Shown here one piece after another: positions 1-60,628 of a stretch of 60,628 nt of DNA. The stretch spans positions 1 to 60,628 of the forward strand of contig JADYZN010000017.1 in NCBI GenBank assembly GCA_020853095.1, read 5' to 3'. The position numbers and the translations under genes were made by a program. The stretch comes from Phycisphaerales bacterium. GTDB taxonomy: Bacteria > Planctomycetota > Phycisphaerae > Tepidisphaerales > Tepidisphaeraceae. Below the pieces are notes generated by a model, which saw only the letters and a list, made by a program, of their open reading frames with translations, was not told the DNA's origin and did no database searches. Each line of letters begins with the position of its first letter. The stretch's first letter is position 1.

Positions 1-78
1 CTCCTGCGGAGCCCTATCCTCCGAGGCGGCGCGAGAAGTATAACGCGCGGACGGTTTTGTATTGGGAAAAAATCGGTC

Positions 79-107
79 TTGACAACGAAATGCCTTTCAT
101 GGATAGG
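79..107 (+). promoter_or_regulatory. candidate promoter of the ribulokinase gene
   Basis: A perfect -35 hexamer TTGACA (79-84) is followed after 17 bp by GATAGG (102-107), a weak -10 with three of six matches. Transcription from here would begin inside or just before the hairpin array at 107-147. The weak -10 makes this tentative. Confidence 0.3.
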
Positions 108-147
108 GTCCGCACCCCGTGCGGACCGGATTCAAATTGGTCCGCAC
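107..147 (+). promoter_or_regulatory. competing inverted repeats in the ribulokinase leader
   Basis: GGTCCGCAC (107-115) and its exact complement GTGCGGACC (119-127) are separated by three bases. A second exact copy of GGTCCGCAC lies at 139-147. The middle segment can therefore pair upstream (3-nt loop) or downstream (11-nt loop), but not both. The downstream copy ends one base before the Shine-Dalgarno sequence GAGGAG (148-153). This could be a repressor operator with repeated half-sites or a two-state RNA element controlling translation. Confidence 0.5.
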
Positions 148-161
148 GAGGAGCGCACTTT

Positions 162-1805
162 ATGAAACGTTTTACGGTTGGCCTCGATTATGGCACCGAA
201 TCGGTGCGGGCGCTGGTGGTTCGGGTGAGCGATGGCCGCATCGCGGGGCAGGCGGCCGATGCGTATGCGCATGGGGTTATCGACTCGCAGTTGTCGGTTG
301 GCGGACTGAAATTGCCGGCCGATTATGCGCTGCAGCATCCACTGGACTGGCTGGAGAGCGCCGCCAAAACATGCCAAGCCGCAATGAAAGCGGCGGGCGT
401 CGAGCCGGATCAGGTCATCGGGCTGGGGGTTGATTTCACCAGTTGCACGATGTTGCCGGCACGGGCGGATGGGACGCCGCTTTGTTTGCTCGATTCATTT
501 GCCAACGTGCCGCTGGCGTGGCCGAAATTGTGGAAACATCACGCCGCCAAGGCCGCCACCGACCGGATCAACCAGGTTGCCCGTGACCGCAGGGAGTCAT
601 GGCTGGCCCGCTATGGCGGGACGATCGGCCTGGAATGGTTCTGGCCCAAGGTGCTGGAGACGATTCAGGAAGCGCCGGCGGTTCATGACGCGGCCGAGGT
701 GTGGATCGAGGCGGGAGACTGGCTGGTCTGGCAGTTGATCGACGGTCCATACCCGGCATGTCGGCCGACCAATCTGGCGCGTTCCACCTGCCAGGCGGGG
801 TATAAGGCGATGTGGAACCGCCAAAGCGGTTATCCAACGCGCGACTATTTCACGGCGGTTCATCCCGCGATGGCCGATGTCGTTCAGAAAAAGATGCCCG
901 GCACGCTGATGGCGCCGGGTCGGCGCGCGGGCCAATTGACGGAGGCCGCGGCCCGGTTGCTGGGATTGGCACGGGGGACGCCGGTTTCGGCCGCGATCAT
1001 CGACGCCCACGCGGGAGTTGCCGGTTCGGGCGTGGCCGAGGCGGACACGATGGTGCTGGTGATGGGGACCAGCTCGTGCCACATGATCAACAGCCGGATC
1101 GAAACGCCCGCGCCGGGCGTCGCGGGTGTGGTGGAAGATGGGATTTTACCGGGATATTTCGGATATGAGACCGGGCAGGCGTGCGTGGGCGATGCGTTCG
1201 CGTGGGTAACACGAACGCTGGGCCAGGACCATGCCGAATTGACCCGACGGGCGCGCGATCTTTCGCCCGGCAGCGGCGGCGTGCTGGCGCTGGATTGGCT
1301 GAACGGCTGCCGCACACCGTTGATGGATGGCCACTTGAGCGGCGCGCTGGTCGGATTGACGCTGACCACCCGGCCGGAACAACTCTATCGCGCGATGCTG
1401 GAGGGAACGGCGTTCGGCCTCAAGTGGATCGTGCAGACATTGCGCGAAGCGGGCGTGCCGGTGGCGCGGTTTGTCGCATCGGGTGGATTGCCCGCCAAAA
1501 GCCCGCTGCTGATGCAGATTTACGCCGACGTGCTCAACGAACCGATCGCGCTGGCGGAGTCGGACCAGTCGGTGGCGCTGGGCGCTGCGATCCTGGGTTG
1601 TCTGGCGGCCGGGTCGAGCGCTTCGGGGCATGAAAATTTTTCCGCTGCCATTCACGCCATGGCCCGCCAGCGGAATGATTTAACCTATCGCCCGCAAGCC
1701 GATGCCAGCCGGCAATATGAGAGGATGTACCGGTTGTATCGTAAAGCGGGCGACGGCCAAGGAGCATTGGCGCAGGTGATGAGGGCATTGCGCCAGATGG
1801 AGTAA
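162..1805 (+). CDS. araB: ribulokinase (FGGY carbohydrate kinase)
   Basis: Phosphorylates L-ribulose (or a related ketopentose) with ATP to ribulose 5-phosphate in the cytoplasm, part of arabinose-type pentose use. The 547-residue product is the usual ribulokinase length. The N-terminal FGGY phosphate-binding motif GLDYGTESVRALV is at residues 7-19, GTSSCHM near residue 302 matches the AraB-type GTSTCHM motif, and the C-terminal FGGY domain carries SGGLPAKSPLLMQIYADV. The start at 162 is preferred over an in-frame ATG at 57 because GAGGAG lies eight bases upstream and the family N terminus begins there. No isomerase or epimerase gene is visible nearby. The leader holds competing hairpins. Related FGGY kinases (xylulokinase) fit the GTSSCHM motif less well. 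Confidence 0.88.
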   Translation: MKRFTVGLDYGTESVRALVVRVSDGRIAGQAADAYAHGVIDSQLSVGGLKLPADYALQHPLDWLESAAKTCQAAMKAAGVEPDQVIGLGVDFTSCTMLPARADGTPLCLLDSFANVPLAWPKLWKHHAAKAATDRINQVARDRRESWLARYGGTIGLEWFWPKVLETIQEAPAVHDAAEVWIEAGDWLVWQLIDGPYPACRPTNLARSTCQAGYKAMWNRQSGYPTRDYFTAVHPAMADVVQKKMPGTLMAPGRRAGQLTEAAARLLGLARGTPVSAAIIDAHAGVAGSGVAEADTMVLVMGTSSCHMINSRIETPAPGVAGVVEDGILPGYFGYETGQACVGDAFAWVTRTLGQDHAELTRRARDLSPGSGGVLALDWLNGCRTPLMDGHLSGALVGLTLTTRPEQLYRAMLEGTAFGLKWIVQTLREAGVPVARFVASGGLPAKSPLLMQIYADVLNEPIALAESDQSVALGAAILGCLAAGSSASGHENFSAAIHAMARQRNDLTYRPQADASRQYERMYRLYRKAGDGQGALAQVMRALRQME

Positions 1806-1820
1806 GAAAAAGTTTTCCCC

Positions 1821-1850
1821 TTGTCAGCCCCTTCATCCCTTTTTTAGGAT
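1821..1850 (+). promoter_or_regulatory. candidate promoter of sodC
   Basis: TTGTCA (1821-1826, five of six matches to the -35 consensus) and TAGGAT (1845-1850, four of six) are separated by 18 bp in the 107-bp gap before the superoxide dismutase gene. Tentative. Confidence 0.3.
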
Positions 1851-1912
1851 ACCCTTCTTACGATCGGCGGATGCGCAATGCCCGCCCGTGTTTTATTTGG
1901 AAGGAACGAATC

Positions 1913-2530
1913 ATGCGGAACTTATGGAAAACCGGCCTTTGCACACTCGCCCTGTTGACGCTGGCCATCGGCTGCAACGACAACCACCCCGGCAACGATG
2001 TCTCCCAATCCCAGGAAACAAAGATTCCAGCCGACAATTCGACTCATGATGAAGTGGTGATCGCCGTGGCGAACATCCACCCTTCGCAGGCGGCGACCAC
2101 CCAGCCGGCGATGAGCCAGATCACCGGCCAGGTGGTCTTCACCTCAACCAATGAGGGGGTGAAGGTCGTCGCGGAGCTGCATGGGTTCAAGCCCGGCAGC
2201 ACGCACGGGTTTCACATTCATGAAAACGGGGATTTGAGTGCGGTGAATTTGTCCAGCGCGGGCGGCCATTTCAATCCCGACAAGCACCAGCACGGCGGCC
2301 CCGGCTCGGCCGCGGCCCATGCCGGCGACCTGGGGAATCTCACCGCCGATGCGCAGGGCAACGCCCACCTGGAGATCACCCTTCACGGCCTCACGCTGAC
2401 AAAAGGCCCGCGCGGATTGGTTGGTCGTTCGGTGATCGTTCATGCCGATGCGGATGATCTGAAGACCGACCCGGCCGGCAATGCCGGGCCGCGCATCGCC
2501 GGCGGCGTGATCGAATTGCGGGGATCATAA
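1913..2530 (+). CDS. sodC: Cu/Zn superoxide dismutase, lipoprotein
   Basis: Dismutates superoxide on the outer side of the cytoplasmic membrane. The start at 1913 is chosen because GGAAGGA lies upstream and it gives a lipoprotein signal with lipobox LAIGC (Cys21); an upstream in-frame ATG at 1871 would bury it. The SOD domain covers about residues 75-205. All metal-ligand positions are recognisable: GFHIHENGD, GGHFNPDKHQHGG, AAAHAGD and SVIVHAD, plus the active-site Arg in GPRIAGG. The two cysteines that form the usual intrasubunit disulphide are absent: the second position reads AGG where the family has ACG, and the mature protein has only the lipid-anchor Cys. The gene stands alone with a possible promoter of its own. 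Confidence 0.9.
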   Translation: MRNLWKTGLCTLALLTLAIGCNDNHPGNDVSQSQETKIPADNSTHDEVVIAVANIHPSQAATTQPAMSQITGQVVFTSTNEGVKVVAELHGFKPGSTHGFHIHENGDLSAVNLSSAGGHFNPDKHQHGGPGSAAAHAGDLGNLTADAQGNAHLEITLHGLTLTKGPRGLVGRSVIVHADADDLKTDPAGNAGPRIAGGVIELRGS

Positions 2531-2705
2531 ATGCGGGTTTTCAAGGCATCGGCCTGCTGACATGACTTTCACAAAGCCAGTCTGAACCGGCGGCGGCGGC
2601 ATCGGCCAGCCCGCCGGATCGCCGGTGTTTCCAAAACCCCGCTCCCACCGTATCGTATGATCAAATGGCCCTGTCCGGCAGTTTTCGGGCGGCCTGTCGA
2701 TCTAT
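2531..2705. other. intergenic stretch without recognised feature
   Basis: About 175 bp between the superoxide dismutase and glycosyltransferase genes. It is GC-rich, with short CCG/CGG repeats but no convincing terminator, promoter or small gene. Confidence 0.4.
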
Positions 2706-3923
2706 ATGCACAACGGGTTTACTTTTTCGCTGCTGATCGCCTACATGATCCTCGGTCCGGTGACGTGGATCCTGTTCGGCATTCTCATGATCATGGGCCG
2801 GCGGCGGATGATGCTGCTGAAAAAACCGGTTCCCAAGGTCAAAGACCCCGCACCCCGCGCCACGATCCTGATTCCGGCCAAGGATGAAGGCCCGCGCATC
2901 CGAGATTGCCTGCTGTCGGCGCTGGCTCAGGATTATCCCAACTATCACGTCGTGGCGGTTGACGACCGCAGCACGGATGAGACCGGCCGGCTGATGGATG
3001 AAATCGCCGCGGCCGACCCCCGGTTGCAGGTGCTGCACATCCAGCACGGATCACTGCCCGAAGGATGGACCGGCAAGTGCAATGCGCTGCAACAGGCCGT
3101 CAAACTGGCCGATGGCGAATGGCTGCTGTTCATCGATTCGGACGTGGTCATTTCACCCGATGCGCTTCGGGCCGCGCTTCGGCGCAGCGAATCGAGCAAA
3201 TATGACGTTCTGAGCCTGTGGCCCAAGCTCGAAAGCCACAGTTTTTTTGAAGCCCTGCTGGTGCCTTTGGCGGCGGCGGGCGTGTCGATGATGTACCTGG
3301 TTGGGCTGACCAACAAGGATTACATGCGCAACATCGCCTTCGCCAACGGGCAGTTTCTGTTCATCCTCCGCAAAACCTACGATGAGATGGGCGGGCACTC
3401 GGCCGTCAAGGATCGATTCTGCGAGGATGTCGAGATCGCCCGGCTGTTGAAACGCCAGGGCAAGCGCATCCGCATCTCCTGGGGCACCGAATACGCCGCG
3501 GTGCGGATGTACAGTTCGCTGGGCGCGATCTTCAAGGGATGGGGTCGCAATTTTTACGCCGGCAGCCTCGGCAAACCCTGGCGCATCCTGATGGGGATGG
3601 CCTTTGTCGTTTTTTGCTGTTTCAGCGGATATGCGGTGCTGGCGGGAGGTTTGATCGCCCTGGCCTCCTCCGCATCGTCGATCGCGTGGACGTGGCTGGC
3701 GGTCTGCGGGGTTCATCTGCTGGCCATGCATGGTTTTCTGGCGGTGATGTACGCCTGGAGCGGCAATCCGCGGCGCAACGCCCTGCTGTTTCCGTTGGGC
3801 GGTTCGCTGCTTTTGGGGGTGTTTTTCAAATCCCTGCGGATGTGCATCACCAACAAGGTGGAATGGCGCGGCACCAATTATTCGCACCGGATGAGCAATG
3901 ACGTCGCGACCGCCAAACCCTAG
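2706..3923 (+). CDS. membrane glycosyltransferase, family 2 (HpnB-like)
   Basis: Probably transfers a sugar from a nucleotide donor at the cytoplasmic membrane face. The 405-residue product has an N-terminal membrane segment (about residues 4-30) and a GT-A domain with ILIPAKDEGPRI, VAVDDRSTDET, the metal-binding FIDSDV and the acceptor-side EDVEIARLLKRQGKRI. Three hydrophobic segments follow from about residue 298. This order matches the HpnB-type GT2 proteins named for hopanoid clusters, but no hopanoid genes are near, so the substrate is open. The Shine-Dalgarno sequence is weak; a later ATG at 2748 is possible but would cut the first membrane segment. The mutarotase gene follows after 12 bp. 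Confidence 0.8.
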   Translation: MHNGFTFSLLIAYMILGPVTWILFGILMIMGRRRMMLLKKPVPKVKDPAPRATILIPAKDEGPRIRDCLLSALAQDYPNYHVVAVDDRSTDETGRLMDEIAAADPRLQVLHIQHGSLPEGWTGKCNALQQAVKLADGEWLLFIDSDVVISPDALRAALRRSESSKYDVLSLWPKLESHSFFEALLVPLAAAGVSMMYLVGLTNKDYMRNIAFANGQFLFILRKTYDEMGGHSAVKDRFCEDVEIARLLKRQGKRIRISWGTEYAAVRMYSSLGAIFKGWGRNFYAGSLGKPWRILMGMAFVVFCCFSGYAVLAGGLIALASSASSIAWTWLAVCGVHLLAMHGFLAVMYAWSGNPRRNALLFPLGGSLLLGVFFKSLRMCITNKVEWRGTNYSHRMSNDVATAKP

Positions 3924-3935
3924 CGGAGAAATGCC

Positions 3936-4841
3936 ATGACCGAACTGGAAAAACTGCAAAATCGTTTCGGCATCACAGGCCTGGCGCGTTTTGAGGAGGG
4001 GATGGGCGGCCTGCCGCGGATCGCGTTGACCACCCCCGCCGCCGATGCGACCGTTTATCTGCACGGGGCGCACGTGGCCCATTACAAACCGGCCGGCCAG
4101 CGCGGCGTGCTGTTCATGAGCGCGGCCAGTCAATATCGCACCGGCCGGCCGATCCGCGGCGGAGTGCCGATCTGTTTTCCATGGTTCGCCGCACGCGCCG
4201 GCGACCCGGATGCGCCGATGCATGGTTTTGTGCGGCTGGGCGACTGGTCGGTCGAATCGATCCAGCGCAGCGGCGAAGGGGCATCGGTGGTGCTGGGGTT
4301 CAAGTCCAACAGCGCGACCAAAATGAGCTTCAATGCCGACTTTGAACTGCGCTATCACATCCTCGTCGGCCCGAAACTCGACCTGACGTTGGAGGTGCGC
4401 AACACCGGCGAACGGGAATTTTCGTTTGAAGCCGCGCTGCATACTTATTTCGCCGTGGCCGATTCGCGCAACATCACCATCGACGGGTTGCAGAACACGG
4501 AATATGTCGCCAAAAGCGAGGGCATGCAGCGCAAAACCCAAACCGACCCGCTGATCCGCATCGACCGCGAGGTGGACCGCGTCTATCAGAACACGCAGGC
4601 CACCTGCCGGTTGGAAGACCCCGGATTCGGACGGACCATCACGGTGGAGAAGGAAAACTCCAACACCACCGTCGTCTGGAACCCATGGATCGACAAGGCG
4701 GCCAACATGGCCGATTTTGGCGATGAGGAATGGACCGGCATGGTCTGCATCGAAACCGCCAATTCCGCCGAAAACGCCGTTCACCTGCCGGCCGGTCAAG
4801 CCCACCGCATGCGGGCGGTGATCCAGAGCACACCCCACTGA
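3936..4841 (+). CDS. D-hexose-6-phosphate mutarotase (YeaD-type aldose 1-epimerase)
   Basis: Interconverts the anomers of hexose 6-phosphates such as glucose 6-phosphate. The 301-residue length is typical. Family landmarks are PIRGGVPICFPWF (phosphate-sugar binding), the two catalytic-region histidines in PMHGFVRLGDW and ALHTYFAV, and a C-terminal WTGMVCIETANS with the catalytic Glu. GGAGAA lies upstream of the ATG. The gene is 12 bp behind the glycosyltransferase and 8 bp before an SDR gene, so the three are probably one transcript. A sugar-phosphate role would fit glycogen phosphorylase and transketolase elsewhere in the window, though they are not linked. Confidence 0.88.
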   Translation: MTELEKLQNRFGITGLARFEEGMGGLPRIALTTPAADATVYLHGAHVAHYKPAGQRGVLFMSAASQYRTGRPIRGGVPICFPWFAARAGDPDAPMHGFVRLGDWSVESIQRSGEGASVVLGFKSNSATKMSFNADFELRYHILVGPKLDLTLEVRNTGEREFSFEAALHTYFAVADSRNITIDGLQNTEYVAKSEGMQRKTQTDPLIRIDREVDRVYQNTQATCRLEDPGFGRTITVEKENSNTTVVWNPWIDKAANMADFGDEEWTGMVCIETANSAENAVHLPAGQAHRMRAVIQSTPH

Positions 4842-4849
4842 TTTGGACC

Positions 4850-5545
4850 ATGGAACAGCCGGTCGCGATCATCACGGGGGCCAGCCGGGGCATCGGCCGG
4901 GCAACGGCCGGGGAGCTTGCCCAAAGAGGGTATCGACTGGCGCTGGTCGCCCGCTCCGCCGATCGTTTGCGGCCAATCGCGGAACAAACCAATGGACTGG
5001 CGATTGTCGCCGACATCACCAAGCCACAAGAAGCTCAAACGATTGTCAGGAAAACATTGGAGCGGTTTGGCCGCATCGACGCCCTGGTGAATTGCGCCGG
5101 CGTCGCCCCGTCATTGATGATCGAACAGATGACCATCGACAACTGGCGCGAGGTGATCGACACCAATTTGTCGGCCGTCTTTTACCTGTGCAAAGGGGTC
5201 TGGGAGACGTTCAAACAACAGCAAGGCGGCGTGATCGTCAACCTCTCCTCGCTGGCCGCCCGCGATCCGTTCCCCGGATTTCTAGCCTACGGTTCGGCCA
5301 AGGCCGGCCTGCACATCCTGGGGCTGTGTCTGGCCCGACAGGGACAACCGCACAACATCCACGTCCATACGCTGGCATTGGGAGCGGTGGAAACCGAAAT
5401 GTTCCGCCAATTGATGACCCCCGAACAATTTCCCACCAGCCAAACGCTGTCCCCCAATGAAGTCGCCCAAACCATCGCCTCCTGCGTAACCGGCCAATTG
5501 CGTCACACCAGCGGCGAAGTGATTTACCTGCACAAAACGATCTGA
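4850..5545 (+). CDS. short-chain dehydrogenase/reductase
   Basis: NAD(P)-dependent oxidoreductase of the classical SDR family, 231 residues. The coenzyme motif TGASRGIG is at residues 9-16, followed by LVNCAGVAPS, the catalytic Ser in VNLSSLAA and the catalytic pair in YGSAK. Asp after the first strand region (VADITK) matches cofactor contacts of FabG-like members. The start at 4850, just after the mutarotase stop, gives a normal SDR N terminus; an in-frame ATG 120 bp upstream would overlap the mutarotase. FabG-type 3-ketoacyl reductase is possible, but context suggests a sugar or polyol substrate. Substrate unknown. Confidence 0.82.
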   Translation: MEQPVAIITGASRGIGRATAGELAQRGYRLALVARSADRLRPIAEQTNGLAIVADITKPQEAQTIVRKTLERFGRIDALVNCAGVAPSLMIEQMTIDNWREVIDTNLSAVFYLCKGVWETFKQQQGGVIVNLSSLAARDPFPGFLAYGSAKAGLHILGLCLARQGQPHNIHVHTLALGAVETEMFRQLMTPEQFPTSQTLSPNEVAQTIASCVTGQLRHTSGEVIYLHKTI

Positions 5546-5564
5546 ATCCCGCCGGGAAAATTCG

Positions 5565-6050
5565 TTAAATCCACTGGTCGCGGATCAGCTTGATCTGTTC
5601 CCAATCCTCTTCGTTGAACCATTCAGGGCAGTGATCGCAATCGATCAGGCGGGCGAAAAAGACCTCGGCTTCCTCCTCGATTTTTTCGCGTTCCTGCCCC
5701 AACGCCAACCGGGCGGCGTACAGATCATCCTCGGCGCTGGCCAATTTCAGCGCCTCCTGCCCCGCGTGCTGGCGCACCAGATCCGCCAGGCCGCGATAAA
5801 AAACCCATATCTGTTCATCCGGCAGCGGCGGTGGATTGCAATGTCGCTTGAGGGCGTGACGGAAATATTTGAGCTTCTGCTCCCAGGGCAATTCCGGTTC
5901 AATCGCCAGCGTGATGTACTGGCCAACCTTCCACGCCTCGTGAGCGTGCGATTGCCCCTGGCGATCGGCCTCGTGAACGCGGTGGGCGTAGTATGCCTCC
6001 GGCCGGCCGATCTGCGGCATGGGCGGCAACGTGTGCGGGGGTTGAGTCAT
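5565..6050 (-). CDS. conserved hypothetical protein
   Basis: A soluble, acidic 161-residue protein of no family I can name. It has no signal peptide or membrane segment. The middle is predicted helical (PWEQKLKYFRHALKRH, then AEDDLYAARLALGQEREKIEEEAEVFFARL) and the C terminus contains CDHCPEWF and a short acidic WFNEEDWEQIKL segment. The start at 6050 is preferred over one eight codons earlier because GGGAGG lies nine bases upstream. It is convergent with the SDR gene and lies downstream of clpS on the same strand. The length and clean coding pattern suggest a real gene. Confidence 0.6.
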   Translation of the reverse strand: MTQPPHTLPPMPQIGRPEAYYAHRVHEADRQGQSHAHEAWKVGQYITLAIEPELPWEQKLKYFRHALKRHCNPPPLPDEQIWVFYRGLADLVRQHAGQEALKLASAEDDLYAARLALGQEREKIEEEAEVFFARLIDCDHCPEWFNEEDWEQIKLIRDQWI

Positions 6051-6167
6051 CCTCAATAACCTCCCAACAACCATGATCGCACGCCATTGTAGGCCACTTA
6101 CCCTGAATCAACAAGAAAAATCCACCTGTTATGAACCCACCCAACATGGCCCTTCCGCCGTAACCCT

Positions 6168-6503
6168 TTACCCTTCCTCCGGTTCGATGGTCACGGTCAG
6201 CCCCTTGGATTCAAACTGGTCCTTGTACAACTCCGCCCGTTCCTTGTGCGTGGTCAAAAGAAGCGCCACGCCGGTTTTGTCGGCCTCATCCATCTTGACC
6301 GTGGCCTCCTGCTCATCGAGGGGGGTCAGTTCCACGATCGACTTGACCACAAAATCCCGGGCGTTGGTGTCATCGTTGTGCAACAGGACTTTCCAGCGCG
6401 GCAGATGCCGGGGCGGGATTTTCGCCGGCGCCGGTTTGCCGGAAGATTTAGGCTCGGCGACGGCCGTGCCCCCCTTGGATGTTTCTTTGCTCTTTTGCGA
6501 CAT
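6168..6503 (-). CDS. clpS: ATP-dependent Clp protease adaptor ClpS
   Basis: Adaptor that binds N-degron substrates and delivers them to the ClpA/ClpC unfoldase. The protein is 111 residues: a lysine/proline-rich flexible arm (about residues 1-30), then the ClpS core with WKVLLHNDDTNARDFVVKSI, the family signature around the substrate pocket, and HKERAELYKDQFESKGLTV. Length and order are typical. No clpA gene is adjacent; the gene is divergent from anmK. Its leader has a perfect -10 box and an inverted repeat that contains the Shine-Dalgarno sequence. Confidence 0.93.
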   Translation of the reverse strand: MSQKSKETSKGGTAVAEPKSSGKPAPAKIPPRHLPRWKVLLHNDDTNARDFVVKSIVELTPLDEQEATVKMDEADKTGVALLLTTHKERAELYKDQFESKGLTVTIEPEEG

Positions 6504-6511
6504 AAATGATT

Positions 6512-6554
6512 ATTCCTTGTGATTCGCCGACTCTGCGGCCAAGGAATCATTATA
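6512..6554 (-). promoter_or_regulatory. clpS promoter -10 and SD-overlapping inverted repeat
   Basis: On the minus strand TATAAT (6554-6549) is followed by ATTCCTTG (6547-6540) and, 20 bases later, its exact complement CAAGGAAT (6519-6512), which contains the Shine-Dalgarno sequence AAGGAA of clpS. If transcription starts far enough upstream, the SD could be hidden in a hairpin. With a start about 7 bp after the -10, the first arm is only partly transcribed and the repeat would instead be a DNA operator. No good -35 is seen. Confidence 0.4.
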
Positions 6555-6618
6555 CGCTGCATCAGACCGATTCCCTAACCTCTTTTCCATCGCCCCATTC
6601 CCACGCTAGACTGCCGGC

Positions 6619-7755
6619 ATGTCAGGCCCCCGGTTCATGATCGGCACGATGAGCGGCACCAGCGCCGACGGGGTGGATGGGGCGCTGGTGGAGATCGACG
6701 GGCACGGCCTGTCGATGGTCCCGCGATGCCTGATGCACCGCCATCATCCCTATGCCCACGGGCTGCGGGAGGCGATTTTTTCCATTCGGCGGAGTGGGCG
6801 GGCCTCGCTGGGTGAACTGGCCGGCCTGGGCCGGGAGATTTCGCTGGCCTGTGCTGAAGTGACCAACCAGTTGCTGCGCGAATCCGCACTGGATGCCGGG
6901 CGAATCGAGGCGGTGGCGGCCCATGGTCAGACGTTGTATCACCACCCCCCCAATACGATCCAATGGCTCGATCCCGCCCTGCTGGCGGCCAAAACCCGCT
7001 GTGCGGTGGTCAGTGATTTTCGTCGGGCCGATTGCGCGGCCGGTGGCCAGGGAGCGCCGCTGGTCCCGTTCGCCGATTTCATCCTGTTCCGATCGAACAC
7101 CCGCAATCGCCTGCTCCTGAACCTGGGTGGGATCGCCAACGTGACCTATCTGCGCGCCGGGGGCAAAATTGAGGAAGTGATCGCCTTCGACACCGGCCCG
7201 GCCAACTGCATCGCCGATGAATTGTGCCGCCTGAGTTCAATCAACGGGGCGGATGGGGTTGGGTATGACCCGGGGGGAAGGCTCGCCGCGTCGGGGCGGG
7301 TCAACCAGAAGGTCGTCGATGCGTTTTTGTCGGCCGACTATTTTTCAAATCCTCCCCCCAAAAGCACCGATGGCCCGGTGATGTGGTCGATCTGGGAAAA
7401 GGCGCGCCCTTGCGGAGGCGTGATGACACTCGAAGATGAGCTGGCGACCGCCTGCCGAATCACCGCCCGATCGGTGGCCTTGGCCGTCCGGAACCACGTG
7501 CCCGGCCGGCCGGATGAATTGCTCATTGGCGGCGGCGGCGGCCAGAACGCCACGATGGTATCGATGCTGAAAGATCAACTGGAGGGACTGCCCATCCGTA
7601 CGCTCGATGAGCGGGGCGTCGATTCGCACTCCAGGGAGGCGGTCTGCTTCGCGCTGCTGGGAGCGGCCACGCTGGATCGTGTGGCGGCCAACATCCCAAA
7701 CGCCACCGGGGCCGGCCAACCTGTGATTCTGGGGTGCATCACCCCCCGACCATGA
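6619..7755 (+). CDS. anmK: anhydro-N-acetylmuramic acid kinase
   Basis: Phosphorylates and opens 1,6-anhydro-MurNAc to MurNAc 6-phosphate during peptidoglycan recycling. The 378-residue product has the ATP-binding GTMSGTSADGVDGALVEI near the N terminus, the catalytic-region AAHGQTLYHHP, NLGGIANVTYL and FDTGPANCIADEL, and an adenosine-motif-like LLIGGGGGQNATM late in the chain. The next enzyme, murQ, begins 6 bp downstream, so anhydro-MurNAc is processed to GlcNAc 6-phosphate by two adjacent genes. This implies peptidoglycan turnover in the host, in line with evidence that planctomycetes make peptidoglycan. Confidence 0.95.
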   Translation: MSGPRFMIGTMSGTSADGVDGALVEIDGHGLSMVPRCLMHRHHPYAHGLREAIFSIRRSGRASLGELAGLGREISLACAEVTNQLLRESALDAGRIEAVAAHGQTLYHHPPNTIQWLDPALLAAKTRCAVVSDFRRADCAAGGQGAPLVPFADFILFRSNTRNRLLLNLGGIANVTYLRAGGKIEEVIAFDTGPANCIADELCRLSSINGADGVGYDPGGRLAASGRVNQKVVDAFLSADYFSNPPPKSTDGPVMWSIWEKARPCGGVMTLEDELATACRITARSVALAVRNHVPGRPDELLIGGGGGQNATMVSMLKDQLEGLPIRTLDERGVDSHSREAVCFALLGAATLDRVAANIPNATGAGQPVILGCITPRP

Positions 7756-7761
7756 GAAACC

Positions 7762-8670
7762 ATGACCACGCCGAACCGTTCCCACATTCTGACCGAACAA
7801 CGACTCCCCGAGTCGATGAACCTGGACACGATGGAAACCATCGACGCGGTGATGATGATGAATCATCAGGACCGGTTGGCGGTCGAGGCGGTCGCCACCC
7901 AGCACGAACCGATCGCCCGCGCGGTCGGCCGGGTCGTTGAGGCGTTCCAGGCGGGAGGCCGGTTGATCTACGTCGGAGCGGGGACCAGCGGCCGCCTGGG
8001 GGTGCTGGACGCGGCCGAATGCCCCCCCACCTTCCGAACCGATCCGGCGATGGTGCTCGGAATCCTCGCCGGCGGTCCTGACGCGATGTTCAAGGCCAGG
8101 GAAGGGGTTGAAGACCGGCCCGAAGAAGGAGCGGCCGCCATGAATCAGGCCCGCATCGGGCCGGCCGATGTGGTCATGGGGATCGCGGCCGGCGGAACCA
8201 CGCCATTTGTTCAAGGAGCGTTGGTCCGCGCCCGCGAACTTGGGGCGGGAACGATCTTTCTCACCTGCGCCCAGCCTTTTGAAGGCGAGTTCCCGGCGGA
8301 CATCATCATCCGTCCGCTGACCGGGCCGGAAGTCCTGACCGGTTCCACCCGTCTGAAGGCCGCCACCGCCACCAAAATCATCCTGAACACTATCACCACG
8401 CTGGCGATGGTCCGACTCGGCAAGGTGTACGAAAATCTCATGGTCGATCTGAAGGCTTCCAACGACAAACTTCGCGACCGCGCCGCCCGGATCGTCTCCA
8501 CGCTGAGCGGGCTTTCACGCGATGAGGCGATTCAGTTGCTGCAACAGGCCGACGGACAGGTGAAGACGGCCCTGGTCATGCAAAGCCGGAAGGTCGATCT
8601 GCCAACCGCCCTGCATATTTTGAACCGGCACGGCGGGCATTTAAGATCGGCGATCAAAGACCCTGACTGA
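7762..8670 (+). CDS. murQ: N-acetylmuramic acid 6-phosphate etherase
   Basis: Cleaves the D-lactyl ether of MurNAc 6-phosphate to give GlcNAc 6-phosphate and lactate. The 302 residues are the family norm. The SIS domain carries YVGAGTSGRLGVLDAAECPP, GIAAGGTTPFVQGAL and the C-terminal HGGHLRSAI region. The product of the preceding gene anmK is its substrate, and the 6-bp spacing supports co-transcription and coupling. radA starts 12 bp further on, so it may be carried on the same transcript despite an unrelated role. Confidence 0.95.
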   Translation: MTTPNRSHILTEQRLPESMNLDTMETIDAVMMMNHQDRLAVEAVATQHEPIARAVGRVVEAFQAGGRLIYVGAGTSGRLGVLDAAECPPTFRTDPAMVLGILAGGPDAMFKAREGVEDRPEEGAAAMNQARIGPADVVMGIAAGGTTPFVQGALVRARELGAGTIFLTCAQPFEGEFPADIIIRPLTGPEVLTGSTRLKAATATKIILNTITTLAMVRLGKVYENLMVDLKASNDKLRDRAARIVSTLSGLSRDEAIQLLQQADGQVKTALVMQSRKVDLPTALHILNRHGGHLRSAIKDPD

Positions 8671-8682
8671 ATCGAGGCGACA

Positions 8683-10089
8683 TTGGCCAAACCACGCATT
8701 TCGTTCCTGTGCAACAACTGCGGCGGCGTACAGGCCAAATGGCTGGGCAAATGTCCCGACTGCGGCGCCTGGGACAGCCTGGGAGAATACAAGGTCCCCA
8801 CCCCCGATGAACGCTCCGCGGTCCGTCATGCCCATGCCGGAGTGCAAACGGCCGGCGGCGAGGCGATGGAGGTCCGTTCCATCGACCCGCACGACATCCC
8901 GCGCACCCCCACCGGCAACGGAGAGTTCGACCGCATCCTCGGCGGCGGCATCGTTCCCGGCTCGGTGGTCCTCGTCGGCGGCGAACCGGGAATCGGCAAA
9001 TCGACCCTGCTGTTGCAGGTCGCCAACGCCCTGGCCGCGCGGGATGGCAAAAAACGCAAGGCATCCGACGCCGGCGCCCCCATCCTGTACGTCACCAGCG
9101 AGGAATCGGCCAGGCAAACCAAGCTCCGCGCCTCCCGCCTGGGGGTCGATTCCTCGCCGCTGCTGGTGCTCGCCGAGACGAACCTGGAACGCATCATCAA
9201 CCAGATCGGCAAGATTCAACCGGCCGTGGTGGTGATCGACTCGATCCAGATGATCTACAAACCCTCCCTGCCGGCCGCCCCCGGATCGGTCACGCAGCTT
9301 CGCGACTGCTGCATGGAGCTGGTCTATCTGGCCAAGGCCACCGGCGTCGCGGTGTTGCTGGTCGGCCATGTCACCAAGGCCGGCACGCTGGCCGGGCCGA
9401 AAATCGTCGAACACATCGTTGACACGGTCATCTATTTTGAAGGGGACCGGTTTCATTCCCACCGCATCATCCGATGCGTCAAAAACCGGTTCGGCAGCAC
9501 CCACGAGGTGGGATTGTTCGAGATGACCGGCCAGGGGTTGCGCGAGGTGACCGATCCGGGCAATCTTTTCGTCGAACAATACGGCCCCGGCGGCCCACCC
9601 AGCGGCAGCATCATCACCGCCGCCATGCAGGGGACGCGCGTGCTGCTGGTCGAGGTGCAGGCGTTGACCGCCTCCAGCGTCATCGGGGCGGCCAAGCGCA
9701 AAACCAGCGGCGTCAGCGCCGACCGCGTCGCCATGATCATCGCCGTACTGGAAAAACGGGCCGACCTGCGGCTGGCGGCCGACGATGTCTTCATCAACAT
9801 CATCGGCGGCGTGCGCATCATCGAGCCGGCCATCGACCTGGCGATCGCGCTGGCCATCGCCTCGGCCCATGCCAACCGCCCCATGCCGGCCGGCACACTG
9901 GCCATCGGTGAGTTGGGTCTGGGGGGCGAAATCCGGCCGGTCCCACAACTGGAACAACGCCTGCGCGAAGCTTCGCGGCTGGGACTGGGCCATGGCATCG
10001 TTCCATTCATGGGCGGCAACATCCCCAAACTGGGCGGCATGGCGCTTCACCCCGTGCGCCGGCTTTCCCAGGCACTGGCCGACCTTTGA
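8683..10089 (+). CDS. radA: DNA repair protein RadA
   Basis: RecA-related ATPase that helps branch migration and recombination repair. The 468-residue product has the N-terminal C4 zinc finger (CNNCGGVQAKWLGKCPDCG), Walker A GGEPGIGKSTLLLQ near residue 104, the RadA-specific KNRFGSTHEVGLF, and a Lon-protease-like C-terminal domain with GGVRIIEPAIDLAIALAIAS. The start codon is TTG, supported by GAGG nine bases upstream and because the zinc finger begins a few residues in. It follows murQ by 12 bp. All hallmark parts are present, so it is probably functional. Confidence 0.95.
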   Translation: MAKPRISFLCNNCGGVQAKWLGKCPDCGAWDSLGEYKVPTPDERSAVRHAHAGVQTAGGEAMEVRSIDPHDIPRTPTGNGEFDRILGGGIVPGSVVLVGGEPGIGKSTLLLQVANALAARDGKKRKASDAGAPILYVTSEESARQTKLRASRLGVDSSPLLVLAETNLERIINQIGKIQPAVVVIDSIQMIYKPSLPAAPGSVTQLRDCCMELVYLAKATGVAVLLVGHVTKAGTLAGPKIVEHIVDTVIYFEGDRFHSHRIIRCVKNRFGSTHEVGLFEMTGQGLREVTDPGNLFVEQYGPGGPPSGSIITAAMQGTRVLLVEVQALTASSVIGAAKRKTSGVSADRVAMIIAVLEKRADLRLAADDVFINIIGGVRIIEPAIDLAIALAIASAHANRPMPAGTLAIGELGLGGEIRPVPQLEQRLREASRLGLGHGIVPFMGGNIPKLGGMALHPVRRLSQALADL

Positions 10090-10099
10090 AGTCCGTGAC

Positions 10100-10128
10100 G
10101 GGACACGATGGCGCCAATCGCCTATAAT
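10100..10128 (+). promoter_or_regulatory. candidate promoter of the DoxX gene
   Basis: GGGACA (10100-10105, four of six) and a perfect TATAAT (10123-10128) are 17 bp apart and end 34 bp before the DoxX start codon. This is one of the best sigma-70-like matches in the window. Confidence 0.5.
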
Positions 10129-10162
10129 CGCCGGCAACAATAATCCTCATGGAGAAATCGAA

Positions 10163-10570
10163 ATGATCTGGACCGGGTTGTCAAAGTATCGCGAGTTGGG
10201 ATTGCTGTTGATGCGGGTGGGATTGGGAACCATGTTCCTGCTGGTCCATGGCGGGCCAAAACTGCTGGGCGGGCCGGGGTTGTGGGAAAAAGTCGGCCAG
10301 GCCACCGGTCACTTCGGGATCGAATTCGCCCCCACCGCCTTTGGCTTTGCGGCCGGTTTGGCCGAGTCGCTCGGCGGGTTGCTGCTGATCGCGGGATTTC
10401 TCTTTCGCCCCGCGTGTCTGCTGCTGGTGATCGTCATGATCACGGCCGCCACCCACCATCTGAGCCAGGGACAGGGATGGATCGGCGCCTCCCACGCCAT
10501 CGAAGTCGGCGTCGCCGTGCTCGGACTGCTCCTGGTCGGCCCGGGGAAATACAGCATCGACCGTAAATAG
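10163..10570 (+). CDS. DoxX family membrane protein
   Basis: A 135-residue integral membrane protein with four hydrophobic segments (about residues 12-32, 55-80, 83-102 and 112-128). The pattern RVGLGTMFLLVHGGPKLLGG at the first segment is typical of DoxX/YphA-type proteins, linked in other bacteria to thiol-redox stress or a quinone-oxidoreductase accessory role. The start at 10163 has GGAGAA seven bases upstream. It has a promoter of its own and is convergent with the DUF971 gene 43 bp away. Function in this organism unknown. Confidence 0.8.
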   Translation: MIWTGLSKYRELGLLLMRVGLGTMFLLVHGGPKLLGGPGLWEKVGQATGHFGIEFAPTAFGFAAGLAESLGGLLLIAGFLFRPACLLLVIVMITAATHHLSQGQGWIGASHAIEVGVAVLGLLLVGPGKYSIDRK

Positions 10571-10613
10571 AGTAACATCCACGGGTTATCGTCGATCCCG
10601 CAACGCACGCATT

Positions 10614-10940
10614 TTATTGCGGACAAATCTCGCGCAGGTACGCGAAGGAAAATATTCCGCTGTCGTGCCCGTCGGAGAATTGAATCTTCAAGGCGTAATT
10701 CCCCACCATGCTGGCCGCCGTCGCGGTCAACTGGCCCGCGTAATTTCCCGGCAGGATCGTCAACGTCAGCTTCTTCCTGGCCGTCTTCTGCTCATCGCGC
10801 ATCGCCCGGCACTGGGCGCACGGACACATCGACCGCAGATATGAAATGGTGTACCGGCACTGACGGCCATCCTGCCACTGTACGTCCAGTGCATGGTCTT
10901 TTTTCAAATCGAGTTTGAGCGGAATCGTTCGTGGATCCAT
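10614..10940 (-). CDS. DUF971 (GBBH-like N-terminal domain) protein
   Basis: A 108-residue soluble protein with the DUF971 fold, the small domain also found at the N terminus of gamma-butyrobetaine hydroxylase. Markers are DVQWQDGRQCRYTISYLR near the start, the CPCAQCR cysteine cluster, and GIFSFAYLREIC at the end, typical of stand-alone copies that may bind metal or act in Fe-S assembly (inferred from the family, not shown). It starts 13 bp after the gatB stop on the same strand, so it is probably co-transcribed. Confidence 0.85.
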   Translation of the reverse strand: MDPRTIPLKLDLKKDHALDVQWQDGRQCRYTISYLRSMCPCAQCRAMRDEQKTARKKLTLTILPGNYAGQLTATAASMVGNYALKIQFSDGHDSGIFSFAYLREICPQ

Positions 10941-10953
10941 TTTATGCCTGCCT

Positions 10954-12426
10954 CTACAGCCCCAGCTTTTCCATCAATCGTTCCCGTGCAACCTTGGGAT
11001 TCAACCCCTTGGCCTGACGCATCAACATCCCCACCAGCGCCCCCATCGCGGCCTGTTTGCCGGCTTTGAGGTCTTGCAGCGGTTTGGGATTCTGCGCCAC
11101 CAGGGCGTCGATGGCCGCGTCGATCGCGGCGGTGTCGCTGGTTTGCATCAGGCCAAGATTCTCGGCCGCGCTGGCAGCCGGGGCATCGGCCTCCAGCAGC
11201 TTTTCAATCAGCGGCAGGGCATTTGCCGGGGCAATTTTGCTCTGATCGATCAACGTGGCCACCTCGGCCAGCCGTTGCGCTGAAAGACCCAGCTCAAAAA
11301 CCGGCTTGTTGTGTCGATTGGCCAATTGACCCAGCACGTTGATCAGCAGGTTGCCCACCCGTTTGGCATCCGCCCCGTCGGCCAGCGCCTCTTCATAATA
11401 GTCCCCCACCCGCCGATCGGATGCCAGCGCCGTGGCATCGGCCGCCGACAAACCCAGCGCATCGACGTACCGCTTTCGCCGGTCGGCCGGCAATTCGCCC
11501 ACCTGCGATTTCAATTCCGCCAGCCATGAGTCATCCACCTCCACCGGAACCAGGTCCGGATCGGGAAAATACCGGTAATCGTGCGCCTCCTCCTTGGTTC
11601 GCTGCAAAAACGTGATCTCCCGCTGATCATCCCAGCCATGCGTCGATTTTTGTCCCAACGACCCATCGTCGATCCACTGTTGGATCTGCCGTTGAATCTC
11701 GTATGCCGTGGCCCGTTCCAGCACCGAAAACGAGTTCAGGTTCTTGATCTCGGTAATGGCCGTCTTGTGTACCGCCCCCTGGTCATCGGTGATGTGGACG
11801 TTGATGTTCGGTTCAAACCGCATCTGTCCCATCTGCATCTGCGCGGTCGACACGCCCAAAAACTGCACGATCTTCTGCAATTCCTGCGCGAACAGCGCCA
11901 CCTGTCGCGGTGAATGCAGGTCCGGCTCGGTGACGATCTCCAGCAATGGCGTGCCCGCACGGTTCAGGTCGATGATCGAACCGTCGATCCGATGCCCGCC
12001 GGGCGCTTCGTGCAGCAGTTTCCCCGCATCCTCCTCCAGGTGTGCCCGGCGGATCCGCACCGGATGGACCGTCCCATCCTCCTCCAGCAGATCAAAATGT
12101 CCCTGCTCGCACAACGGCAGGTCATATTGCGATATTTGATAATTCTTGGGCAGGTCGGGGTAAAAATAGCTCTTGCGGTCCCACTTGGTGTGCCGGGCGA
12201 TCCGGCAATTCAGTGCCAACCCCACCTTGATGGCACACTCCACCGCCCGCTTGTTCATCACCGGCAACACCCCCGGCAACCCCAGCACCTGCGCATCAAC
12301 CAGTGAATTCGGCTCGGCCCCAAACGCATTGGCCGCCCCGGTGAACATTTTGCTCACGGTCGCCAATTGGACGTGTATCTCCAGCCCCACCAACACCTTA
12401 TACGACTTGACGATCCTCTGCGCCAC
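10954..12426 (-). CDS. gatB: Asp-tRNA(Asn)/Glu-tRNA(Gln) amidotransferase subunit B
   Basis: Kinase/tRNA-binding subunit of GatCAB, which amidates misacylated Glu-tRNA(Gln) and Asp-tRNA(Asn). The 490 residues include the N-terminal GLEIHVQL, the cradle-domain signature YFYPDLPKNYQISQYDLPL, DLNRAGTPLLEIVTEPD, and a C-terminal YqeY-like helical tail (GALVGMLMRQAKGLNPKV) that binds tRNA. gatA and gatC are not in the window, so the complex is encoded at separate loci. DUF971 follows and an MFS gene ends 36 bp upstream. Confidence 0.96.
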   Translation of the reverse strand: MAQRIVKSYKVLVGLEIHVQLATVSKMFTGAANAFGAEPNSLVDAQVLGLPGVLPVMNKRAVECAIKVGLALNCRIARHTKWDRKSYFYPDLPKNYQISQYDLPLCEQGHFDLLEEDGTVHPVRIRRAHLEEDAGKLLHEAPGGHRIDGSIIDLNRAGTPLLEIVTEPDLHSPRQVALFAQELQKIVQFLGVSTAQMQMGQMRFEPNINVHITDDQGAVHKTAITEIKNLNSFSVLERATAYEIQRQIQQWIDDGSLGQKSTHGWDDQREITFLQRTKEEAHDYRYFPDPDLVPVEVDDSWLAELKSQVGELPADRRKRYVDALGLSAADATALASDRRVGDYYEEALADGADAKRVGNLLINVLGQLANRHNKPVFELGLSAQRLAEVATLIDQSKIAPANALPLIEKLLEADAPAASAAENLGLMQTSDTAAIDAAIDALVAQNPKPLQDLKAGKQAAMGALVGMLMRQAKGLNPKVARERLMEKLGL

Positions 12427-12462
12427 GCATTGCTCCTTTGACCAGCACGTTTCCGTGCCTTG

Positions 12463-14763
12463 TTATATCCCTTTGGCCACCCGGTTGGGAGAGGTGGATT
12501 TTTGTGTCGAATCAACATCCATCATGTAAACCGCCAGCAGGATGTATTCATCCCTCACCGCCGTCTCCGACAGGCGGTCCTGGCATTCGCGCAGGATGAT
12601 GAATGCCGGGCTTCCTTCCGCCGTCTTCATGGATGGCTGATTGATGATGGGGACCAACAGTTTCGCAACGCGGGGCCAATCCTCCTCGGCGGCCGCCGCG
12701 GCACACGATTCGAGGTCAATCGCCGTCGCGATGCCTTGCGGATCGTGGGGACATCGTCTTGCGACGGCCGACAACGCCTCGGAAATCGTCGCATGCGGCT
12801 CGGAACGCCATTGCCGCCATAGTTGCACAAATCCCGCATGATCCCCCGCCATCTGCGCGATCGCCAAAGCCAGTTCCCATCGCTGTCGCTGCCCCTGAAC
12901 CTGACGGAAAAAAACCATGATCTCCAACAGCGCGGCCCGCACCCGCAACGCCCCCAGCGCCGAAGCGTACGCCACCCGCATCCCCAGGTTCAATTCATCG
13001 CGAAACCGCGCCAGCAACAACGGCGCCACCTGCTGATCCCCCAACAACCCCAACGACCGCGCGCTGCGGGCCGCCAGCATGGGAAATTCCGACAACAACG
13101 TCTGCCGCAACGGTTCGATCGCCCGCGCATCCCCGATCCGCCCCAGCGCCAACGCCGCGGCCACGCTCAGATCCGCTTCCGGCCCCAGCAACACCGCGAT
13201 CAACGCATCGGTCAACCGATCATCCGGCCGGGTGCGCGCCATCGCCACGATCGCCTCAAACCTGACGTTATAACTCGGATCATCCAACGCCCCCAGCAAC
13301 TGATCGACCGTCAGGGGGCTGCGCGAATAGGCCAGCGATTCGGTGGTGAGGATTCGAGCCTTCTCGCCGCGCGCCCGGCTGTGCGAAATCATCGACGTGA
13401 CGGCCGAGATCGGATTGCCCCTTAAAAACAGCCCCACGAACTGCATCGGCGCCATCGACCCGCTGTCACTCAGACGCCGGAACAACCACACCCCCGCCCC
13501 CACCAGCACGATGTGGATGATGAACGTCCACGCATACGCATCGAGGATGATGCCGCCGGCGGTTCGCCGCAACGTCGGGCCAAGATCGATGATCTGCCCC
13601 GCGATCAACGGCCCAACACCCCCGACCAATCCGATCCATGCGTAATACAGTGACAGATAGCTGGTCTTTCGTTTGGCCGGAACCATGCTGACAAACAAAT
13701 ATCGGCTCGACCCGATCGTCCAGCCGGGGGACATGATCCCCACCAGCACCGTCAAGGCCGTCGCCAGCGGCAGCGTGCCGGCCTGTGCCCGCGGCATCAT
13801 CAGCAGACCCAGCGGATAGATCGATGCCAGCAGCAATCCGACAATGAATATCGGCTTTGATCCATACCGATCCGAAGCCCACCCCCATCCAAACGAGGAG
13901 ATCAACCCCGACAACAGCGAGATCGTCTGCAACATCAGCACCTGGCTGGCGGTCAATGCCAGCCGTTCGGTCATGAACAGCGGCACAAACGTGGTGCCAA
14001 TCCCCGCCCCCAGCAACACCAGCCCCAATCCCGCCATGTATCGCATAAACGCCGGGTCGCGCAGGGCGGCGGTGATTGACAAGTTTTCACGCTGACCATC
14101 CGGCGGCTGGGGTGCGCCACCCGGCAAAAACGAATAGGCGACGACGCAGATCATTCCGAAAACAAAGGCGATGGCGAAGACGATGGAAAACCGCCACAGG
14201 TCCGGATTTGCCCCGATGATGCGGGCCGCCGCGAACGTGGCGATGCCGCTGAACAGGGCGATCAGGATGTTGTCCATCGCCGCGAACCGACCCCGATAAC
14301 TGGCCGGGACGAACTCCTGCGACCACGGATACAACGCCGTCTCCCCCACCGCCCGGCACAAGGCAAAGACCAGCACCGCCGTCGCCACGAATCCAAACGC
14401 CCCCGCCGACCCCCACCCCTTCACCACCCACGGCGTCAACACCAGCGACAAAATCGCCAGCTTCCGCAGCGTCCAGAAAGTCAAAAACGTCCGCTTCAAC
14501 CCCACCCGGCTCAACCACGGCCCGATCAACGGCGCCATCAGCCCGCAAAACGGAAACAACGACAACAACAGCCCGATTCGCTTTTTATCCAGCCCCAATT
14601 GATCCAGAAACAGCAAAAAGACCGGCCCGAAGATCGACAGCATCCCAAAAATCGAACCGGCCGAATCCCCCGCCAACGCAAACGGCAGCCGCCGTTTCTT
14701 CTGAACGATATTAAGCTCGGCCACCACGCGGTCCATCGCGGCCCAAGTATACGCATTGGCCAT
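12463..14763 (-). CDS. MFS transporter fused to C-terminal HEAT-like repeats
   Basis: A 766-residue protein. About residues 30-440 hold roughly twelve hydrophobic segments of a major facilitator transporter, with an MFS loop reading PLIGPWLSRVGLKRTF. From about residue 470 the chain turns soluble with two or three HEAT/PBS-lyase-like helical repeats (NVRFEAIVAMARTRPDDRL, LGRIGDARAIEPLRQTLL, AARSARSLGLLGDQQVAPLL) and a further helical tail. The fusion suggests a cytoplasmic scaffold or substrate-sensing tail. ATG at 14763 directly follows the T-run of an intrinsic terminator; a start ten codons in (14736) is possible. The substrate is unknown; adjacency to a DUF4838/PEP-CTERM locus hints at sugar uptake. 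Confidence 0.75.
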   Translation of the reverse strand: MANAYTWAAMDRVVAELNIVQKKRRLPFALAGDSAGSIFGMLSIFGPVFLLFLDQLGLDKKRIGLLLSLFPFCGLMAPLIGPWLSRVGLKRTFLTFWTLRKLAILSLVLTPWVVKGWGSAGAFGFVATAVLVFALCRAVGETALYPWSQEFVPASYRGRFAAMDNILIALFSGIATFAAARIIGANPDLWRFSIVFAIAFVFGMICVVAYSFLPGGAPQPPDGQRENLSITAALRDPAFMRYMAGLGLVLLGAGIGTTFVPLFMTERLALTASQVLMLQTISLLSGLISSFGWGWASDRYGSKPIFIVGLLLASIYPLGLLMMPRAQAGTLPLATALTVLVGIMSPGWTIGSSRYLFVSMVPAKRKTSYLSLYYAWIGLVGGVGPLIAGQIIDLGPTLRRTAGGIILDAYAWTFIIHIVLVGAGVWLFRRLSDSGSMAPMQFVGLFLRGNPISAVTSMISHSRARGEKARILTTESLAYSRSPLTVDQLLGALDDPSYNVRFEAIVAMARTRPDDRLTDALIAVLLGPEADLSVAAALALGRIGDARAIEPLRQTLLSEFPMLAARSARSLGLLGDQQVAPLLLARFRDELNLGMRVAYASALGALRVRAALLEIMVFFRQVQGQRQRWELALAIAQMAGDHAGFVQLWRQWRSEPHATISEALSAVARRCPHDPQGIATAIDLESCAAAAAEEDWPRVAKLLVPIINQPSMKTAEGSPAFIILRECQDRLSETAVRDEYILLAVYMMDVDSTQKSTSPNRVAKGI

Positions 14764-14794
14764 AAAAAAACTTCCCCGCCGGGTGGCGGGGAAG
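14764..14794 (-). terminator. intrinsic terminator of the first DUF4838/PEP-CTERM locus
   Basis: Perfect 10-bp stem (14771-14780 with 14785-14794) and a 4-nt loop, followed on the minus strand by seven T (14770-14764). It lies 37 bp after the PEP-CTERM stop codon. The T-run ends exactly at the ATG of the MFS gene, and the 3' arm GGGGAAG could serve as that gene's Shine-Dalgarno sequence. Confidence 0.85.
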
Positions 14795-14831
14795 ACAACA
14801 ACACCATCAATCCCAGGCTGGAATCATCCGC

Positions 14832-15500
14832 TCATGCCCGCCGGCGTCGACGTAACGCCAGAAGACCGGCCGTCATCAACAGCCCAATGGAACCCGGTTC
14901 AGGAACCGGAATTTGCGGGGTATAGGTCCCATTCTGGGGTACTAAATTGTCCGGCAAGGATTCTCCTGCCGTCATAAACGCCAGTACATCGCTGCTACCG
15001 GCCGCACTGCCCTGTGCGATGTATCGAAGCGTGATTCCTCCACTGACCGGCATGGTGATCGTCGCCAGCGTCGATCCGGTGGTATCGCTGTACAATCGCC
15101 TCCATTCAATCGGGTAGGCCGGCCCGGCGTTGTTCACGTTATTGGTTGTTCCCACCAGCGAGAAACCAGCATCGTTGATGCCGACAAGCCCCGATGCAAC
15201 CTGCAAATCCAACTCACGAGTGGCGGTTGAGTTATATCCACGATCGGAGACGTTGTATGTCCCAGGTGGAAGGTCGCCCTGTGCGATCTGGAACAGCAAT
15301 TTACCCGTCCCCACATTATCGATCGTCACGTAATAACCATTGCTCATCGGCGCCCCGCCCACCCCTCCGGAATTCTGATCGAAAGTGGTCACCGATGAAG
15401 CATCGTCGTAATTCTCGGCTTCGAGAAAATAGACCGACGCCGAGCTGATCCCGCCGCTCATCACCAGGGCGGCTACCATGGAACATGCACCAAGACGCAT
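14832..15500 (-). CDS. PEP-CTERM exported protein
   Basis: A 222-residue secreted protein with an N-terminal signal peptide (about residues 1-21, cleaved near SSAS) and a C-terminal PEP-CTERM sorting signal (VPEPGS, hydrophobic segment, RRRRR tail) processed by an exosortase. The middle (EAENYDDASS start, then beta-rich sequence) resembles a carbohydrate-binding module of the CBM6/35 kind, which often opens with AEN/EAE; this is a guess from pattern. The start at 15500 has AGGAGG six bases upstream; earlier in-frame ATGs lack it. It is the last gene of the regulator-pseudopilin-DUF4838 row and is followed by a strong terminator. Confidence 0.8.
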   Translation of the reverse strand: MRLGACSMVAALVMSGGISSASVYFLEAENYDDASSVTTFDQNSGGVGGAPMSNGYYVTIDNVGTGKLLFQIAQGDLPPGTYNVSDRGYNSTATRELDLQVASGLVGINDAGFSLVGTTNNVNNAGPAYPIEWRRLYSDTTGSTLATITMPVSGGITLRYIAQGSAAGSSDVLAFMTAGESLPDNLVPQNGTYTPQIPVPEPGSIGLLMTAGLLALRRRRRA

Positions 15501-15543
15501 AAGAACCTCCTCGTAAAAATAGGAATGGACACCATTCCCGGTT

Positions 15544-17868
15544 TCATTGAGACGTGCCACGCGGCATGTCTCCTTTGACGAAAATAATTCGATCCACACG
15601 GATCTGTTGAACGATTGGATTGTCCGTCGGCGCGATCCAGACGTACCGGGTGGATGCCAGATCCACCGTCCCGATGCGATACAGGTGATACCCCTCATCG
15701 GGAATTTCATCATTGGCAACGACCGTCGGACCGATCATGTGACTGTTCTTCAAATCCCATACCCCGCAGGCGAACGCCGATCCCTCTTTCCCGCTTCGTT
15801 CGATGCGAATGGCCGCATAAATCGTCCACCGATCCGCGCCCGGCAGCGGGTTGAGCGTCGCCTGAATCGACCAGTCACGATAATTGCCCGCCAGCCGCGC
15901 TGCCCGGCCATCCGAGGCCATCGGATCGTCGATCCGCCGAACCTGCAATTCGGTTCCATGCAGTTCAAATTCCCCATCCTGCAAGTCGAACCAGTCCGAC
16001 CGGGGCAGATTCCGCACTTCCATCGGCACCGTCGGCTCCCGATCGCTTTGTCTTTGCCGTAATTTTTGAACCCAGGCCGTCAGGTCGATATTTGTCTCCC
16101 CTTCGCTCAACGCGGTGATTTTCTGCCGGGCGAATATCCGCGCCAGCTCATCCACGTAATGACTATAGGGTTGATCAAACGGCCATTGTTCCCCCGCCAT
16201 CGCCGCCCGCTGCCTGCGAACCGGCCAACTGGTGACGATCGCATGCAAAATGGAAGCCTCCACCCCCTCCACCCGATGCACCAATTCGGGTCGATTGACC
16301 ACCTTCTCCTTCCCGCGTTGCAACAGCGCATATCCCTCGCTGGTCACACGGGGTGACAGGTAGGAAGCCAGGTTGGAATCGCTCACGCCGACATGGGTGT
16401 TGCCGGCCGCCTTGTGCAGCAGGTCGATGTACGCCAGCACCTCCGGCCCGGCCTCATGGTAATACTCCCTCACGAACTGATCGATCAGCTTTTGACCATC
16501 CAGGGAAGGATTCCACAGCAACTTGGCCAGCACCCATTGTTTGAGAACCTCAAAATCACCGCCGTGCGAATGGCGGTTGCCCTGCTCAAACAACCCCTTG
16601 ACGCCATGGGCCACAAAAAACCGAACATTTGGCCCCAGGGCATACAGATTCGGGTGTGGCTGTTCGTAATACCGAAAATTGGTGATGTAATCCCAGATGT
16701 ACAGCCGTTTGCAGATGGCCGACCAGTCGCGCACATCACTGGCAAAGGAGGCGTTGATCGGATCGGTGTACGGCTGGGCGAACGAACACTCGATGCTGCA
16801 CAGCCGGACAATCACGTTCGGCAGCGGCCGGGTGATCTTCGGGGCGTGCCGGGTGTACTGATACGCCAGGGTGTCAATGGCGATGTTGGGATAATCCCCG
16901 GCGACATCGGCCGCGATGGCGTTGACAAAGCGGAGCATCGTCCCCGCGTGGCTCCCCTCGGCCTCATCCACCGCCTTGCATGGGTCGCATTGGCAGAAAA
17001 CCTGGTTGTCATCCTGCGAGACCGAGATGATGGCGTGGGTGTTTGGCGGAATTTCCGATGCGATCTGACGAACCTTTTTCTTGACGTACTCCAGCAATTG
17101 CGGGTTTGACAAACACGGTTGCGTGGGGTTGGGCGGGCCGATGCGCTGACCATCGATCTGTGCATACCAATCCGGATGGGTGGCGAACAATTCGGCCGGG
17201 GGAGCCAGCAGGTTCACCGTATGCACAAAATACGGCCCGGCATAGGTGATGTGGCCCCCTTTTTCCGATGGGATGGGGGTGGAATGGCCGTTCAATTTGT
17301 TGCGCACGGCCGTGTCCGGGTCAAACATGCCGATGGCGTGTATCTCCCGGTATTCCACCGGCGGAACATACCGGACATCCAATCCCTCCACGGCCAGATC
17401 CGGCGTATTGGGCACGTGGGTTTCACCCGGCCCCCACCAGCGGAACCCCACCTGATCTTCCAAAAACGTCTCGACAGCGTAAATCGTTCCGCGGGCGGAA
17501 CCTTCCGCGCCACTGAGGATCAGGTGATTCCCGACGCTCTTGAGGACAATCCCCTCATCTCCCAGCGCCTTGGCATCCAGGTCGATCCGCGGATCAATCA
17601 CCCGCGCCGACGATGGCCCCACCGCGATGACCGCCCGATCGCCGGCCGCCGATGGCTCGACAATCTCAAACGTCGCACCGGTGGCCAGCTTGAGACCTTC
17701 CGCCAGTTCCCTGGCGGCGAATTGCTCCCGCGGGCCGGCCTCCTTGTCCAATGCGATCACGGCCGCCGCACGTCCCTGCCGGGCGATCTGAATCCCATGG
17801 GCCGGGACGGCAACGCACCCGCACAGCACCATCAGGCAGCCAAGAATCTGTACATGACCTTTGAGCAT
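15544..17868 (-). CDS. DUF4838 domain protein, exported, glycoside-hydrolase-like
   Basis: A 774-residue exported protein. The N terminus is a signal peptide (LKGHVQILGCLMVLCGC...), possibly a lipoprotein signal at Cys. An alpha-glucuronidase-N-like region (residues about 30-160, with LILSGAEGSARGTIYAVETF and DQVGFRWWGPGETHVP) precedes the DUF4838 barrel (about 210-500), which includes the cysteine motif CQCDPC. A C-terminal beta-rich domain (about 630-770) may bind carbohydrate. The family is often found in planctomycete polysaccharide loci; activity and substrate are not established. It sits 22 bp after a pseudopilin gene and 43 bp before a PEP-CTERM gene. A relative is encoded at 43081-45393. 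Confidence 0.8.
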   Translation of the reverse strand: MLKGHVQILGCLMVLCGCVAVPAHGIQIARQGRAAAVIALDKEAGPREQFAARELAEGLKLATGATFEIVEPSAAGDRAVIAVGPSSARVIDPRIDLDAKALGDEGIVLKSVGNHLILSGAEGSARGTIYAVETFLEDQVGFRWWGPGETHVPNTPDLAVEGLDVRYVPPVEYREIHAIGMFDPDTAVRNKLNGHSTPIPSEKGGHITYAGPYFVHTVNLLAPPAELFATHPDWYAQIDGQRIGPPNPTQPCLSNPQLLEYVKKKVRQIASEIPPNTHAIISVSQDDNQVFCQCDPCKAVDEAEGSHAGTMLRFVNAIAADVAGDYPNIAIDTLAYQYTRHAPKITRPLPNVIVRLCSIECSFAQPYTDPINASFASDVRDWSAICKRLYIWDYITNFRYYEQPHPNLYALGPNVRFFVAHGVKGLFEQGNRHSHGGDFEVLKQWVLAKLLWNPSLDGQKLIDQFVREYYHEAGPEVLAYIDLLHKAAGNTHVGVSDSNLASYLSPRVTSEGYALLQRGKEKVVNRPELVHRVEGVEASILHAIVTSWPVRRQRAAMAGEQWPFDQPYSHYVDELARIFARQKITALSEGETNIDLTAWVQKLRQRQSDREPTVPMEVRNLPRSDWFDLQDGEFELHGTELQVRRIDDPMASDGRAARLAGNYRDWSIQATLNPLPGADRWTIYAAIRIERSGKEGSAFACGVWDLKNSHMIGPTVVANDEIPDEGYHLYRIGTVDLASTRYVWIAPTDNPIVQQIRVDRIIFVKGDMPRGTSQ

Positions 17869-17890
17869 TTTCGGCCGGTTCCCGACGTTC

Positions 17891-18676
17891 TTATCTCACT
17901 TCCCAATATCCGTTGTCCGGGTTGATCCAGTCCTTGTATGGCAGGTTCTCCACGTGCCCATCCACCAGGCAGATGTTCACCCGCCCGCCGTGCACCTTGG
18001 GATGTCCGCCGTTGTACTGATACCAGTAGTACGCCCCGCCACCCCACAGGCCCGAATTGGTGTCCACCACCCCATCCGCATCGGTGTCCACATCCGGAAC
18101 CCAGTTCTTGAGGCTGTACACCTCGCGATACCCTTCGGTGAACAAAACCACCTGCGCTGAGTTGCGAATCTTCGCGATGGGGATCTGCGACCAGTTCCCG
18201 TAATAATTGGTGTAGGCGAATGGGGCGATGACCTTCGCGTAATACGCCACGTTCCCATCGTAAATCCCGCCGTAATTGACCGAGACATACGTCTCCGGGT
18301 CGGCCGGGCAGCGGTGGATCGGCTTGTAAAAGTTTTCCAACCACTGGGCATATTGCGTCGCCGGCGGGTCGCTCAACGAGATTGGCGTCAGGCCGATGTA
18401 TTTGGCCAGGGTGCTGTCCCACGCCGCGCCATAAGGGGCCGAGTTTTCAGACCAGTACGGCGGGAGCTTTCCCTTGTTGTCCGAAACATACTGCTGCACC
18501 GCCATCCCCCACTGCCGCAGGTTGCTCCCGCAGGCAATCTGATTGGCGCTTTGCCGGGCCTTGGTCAACGCCGGCATCAGGATCGAGATCAACAGCGCGA
18601 TAATGCCTATGACGACCAGCAATTCCACCAAAGTGAAACCATGACGGACATGAGGATGGTTTTCGTGTTGTCGCAT
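17891..18676 (-). CDS. pseudopilin-like protein (GFTLVELL N terminus, PulG type)
   Basis: A 261-residue protein with a class III signal: short charged leader, cleavage at Gly-Phe in [18 protein letters not shown], hydrophobic helix, then a long variable head with LVDGHVENLPY near the end, as in the planctomycete H-X9-DG type. Such proteins are numerous in planctomycetes; here a single copy is embedded in a polysaccharide-type locus, with no secretion machinery. Its ATG directly follows the stop codon of the upstream regulator gene (no bases between) and the SD AAGGAAG lies within the regulator's 3' end, so translation is coupled. Role: export, or capture of substrate at the surface, is inferred. 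Confidence 0.85.
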   Translation of the reverse strand: MRQHENHPHVRHGFTLVELLVVIGIIALLISILMPALTKARQSANQIACGSNLRQWGMAVQQYVSDNKGKLPPYWSENSAPYGAAWDSTLAKYIGLTPISLSDPPATQYAQWLENFYKPIHRCPADPETYVSVNYGGIYDGNVAYYAKVIAPFAYTNYYGNWSQIPIAKIRNSAQVVLFTEGYREVYSLKNWVPDVDTDADGVVDTNSGLWGGGAYYWYQYNGGHPKVHGGRVNICLVDGHVENLPYKDWINPDNGYWEVR

Positions 18677-19792
18677 TCAGATGCTTCCTTTCTCACCAGT
18701 TGGATGGGTGACTGGCCGGTCGGTTGACGCCTTCCATTGAATGGAGGCGTGCAGCGACACGTCAATCTGCTTGTCGTCGGTGCTTTCCATCAAATGCCGC
18801 AAGTGTTCGGCCGCCCGGCGGGCCGCGTTGGCCCACAGGCCGCTCGTATCCGGCGCGCTCAATGGCACCAGGTGCGACCGCGGCGCCGAATCGGCGATTG
18901 CCACCAGCGACACATCCCCCGGCACGCTCACCCCCAGTTGGTGGCAGGCGCGAAACACCTCGTGGGCCACAAACTCATCCAGCATGATGATGGCCGTCGG
19001 TCGATTCGGCCCGCTCAGCAACCCGGCATATCCGGTAAAATCGATCGGATCGGCCGGCAGCCGGTGAATGATCCGTTGAGGGTTCTCCAGCTCATATCGA
19101 CCGGCGAATTCCGCCACCAGTCGCTCTTCAAATTGTCGATACCGCGTCGCCTCGTATGACAACCAGGCGATCCGGCGATGCCCCAGGTCCACCAGCCGCT
19201 GCATCGCTTCGCGCATCGGCGTCGTCAGATCGATGGCCACCGTCGAAAACCGCAGTCGCGGCCACAATCCCGCTCCATCCAGCAGCACCACCTTGATACC
19301 GCACTGCGACAATTTCTCCATCTGCTCGGCCGGGATGTCATTCACCGTCCACACCAGTGCCCCGCCCATTCCCCTGGCCAGCATCGCCTCGCCGGCATCG
19401 TGCCAGAACTGTTCGGCCTGATACGAAATCAATGACACCGCGCAATCGCGCTGGTCCAGCCCGGACATGATCCCCCGCAACAACACCGGGAAAAACGGGT
19501 GGTCATACCCCGCATTGCCGATCCAGTTGGGCAACACGATCGCCACACGGTTGGCCAACTCCATCGACCGCGTTTCCTGCACGAACGTCCCGATCCGCGG
19601 CCGGCGGATGATCAACCCCGCCTCGACCAAATCCTGCAATCCCCGCCGGATGGTGATGTGGCTCAACTCCAAATCCTGCGCCAACTCCCGTTCCGATGGC
19701 AGCCGCTGGCCCGGTCGATAGTGCCCCTTGCGAATTCGTCGCAGCACCAACTCCCGCGCCTGATTTTGTTTCAGTTGGTCAATCACCGGCAT
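18677..19792 (-). CDS. GntR-type regulator with LacI-like ligand-binding domain
   Basis: A 371-residue transcription factor with a winged helix N terminus (residues about 8-70; GHYRPGQRLPSERELAQDL and SHITIRRGLQDLVEAGLI) and a periplasmic-binding-protein-like C-terminal domain (about 80-350) of the AraR kind, which senses a sugar. It heads the row of pseudopilin, DUF4838 and PEP-CTERM genes and probably controls it and itself. The stop codon abuts the next start codon. The start at 19792 is in the AT-rich gap shared with the divergent oxidoreductase gene; a stretch with GATACT repeats is there. The ligand is unknown. Confidence 0.87.
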   Translation of the reverse strand: MPVIDQLKQNQARELVLRRIRKGHYRPGQRLPSERELAQDLELSHITIRRGLQDLVEAGLIIRRPRIGTFVQETRSMELANRVAIVLPNWIGNAGYDHPFFPVLLRGIMSGLDQRDCAVSLISYQAEQFWHDAGEAMLARGMGGALVWTVNDIPAEQMEKLSQCGIKVVLLDGAGLWPRLRFSTVAIDLTTPMREAMQRLVDLGHRRIAWLSYEATRYRQFEERLVAEFAGRYELENPQRIIHRLPADPIDFTGYAGLLSGPNRPTAIIMLDEFVAHEVFRACHQLGVSVPGDVSLVAIADSAPRSHLVPLSAPDTSGLWANAARRAAEHLRHLMESTDDKQIDVSLHASIQWKASTDRPVTHPTGEKGSI

Positions 19793-19972
19793 ATGCGCAC
19801 CATATTAGCAGAAGATACTCCATGAAGCAGAATTGTCAATGTAATAATATATTTCAGACTATTTATCTTGTAAGTCATGATACTATCTGCTACTACGCTG
19901 CACATTGTTGCCCGGCCTATACACCCACCGGCGAATTGGTAGAATTCATTTTTGGTCCCTTTGGAGCTGTTT
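19793..19972. promoter_or_regulatory. AT-rich divergent control region
   Basis: About 180 bp between the GntR/LacI-type regulator (minus) and an oxidoreductase gene (plus), far more AT-rich than its surroundings around 19805-19905. It holds inverted TAGCAGA (19806-19812) and TCTGCTA (19886-19892), and GATACT occurs twice (near 19813 and 19879). These are possible operator half-sites. No single convincing promoter could be set. Confidence 0.35.
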
Positions 19973-20992
19973 GTGTCCGTTCAATCCACCCATCAAACCC
20001 TGCGAGCCGCCGTGGTTGGCGGGGGCGCATTTGGCGAATGTCATCTGAAAACCTTCGCCTCCATGCCCCAGGTGCAGGTGGCCGGGCTTTATACCCTCGA
20101 AGCCGATCGCGCCCGTGAACTGACCCAAAAATACGGCGGCCGGCCTTATTCCTCATTGCAGGAACTAGCGGCCGACCCCTCCATCGACCTCGTTTCCATC
20201 GCCACCCCGGAAAACGCCCATTTTGAGTCGTTTCAAATTCTTGCTCAACACGAAAAGGCCATTTACGTCGAAAAACCCCTCGCCACCGATCTTGGCGAGG
20301 CCCGCCGGATGATGGAGCTGTCCAAGTCCATCATTGCCATGAGCGGACATTGTTTACGCTTTGAATCAAGGCTGGCGCATATTTTCAATCAGCGCCCCAA
20401 CCTCGGCCGGCTGCACCACATGAGCTTCAAAAACCGCCGGCCGCGACAGCACAAGGTGGTCTATGGCCGGGTTCACCCCGCTTTTGTCCTGCTGTGCCAT
20501 GAAATCGAACTGGCCAACGCCTTTGCCGGCGCACCGTTCAAACGGGTCTGCGCCATGGAATCGCATTTTTCCGCCGGCCAAGTCGACGGCATCAGCATCA
20601 TGATCGAATATCCCGGCAACATCACCTGCCTGATCGAAGGGGGATTTTATCTCCCCAACCAGCAAGCGGTTGAGGAAAACGACCAGGCCACCCTCGATTT
20701 TGAAAACGGAAGTTATTCACTGGTCATGCCTCACACCGGATTCACCTTTGTGGGTCCGCAGGGAAACCGGTTCATCAATCATCATTACGAAAACACCGTT
20801 TACGGCATGGAATTTGGCGCGTTGCGGGCGGCGCTGGATTATTTCACCCACTGCGTGCGTACGCAAAGCCGCCCGACCATCAGCACCATCGAAGATGGCT
20901 TGAACGCGGTGGTCGTCGCCACCGCCGCCGTCGCATCGGCCAAAGCCGGAGTCTGGGTTACCAAAGGAGAAGTTTCGTGCAAAAGCAGTTGA
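19973..20992 (+). CDS. Gfo/Idh/MocA family oxidoreductase
   Basis: NAD(P)-dependent sugar oxidoreductase, about 339 residues. The N-terminal Rossmann domain has AAVVGGGAFGECHLK and the family signature EKPLATD near residue 92; the C-terminal alpha/beta domain follows, with HEIELANAF matching the catalytic-helix region. GTG at 19973 is preferred over TTG at 19952 because GGAG lies seven bases upstream. The gene overlaps the next (triple RidA) by 16 bp, so they form one operon, and it is divergent from a sugar-type repressor. A keto-sugar or imino intermediate made here may be handled by the RidA-like protein (inferred). Confidence 0.85.
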   Translation: MSVQSTHQTLRAAVVGGGAFGECHLKTFASMPQVQVAGLYTLEADRARELTQKYGGRPYSSLQELAADPSIDLVSIATPENAHFESFQILAQHEKAIYVEKPLATDLGEARRMMELSKSIIAMSGHCLRFESRLAHIFNQRPNLGRLHHMSFKNRRPRQHKVVYGRVHPAFVLLCHEIELANAFAGAPFKRVCAMESHFSAGQVDGISIMIEYPGNITCLIEGGFYLPNQQAVEENDQATLDFENGSYSLVMPHTGFTFVGPQGNRFINHHYENTVYGMEFGALRAALDYFTHCVRTQSRPTISTIEDGLNAVVVATAAVASAKAGVWVTKGEVSCKSS

Positions 20993-22209
20993 TCGCCCCC
21001 CCCAATCACCGCGGCAGCGCCTGGAACACCACAACGCAGGCCGTGCGCGTTGGCGATTTGATCTTCGTCGGCGGACAAATGTCACTGGATGAAAAAGGAA
21101 ACGTCGTCGGGACCGATGTCGCCACGCAGGCCCGCAACGCATTCGAATCGCTCAAAAAAGTGATGGAAGCCGCCGGCGCCTCCATGAAGGACGTTGTGAA
21201 ACACAACGTTTATTTCACCTGCGATGCAGACCAGGCGGCCGTGGACAAGTTCATCAATGACCTGAACAAAGTCCGCGTCAACTATTTCACCGATCCCGGC
21301 CCCACCACCACCGAAGTCCGCTGCGGCCTGGAAAAGCAGGGCGCGCTGCTTTTGATCGATGCCTGGGCGGTTGTCGGCGGCAAAAAAGAACGCCTCGCGC
21401 CGCCGGGACATTGGAACTGGGACAAAAAACTCCCCTTCTCCCATGGCTGGAAGGTGGGCGATCTGGTCTTCATCGGCGGCCAGCGCTCGCTGGATCAGAA
21501 TGGCCGGATGCTGGGGGTGGGGGACATCGAAACCCAGACCGACAATTCGTTTAGAAACCTCGATACGCTGCTGGTGGCGGCCGGTGGTGATCGCCACAAC
21601 CTGATGCGGCAGAATACATATTACCGCTTCCAGGGCGAAGGGCGCAACGTCACGCAGTATTGGGAAAAGATGAACCGCGTGCGCGAGCGGTGGATGTCAC
21701 GGCCGACCGGCGCCGGCGCGGGGCTGCGCATCACCGGCATGCCCAACAACGATGAACTGATCCAGGTCGAAGGGGTCGGCGTGCTGGGAACCAAAAACAA
21801 GTTGCGGCTTCAGCCGGCCAACCACTGGGATTGGAGCAACAAGGGCAACGCGAACACCCAGGGTTGGCGGATCAACAACCTCGCCTTCATCGGCGGGCAG
21901 ATCTCGGCCGATTCCAACGCCAGGGCGGTAGGCAGGGATTTGGCCGAGCAGACCCGCAACGTCTATCGCTTCATCCGCAAAGTCATGGATGAGGCCAACC
22001 TTGATGAGAGCGATGTGGCCAAGCTGTACATCTATTATCACGCCCCCGAAGACTGGAAACAGATCGAACAGGCCCGCCGGACGATGGAACAGATCACGCG
22101 GGAATTTTATCCCGCCCCCGGCCCCTGCGTCACCGCCATCCGTGTCAGCGGCTTCGCCTACGAGGAGCTGCTGGTCGAGATCGAGGCGATGGCGATCTGC
22201 CGGGATTGA
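20977..22209 (+). CDS. protein with three tandem RidA (YjgF/YER057c) domains
   Basis: A 410-residue protein built of three consecutive RidA-like domains (about 1-135, 139-270, 275-410), each with the core VGDLIFVGGQ (then VGDLVFIGGQ, INNLAFIGGQ). Ordinary RidA is about 130 residues and works as a trimer, so this chain may fold as a pseudo-trimer on its own. The Arg that in RidA binds the imine carboxylate (ARS) is replaced in all three repeats (GPT, GAG, GPC), so classical enamine/imine deaminase activity is doubtful. GTG start with AAAGGAGA upstream, overlapping the oxidoreductase by 16 bp. A strong terminator follows. Confidence 0.85.
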   Translation: MQKQLIAPPNHRGSAWNTTTQAVRVGDLIFVGGQMSLDEKGNVVGTDVATQARNAFESLKKVMEAAGASMKDVVKHNVYFTCDADQAAVDKFINDLNKVRVNYFTDPGPTTTEVRCGLEKQGALLLIDAWAVVGGKKERLAPPGHWNWDKKLPFSHGWKVGDLVFIGGQRSLDQNGRMLGVGDIETQTDNSFRNLDTLLVAAGGDRHNLMRQNTYYRFQGEGRNVTQYWEKMNRVRERWMSRPTGAGAGLRITGMPNNDELIQVEGVGVLGTKNKLRLQPANHWDWSNKGNANTQGWRINNLAFIGGQISADSNARAVGRDLAEQTRNVYRFIRKVMDEANLDESDVAKLYIYYHAPEDWKQIEQARRTMEQITREFYPAPGPCVTAIRVSGFAYEELLVEIEAMAICRD

Positions 22210-22288
22210 GTAAATCTCACTTGGCGATTTGATCTTCCCCGCACATCCAGTCGGACGCGGGTCACGGGTCGCATCTTCATGGCAAATA

Positions 22289-22330
22289 GACGCCCATCGA
22301 ACCCCAACGGGTCGATGGGCGTCGTTTTTT
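22289..22330 (+). terminator. intrinsic terminator after the oxidoreductase-RidA operon
   Basis: Perfect 12-bp stem, GACGCCCATCGA (22289-22300) with its complement (22312-22323), an 11-nt loop and then GTTTTTT (22324-22330). It ends the transcript of the Gfo/Idh and RidA genes and insulates the flagellar unit. Confidence 0.9.
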
Positions 22331-22352
22331 GCGCCTGGACGGGGCAAATTTC

Positions 22353-22381
22353 TACAGTTTTGGCCGCCCTGGTTCCGATAA
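22353..22381 (+). promoter_or_regulatory. sigma-28-like promoter before the fliD unit
   Basis: TACAGTTT (22353-22360) and TCCGATAA (22374-22381) match the enteric FliA (sigma-28) boxes TAAAGTTT and GCCGATAA at seven of eight positions each. The spacer is 13 bp instead of the enteric 11. It lies 32 bp before the first start codon of the flagellar unit and just after a terminator. Confidence 0.5.
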
Positions 22382-22413
22382 TCCATGGGATTTGCATCTG
22401 GGAGGATCGCAAC

Positions 22414-22617
22414 ATGCTTGAAATCGCGTCCACGGCGCAACGATTGCGAACGGTAAGGGAAGCACAGAGGCATTTTTTGGGCATGTGGGCGGCCCAATGT
22501 CTTGCCGATAAGAGTCTGGACAGGATGTCCACGGACCTGGAGCATCTGCAAGCCGATGACGATCCGTTTGACCATGACTGGTCGCGGCTCTATCGCGGCA
22601 GCGTATTGGACGATTAG
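22414..22617 (+). CDS. small protein upstream of fliD, unknown
   Basis: A 67-residue, predicted helical, acidic protein (MLEIASTAQRL start, HLQADDDPFDHD near the end) with no signal peptide and no family I recognise. GGGAGG lies nine bases before the ATG and the stop is six bases before fliD, so it is in the fliD-fliS transcript under the sigma-28-like promoter. Its size and position suggest a flagellar accessory such as a FliD chaperone (FliT-like in position, not in visible sequence). An in-frame ATG further upstream at 22279 would read through the terminator and is rejected. Confidence 0.6.
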   Translation: MLEIASTAQRLRTVREAQRHFLGMWAAQCLADKSLDRMSTDLEHLQADDDPFDHDWSRLYRGSVLDD

Positions 22618-22623
22618 ACAATC

Positions 22624-25359
22624 ATGGGACGAATTTCCACCGGTGTTGGACTGGTCAGCGGGATCAACTCCAAGGACATCATCGACCAGTTGATGGCCCT
22701 GGAGTCGCGCCCCAAGGACCTGCTGCAATCCCGGATCGACGCCGCCGGCAAGCAGAAAACCGCCTACACCACCCTTCAGACCAAGTTCGCCTCCATCAAA
22801 CTCAACGCCCAGGCGTTGCAAAAACCCTCGACGTTCAACAACGCCAACACCACCAGCAGTGACGAGAACGTCCTGACCGCCACGGCCGCGGCGGGCGCGG
22901 CGATCGGGTCGTTTCAATTTCAAGTCGCCCGGCTGGTCAGCAGCCAGCAGATCATCAGCAACGGCATGGCCGACTACGACAAAACCGCCGTCGGCGCCGG
23001 CACGATCACGATCGAAATGGGCGGCGGCGAGCTGCGCAACGTTCAACCCCTGGCCCAGCTTCGCGGCGGCGAGGGGATTCGACGCGGCAATTTCCGCATC
23101 ACCGACCGCTCGGGCAATTCGGCGGTCATCGACATCACCAGCGCCGTCACGCTGGATGATGTGGTCAAAAAGATCAACACCGCCCTGGACCTGAACATCA
23201 AGGCCTCGGTCGGCCGTGAAGGGCTGGTCGTACAGGATTTGTCGGGCGGGACGGGCAATTTCACGATCGAGGACCTGTCGGGTGGACATGCCGCCGCCGA
23301 CCTGGGGATTGCCGCTTCGGTGGGTTCATCCACCATCACCGGCGCGGACCTCAATTATCTGGGAATCAACACCGCCCTCTCCCAACTGAACGACTCCCGC
23401 GGCGTCCGCACCGCCTCCAGCGGCGCGGATTTCACCCTGGTGGCCGCCGACGGAACCTCCAAGGACATCACCCTGGCGGGCGTCAAAACCATCGGCGGCG
23501 TGCTGGATGCGATCAATACCAACCTGGCCGGCAAAATCAGGGCCAGCGTCAATCCCGGTGACAATCAGATCACCCTCACCGACATCAGCGGGGGTGGCGG
23601 GTCGATGAGCCTGACCCCTGTTGGCGGGTCGATGGCCGCCACCGACCTGGGGCTGCTGAGCGCCCCATCGGGCAACGTCATCACCGGCACGGAAATCCTC
23701 TCCTCGCTCAACAGCGTCTCGCTGTCGGCCCTGAAAGGCGGCAGCGGCCTGACGCTTGGCTCGATCAAGCTCACCAACCGCCTGGGCGCATCGGCGACGG
23801 TCAATCTAAGCGCCGCCAAGACCGTTCAGGATGTGCTCGATGCCCTGTCGGGATCGGGCCTGGGGATCAGCGCCTCGCTGAACGGATCGCAAAACGGCAT
23901 CAGCATCACCGACAACAGCGGCGGCACGGGAAACCTGGTCATCGAGGACACCGACCCGACCAATTCGGCCACGGCACTGGGTCTTGCCGGCACGTTCGAC
24001 CGGTCCAAATCCACGGTCAACGGCGCCAACCTGCAACGGCAATGGGTCAGCGGCAGCACGCAGCTCGGCTCGTACAACGGCGGCAAGGGGGTCACCCCCG
24101 GCAAGTTCCGCATCACCAATTCCGCCGGCACTGCAAGGGAAATCGATCTGAGCAACGCCGCCACGATGAACATGAACGACGTGATCGCCGCCATCAACGC
24201 CTCCAACGCCGGCGTCACCGCGTCGATCAACGCCAACGGGGATGGGCTGCTGTTGACCGACACCGCCGGGGGCGCCGGCACGATGAAAGTCGAGGATGTC
24301 AACGGAACCAGCGCCAGCGATTTGCAGATCAAAGGCACGGCCGTCGCGGGCGTGATCAACGGGACGATGGAACGAACCCTCTCCATCGCCGCCACGGACA
24401 CACTCGCCGATGTGCAGCAGAAAATCACCACCCTGAGCTTTGGTTTGACGGCCAATATCATCAACGATGGCTCGGGCGCGGCCCCGTATCGCCTGTCGTT
24501 GACCAGTTTCAACGCAGGGTACAACGGTCGCGTCGTGTTTGATACCGGCAACACCAGCCTGTCCACCCGCACGCTGGTGGAGGCGCAGGATGCGGCCGTC
24601 TTTGTCGGCGGATCCGACACGGACAACCCCCTGCTGATTACCGCCGGTCGAAACCAGCTCGCCGGCGTCGTCCCCGGCGTCACCATCGACCTGCACGGAA
24701 CCAGCACCCGCCCCATCACCCTCAACGTCACCCGCAACGCCGACAAAGCCGTCGAACAGATCAAGGCGTTCACGGATGGTTTTAACGAAGTGGTGGACTC
24801 CATCGCGGATTTGACCAAATTCGACCTGGACACCAAGACCTCCGGATTGCTCCTGGGAGACGCCGCGATCCAGCAGGTTCAGACCCAGATGTACGCCGCG
24901 ATATCAGGGGTGGTCTCGGGCGTGGGACGATATCGCATGTTGGCGGATGTCGGCATCAAGATCGGCGAAGGGGCCAAGGTGGAATTTGACGAGGACAAAT
25001 TCCGCTCGGCCTATGGAACCGACCCCGAAGCGGTCAAAAACCTGTTCGCGGCGGTGCAGACCACCGTCAGCGGCCAAACGATCACCCAGGGGCTGGCCTA
25101 TTCCATGAGCGACAAGATCACCCGCCTGATCGACCCGGTGAACGGCATCATCATCCAGGAGAACAAGACCCTGGACAATCGCACCGACCAGTTCCAGGAC
25201 CGCATCGACTCACTGGACAAGCTGCTGGTGGCCAAGCGCACCCGCCTCGAACGCCAGTTCGCCAACATGGAATCCGTGCTGGCCGGCCTGCAAAGCCAGC
25301 AGCAGGCCCTCAGCCAGATGCAATTCATCTCCCCGATGAGTTCTTCGACCAAGAAATAA
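22624..25359 (+). CDS. fliD: flagellar filament cap protein FliD (HAP2), expanded
   Basis: Caps the flagellar filament and helps flagellin fold. The N-terminal D0/D1 part (residues 1-120) has the FliD start VGLVSGINSKDIIDQLMALE; the C-terminal D0/D1 (about 700-911) has a FliD_C stretch and a heptad-rich end (LDKLLVAKRTRLERQFANM). Between them are about four tandem repeats of roughly 105-120 residues (near 148-255, 256-375, 376-490 and 490-600), each with a 'hook IN' pattern such as AVTLDDVVKKINTALD then ISGGGG or NSGGTG. At 911 residues it is nearly twice the enteric protein. It is co-transcribed with fliS, 90 bp downstream, and a 67-residue gene. Confidence 0.92.
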   Translation: MGRISTGVGLVSGINSKDIIDQLMALESRPKDLLQSRIDAAGKQKTAYTTLQTKFASIKLNAQALQKPSTFNNANTTSSDENVLTATAAAGAAIGSFQFQVARLVSSQQIISNGMADYDKTAVGAGTITIEMGGGELRNVQPLAQLRGGEGIRRGNFRITDRSGNSAVIDITSAVTLDDVVKKINTALDLNIKASVGREGLVVQDLSGGTGNFTIEDLSGGHAAADLGIAASVGSSTITGADLNYLGINTALSQLNDSRGVRTASSGADFTLVAADGTSKDITLAGVKTIGGVLDAINTNLAGKIRASVNPGDNQITLTDISGGGGSMSLTPVGGSMAATDLGLLSAPSGNVITGTEILSSLNSVSLSALKGGSGLTLGSIKLTNRLGASATVNLSAAKTVQDVLDALSGSGLGISASLNGSQNGISITDNSGGTGNLVIEDTDPTNSATALGLAGTFDRSKSTVNGANLQRQWVSGSTQLGSYNGGKGVTPGKFRITNSAGTAREIDLSNAATMNMNDVIAAINASNAGVTASINANGDGLLLTDTAGGAGTMKVEDVNGTSASDLQIKGTAVAGVINGTMERTLSIAATDTLADVQQKITTLSFGLTANIINDGSGAAPYRLSLTSFNAGYNGRVVFDTGNTSLSTRTLVEAQDAAVFVGGSDTDNPLLITAGRNQLAGVVPGVTIDLHGTSTRPITLNVTRNADKAVEQIKAFTDGFNEVVDSIADLTKFDLDTKTSGLLLGDAAIQQVQTQMYAAISGVVSGVGRYRMLADVGIKIGEGAKVEFDEDKFRSAYGTDPEAVKNLFAAVQTTVSGQTITQGLAYSMSDKITRLIDPVNGIIIQENKTLDNRTDQFQDRIDSLDKLLVAKRTRLERQFANMESVLAGLQSQQQALSQMQFISPMSSSTKK

Positions 25360-25433
25360 GGTTCCAGCGGACCCGGGAAACTGGCCCGCCCCGATACGCT
25401 AAATCGACCCGCCCCAAAATGCCGATACAACAA

Positions 25434-25449
25434 GGGACAACCTTGTCCC
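25434..25449 (+). promoter_or_regulatory. inverted repeat abutting the fliS start codon
   Basis: GGGACAA (25434-25440) and TTGTCCC (25443-25449) form a 7-7 inverted repeat with a 2-base gap that ends at the base before the fliS ATG. In RNA it would be a 6-bp hairpin covering the ribosome-binding region. The gene has no other clear Shine-Dalgarno sequence. Confidence 0.3.
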
Positions 25450-25917
25450 ATGATCGGCATGAATCCTCAGGCCTCACAACAATATCTGCGCACCCGCATC
25501 CTGACGGCCACGCCGGAACAGTTGCAGCTCATGCTCTACGATGGCGCGATCCGATTCGGCGAACAGGCCCGCGCCGCCCTGGCCGACAACAACTTTGAAC
25601 AGGCGTACAACCTGATCTCCCGCGTGCAGAAGATCATCACCGAAATGTCCTGCACGCTGAAACACGATGTTTCCCCCGAATTGTGCGGCAAGTTGTCGGC
25701 CCTCTACAATTTCGCCTATAAAAAACTCATCGAGGCCAACATCGATCACAAAATCGAGTCGCTCGATGAGGCCTTGAACGTGCTGCGATATCAGCGCCAG
25801 ACGTGGGCCTTGTTGCTGGATCAACTGGGAAAGCAAAAAGCCGCCGCCGCCGCGACCCGCATGGAAATGCCCGCCCCCAGCGAACGCATGGAAGCCTCCA
25901 TCTCGATGCAGGGATGA
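25450..25917 (+). CDS. fliS: flagellar secretion chaperone FliS
   Basis: Binds flagellin in the cytoplasm and prevents early polymerisation. The 155-residue protein is mostly helical with the family's LRTRILTATPEQLQLMLYDG start, FEQAYNLISRVQKIITE, LYNFAYKKLIEANI and LRYQRQTWALL. Two closely spaced ATGs (25450, 25459) are possible starts. It ends a transcript with fliD; flagellin genes are not in the window. A hairpin covers the start. Confidence 0.92.
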   Translation: MIGMNPQASQQYLRTRILTATPEQLQLMLYDGAIRFGEQARAALADNNFEQAYNLISRVQKIITEMSCTLKHDVSPELCGKLSALYNFAYKKLIEANIDHKIESLDEALNVLRYQRQTWALLLDQLGKQKAAAAATRMEMPAPSERMEASISMQG

Positions 25918-25952
25918 GCCATCCACCGACAGGTTGCCACTCCAATTCAACC

Positions 25953-26720
25953 TTACTGCGAATCCCAACCGAAAAACCGCCGCACGCTGGCCGTGGACAA
26001 CCGGTCCACTTCATCCACGTCGCACCCCCGCGCCGCCGCCACCACCGCCGCGGTGTGCATGACCATCGCCGGTTCGTTGATTTTAATTTTGCGCATCGGT
26101 TCAGGGGTCAGATAGGGCGCATCGGTTTCCATGACAAACCGGTCTGTCGGAACCTCCCTGGCCACATCACGCAATGCCTCTGATTTTTTGAACGTGACCG
26201 CCCCGCCAAACCCCAGGTAATACCCCGCGTCGACCACCTGCCTGGCCTCATGGAGCGTGCCGGTAAAGCAATGAAACAGCGCCAAGACGCCCGTGAAATC
26301 TCTCAAGATCGCCAGCGTGTCCTCCACCGCCTCGCGGCAATGAATCACCACCGGGCGACCCGCTTTCCTCGCCAATTCCAGTTGCCGGATGAAAAAATCC
26401 CGCTGGCGTGATTTGGTCTCCTGGCTGTAATGATAATCCAGCCCCATCTCCCCCAACGCCACCACCGATGGATCCATCTGGAGCGATGCAATCTCGTCCA
26501 CATCCTCCAGGTTCGACTCGGCGACGTAGTTGGGATGAATCCCGATCGCGCAGCGCACCTGCGGCAGCCGCCGGCACAATTCCACGCACCGCCGGTCATC
26601 CTCCAGGCTCGTCCCCACCGTGATCATCCGCGTCACACCCGCCGCCGCCGCTCGATCCAGCACCCCCTGCAACTGTTCCCCCAGCCGCGGATCGGTCAAA
26701 TGACAATGGCTGTCGATCAT
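25953..26720 (-). CDS. tatD: TatD family metal-dependent hydrolase
   Basis: Metal-dependent phosphoesterase/deoxyribonuclease of the amidohydrolase-like TIM barrel fold. The 255 residues hold the metal ligands in MIDSHCHLTDP, GEMGLDYHYS, VIHCREA, LFHCFTGTL and the Asp in METDAPYLTPEPMR. Length and motif order are typical. It is 42 bp after the YraN gene on the same strand, probably in one transcript. Whether it acts on DNA, D-Tyr-tRNA or other substrates is not determined by sequence. Confidence 0.93.
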   Translation of the reverse strand: MIDSHCHLTDPRLGEQLQGVLDRAAAAGVTRMITVGTSLEDDRRCVELCRRLPQVRCAIGIHPNYVAESNLEDVDEIASLQMDPSVVALGEMGLDYHYSQETKSRQRDFFIRQLELARKAGRPVVIHCREAVEDTLAILRDFTGVLALFHCFTGTLHEARQVVDAGYYLGFGGAVTFKKSEALRDVAREVPTDRFVMETDAPYLTPEPMRKIKINEPAMVMHTAAVVAAARGCDVDEVDRLSTASVRRFFGWDSQ

Positions 26721-26762
26721 CTCACACCTGTCGGGCGGTCATGGCCCATCTGTCGCATGATC

Positions 26763-27161
26763 TTAAAACGTTGATTCAAAGGCGTTGGGAATGTGCCTGA
26801 TCTGCGGCGATCTTCCCGTGGGCCAGACGATCGCCACCACGTCAAATCGCGCCGGCGGCTGTGGCACACCATACCGGCCCATGTAAAACTTCGCGGCCTT
26901 GGTGATCTGGTGCTGCTTGGTCCCGTTGACCTGATCTTCGGGCATCGGATCGTCGTTGACACGGGTTTTGACCTCCACAAACACCAGCGTGTCCCCGTCG
27001 CGCGCGATGATGTCGATCTCGCCGATGGCGCAACGGAAATTGCGAACGATGATTTTGTATCCCAGGTTGCGCAAAAACCGCGCCGCCACGTTCTCTCCCC
27101 GGTCCCCCAGGGCATCCCTCGGCGGCGCTTTCTTAAAGAGATTCAAGAACCACTGGCGCAT
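26763..27161 (-). CDS. yraN: YraN (UPF0102) endonuclease-like protein
   Basis: A small basic protein of the UPF0102 family with a PD-(D/E)XK-type fold. Motifs are GENVAARFLRNLGYKI, IGEIDIIARDGDTLVFVEVKTR (split here as GEIDII and FVEVKTR, giving Asp and Glu-X-Lys). The start at 27161 (132 residues) is family-like, since an earlier in-frame ATG at 27215 falls in the terminator downstream of rplS. Neither start has a strong Shine-Dalgarno. It lies between rplS and tatD; in many bacteria yraN follows rnhB or rplS. Confidence 0.85.
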   Translation of the reverse strand: MRQWFLNLFKKAPPRDALGDRGENVAARFLRNLGYKIIVRNFRCAIGEIDIIARDGDTLVFVEVKTRVNDDPMPEDQVNGTKQHQITKAAKFYMGRYGVPQPPARFDVVAIVWPTGRSPQIRHIPNAFESTF

Positions 27162-27216
27162 GTCCACACAAAATACAGGCCGCCCCCACCGCCCCGCAAC
27201 CATTGCACCGGTCAAG

Positions 27217-27246
27217 AAAAAAACCGCGGAGCGTTCTTCTCCGCGG
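27217..27246 (-). terminator. intrinsic terminator after rplS
   Basis: 8-bp stem CCGCGGAG (27224-27231) with CTCCGCGG (27239-27246), 7-nt loop, followed on the minus strand by seven T (27223-27217). It lies 29 bp after the rplS stop and ends the rpsP-trmD-rplS transcript. Confidence 0.85.
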
Positions 27247-27275
27247 CTCGTGAATTTTTCGACTTCTCCAACCGC

Positions 27276-27695
27276 TTAGCTGGCGGCCGAACCGGCCAGT
27301 TCGCGGGTCTCGACGCCGCCCTCGGGGGCGTTGTCTTCCTTCCTGACCTTGCGCTTCTCGGCCAGGCGAACCGCCTTGCCCACGCGGTTGCGCAGGTAAA
27401 ACAACTTGGCCCGGCGCGATTCGCCGCTGCGCTTGACGGTGATGCTCGCCACGAATGGCGAATGCAGCGGGAAAATTCGCTCCACCCCTTCGTTGTTCAC
27501 GATGCGGCGGACGGTGAAGGTCTCGTTGGTGCCGGCGCCTTTACGCATGATGACGGTCCCGGAAAAGACCTGAAGGCGTTCTTTCTCGCCTTCGACGATC
27601 CGGCAGGATACGTCCACCGTGTCGCCCACGCGAAACTGCGGAACCTGGGCCTTCATGCTCTGTTTTTCAATGTCCTGAATGATCTTGTTGGTCAT
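27276..27695 (-). CDS. rplS: 50S ribosomal protein L19
   Basis: Ribosomal protein at the 30S-50S interface. The 139-residue chain has the family motifs FRVGDTVDVSCRIVEGEKER, VFSGTVIMRKGAG and FTVRRIVNNEGVERIFPLH, then a charged C-terminal tail rich in Lys/Glu somewhat longer than in E. coli. It is 48 bp downstream of trmD and followed by an intrinsic terminator, as expected for the last gene in the rpsP unit. Confidence 0.96.
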   Translation of the reverse strand: MTNKIIQDIEKQSMKAQVPQFRVGDTVDVSCRIVEGEKERLQVFSGTVIMRKGAGTNETFTVRRIVNNEGVERIFPLHSPFVASITVKRSGESRRAKLFYLRNRVGKAVRLAEKRKVRKEDNAPEGGVETRELAGSAAS

Positions 27696-27743
27696 GGCTG
27701 TCTCCGATCCGCCGCCGAGTTTTTTCTTGTTTCAGCGGGCGGC

Positions 27744-28451
27744 CTACGCTTGGTTCTTTCGCTCATATGCCTGCCATAAATCCGGCCGGCGTTGTCGGGT
27801 TCGTTCTTTTCGCTGCTCGTGCCGCCATCGGGCGATCTGCCCGTGGTTTCCGCTCAGCAGCACTTCCGGCACGTCCATCCCACGGTATTCCCGCGGGCGG
27901 GTGTACTGGGGATATTCGATCAGGCCGTCGGCGAAGGTCTCATCGGCCGCGCCATCCACCGCGCCCAAAACGCCCGGCAGAAGCCGCACCACCGCGTCGA
28001 TCACGACCATCGCGGCCAGTTCGCCGCCACTGAGCACGTAATCACCGATGCTCAGTTCCAACGGGGCCAATCCCTGGCTGATCCGCTCGTCAAAACCCTC
28101 GTAATGCCCCGCGATCAACAGCAGCCGTTGTTGGGTTGCCAGTTGTTCCGCCAGGGGCTGGTCCAACACCTTTCCTTGCGGGGTCAGCAGGATACGCGTG
28201 GCCGGCCGGGGGTCTTGTTTTTCAACCGCTTCGACCGCATCAAACACGATCGGAGCCATCATGACCATCCCCGGGCCGCCGCCAAAAGGCTTGTCGTCGA
28301 CGGACTGGTGGGCATCCGTGGCGAAATCCCGAATCTGGGTCAGATTATATTCGACTTTTCCTTTTTCCGCCGCTCGTTTTGGGATGCTGGTGGACAAAAA
28401 CGGCCCAAACAACTCCGGGAACAGCGTCAGAATGTCGATCCGCAGCGGCAT
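27744..28451 (-). CDS. trmD: tRNA (guanine(37)-N1)-methyltransferase
   Basis: Methylates G37 next to the anticodon and prevents frameshifting. The 235-residue protein has the SPOUT knot motifs LLIAGHYEGFDERI and SIGDYVLSGGELAAMVVIDA, KPFGGGPGMVMM near residue 56 and a C-terminal tRNA-binding part. It lies between rpsP and rplS with no rimM gene: only 49 bp separate it from rpsP. The later GNHGQIARWRHEQR matches the family end. Confidence 0.96.
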   Translation of the reverse strand: MPLRIDILTLFPELFGPFLSTSIPKRAAEKGKVEYNLTQIRDFATDAHQSVDDKPFGGGPGMVMMAPIVFDAVEAVEKQDPRPATRILLTPQGKVLDQPLAEQLATQQRLLLIAGHYEGFDERISQGLAPLELSIGDYVLSGGELAAMVVIDAVVRLLPGVLGAVDGAADETFADGLIEYPQYTRPREYRGMDVPEVLLSGNHGQIARWRHEQRKERTRQRRPDLWQAYERKNQA

Positions 28452-28500
28452 GGCTCTCTCGCATCAGCGCTGCGGCCATCTCATCCGGCCGTCCGAATCA

Positions 28501-28833
28501 TCAGGCCGTGGGAGCCGCGGCGGCTTTTTCAGCTTCGGCCGGCGCCGCCTTGGGCTTGCCGGGCTTGGGCAACCGCAACTGCTTGTGTTCAACGCCGCTC
28601 TTTTTCAGCAGCGACGAAACCGTCTCCGAAGGAATCGCACCCTGGTCCAGCCAATATCGGCAGCGATCAAGCTTGGCGACAAACTGCTTGGCCTTGTCCT
28701 TCTCGATCGGATCGTAAATCCCCAACTCCTCGATCACCCGCCCATCACGAGGCGTACGCGAATCAATCGCGTTCAAGCGGTAAAACGCCCGGTTGGTGCG
28801 ACCCAATCTCTTTAATCGTAACTTTACGGCCAT
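28501..28833 (-). CDS. rpsP: 30S ribosomal protein S16
   Basis: Ribosome assembly protein. Its 110 residues start with AVKLRLKRLGRTNRAFYRLNAID, the S16 hallmark, then GRVIEELGIYDPIEK; the C terminus has an Ala/Lys-rich extension (about residues 85-110) common in high-GC bacteria. GGAG precedes the ATG, and a sigma-70-like promoter lies 40 bp upstream. It heads the rpsP-trmD-rplS transcript. Confidence 0.96.
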   Translation of the reverse strand: MAVKLRLKRLGRTNRAFYRLNAIDSRTPRDGRVIEELGIYDPIEKDKAKQFVAKLDRCRYWLDQGAIPSETVSSLLKKSGVEHKQLRLPKPGKPKAAPAEAEKAAAAPTA

Positions 28834-28872
28834 TCAAGCACTCCAATAATTCCAGTTTTACGCGAATCGAAA

Positions 28873-28900
28873 AGTATAGCAATCACCACATGAATAACAA
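28873..28900 (-). promoter_or_regulatory. promoter of rpsP-trmD-rplS
   Basis: On the minus strand TTGTTA (28900-28895) and TATACT (28878-28873) are 16 bp apart, four and five of six matches to the consensus. The -10 is preceded by TTGC. It ends about 40 bp before the rpsP start codon. Confidence 0.6.
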
Positions 28901-28917
28901 GCCCAGCGTGAAAATTA

Positions 28918-30369
28918 TTAAATCTTGCGGGCAACCGTCTGGGTTTCGCAAAATTCCAGCAAACCTTCAACCCCGCCTTCACGCCCAAAACCGGATTGTT
29001 TCATCCCTCCAAATGGCGCTTCGGGGGTAGGGCCGGAACCGGTGTTCCAACCGACGTGCCCGAACCGCAACCGGCCAATCAAATCCGCCATTTCCCGTTC
29101 ATTTTGGCCAAAGACATAAGCGGCCAATCCATAAGGTGTTCCGTTCGCCAGTTCTACAATCTGATCGATTGATTCAAATGACTGCACCGCGACCACCGGA
29201 CCAAATGTTTCCTGTTGGGACACCAGCATCTTGGAATTGACGTTGCTAAGAAGTGTCGGTGTATAAAACGCGCCCCAGTCATGGGTTGGACGCGGCCGAT
29301 CGGCACCGACGATTCGCTTTGCGCCGTGCGATAGTGCTTCTTTGACATGCCGATCCACCTTGTCAAAGGCCTGGCGATGAATCAACGGGCCGATCTGGGT
29401 TTGAGCATCCAGCCCATTACCAACCCGCAGCAAACGGATCCGCTCGGCCGCCATTGCTATAAACTCTTTTTCCACCGAGGCTTGCACATAAACCCGATTG
29501 GTGCAGACACAAGTCTGGCCGGCGCATCGGAATTTGTTGGCCATCAGGGCCTGGACCGCGTTTGGCAAATTCGCATCTTCCATGACGATGAATGGAGCAT
29601 TGCCGCCCAATTCCAGACCCAGCCGTTTGATTTGAGGGGCTGTCGATGCCATTAACAACCGGCCGACTTCGGTGGAGCCGGTAAAACTGATCAACCGGAC
29701 GGCCGGGTGGGTGCAAAGAACCTCGCCGATGGGTTTGGGTTGACCGATCACCAGGTTGGCTCGGCCTTTATCCAAGTCCAGTGTTTGCAACAGGTTCCAA
29801 AGGGCGATGGTGGTCAATGGTGTCAATTCGGCCGGCTTGGTGACTGTTGTGCATCCGGCGGCCAGGGCGGCCGACAGCTTTTTGGCCAGCATCGCCAGCG
29901 GAAAGTTCCAGGGAGTAATCAGCCCCACCACCCCGGCCGGGCGATGATGAACGGTCCAGTTCAATTGATGCGGATGCTCGGCCAGCGGTTCGGATTCCAG
30001 CCGATCCAGATGCCTGCTGTAATACTGAAAGAATCCAGCGGCGTATTGCACCTCCGATGCCGATTCGGACAACGGTTTGCCCTGTTCCAACGTGATGATT
30101 CGCGCCAATTCGGACTGATTGTCATTCAATAACCGGGTAATCTCCTCAAGCCATCGACGACGTTTGGCAATCGGTATGTCACGCTGGCCTGCGCGTTCGG
30201 CCGACTCCACCGCCAACTGTGCCTGATCGGCATCCATATCCGGCGCATCGGCCAGATGATCCCCCGTGGCGGGGTTGATGACCGCGATGGATCGACCTTC
30301 CGAATGGACCCATTGACCATCAATGTATCCGCCGACCTGATTCAACAATGGCGATTCAAGCTGACTCAT
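28918..30369 (-). CDS. NAD(P)-dependent succinate-semialdehyde dehydrogenase family protein
   Basis: Aldehyde dehydrogenase superfamily enzyme of 483 residues, closest in pattern to succinate-semialdehyde dehydrogenase (GabD). Marks include INPATGDHLADAP, the cofactor region LITPWNFPLAM and FTGSTEVGRLLM, the catalytic Glu in LELGGNAPFIV and the nucleophile Cys in RCAGQTCVCTNRVYVQ. The end reads FGGMKQSGFGREGG, as in SSADH. Other members (glutarate semialdehyde, betaine aldehyde) cannot be excluded. It starts 187 bp from the divergent GT61 gene. Its SD is weak. Confidence 0.85.
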   Translation of the reverse strand: MSQLESPLLNQVGGYIDGQWVHSEGRSIAVINPATGDHLADAPDMDADQAQLAVESAERAGQRDIPIAKRRRWLEEITRLLNDNQSELARIITLEQGKPLSESASEVQYAAGFFQYYSRHLDRLESEPLAEHPHQLNWTVHHRPAGVVGLITPWNFPLAMLAKKLSAALAAGCTTVTKPAELTPLTTIALWNLLQTLDLDKGRANLVIGQPKPIGEVLCTHPAVRLISFTGSTEVGRLLMASTAPQIKRLGLELGGNAPFIVMEDANLPNAVQALMANKFRCAGQTCVCTNRVYVQASVEKEFIAMAAERIRLLRVGNGLDAQTQIGPLIHRQAFDKVDRHVKEALSHGAKRIVGADRPRPTHDWGAFYTPTLLSNVNSKMLVSQQETFGPVVAVQSFESIDQIVELANGTPYGLAAYVFGQNEREMADLIGRLRFGHVGWNTGSGPTPEAPFGGMKQSGFGREGGVEGLLEFCETQTVARKI

Positions 30370-30555
30370 AAAGTCTCGACAGGGCCACCCGGGTCAGTCC
30401 TCCTGGGCATTGATGAATTTTAGGACCGAAGTTTTGGTTGGCAAAGAGGCAAATGCATGATGGTCTCCACATTTTACAACAAAGAGTCGATGTTGAGTTT
30501 CGATCTACCGCTTTCCTGATGGTATGATTCATCAACCAGCCTGAAGGGCATCGCA
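30370..30555. promoter_or_regulatory. divergent spacer between the aldehyde dehydrogenase and GT61 genes
   Basis: 186 bp without a gene. On the plus strand an extended -10 box TGG TATGAT (30520-30528) sits 28 bp before the GT61 start; no good -35 is present. On the minus strand only weak -10-like TAAAAT sequence is seen. An AAGGG Shine-Dalgarno precedes the GT61 ATG. Confidence 0.4.
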
Positions 30556-31650
30556 ATGAATGAACGTGGATCAGCGCCCAAAGCCCTACCTCGCAAGAAG
30601 TGGCCGGCCACGATTGATCTTGCGAACAACAGAGGAGGAACATGGTACGGCGTTTATCCTCAACAGAGATTTGAACGCCGGCCGGCCGCTCGATTTGGCA
30701 ACATTTCAGCGGGCTTTGGCAATGTCTGCCGTGGCATTTTTCCGGAGATGGGGGTCATCGAGCTGCGTCAGGCCCGCATCATCGGCTCGGCCGGCTGGGT
30801 CATGACCGGGGATGGCTCCGTTTTGTATCAGCAGTCATGGAAGGCGCAGAAGCTTCTTCCGGATCACCTGCCAAAAGGCGAAGTCCGGTTTCATCGGCTG
30901 GACGGCCTGACCGCCACGCTCGCCACCGATTGGGCGAATCTCAATTACGCACATTTTCTGCTCGATGGCCTGGGCCGCCTGCATCTACTGGAGCGGGCGG
31001 GCTTTACATTGGATCGGCTGGACCATCTGATCATTTCCAGCCCCCCTTCCGACGGCGCGCGGCGATTGCTTTCGCGGCTGAATGTCCCGGAACACAAAAT
31101 TCACTACACGGCCGACGACATTATTTATGAGCCGCAAATCCTGTTGTCACCCAGTTTCCCGGGCCTGCCCTGCAACTATGCAAGGTGGATCCCATCTTTT
31201 TTACGGCAGCGATTCGGGGTCGATGGGACAACCGGCGGTCGGCGGTTGTATCTGCATCGTTCCAGCCAATACCGCCGAAGGCTGATCAACGAACAGGCCA
31301 TCCTCCGGCAGCTATTGCCGCATGGATTCGAGGTATTCGACCCCACGGATCCAAACAACGATCCGGGTATTTTCGCCGAGGCATCGCTGGTCGTCTCGGC
31401 CCATGGCGCCGCACTGGGCAATCTGGTCTTCTGCGCAAACGGCATCCGGGTTCTGGAATTGATCCCCTCGGATCATCGCCATCCCTATTATTACACCCTC
31501 GCCGAATCGGCCGGCCTGGATTATGGCTATCTGGTCGGTCCAAGCGTCCAGCAACGCCCCGATGGTTCAAACGGCCCCAGCCCATACGATTTCACGGTCG
31601 ATGAATCCGAATTCGCCCAGGCCGTGCGATGGCTGGTCGAGATGGTTTGA
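30556..31650 (+). CDS. glycosyltransferase family 61 (DUF563) protein
   Basis: A 364-residue protein with the GT61 pattern known from xylan-arabinosyl- and other glycan transferases. The N-terminal half contains LNYAHFLLDGLGRLHLLE; the C-terminal half has RRLYLHRSSQYRRRLINEQ, LVVSAHGAALGNLVFC and VLELIPSDHRHPYYYTLA, which match the family's donor-binding and HGA(A)L motifs. There is no signal peptide or membrane segment, so it is probably cytoplasmic or peripheral. Its neighbours (aldehyde dehydrogenase, transketolase) give no polysaccharide context. The acceptor is unknown. Confidence 0.82.
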   Translation: MNERGSAPKALPRKKWPATIDLANNRGGTWYGVYPQQRFERRPAARFGNISAGFGNVCRGIFPEMGVIELRQARIIGSAGWVMTGDGSVLYQQSWKAQKLLPDHLPKGEVRFHRLDGLTATLATDWANLNYAHFLLDGLGRLHLLERAGFTLDRLDHLIISSPPSDGARRLLSRLNVPEHKIHYTADDIIYEPQILLSPSFPGLPCNYARWIPSFLRQRFGVDGTTGGRRLYLHRSSQYRRRLINEQAILRQLLPHGFEVFDPTDPNNDPGIFAEASLVVSAHGAALGNLVFCANGIRVLELIPSDHRHPYYYTLAESAGLDYGYLVGPSVQQRPDGSNGPSPYDFTVDESEFAQAVRWLVEMV

Positions 31651-31698
31651 ACGTTGGACGACGGCGCTGATGTGTCCGGTCTGTTCAACTTTTCGGCC

Positions 31699-31755
31699 TT
31701 GCCCATTGGCCTTCCGTGCGCTATCTTTCTAGCCCCGGATGCGATGGCCGCATCC
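31699..31755 (+). promoter_or_regulatory. candidate promoter and leader hairpin of the transketolase gene
   Basis: TTGCCC (31699-31704) and TATCTT (31722-31727) are 17 bp apart, each four of six matches. The transcript would start near a perfect 7-bp inverted repeat GGATGCG/CGCATCC (31737-31743 with 31749-31755, 5-nt loop). Moderate evidence only. Confidence 0.35.
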
Positions 31756-31792
31756 TGTGAGTGATGTTGGACCTGATTTTTGGAGTTGGATC

Positions 31793-33766
31793 ATGAGTTT
31801 CGCCGCCGATGTGAACAAAAAAGCAATTGATCTGGGAAGATTGTCGGTGGAGATGACCACCGCGGCCGGGTCGGGACATCCCTCGACCGCGTTGTCGCTG
31901 ACGCACCTGGTGACGGTGCTGATGTATCAGCAGATGCGGTGGGATCCGAAAAACCCGTGGAACCCGGGTGCGGACCGATTGGTGTTGTCCGAAGGGCACG
32001 CGGTGCCGATTGTTTACGCGGCCTATGCGGACCTGGGCGGGATGGTGACGCCACCCGGAAAAACGCAGGACAAGTCGGCCGCGCGGGCCTTGACCCGTCA
32101 GGATGTGTTGTCGTTGCGGGCAATCGAATCGCCGCTGGACGGCCACCCGCATCCGCAGGTGGGCGTGCCGTTTTTTGACGCGGCGACCGGTTCGCTGGGA
32201 CAGGGGTTGTCGGTGGCGGCCGGGCTTGGATCGGCGGCGCGGATGGACAAGATCGACCGGAACATCTATTGCATCATCGGGGATGGTGAATCGCGCGAGG
32301 GGCAGATCTGGGAGGCGATGGATTACATCGCCGATCATGCGCTGACCAACGTGGTGACGATTTTCAACTGCAACGAACTGGCGCAAAGCGACTGGGTCAG
32401 CCCGCAACAATCCTCCGAGACGCTTGCCCGCAAGGCCGAGGCGTTCGGGTTCATCACCCGCATCATCGACGGCCACGATCCGGATCAGATCGCCAAGGCA
32501 TTCAATGAACTGCACGTGATCAAGAACGGCAACCGGCCGCTGGCCATCGTCGCCCGGACGGTCAAGGGGTGGGGCGCTTCCATGGAACAGGGGATGGGCA
32601 AACATGGAACGCCGGTCAAGAAAGACCAGTTGCCGGAGCTGTTCAAGGAACTGGACCAGACCGCCAGGGACCTGGGTGTTGCCGAACACCAGGATCAGGG
32701 CCGGTTGAAAATTCGACCGATCACCACGCAGGCCCCCGCCCACCAGACGACCGCGCAAAAACCGATCAAGGCGGCCGCGTTCGCCGAGGGGTTGGCGATG
32801 GTCGGCCTGGACAAGGATTTGGCGGCCGGCAAGGGAATCGCCCCGCGAAAAGCCTATGGTGCGGCCTTGGTGGCATTGGGGGCGGCCGACAAGCGGATCG
32901 TGGGGTTGGATGCGGACGTTAAAAATTCAACCCATGCCGAGTGGTTCTTCAAAAAATTCCCCGACCAATACCTGGAATGCAAGATCGCCGAACAGAACAT
33001 GATCTCGGTGGCGGCCGGCGTTTCGGCGGCGGGGAAAATCCCGTTCTGCTCCACCTTCGCCAAATTCGTCGAGCGGGCATATGACCAGACGGCGATGGCG
33101 ATCATCTCCGGCGCGAACCTGAAAATCACCGGCTCGCACGCCGGCGTCACGCTGGCGGCCGATGGACCCAGCCAGATGTCGCTACCGGATGTGGCGTTTT
33201 TCCGAAGTTTCTGCCACGTCAAAAACTTCAACGGCCAGCCGGCCGTACGATATTTCTTCCCGGCCGATGCGGTCAGTTGTTACAAACTGACCGAATTGAT
33301 GGCCAACCTCGATGGTTGCTGCTATCAGCGGACGCTGCGGGCGGATGTCAAGGCGCTGTACAAGCCGGAGGAAACGTTTGAAGTCGGCGGATACAAGGTC
33401 TTGCGTGAAGGCAAGGACCTGGTGTTCGTGTCGGCCGGTTACATGGTTCACGAATGCCTGCGGGCGGCCGATGAACTGGCGAAAAACGGCCGCAAGGCCA
33501 CCGTCATCGACGCCTATTCGCTGCCGTTGAACGCCAAGGGCATCCTTGAGATCGCCTCTCGCAATGGAAACCAGATCGTCACGGTGGAAGACAACTACAC
33601 CGGCGGCCTCGACGCCGAAATCGCCACCGCCAACTCCACCGAGTCGGCCGGCATCAAGCTCAAAAACCTGTTCGTCGCCCACATCCCCAAGTCCGGCCGC
33701 GAACCGCAGGATGTGCTGGATTATCTGAACCTGGGATACAAGAGCATCGTGAAGGCGGTGGGCTGA
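31793..33766 (+). CDS. tkt: transketolase
   Basis: Thiamine-diphosphate enzyme that moves two-carbon units between sugar phosphates in the pentose phosphate pathway. The 657-residue single chain has the substrate His in GSGHPSTALS, the ThDP motif GDGESREGQIWEAMDY...NCNE, the catalytic Glu in AEQNMISVAAG and GSHAGVTLAADGPSQ for the acceptor phosphate/ThDP pyrimidine part. The start at 31793 (GGAG upstream) is preferred over an in-frame ATG 54 bp earlier. It is a full-length form rather than the split archaeal type. Ribulokinase, transketolase and the mutarotase all bear on pentose/hexose phosphates. Confidence 0.95.
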   Translation: MSFAADVNKKAIDLGRLSVEMTTAAGSGHPSTALSLTHLVTVLMYQQMRWDPKNPWNPGADRLVLSEGHAVPIVYAAYADLGGMVTPPGKTQDKSAARALTRQDVLSLRAIESPLDGHPHPQVGVPFFDAATGSLGQGLSVAAGLGSAARMDKIDRNIYCIIGDGESREGQIWEAMDYIADHALTNVVTIFNCNELAQSDWVSPQQSSETLARKAEAFGFITRIIDGHDPDQIAKAFNELHVIKNGNRPLAIVARTVKGWGASMEQGMGKHGTPVKKDQLPELFKELDQTARDLGVAEHQDQGRLKIRPITTQAPAHQTTAQKPIKAAAFAEGLAMVGLDKDLAAGKGIAPRKAYGAALVALGAADKRIVGLDADVKNSTHAEWFFKKFPDQYLECKIAEQNMISVAAGVSAAGKIPFCSTFAKFVERAYDQTAMAIISGANLKITGSHAGVTLAADGPSQMSLPDVAFFRSFCHVKNFNGQPAVRYFFPADAVSCYKLTELMANLDGCCYQRTLRADVKALYKPEETFEVGGYKVLREGKDLVFVSAGYMVHECLRAADELAKNGRKATVIDAYSLPLNAKGILEIASRNGNQIVTVEDNYTGGLDAEIATANSTESAGIKLKNLFVAHIPKSGREPQDVLDYLNLGYKSIVKAVG

Positions 33767-33826
33767 TCAACCTGACATCCACCACTCTTCATTTCATCCA
33801 CTTGTATCCTTGCAGGGATTGCATGG

Positions 33827-34681
33827 ATGTCCATTGATCTGTGCATTTTGGCATCCGGTTCGGCCGGGAATTGCAGCGTGGTGCGAACGCCGGCGGGGGC
33901 GATGCTGATTGATGCGGGGATTGGGCCGCGCACGGCCGCCAAACGGCTGGTGGGGACGGGGCTGGGTGTGGAAGAAATCCGGTCCATCTGCCTGACCCAC
34001 CTGGACCGCGATCATTTTTCCCCCACCTGGTTGAACACCCTTGCCCGCTTGAAAATCCAGGTCTATTGCCACCGCCGATCCTTGCGAAATTTGTCGAAAC
34101 TCGCGGCCGAGCTTCATCCGGACATTGATTGGTCCGGGCAGATCACCGGCTTTGATCACACTTGCTTTGAGCCATTGAGTGGGTTGCGATTTTCGCCGAT
34201 CCCCCTGGCGCACGATGTTGAAGGTTCGCACGGGTTTGTGGTTGAAGGGTTTGGATGCCGGGCCGGATATGCCACCGATCTGGGGCAGGTTCCGCCGGAA
34301 TTGATTCATCAATTCGTCGATCTGGACATTCTGGCCCTTGAAAGCAACTACGACCCGCAAATGCAGCGTGAAAGCCCCCGGCCGGAGTTTTTGAAACAGC
34401 GCATCATGGGCGGAGCGGGACATCTGTCCAATGAACAGGCCCTGTCGGCCATCGTCAAGATTCTGGATGGATGCACGTCGAAACTTCCGGTTCACATCGT
34501 GCTGCTGCACCGCAGCCGCCAGTGCAATTGCCCCAAGTTGCTGCGGCGGCTGGCCGGGCGGGATCAACGCATCGCACCAAGGCTCACGCTGGCCGAACAA
34601 CACCAGCGATCCGAGTGGCTGCGGGCTTCCTCCGATGCCCGGCCGCTGGATGGCGAGCAACTGTCGATGGGCTGGTCATAG
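33827..34681 (+). CDS. MBL-fold metallo-hydrolase
   Basis: A 284-residue metallo-beta-lactamase-fold protein similar to the YycJ/WalJ type. The start CILASGSAGNCSVVRT and LIDAGIGPR are characteristic. The metal motif reads THLDRDH (H-x-D-x-D-H) where most members have H-x-H-x-D-H, so the second His ligand is replaced by Asp, as occurs in some subfamilies. A later YATDLGQ and ESNYD provide further ligands. The transketolase gene ends 60 bp upstream. Nuclease activity is possible by family, but unproven. Confidence 0.82.
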   Translation: MSIDLCILASGSAGNCSVVRTPAGAMLIDAGIGPRTAAKRLVGTGLGVEEIRSICLTHLDRDHFSPTWLNTLARLKIQVYCHRRSLRNLSKLAAELHPDIDWSGQITGFDHTCFEPLSGLRFSPIPLAHDVEGSHGFVVEGFGCRAGYATDLGQVPPELIHQFVDLDILALESNYDPQMQRESPRPEFLKQRIMGGAGHLSNEQALSAIVKILDGCTSKLPVHIVLLHRSRQCNCPKLLRRLAGRDQRIAPRLTLAEQHQRSEWLRASSDARPLDGEQLSMGWS

Positions 34682-34740
34682 CCACGGCCGGATTTTTGCC
34701 TGTTCCCACCGGCGTACATGGGATACAACGTCATAGATTC

Positions 34741-35070
34741 ATGCCAAACCCCTTCACCCAGCCACCGGTGTTGTACCCGACCCATTACGTTTGGCTGGTG
34801 TTCGCATCGGCCCTGGACATTATGTTCACCTGGATCGTGCTGCATTTCGGCGGGTGGGAGGTCAACGGCGTGGCCCAACGGGTGCTGGAACGTTACGGGC
34901 TGCCGGGGATCGTCCTGTTCAAATTTGCGATGGTGACGCTCGTGATCGTGCTGTGCGAATCGATCGGCCGCATCAACAACCCCGCCGGCCGGCGGCTGGC
35001 GACGGCGGCGATCATCCTCACGTTCCTGCCGGTCACGCTGGCGGCCCTGCAACTGTTATTGCATGGATAG
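34741..35070 (+). CDS. small integral membrane protein, DUF5658-like
   Basis: A 109-residue protein with about three hydrophobic segments (residues 15-37, 54-75 and 84-107). The first segment reads YVWLVFASALDIMFTWIVLH, followed by polar loops with GGWEVNGVAQRVL. This pattern matches DUF5658-type small membrane proteins, though I can't be certain. No function is known. It lies 59 bp after the MBL gene and is convergent with an oxidoreductase gene 6 bp away. Confidence 0.6.
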   Translation: MPNPFTQPPVLYPTHYVWLVFASALDIMFTWIVLHFGGWEVNGVAQRVLERYGLPGIVLFKFAMVTLVIVLCESIGRINNPAGRRLATAAIILTFLPVTLAALQLLLHG

Positions 35071-35076
35071 GCGGGA

Positions 35077-36246
35077 TCATCTCCCGAAGGATTTGCCGAA
35101 ATCCATCGTGGCGTTGGCATTGGCGGCCAGGTTCTTTTTGCCGCCGTATTTCCGAGCCAGATCAAGCAACAGCCGATCGTAGGCATCCCCGTCGATGGGC
35201 AGATCAACGGATGTTCGGTTGACGCCGGACATCAGCATGGCGTTGCCCAACTCCAGGCTGAGAATCCCATCCGTGCCCGGAGCGATCATCGGTTCATCGC
35301 GCAGAATCGCGTTGACGAAATTCTGGGTGATCTTCCAGTGGGCGCCATCGCTGGAACGGTCAAAGGGGACATCGATGTCCCATGATTCCATATGGGCGAA
35401 AATTTCCGGCGTCGTCTGGTTGTATTCCTGAACGCTCTGGCGGGTGCGGGAAAAGGAGATTTTGTTTGTTTCCGCGACGATCCGGCCGCGATCTCCGGCG
35501 ATTTCCAGCCGATTGGTGCCGGGCATCTCGGCGGTGTTGGTGATGAAATGCCCGACGGCGCCGTTGGAGTATTCCAGCATGGCGCTGACGTCGTCCTCGA
35601 CTTCGATCGGATGCATCTTGCCGATGCCGACCATGGCCGTCACCCGGCTGGGTTTCAATCCGGTGACCCACTGGATCAGATCCAGCGTGTGCGGACACTG
35701 ATTGATCAGCACGCCGCCCCCTTCGCCCGACCAGGTGGCCCGCCAGCCGCCCGATGCGTAATAGGCGAAGGACCGGAAGATGTCGGTGACGATCCAGGTA
35801 ATGCGGCGGATTTCGCCCAGTTCTCCGCCCGCGATCAATTCACGAAGTTTGGTGTACATCCCAACCGTTCGCAGATTCAGCATCACGCCGAACTTGAGCT
35901 TCGGGTATTTGGCGGCAACGTCGTTCAGATGACGGGCCGCCTTGACCGAAACCGCGACCGGCTTTTCGCACAACACGTGCAACCCCCTGGCGAAGGCCGC
36001 CTCGGAAATCGGCACATGCGAATAATGGGGCGTGGCGACCAGCACCGCGTCGATCAGGCCGCTGGCAAACATATCCTCCCAACGCTCGAAGGTTTTGATG
36101 CCCGGTTGCGATGCGAACTGGGCAAAACGTGCCGGGTTGTTGTCGGCGACGGCCGCGAGAGTGGCATTTTTGACGTTGCCAAACATCTTCGCATGGTGGC
36201 TGCCCATGTTTCCAAGGCCGATGATTCCAAAACGAACGTTGTCCAT
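35077..36246 (-). CDS. Gfo/Idh/MocA family oxidoreductase
   Basis: A 389-residue NAD(P)-dependent sugar oxidoreductase. The Rossmann start is VRFGIIGLGNMGSHHAKMF, the EKPVAVS signature falls near residue 93, and the C-terminal domain has GGVLINQCPHTLDLIQW, which carries the conserved HxxD/H substrate-binding residues. It is a paralog of the 19973-20992 gene but clearly distinct. Single gene: upstream lies a 56-bp gap to the LOG gene. Substrate unknown, probably an aldose or inositol derivative. Confidence 0.87.
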   Translation of the reverse strand: MDNVRFGIIGLGNMGSHHAKMFGNVKNATLAAVADNNPARFAQFASQPGIKTFERWEDMFASGLIDAVLVATPHYSHVPISEAAFARGLHVLCEKPVAVSVKAARHLNDVAAKYPKLKFGVMLNLRTVGMYTKLRELIAGGELGEIRRITWIVTDIFRSFAYYASGGWRATWSGEGGGVLINQCPHTLDLIQWVTGLKPSRVTAMVGIGKMHPIEVEDDVSAMLEYSNGAVGHFITNTAEMPGTNRLEIAGDRGRIVAETNKISFSRTRQSVQEYNQTTPEIFAHMESWDIDVPFDRSSDGAHWKITQNFVNAILRDEPMIAPGTDGILSLELGNAMLMSGVNRTSVDLPIDGDAYDRLLLDLARKYGGKKNLAANANATMDFGKSFGR

Positions 36247-36302
36247 GATGATCCCTGTAAAATCCCTTTGACGATATTAGAGTAACCCGCTTGATCCGAC
36301 AG

Positions 36303-37406
36303 TCAATCGGCGCTGGTTTTCATGTCATTGAGCCGGTCGATCAGCAGGCGAAGCCGCCCGTGTTCCCGCTTGTTGAAATGAAACGTCAGCCTTGGCAGGT
36401 GGGCGATGGCCGGCTCATCCTGTTCGGCCTTCAGGGCCGGTCCGACGCGAAAATCGCCCGATACCTTGATGTCCGAAAAATCCCGCGTGATCTCCCGCAG
36501 TTGCGCGGGCGCGGGCGCTTCCCGCAACCGCATCACCAGCAGGTCCTTCCAATATCGAAGGCTGTGATAATTGTTGTAAAAATGGCGCACCTCGTGGACG
36601 GCGGCGTCGATGTCATCGGTGATTTTGTAGAGGTTCAGGTCATCTGGCCCAATCAGGCCGCGCTCCAGCAGTTGCGTTTTGACGTAACGCTGCCAACTGC
36701 TCCAGTAATCGCCGCCGGGGCGGTCGACAAAGACGATCGGCATGGGGACCGATTTGCCGGTCTGCACCAGCGTCAGCACCTCAAAACCCTCATCCATCGT
36801 GCCAAACCCACCGGGAAACAGCGCCACCGCGTGACTGAATCGCACGAACATCAGTTTGCGCGTGAAAAAATATTTGAAATGAATCAGCTTGGGGTCGTCG
36901 GCGATGAACGGATTGGTCTTCTGCTCGAATGGAAGGCGGATCGCCAACCCGAACGACGGCTTGGCCCCCGCCCCGCCATGGCCCGCCGCCATGATGCCGC
37001 CGCCGGCGCCGGTGGTGACCATCCATCCCGCTGCCGCCATTTTACGGGCGAATTCGGCCGCCTGCTGATAATCGCCGTGGCTTTCGGGCGTGCGGGCGCT
37101 GCCAAAAATACTGACCTTGCGGATGTCGCGGTACGGCGCGAAGATTTTCAACGCATATCGCAACTCGCTGAAACTCTTGCTGATCAACTTGATGTCGCCG
37201 CGATTGGTCTGGTCGCGCAGCAGCTTGGCCGCATCCGTCACGATGTCCGCCACCAGATCCCCATTGGGAACGTCCTCCAATTGCTTCACCAGGTTCGCGA
37301 CGGCATGCGAAATGGGGGAGATGCGATCGCGTGACACCGCCCGCGTCGGCTCGGTCGTCTCCTGCGACTGCTCCACGTTCTCGGATGCCACATCCTTGTT
37401 TTTCAT
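36303..37406 (-). CDS. LOG-family (TIGR00730) phosphoribohydrolase-like protein
   Basis: A 367-residue protein with the LOG Rossmann-like fold: VSIFGSARTPE, TTGAGGGIMAAGHGGAGA, FFTRKLMFVRFS and the signature PGGFGTMDEGFE. Members split nucleotide 5'-monophosphates to base and ribose 5-phosphate (cytokinin activation in plants; PpnN in E. coli). An N-terminal extension of about 85 residues and a C-terminal tail of about 80 make it longer than LOG and closer to PpnN-like forms. GGAGAAAG precedes the ATG. It is 18 bp after nth, in one transcript with nth and the DUF4149-like gene. Confidence 0.85.
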   Translation of the reverse strand: MKNKDVASENVEQSQETTEPTRAVSRDRISPISHAVANLVKQLEDVPNGDLVADIVTDAAKLLRDQTNRGDIKLISKSFSELRYALKIFAPYRDIRKVSIFGSARTPESHGDYQQAAEFARKMAAAGWMVTTGAGGGIMAAGHGGAGAKPSFGLAIRLPFEQKTNPFIADDPKLIHFKYFFTRKLMFVRFSHAVALFPGGFGTMDEGFEVLTLVQTGKSVPMPIVFVDRPGGDYWSSWQRYVKTQLLERGLIGPDDLNLYKITDDIDAAVHEVRHFYNNYHSLRYWKDLLVMRLREAPAPAQLREITRDFSDIKVSGDFRVGPALKAEQDEPAIAHLPRLTFHFNKREHGRLRLLIDRLNDMKTSAD

Positions 37407-37424
37407 CTTTCTCCACCGGTCAAA

Positions 37425-38093
37425 TCAATGAATCGACCTCTGTTTGACAAACTTTTTCCCCGCCGGGCAATCCGGCAACAGCGGGCATCGCTCGCATTTG
37501 GGGTTTCGCGCCGTACACAACGCCCGGCCGTGCTGAATCAACAGATGCGGCCAGATCGTCCAATCCTCCCTGGGAACCACCTCCATCAGGTCCCGCTCGA
37601 TTTTCACCGGATCGGTCTGTCTTGTCAGCCCCAGCCGCCCGCTGATTCGCGCCACGTGCGTATCGACCACGATCCCGACGTTGATGTCGAATGCGTTGCC
37701 CAGCACAACGTTGGCGGTCTTCCGGCCGACGCCGGCCAGTTCGGTCAGTTCCTCCATGGTCCGGGGCACTTTGCCGGCATGTCGTTGCACCAGCGCGGCC
37801 GCCATGGCGCGGATGCTTTTGGCCTTGTTGCGAAAAAAACCGGTCGATTGGATCTCCTTCTCCAGTTCCTCCTGCGACACCTTCGCAAAATCGGCGGCCG
37901 TCTTGTATTTGGCGAACAACCCCGCCGTCACCTTGTTCACCCGCTCATCGGTGCATTGCGCCGAAAGGATCGTCGCCACCAGCAATTGCAGGGGATTGTT
38001 GAAATTCAAACTGCACCGGGCGTCGGGATACAGCTTGCGCAAAATCGACAGGATCGACCCGATGCGCTGTTGACGCCGCTGATTCATCTTCAT
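37425..38093 (-). CDS. nth: endonuclease III (bifunctional DNA glycosylase/AP lyase)
   Basis: Base-excision repair enzyme that removes oxidised pyrimidines. The 222 residues include the helix-hairpin-helix GVGRKTANVVLG with the catalytic Lys, the catalytic Asp in VVDTHVARISGRLG and the [4Fe-4S] cysteines in C-x6-C-x2-C-x5-C (ARNPKCERCPLLPDC). It overlaps the preceding membrane-protein gene by 4 bp (ATGA), so translation is likely coupled. Confidence 0.96.
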   Translation of the reverse strand: MKMNQRRQQRIGSILSILRKLYPDARCSLNFNNPLQLLVATILSAQCTDERVNKVTAGLFAKYKTAADFAKVSQEELEKEIQSTGFFRNKAKSIRAMAAALVQRHAGKVPRTMEELTELAGVGRKTANVVLGNAFDINVGIVVDTHVARISGRLGLTRQTDPVKIERDLMEVVPREDWTIWPHLLIQHGRALCTARNPKCERCPLLPDCPAGKKFVKQRSIH

Positions 38094-38659
38094 CCCGCCA
38101 CCAGCGTCTGGGTAAACGACACGCTGCCGCTGAACAGGATCATCCCCAGCAGCAAAAACAGGACAATCCCCAGGATGGTGACGCTCTCGCGGTGATAATG
38201 GTCAAACTGATCCTTGGCGGGATTGGCCACTTCCGGTTCGTCGGCATGGTCCAGATATTCCTGTCGATGTTTCCACATGCGCGGGGCGATCGACCATGAG
38301 TCGTACGCCATCAAAATCACCGCCGCCACGTACAACGCCGTCCGCAAAATGATCGTGATCAACTGCGAACGATCGTGCAGATTGACCAAAAACCATTGCG
38401 CCCCCAACGCGAGAAACAACGCCCCCGCGCAAACCGCCTGCACCCGCATCAGCGTCCGCAGCAAATTTCCGACAATCGCCCCCGCCAACAACGTCCCATG
38501 CTGATGTTCCAGGTTGACGCTCAACACCTCCGGCAACAATGGGTTGCTCTCTCGGACGGTCCTGAAAATCACCGGCGCGGCAATCGCCACGAACAACACC
38601 CCCCCAAACCAGGTGGACAACGCCAGCCAATACACAATCTGAATGAGCTGGAACAACAT
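38090..38659 (-). CDS. DUF4149-like integral membrane protein
   Basis: A 189-residue protein with four to five hydrophobic segments: about residues 5-30 (WLALSTWFGGVLFVAIAAPV), 55-90, 100-120 and 165-185. The N-terminal part resembles DUF4149, whose role is unknown. It overlaps nth by 4 bp and may be regulated with it. Upstream lies the repeat region of the DGR-like cassette. Confidence 0.6.
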   Translation of the reverse strand: MLFQLIQIVYWLALSTWFGGVLFVAIAAPVIFRTVRESNPLLPEVLSVNLEHQHGTLLAGAIVGNLLRTLMRVQAVCAGALFLALGAQWFLVNLHDRSQLITIILRTALYVAAVILMAYDSWSIAPRMWKHRQEYLDHADEPEVANPAKDQFDHYHRESVTILGIVLFLLLGMILFSGSVSFTQTLVAG

Positions 38660-38723
38660 GCCCCGCCATTATGAACACCCCATCCCCCGCCGCAAGCAAA
38701 CCGGCCGGCCGGCTATATTTCTG

Positions 38724-38745
38724 GGTCTGCCAATTTTTCTGTCGC
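38724..38745. repeat. third, partial copy of the cassette inverted repeat
   Basis: These 22 bp match 40310-40331 at 19 positions in direct orientation. They are also an imperfect complement (16 of 22) of the end of the left repeat (38821-38842). Together with that repeat, 38724-38842 forms a 119-bp element with inverted ends, MITE-like in shape; no clear target-site duplication was seen. Confidence 0.6.
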
Positions 38746-38764
38746 AGGCTCCGGGTTCACTGGC

Positions 38765-38842
38765 CCGAACGCTTTATTCGAGTGCCAGAGGGGGCGTGAA
38801 TAATATAGAAATTCAGCGCGCCGGCAGAAATACTGGTGGACC
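38765..38842 (+). repeat. left inverted repeat flanking the TR/VR cassette
   Basis: About 78 bp that match the reverse complement of 40310-40383 (roughly 80% by hand alignment, with small gaps; longest shared blocks CGCTTTATTCGAGT, TTCAGCGCGCC and CAGAAATACTGG). It lies just outside the template repeat, on the other side of which the variable gene begins. Confidence 0.75.
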
Positions 38843-38875
38843 TCGGCAAAGTCGCTTCAGTGCGGCTTCAGGGGC

Positions 38876-38998
38876 TTGCCACACGAAAACCGACATTGTT
38901 GTTCTCGTTCGCCGGGTCGTTGTTGTTGCGATTCGACGCCGCGTGGTTGTTCGAGTTGTTGTTCCACGAACCGCCCCGCAAGCCCCGATAAGACCCGG
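38876..38998 (-). repeat. DGR template repeat (TR)
   Basis: 123 bp on the minus strand that read like an FGE/C-type-lectin C terminus: RGLRGGSW, then a run of AAC codons (NNNSNNHAASNRNNNDPA), then GFRVAS. It matches the variable repeat at 39241-39363 at offset 365. In the core (38899-38962 against 39264-39327) 17 of 26 TR adenines are changed, but only 1 of 38 other bases. Surrounding sequence has no FGE domain, so it is not an expressed gene. This is the adenine-mutagenesis template signature of diversity-generating retroelements. Confidence 0.9.
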
Positions 38999-39114
38999 TT
39001 TGATCCCGCCGGCCCTTCCTCATGCCGCGGCCCGAAGTTTGTAACTCTGCGCATGGCTCACATGCCCCACCCACGCCGCCACGCTCTGGCTGACGTGTTT
39101 CACCGGCATTCGCA

Positions 39115-39131
39115 CGCCGCCTTCGGCGGCG
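39115..39131. promoter_or_regulatory. GC hairpin after the variable-protein gene
   Basis: Perfect 7-bp stem CGCCGCC/GGCGGCG with a TTC loop, 29 bp downstream of the variable gene's stop codon. It has no T-run in either direction. Some DGRs need a hairpin just downstream of the VR for homing; this one is about 110 bp from the VR, so that role is uncertain. It could end the transcript. Confidence 0.35.
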
Positions 39132-39160
39132 AAATGGTAAATGAGACAAAGAACAAAGGG

Positions 39161-40201
39161 CTAGGCTATGCGCCTTCTCCTCATCAACGCCATGCCCGCC
39201 ATACTCAGCAACACCACGCACGAACCCGGCTCAGGGACGCTAGCCATACGAAAACCGCTATTGGCGGTCTCGGTCGCCGGGGCGTAGTCGAGGCGATACG
39301 ACGCCGCGAGGTAGCCCAAGCCGTTGCTCCACGAACCGCCCCGCATACCCCGAGAAGACCCGGAGATCAACGTTTCATTCCACTCCCAGACGTTTCCGTT
39401 CTGGTCGAATGTGCCGTAGTAGCTGGTGGAACCCGTGTACGCTCCCACATCCGTCAGGTAATCCTGCGATGAGTTGAAACTGGTCGATCCCGTGACGGCG
39501 TAGCCGCCGTTGATTCCATTGGCCACGCCATCGTTGTTGATATAATTGGCGCTGTTTGATCCGCCGGCAGGCGCTTGCGAAATCGGGGCCGTGTTGCTCA
39601 GCGTGGCGTAGGTGTAATAGCCGCCACTGCCGCTGTTGAGCGTGGGGTCGTAATAGGCCGCCTTGTACCACTCATCTTCCGTCGGGAGGAAAACTTGAGC
39701 ACCGGCGGCGCGAGACGGGAACGACTGCGTCATGTCATAGACGCCGCTTTCCGTGCCGCCGGAGCCTTGCCCGTTGCTCAGCCAGTTGGTGAACCGGGCG
39801 GCATCGTTCCAGCTCACCCAGATCACCGGTTGATTTCCTTCCCCAGCCTTGACGGTGTATTTCGCCCCGGCGGCATTGCCCGCGGTGTAATTAATGCCTC
39901 CCGTATAGGCGACATACCCCGGATAGTCGCTCATGTAGCCGTTGTATAATGAGTGGGTGTTCGCCCCCGATGGGTCCACCGCGTTGAGGAACTCAACATA
40001 CTGCGCGTTGGTCACCTCGGTCTTGCTGATCTGGTAGGTGTGATCGACCGATCCGTAAAGGCTGCCCGTGGCCGTATCGGCTGCATTGCCCGGATTGCCC
40101 ACCGTCGCCCAGTTAAACGTCACCGTCGCCGAGGCCGACGACACGCCGAACAATAGCCCCGCCGACGCCAGCGCACCGGCCATAATGACAAGATGTCTCA
40201 T
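39161..40201 (-). CDS. PEP-CTERM FGE-like (C-type-lectin fold) protein, DGR variable target
   Basis: A 346-residue exported protein. Residues 1-25 are a signal peptide (cleaved near SASA). The formylglycine-generating-enzyme/SUMF1-type domain covers about 28-321 (YQISKTEVTNAQYVEFLNAV near the start, VWEWNETL and RGMRGGSW at the end). Residues 322-346 are a PEP-CTERM signal (VPEPGS, hydrophobic, RRRR). The copper/thiol cysteines of true FGE are absent near RGGSW, so it is probably a binding protein. Residues 292-315 are the DGR variable region. ATG at 40201 has GGAG upstream; an earlier in-frame ATG at 40255 lacks a signal-peptide start. A palindrome lies in its leader. Known DGR targets often have this fold; PEP-CTERM anchoring of such a target is unusual. 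Confidence 0.88.
   Translation of the reverse strand: MRHLVIMAGALASAGLLFGVSSASATVTFNWATVGNPGNAADTATGSLYGSVDHTYQISKTEVTNAQYVEFLNAVDPSGANTHSLYNGYMSDYPGYVAYTGGINYTAGNAAGAKYTVKAGEGNQPVIWVSWNDAARFTNWLSNGQGSGGTESGVYDMTQSFPSRAAGAQVFLPTEDEWYKAAYYDPTLNSGSGGYYTYATLSNTAPISQAPAGGSNSANYINNDGVANGINGGYAVTGSTSFNSSQDYLTDVGAYTGSTSYYGTFDQNGNVWEWNETLISGSSRGMRGGSWSNGLGYLAASYRLDYAPATETANSGFRMASVPEPGSCVVLLSMAGMALMRRRRIA
39241..39363 (-). repeat. DGR variable repeat (VR)
   Basis: The in-gene partner of the template repeat at 38876-38998. Codon by codon, TR AAC codons appear here as AGC, GGC, TAC, CTC, GAC, ACC and GCC, while GCG GCG TCG, CGC, CCG GCG and GAG are unchanged. Of 25 differences over 123 bp, 19 are at TR adenines. 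The six others lie mostly at the two ends, as expected outside the mutagenised core. Confidence 0.9.
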
Positions 40202-40224
40202 GATCCGCTCCAAAAGAAATGTAA

Positions 40225-40259
40225 TCAACGTCACGTTGACGCCGACTGCGGCCAATATA
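40225..40259 (-). promoter_or_regulatory. -10 box and palindrome before the variable-protein gene
   Basis: On the minus strand TATATT (40259-40254) can act as a -10. Fifteen bases downstream lies the 15-bp palindrome TCAACGT-C-ACGTTGA (40225-40239), ending 23 bp before the ATG. Its position just after the likely transcription start suits a repressor operator. No strong -35 was seen. Confidence 0.4.
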
Positions 40260-40309
40260 CCATCTCCATAAGAAAATATAACCCACTGACAAGTGAAGAG
40301 GTTAATTGG

Positions 40310-40383
40310 GGTCTGCCAGTATTTCTGTCGGCGCGCTGAATTCTATATTCCACCCTCTCTGATACTCGAATAAAGCGGTTCGG
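40310..40383 (-). repeat. right inverted repeat flanking the TR/VR cassette
   Basis: 74 bp whose reverse complement matches 38765-38842. The pair encloses the TR, the variable gene and its promoter in a cassette of about 1.6 kb. Its inner end (GGTCTGCC) also matches the partial copy at 38724-38745. Confidence 0.75.
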
Positions 40384-40394
40384 CCCGTTTTTAT

Positions 40395-40467
40395 CAGTCG
40401 TTGGCGGTATAAAATGGGATGACTTAAACGACTGTATCGGGTATCAGAAATAGCCGAAATAGTCGTT
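40395..40467 (+). promoter_or_regulatory. three-part inverted repeat in the glycogen phosphorylase leader
   Basis: CAGTCGTT (40395-40402), its exact complement AACGACTG (40427-40434) and AGTCGTT (40461-40467) occur in order, so the middle part can pair with either flank. The second pairing extends to an imperfect hairpin over 40427-40467 (15 of 18 bases per arm). TATAAA near 40408 could be a -10 box. The gene starts 33 bp further on. Confidence 0.4.
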
Positions 40468-40499
40468 GTGGGGGCGTGTTGCGTGAAAGGTGTATGAAC

Positions 40500-43067
40500 A
40501 TGGCGGAGATGAACCCGACGATTCGGACTTATCAGGTGTTTCCAGACGTGCCCGAATCGCTCAAACCCCTGTTGGAGCTGGCGCACAACCTGTGGTGGGT
40601 GTGGCATCCGGATGCGGTGGAATTGTTCCGGCGGCTGGATCGGGAACTGTTCGACCAGACCAACCACAACCCGGTCAAAATGCTCGGCCGGATCGATCAG
40701 GCCAAACTGGCGGCCGCCGGCGCGGATGAAGGGTATCTCGCACACCTGAAGCGCGTTTACGAGGCGTTCAAGCAGCACATCAACGAAAACGGCTGGTATC
40801 AGTCCAGCCACCAAGGCGCCGCCAAGATGCTGGTGGCCTATTTCTCGGCCGAGTTCGGGTTGCACGAATCATTGCCGATCTATTCGGGCGGCCTGGGCGT
40901 CCTGGCGGGCGATCACCTGAAAAGCGCCAGCGAGTTGGGATTGCCGCTGGTGGGCGTGGGGCTTTTGTATCGTAATGGATATTTTCAACAGTATCTGTCG
41001 GGCGATGGATGGCAGCAGGAGGCGTATCCGGAGCTTGATTTTTACAATCTTGCGATCGAACCGGTCACGTTCACGGATGGTTCGGAAGTTCGCGTGCGCG
41101 TGGACCTGCCGGACAACGCGGTTTTCTGCAAGGTCTGGAAGGCGAACATCGGGCGGATTTCCCTCTACCTGCTCGACACCAACCTTCAGGACAACGCGCC
41201 GGCCGACCGGGAGATCACCAGCCGGTTGTACGGCGGCGGCACGGAGATGCGCATCAAGCAGGAAATCGTCCTGGGCATCGGCGGCGTCCGGGCGCTGGAG
41301 GCGATGAACGTCTCGCCGACCGTTTTCCACATGAACGAAGGTCACTCCGCATTTTTGGCGCTGGAACGGGCGCGGATGCTGCTGGAAGGTTCCAACCTCA
41401 CGTTCGACGAGGCACGCCAGCAGGTGATGGCGACCAATGTTTTCACCACCCATACGCCCGTGCCGGCGGGAATTGATATGTTTCCGCCGGACCTGATGAT
41501 CAAGTATTTCCGTAACTACGTCCCATCGCTGAAGTTAAGTGAAGAAGGGTTTCTGGCCCTCGGCCGTGAGGATGTGACCAATTCCAAACAGGGATTCTCG
41601 ATGGCCGTGCTGGCGATCCGGCTGGCGGACAGCGTCAATGGCGTCAGTTGGCTGCATGGCGAGGTCTCCCGTCAAATGTGGCACAACATCTGGCCGAACG
41701 TTCCGGACACCGAAGTGCCGATCCACCACGTGACCAACGGCATCCATGTGCGAACGTGGTTGTCGGCCGACATCAATTTCGTGCTGGATCGATATTTAAG
41801 TCACAAGTGGATCACCGACCCGACCGACCACAGCGTTTGGGAAGGGGTGTCGCAGATTCCCGATGAGGAATTGTGGCGGGCACACGAACGCTGCCGCGAA
41901 AAACTGGTGGGCTGGTCGCGCAAGCGGCTGCGAGAGCAATTTTTGAGCCGGGGCGGATCGTACGATGAATTGGCGGCGGCCGATGAGGTGCTGGACCCCG
42001 AAGCGCTGACGATCGGGTTTGCCCGGCGGTTCGCATCGTACAAACGCGGCGCGCTGTTGTTGCGCGACCCGGAACGACTGACCCGTCTGCTGGAAGACAC
42101 CAAGCGGCCGATCCAGTTTATTTTCGCCGGCAAATCCCATCCGGCCGACAACGAAGGGAAGGAATTGATCCGGGCATTGGTTCATTTCGCTCGCAACCCG
42201 GCCGTGCGGCGGCGGATCATCTTCCTTGAAAATTACGACATGAACGTGGCCCGATACCTGGTGCAGGGGGTGGATGTGTGGCTGAACACGCCGCGGCGCG
42301 GCATGGAGGCCTCCGGCACCAGCGGCATGAAGGCGGCCGCCAACGGCGTCCTGAACTGCTCGATTCTGGATGGATGGTGGGTGGAAGGATACGAACCGGA
42401 CCTGGGCTGGGCGATCGGCCGGGGCGAGACGTACGCCGATGGCAACGTGCAGGATCAGGTGGAGAGCCAGACGCTGTACGACATCCTGGAAAAACAGATC
42501 ATCCCGCTGTTTTATCAGCGCGGGGTGGACAACATCCCGCGGGAATGGATCGCGCGGATGAAAAACTGCATGCGCCGACTGGCGCCGGTCTTCAACACCA
42601 ACCGGATGGTGCGGGAATATGCCGACCGGTTTTACGTTCCGGCCAATCTGCGCGGGACGACGTTGCAGACCGACGGGCTGAAGCGTTCGATCGAATTGGC
42701 GCACGCCAAGGACCGGCTGCGGCATCGCTGGGGCGGCATCCGCATCGTCGGCGTGCATTCCAGCGGCAACGGCCACTTCAAGGTGGGCGAAAACATGCAG
42801 GTTGAGGCGTTGGTGGACCTTCCGGAAGTCGATCCTGGCGAAATCAAGGTGCAGTTGTACGCCGGCGCGATCAACGCCAGCGGCAGGATCGATCAGCCGC
42901 AGGTGATGACGATGACGCATTCCAAGGAAATGGCGCCCAATCGTCACCTGTTCATCGGCCGGATCGACTGCAAAACCAGCGGCCGTCAGGGATACGCCGT
43001 GCGCGTGGTCCCCGGCCTGGAAGACCTGGCGACCCCCTTTGAGCCGGGAATGATTTTGTGGAATTAA
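40500..43067 (+). CDS. glgP: glycogen/alpha-glucan phosphorylase (GT35)
   Basis: Releases glucose 1-phosphate from alpha-1,4-glucan with pyridoxal phosphate. The 855-residue protein starts with the short-form N terminus (VFPDVPESLKPLLELAHNLWW), as in TIGR02094 phosphorylases of Thermotoga and actinobacteria. It has AEFGLHESLPIYSGGLGVLAGDH split over the active-site rim, FHMNEGHSAFLALE, VTNGIHVRTW and the PLP-lysine region ASGTSGMKAAANG near residue 610. ATG at 40500 gives the best SD spacing (AAAGG nine bases upstream); ATG at 40494 is also possible. It probably mobilises stored glucan. It is convergent with the DUF4838 gene 13 bp away. Confidence 0.94.
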   Translation: MAEMNPTIRTYQVFPDVPESLKPLLELAHNLWWVWHPDAVELFRRLDRELFDQTNHNPVKMLGRIDQAKLAAAGADEGYLAHLKRVYEAFKQHINENGWYQSSHQGAAKMLVAYFSAEFGLHESLPIYSGGLGVLAGDHLKSASELGLPLVGVGLLYRNGYFQQYLSGDGWQQEAYPELDFYNLAIEPVTFTDGSEVRVRVDLPDNAVFCKVWKANIGRISLYLLDTNLQDNAPADREITSRLYGGGTEMRIKQEIVLGIGGVRALEAMNVSPTVFHMNEGHSAFLALERARMLLEGSNLTFDEARQQVMATNVFTTHTPVPAGIDMFPPDLMIKYFRNYVPSLKLSEEGFLALGREDVTNSKQGFSMAVLAIRLADSVNGVSWLHGEVSRQMWHNIWPNVPDTEVPIHHVTNGIHVRTWLSADINFVLDRYLSHKWITDPTDHSVWEGVSQIPDEELWRAHERCREKLVGWSRKRLREQFLSRGGSYDELAAADEVLDPEALTIGFARRFASYKRGALLLRDPERLTRLLEDTKRPIQFIFAGKSHPADNEGKELIRALVHFARNPAVRRRIIFLENYDMNVARYLVQGVDVWLNTPRRGMEASGTSGMKAAANGVLNCSILDGWWVEGYEPDLGWAIGRGETYADGNVQDQVESQTLYDILEKQIIPLFYQRGVDNIPREWIARMKNCMRRLAPVFNTNRMVREYADRFYVPANLRGTTLQTDGLKRSIELAHAKDRLRHRWGGIRIVGVHSSGNGHFKVGENMQVEALVDLPEVDPGEIKVQLYAGAINASGRIDQPQVMTMTHSKEMAPNRHLFIGRIDCKTSGRQGYAVRVVPGLEDLATPFEPGMILWN

Positions 43068-43080
43068 GCGATTGACCGCC

Positions 43081-45393
43081 TCATTCCACCATCGCATCGA
43101 CGGTGCATCCCGTCAGTGCGATGGTGGGATCGTGGTATTGGTTCAGCAGACGGAATTTCAGCCGGATCGTGCCGCCATCCTTGAGCACTTCGGCCGGGAC
43201 CTCCACGCCCTGTCCCATCTGCGCCAAATCGGTCGTCAACTCTTTTTCCCGCCCATCGCCCGACACCACCGACAACGACCCGGAAAATCGTTCCGGGTTG
43301 ACAATGTCCCATCGCACGCTGGCGGAGGTGATTTGGTGCCCTTGTTGCGCCTTCAACGGAAGATCCATTTCCCCGGAACCGTTCACCGGCAGGTCATATC
43401 CCCACAGGCCCTTTCGAAAACCTGTGATGGTCGCGAAGAACTTGATCCCGCCGCCATACATGAAACCGGAAGAATACCTCTGTTTGCCGGCCGGCAACGC
43501 CCCCAAATCCGGCTCCAATGAGCGGCGCACCATCCCGATCCCCAATTCCCCCACGGTTCGATCAAATGCGTACCGCCCAAGGTCCGTCTGTGAAAACCGA
43601 TCCACCTCATCCACCAACCCCAGGATTTTCACCCGATCCGCCGATCCCCGCCCCTGTGTAAACAGCCGCATCGCCTCGGCGAATTTGGCGCTGTATTTCC
43701 ACGCCTGCGTGACCAGCTCCGCCCGCCAGCGCGTGTCCGGGTCCATCCGGTCCATCAGCGCCTCGACGCGCTGCATGTAACCATCGCACTTGCCGATCAC
43801 CTCCGGCGTCAGCACGTTTGGAATCTCCACCACATCCCCCACGACATACCCCTGCCGATCCATCGCATCCTGCAACGTCTTGTAATACGCCTCCATCGGC
43901 ACCGCCGCCGGCCCGAACCCGACCCGGCAGTAATCCTTGACCTCCGCCGCCACGTCCAGCTTCGGGTTCCAGATCAGCCTGGGAAACAGCCAGTACGTCA
44001 GCCCCTGCGTCCCCCAGCTTGGGTGCGTCTCGCTGCAGAACATGTAAAACTTCGGGTCATCGCACATCGCCGGAATGTCGGTCGCCAGCTCCGTCGTGAT
44101 CGGCCAGGGGGTGAACCAACTGTAATGGCCGTAATAGGTATACACGCCCAGCCCATCCGATATTTTGGACCAGCCGGCCCACGCATCCCGAAACTTGCGA
44201 TTCACATCCGAAAACAGCGGGTGGGCGTGATTGACCCCAAACGAATACGCGGCCGTCCACGCCGTCAGGATCGGAATGACACCCTTCGCCGGCTTCACGT
44301 GATCCGGCAACGTCGAATAGTTGTCATAGGCGTAAAAGACAACCCGCACCTGCGGATAAACCTTGTGCAGGTCCTCCGCCACGAGGTTGGCGTAATTCAA
44401 CACCAGCGAAGTGGCCGAGCCATCCTTGTCGATCAACTTTACGCAGTTGTCGCACTGACACATCGCCTTCCAATCATTCGGCGAGACAAAGGCATCGATC
44501 CGATCCACCGATGCCCCCGCGTCGATATGCCGTTTGATTATGGCAATCAGATTCCTGGCAAATTCCGCGGCCCCCTCCTTGTTGGTGAAACAGACCTGCC
44601 ATCTGCCCGATCCATCCTGCCGTTTCCCATCGATCAGGTTGAACCATTCCGGATGTTCCTTGAAATATTTTTCCGGCGGCAAAAAGTACATGTACGAATG
44701 CCCGGCCCCTTCGATCAAATAATTGTCCTTTATGCCGCCAAACGACTGGTTCCAGTTCATCCGCATCCGCAGCGAGAAGAGGGTCCCGGCATCCATCCCA
44801 TGCTCCTGGGCGGAAGTGGCCGGAACGCTGTATTTTTGACCCGGAGGATACAGGTAATAACCGCCGCGCACCGCCACCCTGGGCGATTCGATCTGATGCG
44901 ATGTTGCGATCTCAATCGTCCCCTTTTGCGGCACATATGTCCCATGCACCCCCGGCATCAGAAACCGCACCCCCTGATCTTCCAGCCATTGCCACGCCGC
45001 CCAGATCGTCGAATCCTCCGACCGCCCCACCAGCGACAATCGCTCCCCATCGCCCACCACCGCGAAGGCGTCGATGGTGTCGGGATGTTTCTGATTCAAT
45101 TCATCAATGATCGCCTGATTTTGCGGCTGATGCCCCACGAAAATCGCCGGCCCCTCCCCACCCTCACCCCCCTCGGCCGCCTTGACGATCGGCAACGTCG
45201 CCCCGCTCATCTTCTGGACAAATGTCTGAATCTCCTCGGCCGCGAACATCTCCCCTTTGCTCGCCTGATCCGGCACCACGATCTTCCCGGCCACCTTCCC
45301 ATCCTTCACCAGCACCGCCGCGCCCCGCGCCATCGAGCCGATCCCCATCAACAGACTGCCAGACAGCAGAATCCGAGCCAATACGTTCATCAT
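43081..45393 (-). CDS. DUF4838 domain protein, exported, second copy
   Basis: A 770-residue exported protein with a signal peptide (residues 1-24, ARGAA region) and the same layout as the protein at 15544-17868: an alpha-glucuronidase-N-like domain (SLVGRSEDSTIWAAWQWLED), a DUF4838 barrel with the CQCDNC motif (CQCDPC in the other copy) and EHPEWFNLIDGKRQ, then helical and beta-rich C-terminal parts. The two are paralogs with low similarity outside these parts. It ends the LacI-PEP-CTERM-pseudopilin row. Activity is unknown; a glycan-degrading role is inferred from context. Confidence 0.8.
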   Translation of the reverse strand: MMNVLARILLSGSLLMGIGSMARGAAVLVKDGKVAGKIVVPDQASKGEMFAAEEIQTFVQKMSGATLPIVKAAEGGEGGEGPAIFVGHQPQNQAIIDELNQKHPDTIDAFAVVGDGERLSLVGRSEDSTIWAAWQWLEDQGVRFLMPGVHGTYVPQKGTIEIATSHQIESPRVAVRGGYYLYPPGQKYSVPATSAQEHGMDAGTLFSLRMRMNWNQSFGGIKDNYLIEGAGHSYMYFLPPEKYFKEHPEWFNLIDGKRQDGSGRWQVCFTNKEGAAEFARNLIAIIKRHIDAGASVDRIDAFVSPNDWKAMCQCDNCVKLIDKDGSATSLVLNYANLVAEDLHKVYPQVRVVFYAYDNYSTLPDHVKPAKGVIPILTAWTAAYSFGVNHAHPLFSDVNRKFRDAWAGWSKISDGLGVYTYYGHYSWFTPWPITTELATDIPAMCDDPKFYMFCSETHPSWGTQGLTYWLFPRLIWNPKLDVAAEVKDYCRVGFGPAAVPMEAYYKTLQDAMDRQGYVVGDVVEIPNVLTPEVIGKCDGYMQRVEALMDRMDPDTRWRAELVTQAWKYSAKFAEAMRLFTQGRGSADRVKILGLVDEVDRFSQTDLGRYAFDRTVGELGIGMVRRSLEPDLGALPAGKQRYSSGFMYGGGIKFFATITGFRKGLWGYDLPVNGSGEMDLPLKAQQGHQITSASVRWDIVNPERFSGSLSVVSGDGREKELTTDLAQMGQGVEVPAEVLKDGGTIRLKFRLLNQYHDPTIALTGCTVDAMVE

Positions 45394-45480
45394 TTCTCCT
45401 TGTCATCGGTGCGCGGAATGTTCCGCCCTTTTTCTGTCATTGATACCCGGTTGCTTATGACCGGTTGCCGGTCCGCCGGT

Positions 45481-46248
45481 TTATTTTCCTCTGTCGATTG
45501 AAATCCAGAACAACATCTGGTTTCCAGTAATGTTCCACATATCCGGCGGGGCGTTCAGGTTGATCCACGATGGCCTGGCCACGGCCGACACGTGCCCATC
45601 GCCGAACAACACCGGGTAGCGGTCGATCTTGGGATGGTTCATCAATATGGGCTTCCAGGCAGTTGGGGCATACAAGAAAAAGCATGAGACCAGCGCCCGG
45701 TTTTTCAGACTCGTCAGCGTCTTGCCGGGCATTCCCAGCGGATCATTATTGGTGGGCGCACCCCACTGATCGCCGTTGGGCTGAGCCCAACCCCGCAGGC
45801 AATAGGAACCAAAGACATTGTACGTCGAGGGGTCGGGAAGGTCGGCGGGCAGGTTGTTAAAATCAAACTGGAGGTAGCCGCTGTTGGCCTCATCTTCCGG
45901 GCAGAAGAAGATTCCTTTGTTTTTCAGGTAGGGATAGACCCGTCCAATCCCTTGCCAGCCCGGCGTACCGGGAATCCAGCTTCCGTACGCCTGCCAAAGA
46001 ACATTGGTCGACCAGTTGCCGCTGTCGGCACTGGGGCTTCCGTTCTGCAACCTCGGCCAGACCCCCTTCCAGTCGTTGGCGTACATGATGACGCCCAGGC
46101 CGATCTGCCGCAGGTTGCTCTGACATTGAACCAGTTTGGCCTGCTGGCGGGCCTTGTTCAACGCCGGCAGAAGGATACTGATCAAAAGAGCTATAATGCC
46201 GATGACGACCAGCAGTTCCACGAGCGTAAACGCCTTTTTGTTTCTCAT
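45481..46248 (-). CDS. pseudopilin-like protein (GFTLVELL-type)
   Basis: A 255-residue protein with class III pilin leader [15 protein letters not shown]: here the residue before Phe is Ala rather than the usual Gly. A long hydrophobic helix follows ([19 protein letters not shown]) and the head region ends in [13 protein letters not shown], the H-X9-DG-like feature. Paralog of the 17891-18676 protein. AGGAG precedes the ATG. It lies 87 bp upstream of the second DUF4838 gene, repeating the same gene order as at the first locus, and 110 bp after the LamG PEP-CTERM gene. Confidence 0.85.
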
Positions 46249-46303
46249 GCCTACTCCTCATCAGCGTCGATTCCATCAATCGATCCATCATCGGGTCGGC
46301 CAT

Positions 46304-46341
46304 CCTCACGGGTCGATTACCATGGCAATCGACCCGTGAGG
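46304..46341. repeat. perfect 15-bp inverted repeat between PEP-CTERM and pseudopilin genes
   Basis: CCTCACGGGTCGATT (46304-46318) and its exact complement (46327-46341) enclose an 8-nt loop holding CCATGG. The stem is long and perfect, yet no T-run follows on either strand. It lies 18 bp downstream of the LamG PEP-CTERM stop codon and 56 bp before the pseudopilin start. It could protect the upstream message or attenuate readthrough. Confidence 0.6.
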
Positions 46342-46358
46342 CGCCGTTACGATCCGGT

Positions 46359-47171
46359 TTACGCCTTTCGCCGGCGCACCAGCATCAGCCCGCCCAGGCC
46401 CACCAGCATCAATGATGCCGGCTCCGGAACCGGCGGCGTGAACGAGGCATGGTATCCTAGCTCCGCATCGCTCAGCGCGGAGGTGGAGATGCGGATGTCA
46501 TCGTATCGAGCGGTTCCGGCATTCCAGTCATTGTTGGCTACCCATCCGTTGGACAGAGCCGTCGGCAATGACACGTTCGGGTTGGCAGTGCCGACCGAGG
46601 TCAACGTGGGATGATTGGAATTTTTGATGTACAGCGTCAGTGGCCCGGCGTTATACACCATCGCCAGGTAATTCCACTCATTGAGCACCAACGCATCCGA
46701 GCTGGTCACCGCGCTTCCGCTGCCGTTATATATCCGGGCGTAGGCTTTTCCATCCTGGAGCATGGATAATTGATATACGCCCGTGCCTGACTCGGTGCTC
46801 GCGAGATACACCAACGCGGTCGAATTACTCCCATACGATGTGGGGTAAATCCACCCCTCGATCGTCAGTTTGCTCTGCCCGCCGTTGTTCAGGTTGATCG
46901 TATTCAGATTGGCGATGGTGCTGAAGGTGCTCGTGCCGATGTTGATGCTGTCATTTCCCGTTTGATTGCTGAACGGGTTGGTGTCCGTCGTCAGCGTCAT
47001 CGCTTTGTTGAACGTGATGTCATGGTTGTTGCCGCTGATGTCGGCGACGGTCTTGTCGCTGTTGGTCAACGCATCGAAATTGTACTGCGCGATCGTGGCG
47101 GCGCCGGCCGTCATACCCGCGCCCATGACCAGCATCGCCGAACCTAAAACCAATAAACTTCGCTTGCTCAT
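46359..47171 (-). CDS. LamG-type PEP-CTERM exported protein
   Basis: A 270-residue secreted protein with a signal peptide (about residues 1-24, TAGAATIA), a concanavalin/LamG-like beta-sandwich (about 25-240; LTIEGWIYPTS, LVLNEWNYLAMVY, YDDIRISTSALSDAEL) and the C-terminal PEP-CTERM signal VPEPAS with RRRKA tail. Such domains bind sugars. AGGAGG lies 9 bases before the ATG. It follows the LacI regulator by 69 bp and shares its transcript direction; the last genes of this row are a pseudopilin and DUF4838. Confidence 0.88.
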   Translation of the reverse strand: MSKRSLLVLGSAMLVMGAGMTAGAATIAQYNFDALTNSDKTVADISGNNHDITFNKAMTLTTDTNPFSNQTGNDSINIGTSTFSTIANLNTINLNNGGQSKLTIEGWIYPTSYGSNSTALVYLASTESGTGVYQLSMLQDGKAYARIYNGSGSAVTSSDALVLNEWNYLAMVYNAGPLTLYIKNSNHPTLTSVGTANPNVSLPTALSNGWVANNDWNAGTARYDDIRISTSALSDAELGYHASFTPPVPEPASLMLVGLGGLMLVRRRKA

Positions 47172-47240
47172 GATAGAACCTCCTGAAAAATGAAATAAAT
47201 TACAAATACCGTTGAACTTAACTCCAAGGCGTTAAACGAC

Positions 47241-48281
47241 TCAATTCTCCTGATGGTCGCACCTCCTTCCGGCCGATTCGCGCCAGATGAATTGCGATGG
47301 AACGATTCGCCGCCGTGCCGGCAAACCGGAGTCATCCAGTCGGGAAAAAATCAACTCCTCGATCGCATCGGCCACTTTTTCATCATGTCGTTCGATGCTC
47401 GCCAGCGGTGGCGACATCGCGACACAGAAAGGCGCATCGTTGCATCCAATGACTGTGACATTTTCCGGCGTGAGCAGACCTTTGTCGCGCAACCAGACGA
47501 GGGCCGCCGACGCAATCTCATCATTCGTGCAAATCAAGCTGTCAAACGGAAATTTGTCCGGAAATTGATTGGTCAACATGGCGATTGCCTGATCCATCAG
47601 TTTCCATGGATCGCCGCCGCCGGAGATGTTTATTGCCGACTGATCCGAGACAGACATGCCTCTTTGCCTGCAATGACCAAGAAAAGCCTCGACTTTGCTG
47701 ATGTTTCCATGGGGGCTGAGAATTGCCGGCCTTTTTCGGCCGGCATTCGCCAGATGATCCGCTGCCTGGACATACCCCGCGACCATGTCATGCTGGATCA
47801 GGTCAACCGGCAGCGACAAAGATTCCGCGCTGACGACGACCGCCGCCTTGAACTCCTTCAATTGCCGGGAGAACTCATCCATCACCAAAGCAGGCGAGTG
47901 CCGGAGAACGACCGCATCGACACCCCTCATGCGACATTCCATCAATTGCCGCCTTGTCACCTCCGGATCGGACATGCAATCGAACAGATAGGTGGTATAC
48001 CCCCGGTTCTGCGTCCGTAAGGTGATATTCCTTGCCATTCCCTCGCTTAAATGCGGCCCGGCCAAGTCCCACAACAAACCGATGGTCATGGTGCTTTTGC
48101 CCGCCAGCCCCCGCGCCAGCGGATTACGCACATAATTGAGCCGTTTGGCGATTTCCCGGACTTGCCGCTGGGTTTCCGAGCGCAATCCCAGCTCATCGCC
48201 GCGGTTATTGAGAACCAGGCTGACAGTCGAATGACTAAGCCCTGCTTCCCTGGCGATGCTACGAATGCTGGCTGGCTTCAC
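47241..48281 (-). CDS. LacI-family transcriptional regulator
   Basis: A 346-residue repressor with an N-terminal HTH (SIRSIAREAGLSHSTVSLVL), hinge region (LNYVRNPLARGLAGKS) and a periplasmic-binding-like sugar domain. Start is GTG at 48281 with GAGG upstream. The promoter overlaps a 25-bp inverted repeat, a likely autoregulatory operator. It heads the LamG-pseudopilin-DUF4838 row as a GntR/LacI hybrid heads the first row. Ligand unknown. Confidence 0.92.
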   Translation of the reverse strand: MKPASIRSIAREAGLSHSTVSLVLNNRGDELGLRSETQRQVREIAKRLNYVRNPLARGLAGKSTMTIGLLWDLAGPHLSEGMARNITLRTQNRGYTTYLFDCMSDPEVTRRQLMECRMRGVDAVVLRHSPALVMDEFSRQLKEFKAAVVVSAESLSLPVDLIQHDMVAGYVQAADHLANAGRKRPAILSPHGNISKVEAFLGHCRQRGMSVSDQSAINISGGGDPWKLMDQAIAMLTNQFPDKFPFDSLICTNDEIASAALVWLRDKGLLTPENVTVIGCNDAPFCVAMSPPLASIERHDEKVADAIEELIFSRLDDSGLPARRRIVPSQFIWRESAGRRCDHQEN

Positions 48282-48295
48282 GTTCAGTACCTCAC

Positions 48296-48336
48296 CCGTG
48301 TTAGAACAATATTAACACGGTTTAGGTATTCGTCAA
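48296..48336 (-). promoter_or_regulatory. LacI-family promoter with overlapping operator
   Basis: On the minus strand TTGACG (48336-48331) and TAATAT (48314-48309) are 16 bp apart, five and four of six matches. A perfect inverted repeat CCGTGTTA / TAACACGG with a 9-bp centre (48296-48320) covers the -10 and the likely start point. Position and length suit a LacI-family dimer, so the gene probably represses itself and may control the genes downstream. Confidence 0.7.
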
Positions 48337-48657
48337 GTACATTTTTTTTACGCGACTATCCGTTTTAAATATTTGAGATAACCCATTGCCAAATACGCAC
48401 CTTCGATTGCATGGTGTAGTAGGAGTTTTGGCTGAATCCGTGCTCCCGGCTCAATTGCTCGACTGGCTCAGACGCCATATCCGACCACCCGTTACACGGT
48501 TTTCAACATCCTGAAGCTCAAAACGGGTAGTCGCGTATTGTTTTTTATTGGCAGCATATTGCCTTTTTGTAAAATAGTTGGCAGGTCATATGAATGGGAG
48601 TGACAACGAATTATCCGTTGTCCGGACAAGCATTTCGCAACGCAAATGGGAGTTGGG
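48337..48657. other. spacer before the giant RHS gene, with promoter
   Basis: About 320 bp with no gene of known kind. On the plus strand TTGGCA (48548-48553) and TAAAAT (48570-48575), 16 bp apart and each five of six matches, form a good promoter. The leader holds a 12-bp perfect palindrome TTGTCCGGACAA (48618-48629). The part 48410-48530 is unexplained, perhaps an old gene remnant. Confidence 0.5.
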
Positions 48658-51600
48658 ATGTTGAAGGAAGGACAATTCTGCGGGCGATCGAGCCGTGCCG
48701 GCCGGAGACGGCGAATGATATTGCGTTCGTCGATTGAACCGTTGGAGCGGCGATTGCTGCTGGCGGCGATCTCTTGGACAGGGGGAAGCGGATTCTGGGA
48801 TGACACTTCGCAGTGGGATTTGGGGCGCAAGCCGGTATTTGGGGATGATGTCACGATCGGCGGCAGCGGAATTACAGTCACGGTGCGCAATGCGAACGAG
48901 AGGGCGAACAGCCTGAATGCGGCCGCGACTCTGGCGCTGGACAATGGTTCATCACTATTTGTGGACGCCACCAGCACACTGGGCGGATCGCTGGCCATCA
49001 ATGGCGGCACGCTGACGCTGGTCGGCGCTGCGACACTGGCGGGAACGTTCACCTGGACCGGCGGGAAACTTGCCCCAACAGCGGGTTTAGCCGCCAACGG
49101 ACCAATCTCCATCAACAGCACAACCAATGTCACCCTGAGCGGCGACCTGACCGTCAACGGCGTCGTCACTCATGACAACACCGGCAACCTTGCCCTGACC
49201 AATACCTCCGATCTGATCATCAACAGCGATTACAACATGACCTCAGACGCGGGAATCACAACCGCTTCCGGTCTTGGCGGAGCCATACCCAATATTCATC
49301 TTGCGGGCGGACTCCATAAGACCGGCGGTGTCGGCACTTCGGTGATCGATGCCGACGGCATCATGAATCTTCTGTTTGAAGGGGGCGACCTGGATGTGCA
49401 GTCGGGCAATTTGACGATATCGGATATTCATGGAACATCCACCGTCGGCGTTGACATCCATGTCGCGGGCGGATCGACGCTGCTATTTTCCAGCCCGGCG
49501 GTCACCTGGTCGGGAACAATCAACGGGACGGGCACCGGATCGGTACAGTTGGCCGAAACGGCAATCTCCGCCGGCGCGGGGGGGCTGACGTTTAACTTTG
49601 TGGAAAACCAGTTGCAATGGATGAGCGGCAGCATTTTGAGCAGCGCCGCCAACCCCTTTACCAATGCCGGTGGGATCACGCTGGTCGGGATGGATGACAA
49701 AACGGTCGGCGTCTTTCTTAACAACTCAGGTCATTGGACGCATGGCGGCAGCGGCCGACTGATTCCAACCACATCCGGTGGTGCGACAACGTTCAACAAT
49801 CTCAGCGGGGGAATTTACGATTTCAGCGCGGACGCTGATAACTCGATTTACTCGTTTAATAATGCCGGACTGGTGCGCAAGGCGGCGGGAACGGCGCATT
49901 CCAATTTCACGGGAGTCGGCGGTTTTCATAATGAGGCCGGGGGAACAGTGCAGGTGCTATCGGGCAAGCTGGTGTTTGAAGGGGGCAGCACGTTCACCGG
50001 CGGAACGAATTTCAATATCGCCTCGGGCGCTGTGCTGGAGTTCGCCGGGACGAATTATCATACCTTCATCGGTGGGACATACACCAATACAGGTCTGGGG
50101 ACCATTCACGCCATCGGACCGATCCAGGGGGACAACACCACACCCGCCACGTTCAATTTCACAGGCGGGGCGTTCCAGGTGGACACATTCGGGCAACTGT
50201 GGGGGACGTTCACCAACGCCGGGACGCTCAATATCGAAGGCAATGACCGGATTTACGTCCGGGCGACGATCACCAACACCGGAACGATCTATCAATTCGG
50301 GACGACAACGCTTCAGGTCAACGCCAATTCACGAATTATCAATCAGGGAACGTACGACATACTCGGCGATGGACACATTCTGCTGCGATACGACCTGTCA
50401 TACGGCAATGTGCCCTTCACCAACAGCGGAACACTGCGCAAGTCCGGCGGGACGGGAACAAGTCGATTCGGACACGAAACCAGCGCACAGGGCGTGATGG
50501 TGCTGGACAACACCGGCACAATCGAGGCAGGGTCGGGCACGCTGGCAATTGAAGACACAGTCACGCAAGTTTCAGGGACGACTCTTGGAGGTGGAACATG
50601 GATCGCGGGGGCTTCATCGGCGATGACGTTCCCGGTCAATCTCACCGCCAGCAACGGGTCCATCGTACTGGATGGGGCAGGAGCCGCGTTGGGCGGAGTG
50701 GGCTTGTCATCATTCACCAATGGCGGCCAATTAACGCTGGGACCGGCCGGCCATTTGAACATTGCCGGCGATTACATCCAGACCGGAGCCGGGACACTGA
50801 CAGCACAGGTGGGCGGACCGCCTGCGTCCGGACAGTTTGGATCGATGGCCGTGAGTGACAATGCGACGCTTGGGGGAACTTTCGTGGCAACCGCGATTGG
50901 CGGTTTTGGACCGACATCGGGGCAGCTATATACGGTGCTATCCGCCAGTGCCATCAGCGGGGCGTTCGCAGCAATGAACACACCGGCCGAATTGACACCG
51001 ACGGTTTCAGCCAATTCAGTTGTTTTGAACGGATCGGGCGATCCAATCAACCTGACCGTCGCCAGCGTGACCGCGCCAGCCACCGGTCGGCCTGGCGCGG
51101 CGACAAACATCGGTTATTCGGTGCAGAATCTGGTGGGTGATGTCGGCTCAACGGGAACATGGGTGGATTCGCTCTATTTGTCGAAGGATGCAACATTTGA
51201 AGCGCACGATCTGTTGATTGGCCGTCAAACCCACACAGGCGGGGTGGCCGCCGGGGGATCATACAACGAAACATTTACCGGCCCCCTGCCGGTGGCTCTG
51301 GACGGCGATTATCACATCATCGTACTGGCCGACTCGCGTGGATTGGTTTCAGATTCGGACCGCACCAACAACTTCGGTATTTCGAGCGGAACGACCGCGG
51401 TAAGCCTTCCTGCGCTGTCCATCGGTTCGCAGACACAGGGCACAGTTGATGTGGGTCAGAATGTTTATTATTCACTTTCCTTACAGGCCGGGCAGGATGT
51501 CCTGCTGAATACAAATTTTACCGTCGGTCGGCAGGGGCAGGTTTATGTTCGACATGGCGAATTGCCGGATACGACCCATTTTGACAGCACCAGTGCCGAT

Positions 51601-54600
51601 TACACAGCGATTGTGCAGCCGGTATTGATCCATGCGAACCAGACGGGCCGGTATTTTGTCCTGATTCACGGCATCGATGAAGCGGCCGGCGGGAAGGCAT
51701 TTGACATCATACCCTCCATTGTGACGGCCGGCCCGACATCGGTTACGGCCAATCATGGGAGCAATCTGGGAACCACAACTGTCACCATTTCCGGATCCGG
51801 ATTCAATCATAATTCCACCGCCTCGCTCATTTTGGGCGGAACGGTGCGAGCGGCCAGCCGCGTGCAATGGGTCGATGGCAACACGCTGTTCGCAACATTC
51901 GACCTGACTGGTCTGGCGGAGGGTGCATACGACCTGCAAACCACCACAGACGGCGCTTCTGCCACGCTGGCGGATGCGTTTATCGTCAATGCCGCACCGG
52001 TTGGGAACCTGGATTACACCCTGACGCATCCCGCTTTTATTCTGGCGGGAAGAACGGTGGATTTAACACTGGAATACATTAACCGGGGCGAAACCGATCT
52101 GCCTGCGCCGTTGTTCATTTTGTCAACGGACAATGGGAAATTCCGGCTGCCGGACCAGACGGGTTTTGTGGAGGATCACATAGAAGTGCTGGGGATCAAT
52201 CATTCCGGTCCTGCCGGAGTCTTGCCGCCGGGCGCGCGGGGGACGATTACAATCCCATTCATGCCGACGGTGATCGGTTCGCATGTGAAATCCAATTTCA
52301 CACTGATTCAGGCGCCGCGCAATTTGACAATGGACTGGTCTCATCTGAAGGAAGACCTGCGGCCGGTTGGGTTGTCGGATGAGGCATGGGGCGCGATTTT
52401 CGGAAATTTTATGGCGCAGGTCGGCACCACCAGCGGCCAATATGCGGATGTTATTCGGGAAAATGCGAATTATCTGAGCGGGCTGGGGCAATCCATCAAC
52501 GATCCTTCACGGTTGCTGGCTTATGAACTTATGCAGGCGGGAAATTTTGGTGAAATCAGCAGGCGATATGCGATGAGCGCATTCGGTCGCGGACAGGCCG
52601 ATCCGTTCGACCTTCGCGCCCAAACCGACGCGGGTGGTAACGTCACGATCCGTGTCGGGGGACGGGGGAGAATTTTCCTGAAGCAGTTGGATGGAAGCTA
52701 TGTCGATCCAGCCGGTGATGGTGGATCATTGAGCCGGGATGGAACCGGCCGATACACCGTTCGAGAAAAGACAGGTGAAATCACGGAATTTTCGGCCGAT
52801 GGGAAATTGGATCGTATTTCGGATGCCAACGGCAATTCGCTGACCGCTCATTACACAACCGGCCGGTTGAGCAGCCTGGTCAGTTCCAGCGGCGACACGA
52901 CTGGTTTTGCTTACAACCCGGCCGGACGGATCAGCGCCATCACCGACGCCGTGGGGCGGGTGACGACGTATGCCTACGATGCCTCCAACGAGCATCTGTT
53001 GTCGATCACATCCGCGGGCGGAACGATCTCGATGTCCTACATAAGTGGTCAAGGGGCCGCTACCGAACACGCCGTTTCGTCCATCGCTTATGCGGATGGA
53101 ACGCACACTTACTTTGAATATGATGCGCAGGGCCGGTTGACGAAGGTTTCGCGCGACGGCGGAGCCGAGGCGCGAACATTCAGTTATGACACGTTGGGAA
53201 ACGTGACAATCACCGATGCGCTGGGGCGGACAACAAAGATTTACCGAAACGCTGCTAACCAGGTGGCCGGCATCGAGGATGCGATGGGAAACCTGGCCGC
53301 AATGGGCATGGGAAGCCTGTCAAAACCCGGTGGGTTGCTGGAATCCATCACCTTTGATGACCGGGGCAATGCAACACAGGTTCGCGATGCGGCCGGCAAC
53401 GCGCTGGGGTTGTCTTATGATTCAATATTCAATCGCCTGCTGAACATGACCGATCCGCGCGGATATTCCACCGCGCTGGGATATGATGCCAACGGGAATT
53501 TGACTTCGATCACCGATCCAGCCGGCCAGACGCAGAGCTTTACTTACGATGCCCAGGGGCGCCCCACTTCACTGACGACGGCGGTTGGGACACAGACAGT
53601 GGTTTATAATTCGGCCGGACTGATCTCCCAACGGACCTATGCGGATGGTTCATCGGTTCAATACTCCTACGATGCCCATCGCAATCTGTTGTCGGCGACC
53701 GATGGATCGGGAACCGTGGGTTTCACCTACGATTCGGCTGACCGGATGACATCCGTCACCTATCCAGATGGGATGTCGCTGGCATACACATATGACTCCG
53801 CCGGCCGGCGCACCCGCATGACGGACCAGACAGGCTTCAGCACCACTTACGGCTATAATTCCCTTGGCCGATTGGCATCGATCTCCGATGGCAGCGGCGC
53901 CGTCGTCGCCTCGTATGCCTACGATGCCACCGGCCGGCTGGAACGGGTGGATCGCGGCAATGGAACCGCCACGACATATGGTTACGATGCGGTTGGCAAC
54001 ATTCTATCAGTGGCCAATCTCGCCCCCGGCGGAGGAACCCAATCGCAGTTCACATACACTTATGATGCCCTGGGCCGCCGCACATCCGTGACCGGCGCGG
54101 ATGGAACGACAAGCTACCAATACGATGCCTCCGGGCAACTGACGCGCGCCGCTTTCCCGAATGGCCGAACGATTGACTACGCCTACGACCCCAACGGCAA
54201 TCGCACCGGCGTCATCGACAGCACGGCGGGAACCGATGGCTATTCCAGCAACAATCTGAATCAATATTCATCCATCGACAGCAATGCGCTGACCTACGAT
54301 GGGGATGGGAACCTGCTCTTGGGTGATGGTGCCACCTACACTTACAATGCACGCGGCCAGTTGGTCTCCACATCCGTTGGCGGCGACACATTCGCCTACA
54401 CATATGATGCCACCGGCAACCGCCTGACCGTCACCCGCAACGGCGTCACCACCCGGCAGCTGGTCGATGTGCAAAGCGGATACGGCGGCACAATCGTCGG
54501 CGATTTTCAATCCATTGGCGACCCGCTGCGTCATTACATCTACGGATTGGGGTTGACCAGCCAGATCGCCGCGGGTGCATCGAGCTATTATGATTTTGAT

Positions 54601-57258
54601 GCGCTGGGCAATACCGTTGCATTGACGGATGGCAGTGGCCAGGTCATCAGCGCCTACACTTATCTGCCATTTGGCGAGCTTCTTTCTTCCAGTGGTTCGA
54701 CGGTCAATCCTTTCACCTTCTCCGGCCAATTCGCCGTCTCTGATCGTGGTGACGGGTTGTATTTCATGTCCAGCCGGTCATTTGATCCATCACTTGGACG
54801 TTTTACATCGCGTGATCCACTGGGTTTTGCGGCGGGAGATGCGAACCTGTACCGCTATGTCCACAACGATCCGATCAATTCCGTGGACCCAACCGGCCTG
54901 GCTCCATTGGTCGCACCTCCCTCATCGACTGCGGTTCGTCTGTCGCAGGCGTTCGAGCAAGCTCTGATGGGCGGCGCGCGAACCGTATCCGAAGCACCAC
55001 TGGTGCAGACAGTGAATAATTTCTTTGCCAACAGGGCCACCCAGCTCGCAGCACAGAACGCCGTTCGTGCGGGTGTGGAAGAAGGCGTCGTCAGCGGCGC
55101 ATTCGATTCGGTGATGGCAGGCTCCCTGCTGGACACGCTGGCCGCACAGGAGGCGGCCGCCCAAGTGGCGATACAGAACACCGGCCGGGCGGGCGTTGAG
55201 ATCGGCCTTGGCGGCACACTGTTTCCCAGCGCCTCGTCGGCCGTTACCGAATCGGCCGCCGGCAACGTCGCCCGCACGGCCGTCAGTGGCGGAGGATCGC
55301 GTCTCATCGGCATGGTCGGCAGCGGCGGCATCGGGATTCTCTTCGCCGAGTTTGACATCTGGAACCAACAGCTTGATTTTGAGCGTGAATTTCCCGATGG
55401 CGATCCGGTCCCCGTGCAGGAAGTCATCAACGGCCCCCAATACGCCAAAACGATCCGCAAGCCGCTGGTGTCGGAATTGCTCAAGCGCAACGACGGCTCG
55501 GTGTCGCAGGATACGCTGTTGTTTTATCTTAAACTCCAATCCGACCAGGAACGCCTCCGCGCCGGCCGACCCATCCAGCCGATGGAACAGGTTACCTCTG
55601 TTGACCCCAACGACATCGTCGGTCCGGGCGGTTATGGCCAAGCGGGATTCATCGCCCCCGATCTGGTAATGCCCTATACCATCAACTTTCAGAATAAACC
55701 CGATGCCTCCGCCCCAGCGCATGTGGTCACCATTACTCAGACCCTCGACTCAGACCTGGACTTGTCCACCTTCGCATTTGGCGACATGGGATTCGGATCC
55801 ACACATGTGACCGTCCCGCCAGGCCGTCAGACATTCACCACAACCGTCCCTCTCAGCGGCACGTTGCGCGTGGACATCACGGCGAACCTCGACATCCCGA
55901 CCCGAACCCTCAGTTGGACCTTCACCAGCATCGACCCGGCCACGGGCGACGACCCCATCGATCCATTTTCAGGGTTCCTCCCGCCCGATGCGGCCGCCGG
56001 CCAGGGACAGGGATTCGTCAACTACACCATCCGCGCTGCCGCCAACTCCCCCACCGCCACCGTCATCGACGCCCAGGCGAGCATCGTCTTCGACACCAAC
56101 GCGCCGCTGGCCACCCCCGCCATCGTCAACACCATCGACGCCGGCCCACCGGTCAGTTCCATCGTGGCGCTGCCGGCGCAGATACCCACCTCATACCTGA
56201 TTCAGGCTGCCGGAACGGATGATGCTGGCGGATCGGGCATCGGATTTTACGATTTTTACGTCTCCACCGATGGCGGCCCCTTTGAACGATTCGCCTCGGC
56301 CGTCCCAACTTCCTCCACCTTGTTCCAGGGTGTTTCCGGTCACACCTACGGCTTTTACAGCATCGCCACCGACAACGTCGGCAACGTCGAACCTTCCAAA
56401 TCCGCCGCCGAGGCCACCACAATGACGACTGAAGGAATCGCTCTGATCCCCGATCCCGCCGATCCTTCCAGACAGGCCCTGTACGTTGGCGGAACCACCA
56501 ATGCCGACCGAATCCGGCTGCTGCGCCTGCAGGATGGACGCATTCGCCTGTTAATGAACGGTTCAAACAAAGGCGCGTTCACCGTCACCAGTTCTGTCAT
56601 CGTGAACGGCGACGAAGGCAACGATACGATCATTGTCGCCCCCAATATCACCCTGCCCACGATCCTCGATGGCGGCGCCGGTGATGACATTATCATCGGC
56701 GGGCGCGGCATCAACACACTCACCGGTGGCAACGGCAATGATCTTTTGTACTCCCCAGGCTCATCCGGCCGTTTATACGGCGGCGCCGGCAACGACCGCC
56801 TGCGGGCCGCCGGCCGTTCCAACCTGCTCAACGGCGAAGACGGGCACGACTCGCTGCTCGCCTATCAAAACAACATCCTGCTTGGCGGCACGGGTAACGA
56901 CCGTCTGATTGCCGGCTTCAACAACCTGCTGATCGGCGGCACGGGATATGACCGCCTGCAACCCAATCGCGGCGGCATCCTCATCGGCGGCACAACATCC
57001 TATGACTCGGACCCGGCGGCTTTATTCTCCATACTCGATGAGTGGCGTCGTACGGACATCGTCTATTCACTGAAGGTGGATCATCTGACCCACGGCGGCG
57101 GACAAAATGGCACGACGATATTCAATCAACCAACCCTGTGGGCCGACGAAGAACCGGACCTGTTGACCGGCCACACGGCATTGGACTGGTTCATCGCCTC
57201 GCCAAATGACCTGATTCGCGGCCGACAACCACGGCAGGAAATCCTCACAACGATCTGA
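48658..57258 (+). CDS. giant LEPR-type surface protein with CARDB, TIG, RHS and RTX-like parts
   Basis: About 2,866 residues, presumably at the cell surface. An N-terminal LEPR-type motif (EPLERRLLLAA, residues about 24-36) marks planctomycete export. Order: beta-repeat region (to about 790), CARDB (797-905), pre-peptidase-like (920-1010), TIG/IPT (1024-1110), RHS/YD repeats (1380-1970), RHS core ending DPLGFAAGDANLYRYVHNDP (near 2055), a linker with no visible toxin, a beta domain (2340-2480), and RTX-like Ca-binding repeats such as GGAGDD, GGNGND and GGTGND (2640-2780). The preferred start has GGGAG upstream; ATG at 48646 is possible. RHS cores usually end in a toxin tip with a downstream immunity gene. 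Neither is present, so this is more likely adhesive or structural. Confidence 0.82.
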   Translation: MLKEGQFCGRSSRAGRRRRMILRSSIEPLERRLLLAAISWTGGSGFWDDTSQWDLGRKPVFGDDVTIGGSGITVTVRNANERANSLNAAATLALDNGSSLFVDATSTLGGSLAINGGTLTLVGAATLAGTFTWTGGKLAPTAGLAANGPISINSTTNVTLSGDLTVNGVVTHDNTGNLALTNTSDLIINSDYNMTSDAGITTASGLGGAIPNIHLAGGLHKTGGVGTSVIDADGIMNLLFEGGDLDVQSGNLTISDIHGTSTVGVDIHVAGGSTLLFSSPAVTWSGTINGTGTGSVQLAETAISAGAGGLTFNFVENQLQWMSGSILSSAANPFTNAGGITLVGMDDKTVGVFLNNSGHWTHGGSGRLIPTTSGGATTFNNLSGGIYDFSADADNSIYSFNNAGLVRKAAGTAHSNFTGVGGFHNEAGGTVQVLSGKLVFEGGSTFTGGTNFNIASGAVLEFAGTNYHTFIGGTYTNTGLGTIHAIGPIQGDNTTPATFNFTGGAFQVDTFGQLWGTFTNAGTLNIEGNDRIYVRATITNTGTIYQFGTTTLQVNANSRIINQGTYDILGDGHILLRYDLSYGNVPFTNSGTLRKSGGTGTSRFGHETSAQGVMVLDNTGTIEAGSGTLAIEDTVTQVSGTTLGGGTWIAGASSAMTFPVNLTASNGSIVLDGAGAALGGVGLSSFTNGGQLTLGPAGHLNIAGDYIQTGAGTLTAQVGGPPASGQFGSMAVSDNATLGGTFVATAIGGFGPTSGQLYTVLSASAISGAFAAMNTPAELTPTVSANSVVLNGSGDPINLTVASVTAPATGRPGAATNIGYSVQNLVGDVGSTGTWVDSLYLSKDATFEAHDLLIGRQTHTGGVAAGGSYNETFTGPLPVALDGDYHIIVLADSRGLVSDSDRTNNFGISSGTTAVSLPALSIGSQTQGTVDVGQNVYYSLSLQAGQDVLLNTNFTVGRQGQVYVRHGELPDTTHFDSTSADYTAIVQPVLIHANQTGRYFVLIHGIDEAAGGKAFDIIPSIVTAGPTSVTANHGSNLGTTTVTISGSGFNHNSTASLILGGTVRAASRVQWVDGNTLFATFDLTGLAEGAYDLQTTTDGASATLADAFIVNAAPVGNLDYTLTHPAFILAGRTVDLTLEYINRGETDLPAPLFILSTDNGKFRLPDQTGFVEDHIEVLGINHSGPAGVLPPGARGTITIPFMPTVIGSHVKSNFTLIQAPRNLTMDWSHLKEDLRPVGLSDEAWGAIFGNFMAQVGTTSGQYADVIRENANYLSGLGQSINDPSRLLAYELMQAGNFGEISRRYAMSAFGRGQADPFDLRAQTDAGGNVTIRVGGRGRIFLKQLDGSYVDPAGDGGSLSRDGTGRYTVREKTGEITEFSADGKLDRISDANGNSLTAHYTTGRLSSLVSSSGDTTGFAYNPAGRISAITDAVGRVTTYAYDASNEHLLSITSAGGTISMSYISGQGAATEHAVSSIAYADGTHTYFEYDAQGRLTKVSRDGGAEARTFSYDTLGNVTITDALGRTTKIYRNAANQVAGIEDAMGNLAAMGMGSLSKPGGLLESITFDDRGNATQVRDAAGNALGLSYDSIFNRLLNMTDPRGYSTALGYDANGNLTSITDPAGQTQSFTYDAQGRPTSLTTAVGTQTVVYNSAGLISQRTYADGSSVQYSYDAHRNLLSATDGSGTVGFTYDSADRMTSVTYPDGMSLAYTYDSAGRRTRMTDQTGFSTTYGYNSLGRLASISDGSGAVVASYAYDATGRLERVDRGNGTATTYGYDAVGNILSVANLAPGGGTQSQFTYTYDALGRRTSVTGADGTTSYQYDASGQLTRAAFPNGRTIDYAYDPNGNRTGVIDSTAGTDGYSSNNLNQYSSIDSNALTYDGDGNLLLGDGATYTYNARGQLVSTSVGGDTFAYTYDATGNRLTVTRNGVTTRQLVDVQSGYGGTIVGDFQSIGDPLRHYIYGLGLTSQIAAGASSYYDFDALGNTVALTDGSGQVISAYTYLPFGELLSSSGSTVNPFTFSGQFAVSDRGDGLYFMSSRSFDPSLGRFTSRDPLGFAAGDANLYRYVHNDPINSVDPTGLAPLVAPPSSTAVRLSQAFEQALMGGARTVSEAPLVQTVNNFFANRATQLAAQNAVRAGVEEGVVSGAFDSVMAGSLLDTLAAQEAAAQVAIQNTGRAGVEIGLGGTLFPSASSAVTESAAGNVARTAVSGGGSRLIGMVGSGGIGILFAEFDIWNQQLDFEREFPDGDPVPVQEVINGPQYAKTIRKPLVSELLKRNDGSVSQDTLLFYLKLQSDQERLRAGRPIQPMEQVTSVDPNDIVGPGGYGQAGFIAPDLVMPYTINFQNKPDASAPAHVVTITQTLDSDLDLSTFAFGDMGFGSTHVTVPPGRQTFTTTVPLSGTLRVDITANLDIPTRTLSWTFTSIDPATGDDPIDPFSGFLPPDAAAGQGQGFVNYTIRAAANSPTATVIDAQASIVFDTNAPLATPAIVNTIDAGPPVSSIVALPAQIPTSYLIQAAGTDDAGGSGIGFYDFYVSTDGGPFERFASAVPTSSTLFQGVSGHTYGFYSIATDNVGNVEPSKSAAEATTMTTEGIALIPDPADPSRQALYVGGTTNADRIRLLRLQDGRIRLLMNGSNKGAFTVTSSVIVNGDEGNDTIIVAPNITLPTILDGGAGDDIIIGGRGINTLTGGNGNDLLYSPGSSGRLYGGAGNDRLRAAGRSNLLNGEDGHDSLLAYQNNILLGGTGNDRLIAGFNNLLIGGTGYDRLQPNRGGILIGGTTSYDSDPAALFSILDEWRRTDIVYSLKVDHLTHGGGQNGTTIFNQPTLWADEEPDLLTGHTALDWFIASPNDLIRGRQPRQEILTTI

Positions 57259-57276
57259 CAAATCCAATAAACAAAC

Positions 57277-57306
57277 GGGGCGGGCCGGTATTAGGCGGCT
57301 CGCCCC
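57277..57306 (-). terminator. intrinsic terminator between two convergent surface-protein genes
   Basis: A 10-bp stem with one G-T wobble (57277-57286 with 57297-57306), 10-nt loop. On the minus strand it is followed by a T-rich stretch (GTTTGTTTATT), so it probably serves the minus-strand gene and may block plus-strand readthrough. Confidence 0.65.
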
Positions 57307-57330
57307 GGAAAAACTGCGGCAATTCGGCGA

Positions 57331-59802
57331 TTAGAGGCCGAACTGGGCCAGGAAATCGGCTTCGGCGTTGGCCAGGAGGGTCAGCGCCTCGGCCTTGGTG
57401 GCGATGGTGCTGTAGGCTCCGGTGGCGACGCAACCGAATTCGGCGTAGAGGGTGTTGTTGGGATCGACGTAGCCTTCCGGTTCGGCCCCTTCGCCGTCAA
57501 AATCGACGGTCGAAGCGCTCTTGTACGCCCCGAACAACAGGATGACATCCGCTCCATCCTGAAGCGTCTTGACATCCCCATCCCCCTGGATGCCGAAGAA
57601 CAGCTTGCCCTGGGTGCTGGCCTGGGCGGTCACGGCGATGACGTCGTTGCCGCCATCCCCCAGCACGCGGCCGTCGATCCGCCGGGCGGTGCTGGTGGGG
57701 CTTTTGGTCCAGTTGCCGTCAAACGACAAGTCGAGAATGTCGTCGTTGGAGCCGCCATTGGCGGAGAAGACGCCATCGGCATCACGGAGGAAATCGTCGC
57801 CATCGTTGCCAAAGAGACGATCCCAGAACCCGCCCTGGCCGTCGGCGATGTCATTGCCGTTGCCGCCGCGGAGGGTGTCGTTGCCCGCGCCGCCCAGCAG
57901 CGAATCGTCGCCGTTGCCGCCGCGGATCAGGTCATCGCCCGCGCCGCCGGTCAGGGAGTCGTTGCCGTTGCCGCCGTACAGATCGGCGCCGGTGCTGACA
58001 TCCGAGGCCACGGTGATCAGGTCATCCCCCCCGCCGCTTCGGACGATGATCCGGCCGGTGGGATTGAAGACGCCGACGGATGAGCCGTTGATGTTGACAT
58101 CCAGCCCGCCGACGGCGTTGGTGATGTTGATCTGGTCGGCAAAGCGGGTTCCGCCGACGACCAAGTCGCCGTTTTGCAATTCGGCGGCCGTGATGGTGAG
58201 GGACTTGCTGACGGTGGTGACGGCTCCGGCGCTGTCGCGGATGCTCAGTTGAACGGTGTATTCACCCGGCGCACGGAACCGGTGGGTCGCGGTGAGGGCT
58301 TCGGGGTCGCTGGTGGAATGGAAGGCCACCGAACGGCCATCGCCAAAATCCCAGCTCACCTCGTGTGTGTCGGCGAGGTCGGCATCGGTGAAACTGCCGG
58401 TCAACGTCAACTGCTGGAACGCGACGCCGCCGGCGGATCCGCCGATGGGGTCCACGGCGGGGGCGTTGTTGGTCGGGGTGCTGTCATCCTGCAATTCGTA
58501 TACCCAGGCGATGCCGGCATCCATCCCGCCGGTGTCATCTCCCATGTCGGTGAACAACACCTTGTCGCCCGACAGGAAGCCCACCTGGCTGCCAAAGGCG
58601 TTGGGCTGGCCATCCATCGGTGTCGTGGCCGGCGAGATCACCTCGCCGATCAGGGTGTCATCGGCGGCGTTGTACACAAAAGCGGCGCCGGCCGGCCCGA
58701 GGGCGTTTTCGTAAACCGGGTTGCCGTTTTCATCCAGGATCGGGTCGCCGTTTTCATCGTAAGTCGGCATCGGGATCATGGCTTCCTGCGTGCGTGCCCC
58801 GATCAGCAACGTGCCGTTGGACAGCGCCAGGGATGAACCAAAACCGCTGTTGTATGAATTGGGGTCCGGATCGCTGATCGTGCCCACCAGCGAGCCTGTG
58901 GCCGCATCAAAGTGATAGACGAATCCCGGCTGCGGATCGAAATTGAACGGGTCGGCGTAAGGCGCGGAGATGAAGATGTCATTGCCCGCGAACGCCATCG
59001 CCGAACCGAACCCTTGGTAATCGTTGGAGACGGGTTGCTCATACACATGGGTCAACTGCCCATCCTCGACGTTCATCTGCACGACGATCGGCTGGCCATT
59101 GCTGGAGACGCTCGCCCCCAGCGACTCGGCCACCAACATCTGATTGCCGGAGACCGCCAGGCCATGCCCAAAGCCGTTGAGAATGTACGACCCGGCCACC
59201 GGATTGGTGAAGGTGCGGATGATTTCGCCGGTCTCGGTGTCATAAAGCTGGACCATGCCGTTGCCATCAACGTCCAGCGAATCGTGATTGGAGCCGACTA
59301 GGAGATTTTCCCCATAACCGGCGATGGCGACGCCAAAACCGGGGAAATATCCCGAGCCGGAATAATTCTGGGCGCTGATCACCAGCGGATCGACATCGGC
59401 CGCCCCATCGTAGACGTAAACCCGCCCGCCGACGCTGTCGCCGACATCCGCGATGGCGATTTTATCGGTCCCGACAAACGCCACCGCGCTGCCGAAACGT
59501 TCATTGGACTGTGGGTCGGGGTTGTTGAAGGTGCGGACGACGCTGCCGTTGGAGGTGTCGATCAACAACACCTGGCCGCCAGTCGGCGCTCCGATCGCGA
59601 TCCCCTGACTGGGCATTCCCAGCAGCGCCAAGTCCCCCTTGGTCGCCAGAACTTCGCCAAACTGATCGAACGGCTGCGCGGTGGGGGATGTGATCGCGGC
59701 CCCCTGCACAATGCTGACGCTCAACAGCCTGCGCGGTTCGAGGGTTTCGATGGATGCGGACAACATACGTTTCGATGCGGTCTGACTGGTGCGCTTGGAC
59801 AT
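57331..59802 (-). CDS. LEPR-type surface protein with FG-GAP-like, PKD and RTX-like repeats
   Basis: About 823 residues. The N-terminal export motif is SASIETLEPRRLLS (about residues 15-28). Next come beta-propeller repeats of FG-GAP-like pattern (about 40-430), PKD-type sequence with SWDFGDG (near 487) and RTX-like Ca-binding repeats (GGNGNDSL, GGAGDDLI, GGAGNDTL; about 607-650), and a C-terminal tail. Start at 59802 is supported by AAGGAGAA. Probably outer surface or secreted. It converges on the RHS gene. Function unknown; propeller proteins can bind ligands or form enzymes. Confidence 0.82.
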   Translation of the reverse strand: MSKRTSQTASKRMLSASIETLEPRRLLSVSIVQGAAITSPTAQPFDQFGEVLATKGDLALLGMPSQGIAIGAPTGGQVLLIDTSNGSVVRTFNNPDPQSNERFGSAVAFVGTDKIAIADVGDSVGGRVYVYDGAADVDPLVISAQNYSGSGYFPGFGVAIAGYGENLLVGSNHDSLDVDGNGMVQLYDTETGEIIRTFTNPVAGSYILNGFGHGLAVSGNQMLVAESLGASVSSNGQPIVVQMNVEDGQLTHVYEQPVSNDYQGFGSAMAFAGNDIFISAPYADPFNFDPQPGFVYHFDAATGSLVGTISDPDPNSYNSGFGSSLALSNGTLLIGARTQEAMIPMPTYDENGDPILDENGNPVYENALGPAGAAFVYNAADDTLIGEVISPATTPMDGQPNAFGSQVGFLSGDKVLFTDMGDDTGGMDAGIAWVYELQDDSTPTNNAPAVDPIGGSAGGVAFQQLTLTGSFTDADLADTHEVSWDFGDGRSVAFHSTSDPEALTATHRFRAPGEYTVQLSIRDSAGAVTTVSKSLTITAAELQNGDLVVGGTRFADQINITNAVGGLDVNINGSSVGVFNPTGRIIVRSGGGDDLITVASDVSTGADLYGGNGNDSLTGGAGDDLIRGGNGDDSLLGGAGNDTLRGGNGNDIADGQGGFWDRLFGNDGDDFLRDADGVFSANGGSNDDILDLSFDGNWTKSPTSTARRIDGRVLGDGGNDVIAVTAQASTQGKLFFGIQGDGDVKTLQDGADVILLFGAYKSASTVDFDGEGAEPEGYVDPNNTLYAEFGCVATGAYSTIATKAEALTLLANAEADFLAQFGL

Positions 59803-59859
59803 AATCGTTTCTCCTTCATGCAAAGAATGCCCTGGACATGAGTACAACCCGATGCACAG

Positions 59860-59900
59860 ATTATCACCACATCGACCGAAAAGTAAAAATAAATTTACTT
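59860..59900 (-). promoter_or_regulatory. promoter and operator-like repeat before the FG-GAP gene
   Basis: On the minus strand TTTACT (59887-59882) and GATAAT (59865-59860) are 16 bp apart, four and five of six matches. The -35 lies in a perfect inverted repeat AAGTAAA-aataaa-TTTACTT (59881-59900), a possible operator. The rest of the 59803-60047 gap, apart from this, holds nothing recognised. Confidence 0.45.
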
Positions 59901-60047
59901 CAATCGACGGGAACGGGAAGGTCCGTTTTGATGAAAAGATTATCGGCCCACCCCGCCGCGGGATGAAGTGTCGATTTAATATCATCAGCCGTGCAAATCC
60001 TGTCGCACGGCGGGCATCTGTCAGTCAAATGGACGAATGCAATCGTT

Positions 60048-60628
60048 TTAACCCACCAGATACGCATTGGCCCAGTCGCCGTGGTCGCCGTTGATTCCAT
60101 CGCCGGCGTCGTTGACCACCAGTCGTAACTGCTGTCGACCGGCCACGTTAAGGCGCAATCGCTCCGTCCGCGTGTTGCCGGCCATCACGCCGCTGTCGAA
60201 CAGCAATTGGTCATCCGCCCACACCTGGAAGATCGCCGAGCCATCCGATCCCACCTCATCGTCTATGCCCACATCCGAGAAGAACCGGGAATACTTGCCT
60301 CCCAGGTTGAAGACCTGTTCACTGTTGGCGTGGACACCGATGCCCCTGGAATAAATAACGTGGTTCAGCGTAATCGTTTTGCCATCGCCGGCGCCGCTGT
60401 TGCCGACGCTCTGATTTTTCTCCACCGGCCCCCAGCCGTTGGTTGATGAGGTGGGCGTCAGATCGGTCAGTTTTGTGATCGTATTGCCGGTCGGCGGCGG
60501 AGGAGGGGGCGGCACATCGCCGCTCACCAGCTTCGCTCCCGCCCAATCCGCATGATCGGCGAATATCCCGTTGCCCGAATCTGTCACCACCAGTTTCAAC
60601 TGGCTCTTGCCCGTCACATCCACCTTCA
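60048..60628 (-). CDS. tandem NPCBM-domain protein, 5' end outside the window
   Basis: The last 190 or so residues of a longer protein whose start lies beyond the window. They hold the end of one NPCBM domain (LKLVVTDSGNGIFADHADW), a proline linker (PPPPPPP), and a whole second NPCBM domain (NGWGPVEKNQSVG, YSRGIGVHANSE, LRLVVNDAGDGINGDHGDW). This jelly-roll module binds galactose-type sugars in GH98 and GH27 enzymes. The upstream catalytic or other part is not seen. It shares strand with the FG-GAP gene 245 bp downstream but is probably separate. Confidence 0.75.
   Translation of the reverse strand, partial: KVDVTGKSQLKLVVTDSGNGIFADHADWAGAKLVSGDVPPPPPPPTGNTITKLTDLTPTSSTNGWGPVEKNQSVGNSGAGDGKTITLNHVIYSRGIGVHANSEQVFNLGGKYSRFFSDVGIDDEVGSDGSAIFQVWADDQLLFDSGVMAGNTRTERLRLNVAGRQQLRLVVNDAGDGINGDHGDWANAYLVG

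Follow-up and report, generated by a model that had tools for sequence, protein, structure and literature searches.

A triple Rid-domain protein lacking the catalytic arginine of RidA in a planctomycete genome

Introduction

Proteins in which three Rid domains are fused in one chain have been known since 2015; the 3x-RidA proteins of the EF_0115 type were assigned to the RidA subfamily and presumed to be covalent trimers (Niehaus et al. 2015, PMC4433059). In RidA, Arg105 forms a salt bridge with a carboxylate (PMC4433059, PMC4960622), the plant equivalent of Cys107 contacts the ligand (PMC4960622), and the replacement of Tyr17 and Glu120 barely affected the activity (PMC4433059). The subgroups Rid4–Rid7 miss Arg105 and retain Glu120, with Trp at position 105 in Rid4 and Rid7, and their functions were called completely unknown (PMC4433059). 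It has also been reported that Rid proteins can serve as dedicated catabolic enzymes, as in the case of RutC, whose Arg104 is essential for the deamination of 3-aminoacrylate (PMC8113886); 2-aminomuconate deaminase is the subject of a further paper (PMC6742747). OngD, of the RidA family, is essential in the catabolism of GlcNAc1A (oxidised chitin), its own role being described as unknown, and its gene is clustered with those of a deacylase and a PLP deaminase; it is thus an example of a Rid protein on which amino-sugar-acid catabolism depends (PMC9537276).

Here we report the analysis of a gene found in 60,628 nucleotides of contig JADYZN010000017.1 of a Phycisphaerales bacterium (the whole stretch is hereafter called the window), for which an earlier note, made from the sequence alone, had suggested a chain of three RidA domains without the active-site arginine.

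Results

The triple Rid gene and its distribution

The features of the locus are listed in Table 1. The frame of the triple Rid gene is unbroken from its GTG start, and the position at which the upstream Gfo/Idh/MocA gene ends sets the overlap of the two genes at 16 bp. The GTG start of the latter was chosen on the basis of a 339-aa homologue in locus L009, while the list of open reading frames gave a TTG at 19952.

Table 1. Features of the triple Rid locus, in positions of the window.
Feature	Coordinates	Strand	Evidence and remarks
Gfo/Idh/MocA oxidoreductase gene	19973..20992	+	Pfam; 16 bp overlap with the triple Rid gene
Shine-Dalgarno-like AAAGGAG	20963..20969	+	7 bases 5' of the GTG start, within the upstream gene
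Triple Rid-domain protein gene	20977..22209	+	410 aa, three PF01042 stretches, Arg105 in no domain
Domain 1 (residues 1-139)	20977..21393	+	profile match and alignment; T111, E113, R115
Domain 2 (residues 140-277)	21394..21807	+	profile match and alignment; G247, G249, R251, Q263
Domain 3 (residues 278-410 plus stop)	21808..22209	+	profile match and alignment; V385, R389, E401

A second species of the genus has a copy that is 95% identical, with a dN/dS of 0.06, and, judged from this comparison, the gene is under purifying selection. A pseudogene or an accident of the reading frame was ruled out by the same ratio; moreover, the antisense frame is interrupted by stops. Full-length homologues in other genomes showed 57–95% identity, with values of 57–72% when those of other planctomycetes, Acidobacteriota and rhizobial plasmids were compared to this genus. 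The triple was present in 2 of 298 genomes sampled from the class, namely the window's own and the same-genus relative, and the 2 matching genomes among 392 from the phylum were the own one and one with a distant triple, 28% identical, that retains the arginine. In addition, it was found in 25 of 120 sampled genomes of another planctomycete family (the match in genome G803 is a 212-aa fragment), in 2 of 39 from a family of Terriglobia and on two Mesorhizobium plasmids. One Mesorhizobium homologue has the accession WP_140523185.1. In the tree of the triple genes, from which the fragment at L057 was omitted, the window and the same-genus relative group with a gene from that other planctomycete family (support 93/95), which would agree with horizontal acquisition.

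Three Rid domains without Arg105

As the earlier note had proposed, one chain contains three RidA-like domains: Pfam recognised three PF01042 stretches, with 148.9 bits summed, and in a search of the own genome domains 1, 2 and 3 singly scored 65.5, 37.3 and 53.1 bits, above the curated cut-off of 27.3 that marks membership of the Rid/YjgF superfamily. Three more PF01042 places were detected in the same genome by the profile search. To align the domains, we included RidA, RutC and YjgH of E. coli, two of the three other Rid proteins of the genome, single-domain relatives and other triples; residues were counted in 33 triple sequences, that of the window among them, after the removal of duplicate loci from the same genome and leaving out the second copy of genome G802.

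The counterparts of Arg105 of E. coli RidA are T111 in domain 1, G247 in domain 2 and V385 in domain 3, showing that the motifs GPT, GAG and GPC pointed out previously are the correct ones and that the active-site arginine is indeed missing from all three. No domain of any of the 33 triple sequences has Arg at this position, which is occupied by Thr in domain 1 (32/32) and by Gly in domain 2 (33/33), and in domain 3 by Val (16), Ser (8), Ala (6), Ile (1) or Gln (1). The position of Cys107 is Glu in domain 1 (E113, 32/32), Gly in domain 2 (G249, 33/33) and Ala (20), Ser (11) or Met (1) in domain 3. At the position of Glu120 we found Leu, Gln or Met in domain 1, Gln in domain 2 (Q263, 33/33) and Glu in domain 3 (E401, 32/32); that of Tyr17 is T19 in domain 1 (mostly Gly in the homologues), F154 in domain 2 (F in 31/32) and N293 in domain 3 (F in 31/33). 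The domains thus lack the residues that define the RidA subfamily, Arg105 being absent from all three and an equivalent of Glu120 being left in domain 3 only. With no Trp at position 105, which Rid4 and Rid7 have, they do not fit these two subgroups well either, as far as the alignment indicates.

An arginine conserved by a shift, which in the earlier note would have overturned the reading, was looked for in the alignment and did not emerge. The hypothesis that Arg105 is hidden by misalignment was rejected, as both the flanking Pro and the final strand keep their distance and Arg never occurs at this place in the 33 sequences; the sole exception in spacing is the loss of one residue after position 109 of domain 1, and RutC has the same deletion. 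Four residues further on, where RidA has Glu109, there is instead an arginine (R115 in 29/32, R251 in 33/33 and R389 in 31/32), also present in L021 and L022, the two nearest single-domain cousins. On the alignment, this is a separate strand position and not a displaced Arg105.

Domain 2 is the most conserved, with a mean pairwise identity of 0.80, compared to 0.69 and 0.78 for the other two, and 58 of its 130 columns are invariant; in total, 133 core columns (26 + 58 + 49) are invariant in 32 sequences. Since the position of Arg105 is an invariant Thr, an invariant Gly and variable in the three domains, respectively, the clefts have diverged, and they are unequal because domains 1 and 2 fixed new residues, while domain 3 kept the Glu and its arginine position drifts. 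The position-wise conservation therefore bears out the previous suggestion that the clefts changed and became unlike one another.

Origin of the arginine loss and of the fusion

In the tree of the domains, in which two of the three other Rid proteins of the genome were used and the one at L002 was left out, Arg-bearing and Arg-less Rid domains are separated with support 98/82. The Arg-bearing side comprises RidA, RutC, the two own-genome Rid proteins and the triple of genome G352 (L018), and the Arg-less side includes YjgH and all seven single-domain cousins used. Among these, the closest ones, from Arthrobacter (L021) and Paracoccus (L022), group with domains 2 and 3 (91/83). As the single-domain cousins lie on the Arg-less side, Arg105 was probably lost before the fusion took place.

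Each domain of the Arg-less triple family forms one clade (100/100). The three domains of a Sinorhizobium triple (L023) cluster with each other (97/96), and the divergent G352 triple, on the opposite side of the tree, has the arginine in all three domains, so that both types of triple exist. Fusion of Rid domains thus appears to have occurred more than once, in the Arg-less family, in Sinorhizobium and in the Arg-bearing triple, in a tree whose deep order is uncertain owing to long branches.

Predicted fold

The AlphaFold2 model, calculated from 10 sequences, reached a pTM of 0.77 with a mean pLDDT of only 69. When the whole model was compared with known structures by Foldseek, chorismatases ranked first, followed by cyclic amide hydrolases of the Toblerone fold (5hy0, 5hy2, 5hy4) and RutC. 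By VIA-align the chorismatases gave Z values of 22–23 (5ag3_C: Z 22.9, 3.5 A, 297 residues aligned), and the best single-domain match was RutC (3v4d_C, Z 17.2 on domain 1); by this method, a further whole-chain match was the FIST domain of FBXO22. On the basis of these matches, the protein resembles a Rid pseudo-trimer that is still recognisable by sequence: in the model, of mean pLDDT 69, a single chain forms three repeats that pack together and are related by pseudo-threefold symmetry. The equivalent of the Rid homotrimer in a single asymmetric chain, as anticipated in the earlier note, is what the predicted structure looks like.

A recurring M24 creatinase-fold partner

The genomic neighbourhood was surveyed at 34 distinct triple loci, and most of them have few neighbours in common. 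At five of these loci, two from Mesorhizobium (L019, L020) and three from planctomycetes (L035, L059, L062), a gene for an M24 creatinase-fold protein, a relative of "Xaa-Pro peptidases", lies directly 3' of the triple; searching the other triple loci with these M24 proteins revealed no further adjacent case. The adjacent M24 proteins of Mesorhizobium and planctomycetes are 60–61% identical, and, as the three planctomycete loci form one clade, the physical linkage is found in two lineages.

In the sample of 120 genomes from the planctomycete family mentioned above, the triple and the M24 gene each occurred in 25 genomes and both in 17, compared to 5.2 expected. At E <= 1e-60, M24 was found in 17/25 triple-bearing and 8/95 other genomes (Fisher p 3.3e-9, uncorrected for relatedness), leaving 8 triple-bearing genomes without M24. 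Both plasmid records that have an M24 protein at ~60% identity in the collection searched also have the triple adjoining, and no annotated Rid gene lies within 12 kb of a 46% identical relative on an Aminobacter plasmid, in a gene table that is incomplete. In the window's genome, that of the same-genus relative and the two Terriglobia genomes there is no M24 homologue, the best paralogues being 28–29% identical or missing; therefore, M24 is not an obligate partner.

The nearest NCBIfam model for the M24 protein is the ectoine hydrolase DoeA, far under its cut-off (140.4/575 bits for Mesorhizobium L019, 120.4 and 134.7 bits for the planctomycetes L059 and L062). We aligned the L059 protein with the Xaa-Pro dipeptidase 1wy2; the metal ligands of M24 metallopeptidases are D, D, H, E, E, and the corresponding residues are E, T, Y, E, I, with four of the five replaced, so that this partner lacks most of the ligands of a metallopeptidase. 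The metal ligands are likewise replaced in creatinase-type hydrolases. In planctomycetes, an MFS-type gene stands beside M24 in 15/27 loci (five named by profile, galactonate-transporter-like), and genes of the enolase-superfamily type are near M24 in 5 loci (two named by profile). Further along the Mesorhizobium cluster there are genes for an IclR regulator, an amino-acid ABC transporter, a DoeB-like deacylase (283.4 bits, cut-off 402.7) and a relative of serine/threonine dehydratases (best model 290/331 bits, EutB 242.5/413). The layout is like that of ectoine catabolism, but all three enzymes score below the cut-offs of their models.

Elsewhere, a threonine-dehydratase-like gene adjoins the triple in L077, three of the Arg-less single-domain cousins adjoin, in operons resembling rut, genes for a flavin reductase, an alpha/beta hydrolase and an LLM oxidoreductase, and no Pfam family was found for an 876-aa open reading frame upstream in L009 or for many planctomycete neighbours. 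The common theme of the neighbours can be read as the breakdown of small, often acidic or nitrogen-containing compounds.

Discussion

The loss of the catalytic arginine, together with three pockets that differ from each other, makes it probable that the triple is a new catabolic enzyme built on the common fold rather than an ordinary detoxifier. In particular, we would give an even chance to the hypothesis that it is a covalent Rid pseudo-trimer with diverged clefts, acting in the cytosol in small-molecule catabolism on a nitrogen-containing intermediate. In this scheme, a Rid lineage that probably had already lost the carboxylate-clamping Arg105 would have been fused to give the covalent pseudo-trimer, and the three inter-domain clefts would then have diverged, with Thr/Glu fixed in domain 1 in place of the Arg/Cys of RidA, Gly/Gly plus Gln fixed in domain 2, and in domain 3 the general Glu retained and the old arginine position left to drift. 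A small molecule could be bound at the clefts of domain 1 and/or 2, without the carboxylate salt bridge of RidA, and an enamine/imine-like or otherwise hydrolysable nitrogen-containing intermediate could be hydrolysed or isomerised, for the most part in these two clefts. In many hosts the triple might act beside the M24 protein, which resembles C–N hydrolases; in this genus, which is without that M24, the triple gene overlaps the Gfo/Idh dehydrogenase gene. By analogy, a dedicated catabolic role would parallel those of RutC and OngD.

A wider version of this hypothesis, which we put forward only tentatively, would see the family as an intermediate, still recognisable by sequence, between homotrimeric Rid proteins and asymmetric single-chain enzymes of the chorismatase or cyclic amide hydrolase kind, working independently of the arginine and with clefts specialised singly, often in a two-step module with a metal-free M24 C–N hydrolase in the catabolism of nitrogen compounds, and transferred among planctomycetes, Acidobacteriota and rhizobial plasmids.

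A rather doubtful alternative is that the pseudo-trimer is a non-catalytic pseudoenzyme, serving as a metabolite sensor or carrier, or as a scaffold for a partner; FBXO22 makes use of the same fold in its FIST domain. FBXO22 chains cover most of the model (8ua3_C, Z 15.9, 269 residues aligned), the FIST domain is described as being without an obvious ligand pocket (PMC11185555), and Arg105 is gone from every domain; nevertheless, the cleft positions of domains 1 and 2 rank among the invariant columns, and the neighbours, where they can be named, are often catabolic genes.

It is unlikely that the triple belongs to a sugar pathway, acting on a keto-sugar released by the overlapping Gfo/Idh dehydrogenase, with DUF4838 (GH67-N-like) proteins supplying the sugar. 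The overlap with the sugar oxidoreductase gene, noticed before, is real and is retained in the second species of the genus, but the partnership deduced from it finds little support: the two genes are adjacent in only 2/34 loci, both in this single genus, related Gfo/Idh genes lie 1.4–6.3 kb off in four further loci, and Gfo/Idh as a general partner was therefore rejected. DUF4838 genes adjoin the triple on the same strand in L014 (~80 bp) and L017 (~45 bp), in genomes with 5 and 2 copies, respectively, and one lies 3 kb from the triple in the window; a rhamnose isomerase gene and a sugar ABC operon follow the triple in L070. In the same-genus genome, however, the likely homologue of the window's DUF4838 gene is on a contig other than that of the triple, which is preceded there by different DNA. 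A general partnership with DUF4838 was not borne out either, adjacency being seen in 2/34 loci in a scan that applied the profile to the window's genome, the same-genus relative and the genomes of L009–L017, and relied on similarity or single neighbours elsewhere. The M24-fold protein, which recurs in other lineages, is the wider partner of the triple, and Gfo/Idh is a within-genus neighbour.

Quite improbable, in our opinion, is an imine/enamine deaminase with a relocated arginine, in which R115, R251 and R389 assume the binding of the carboxylate. These residues are near-invariant in all three domains, are shared by the nearest single-domain cousins, and would share a strand and its register with positions 105 and 107 (i, i+2, i+4), so that they are the one feature by which a RidA-like role could be restored; the Mesorhizobium cluster contains a threonine-dehydratase-type gene, and L077 has one beside the triple. 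On the other hand, four strand residues would correspond to ~13 A, out of reach unless the site is remodelled, and the Arg-to-Ala variants of RidA and RutC were inactive or nearly so (PMC4433059, PMC8113886). Finally, an ordinary 3x-RidA that is decaying, its active sites relaxed and without a function of its own, can hardly be credited: the absence of Arg from all domains, the variable arginine position of domain 3, and premature stops in two homologues (an in-frame TAG in one and a TGA in the other) are in its favour, but the dN/dS of the same-genus pair, the identity of 57–72% kept across phyla and the 133 invariant core columns argue against it.

The Arg-less triple family is well placed to reveal the function of Rid proteins that have no catalytic arginine, as it offers tens of homologues, a conservation that differs among the three clefts and a linked partner pointing to chemistry at C–N bonds. 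The family may, in addition, illustrate the change from a homotrimer whose three sites are equal to an asymmetric enzyme.

Compared to known systems, the protein shares with 3x-RidA the three tandem Rid domains in one chain. Unlike the EF_0115 type, compared here by its description, it has Arg105 in no domain, its domains have diverged, and they group with Arg-less Rid proteins and not with the RidA subfamily. The fusion as such was not novel, since fused triples are already in print (PMC4433059), but no characterised Arg-less one came up in the literature searched; among the matches listed in open-licence literature there was 3x-RidA, with no Arg-less triple and no Rid–M24 pair. The Arg-less form with unequal clefts is new. 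RutC has Arg104, missing in the triple, which in turn does not belong to the RutC equivalog (TIGR03610: 90.6 bits, cut-off 169.1), although RutC is its best single-domain fold match. OngD, set beside the triple by description, differs in being a single domain of 127 aa. The cyclic amide hydrolases and FBXO22 were not among the PDB sequence matches at E 0.01. The chorismatases (5ag3, 5a3k, 4bps), which are likewise single chains and are the best whole-chain fold match, share only 14–15% identity with the triple in the structural alignment, and no chorismatase family profile of Pfam or NCBIfam matched it at E 0.01, while its Rid domains can still be recognised in the sequence.

Other triple Rid proteins and homologues

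In the triple RidA of locus L018, a possible exported 3x-RidA, alignment placed the catalytic arginine (position of E. coli RidA Arg105) in all three domains and, judged by eye, the N-terminus resembles a signal sequence. The Arg-less triple of the Sinorhizobium plasmid locus L023 is 26% identical to that of the window and apparently independent of the window's triple family; in the domain tree, its three domains cluster together. Two further homologues of the triple gene, at L036 and L050, carry one in-frame stop each, which could reflect either decay or an assembly error.

Features located in the window and in other loci
Feature	Location	Strand	Remark
MFS transporter region + HEAT repeats in one chain	window 12463-14763	-	766 aa
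DUF4838	window 15544-17868	-	
DUF4838	window 43882-44946	-	
112-aa ORF	window 22279-22617	+	between triple Rid gene and fliD
Triple RidA with Arg	L018 1474-2676	-	planctomycete genome G352
Second Arg-less triple Rid	L023 10001-11212	+	Sinorhizobium plasmid

Neighbouring genes and DUF4838

The small ORF downstream of the triple Rid gene shares 76% identity over 101 aa with its counterpart in another species of the genus, and a Pfam search returned a single match, below the cut-off. DUF4838 is expanded in the window's genome and in the same-genus relative (10 and 12 matches, respectively) compared to 14 control genomes, in which no match above the cut-off was observed.

Of 27 loci with the gene of the M24 protein, a creatinase-fold protein poor in metal ligands, 15 have an MFS-type gene next to it (L118, L119 and L122 are among the loci), and at some loci it is accompanied by enolase-superfamily genes. 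In planctomycetes, M24 and MFS-type and, sometimes, enolase-superfamily genes thus probably make up a catabolic cluster that is still uncharacterised.

Arg-less single-domain Rid genes

At L024, L025 and L027, single-domain Rid genes lacking the arginine occur in a gene context that resembles rut: genes for flavin reductase, alpha/beta hydrolase and LLM oxidoreductase lie near them, joined at L025 and L027 by ring-hydroxylating dioxygenase genes. Scored for RutA, the LLM protein of L027 reached 282 of 498 bits.
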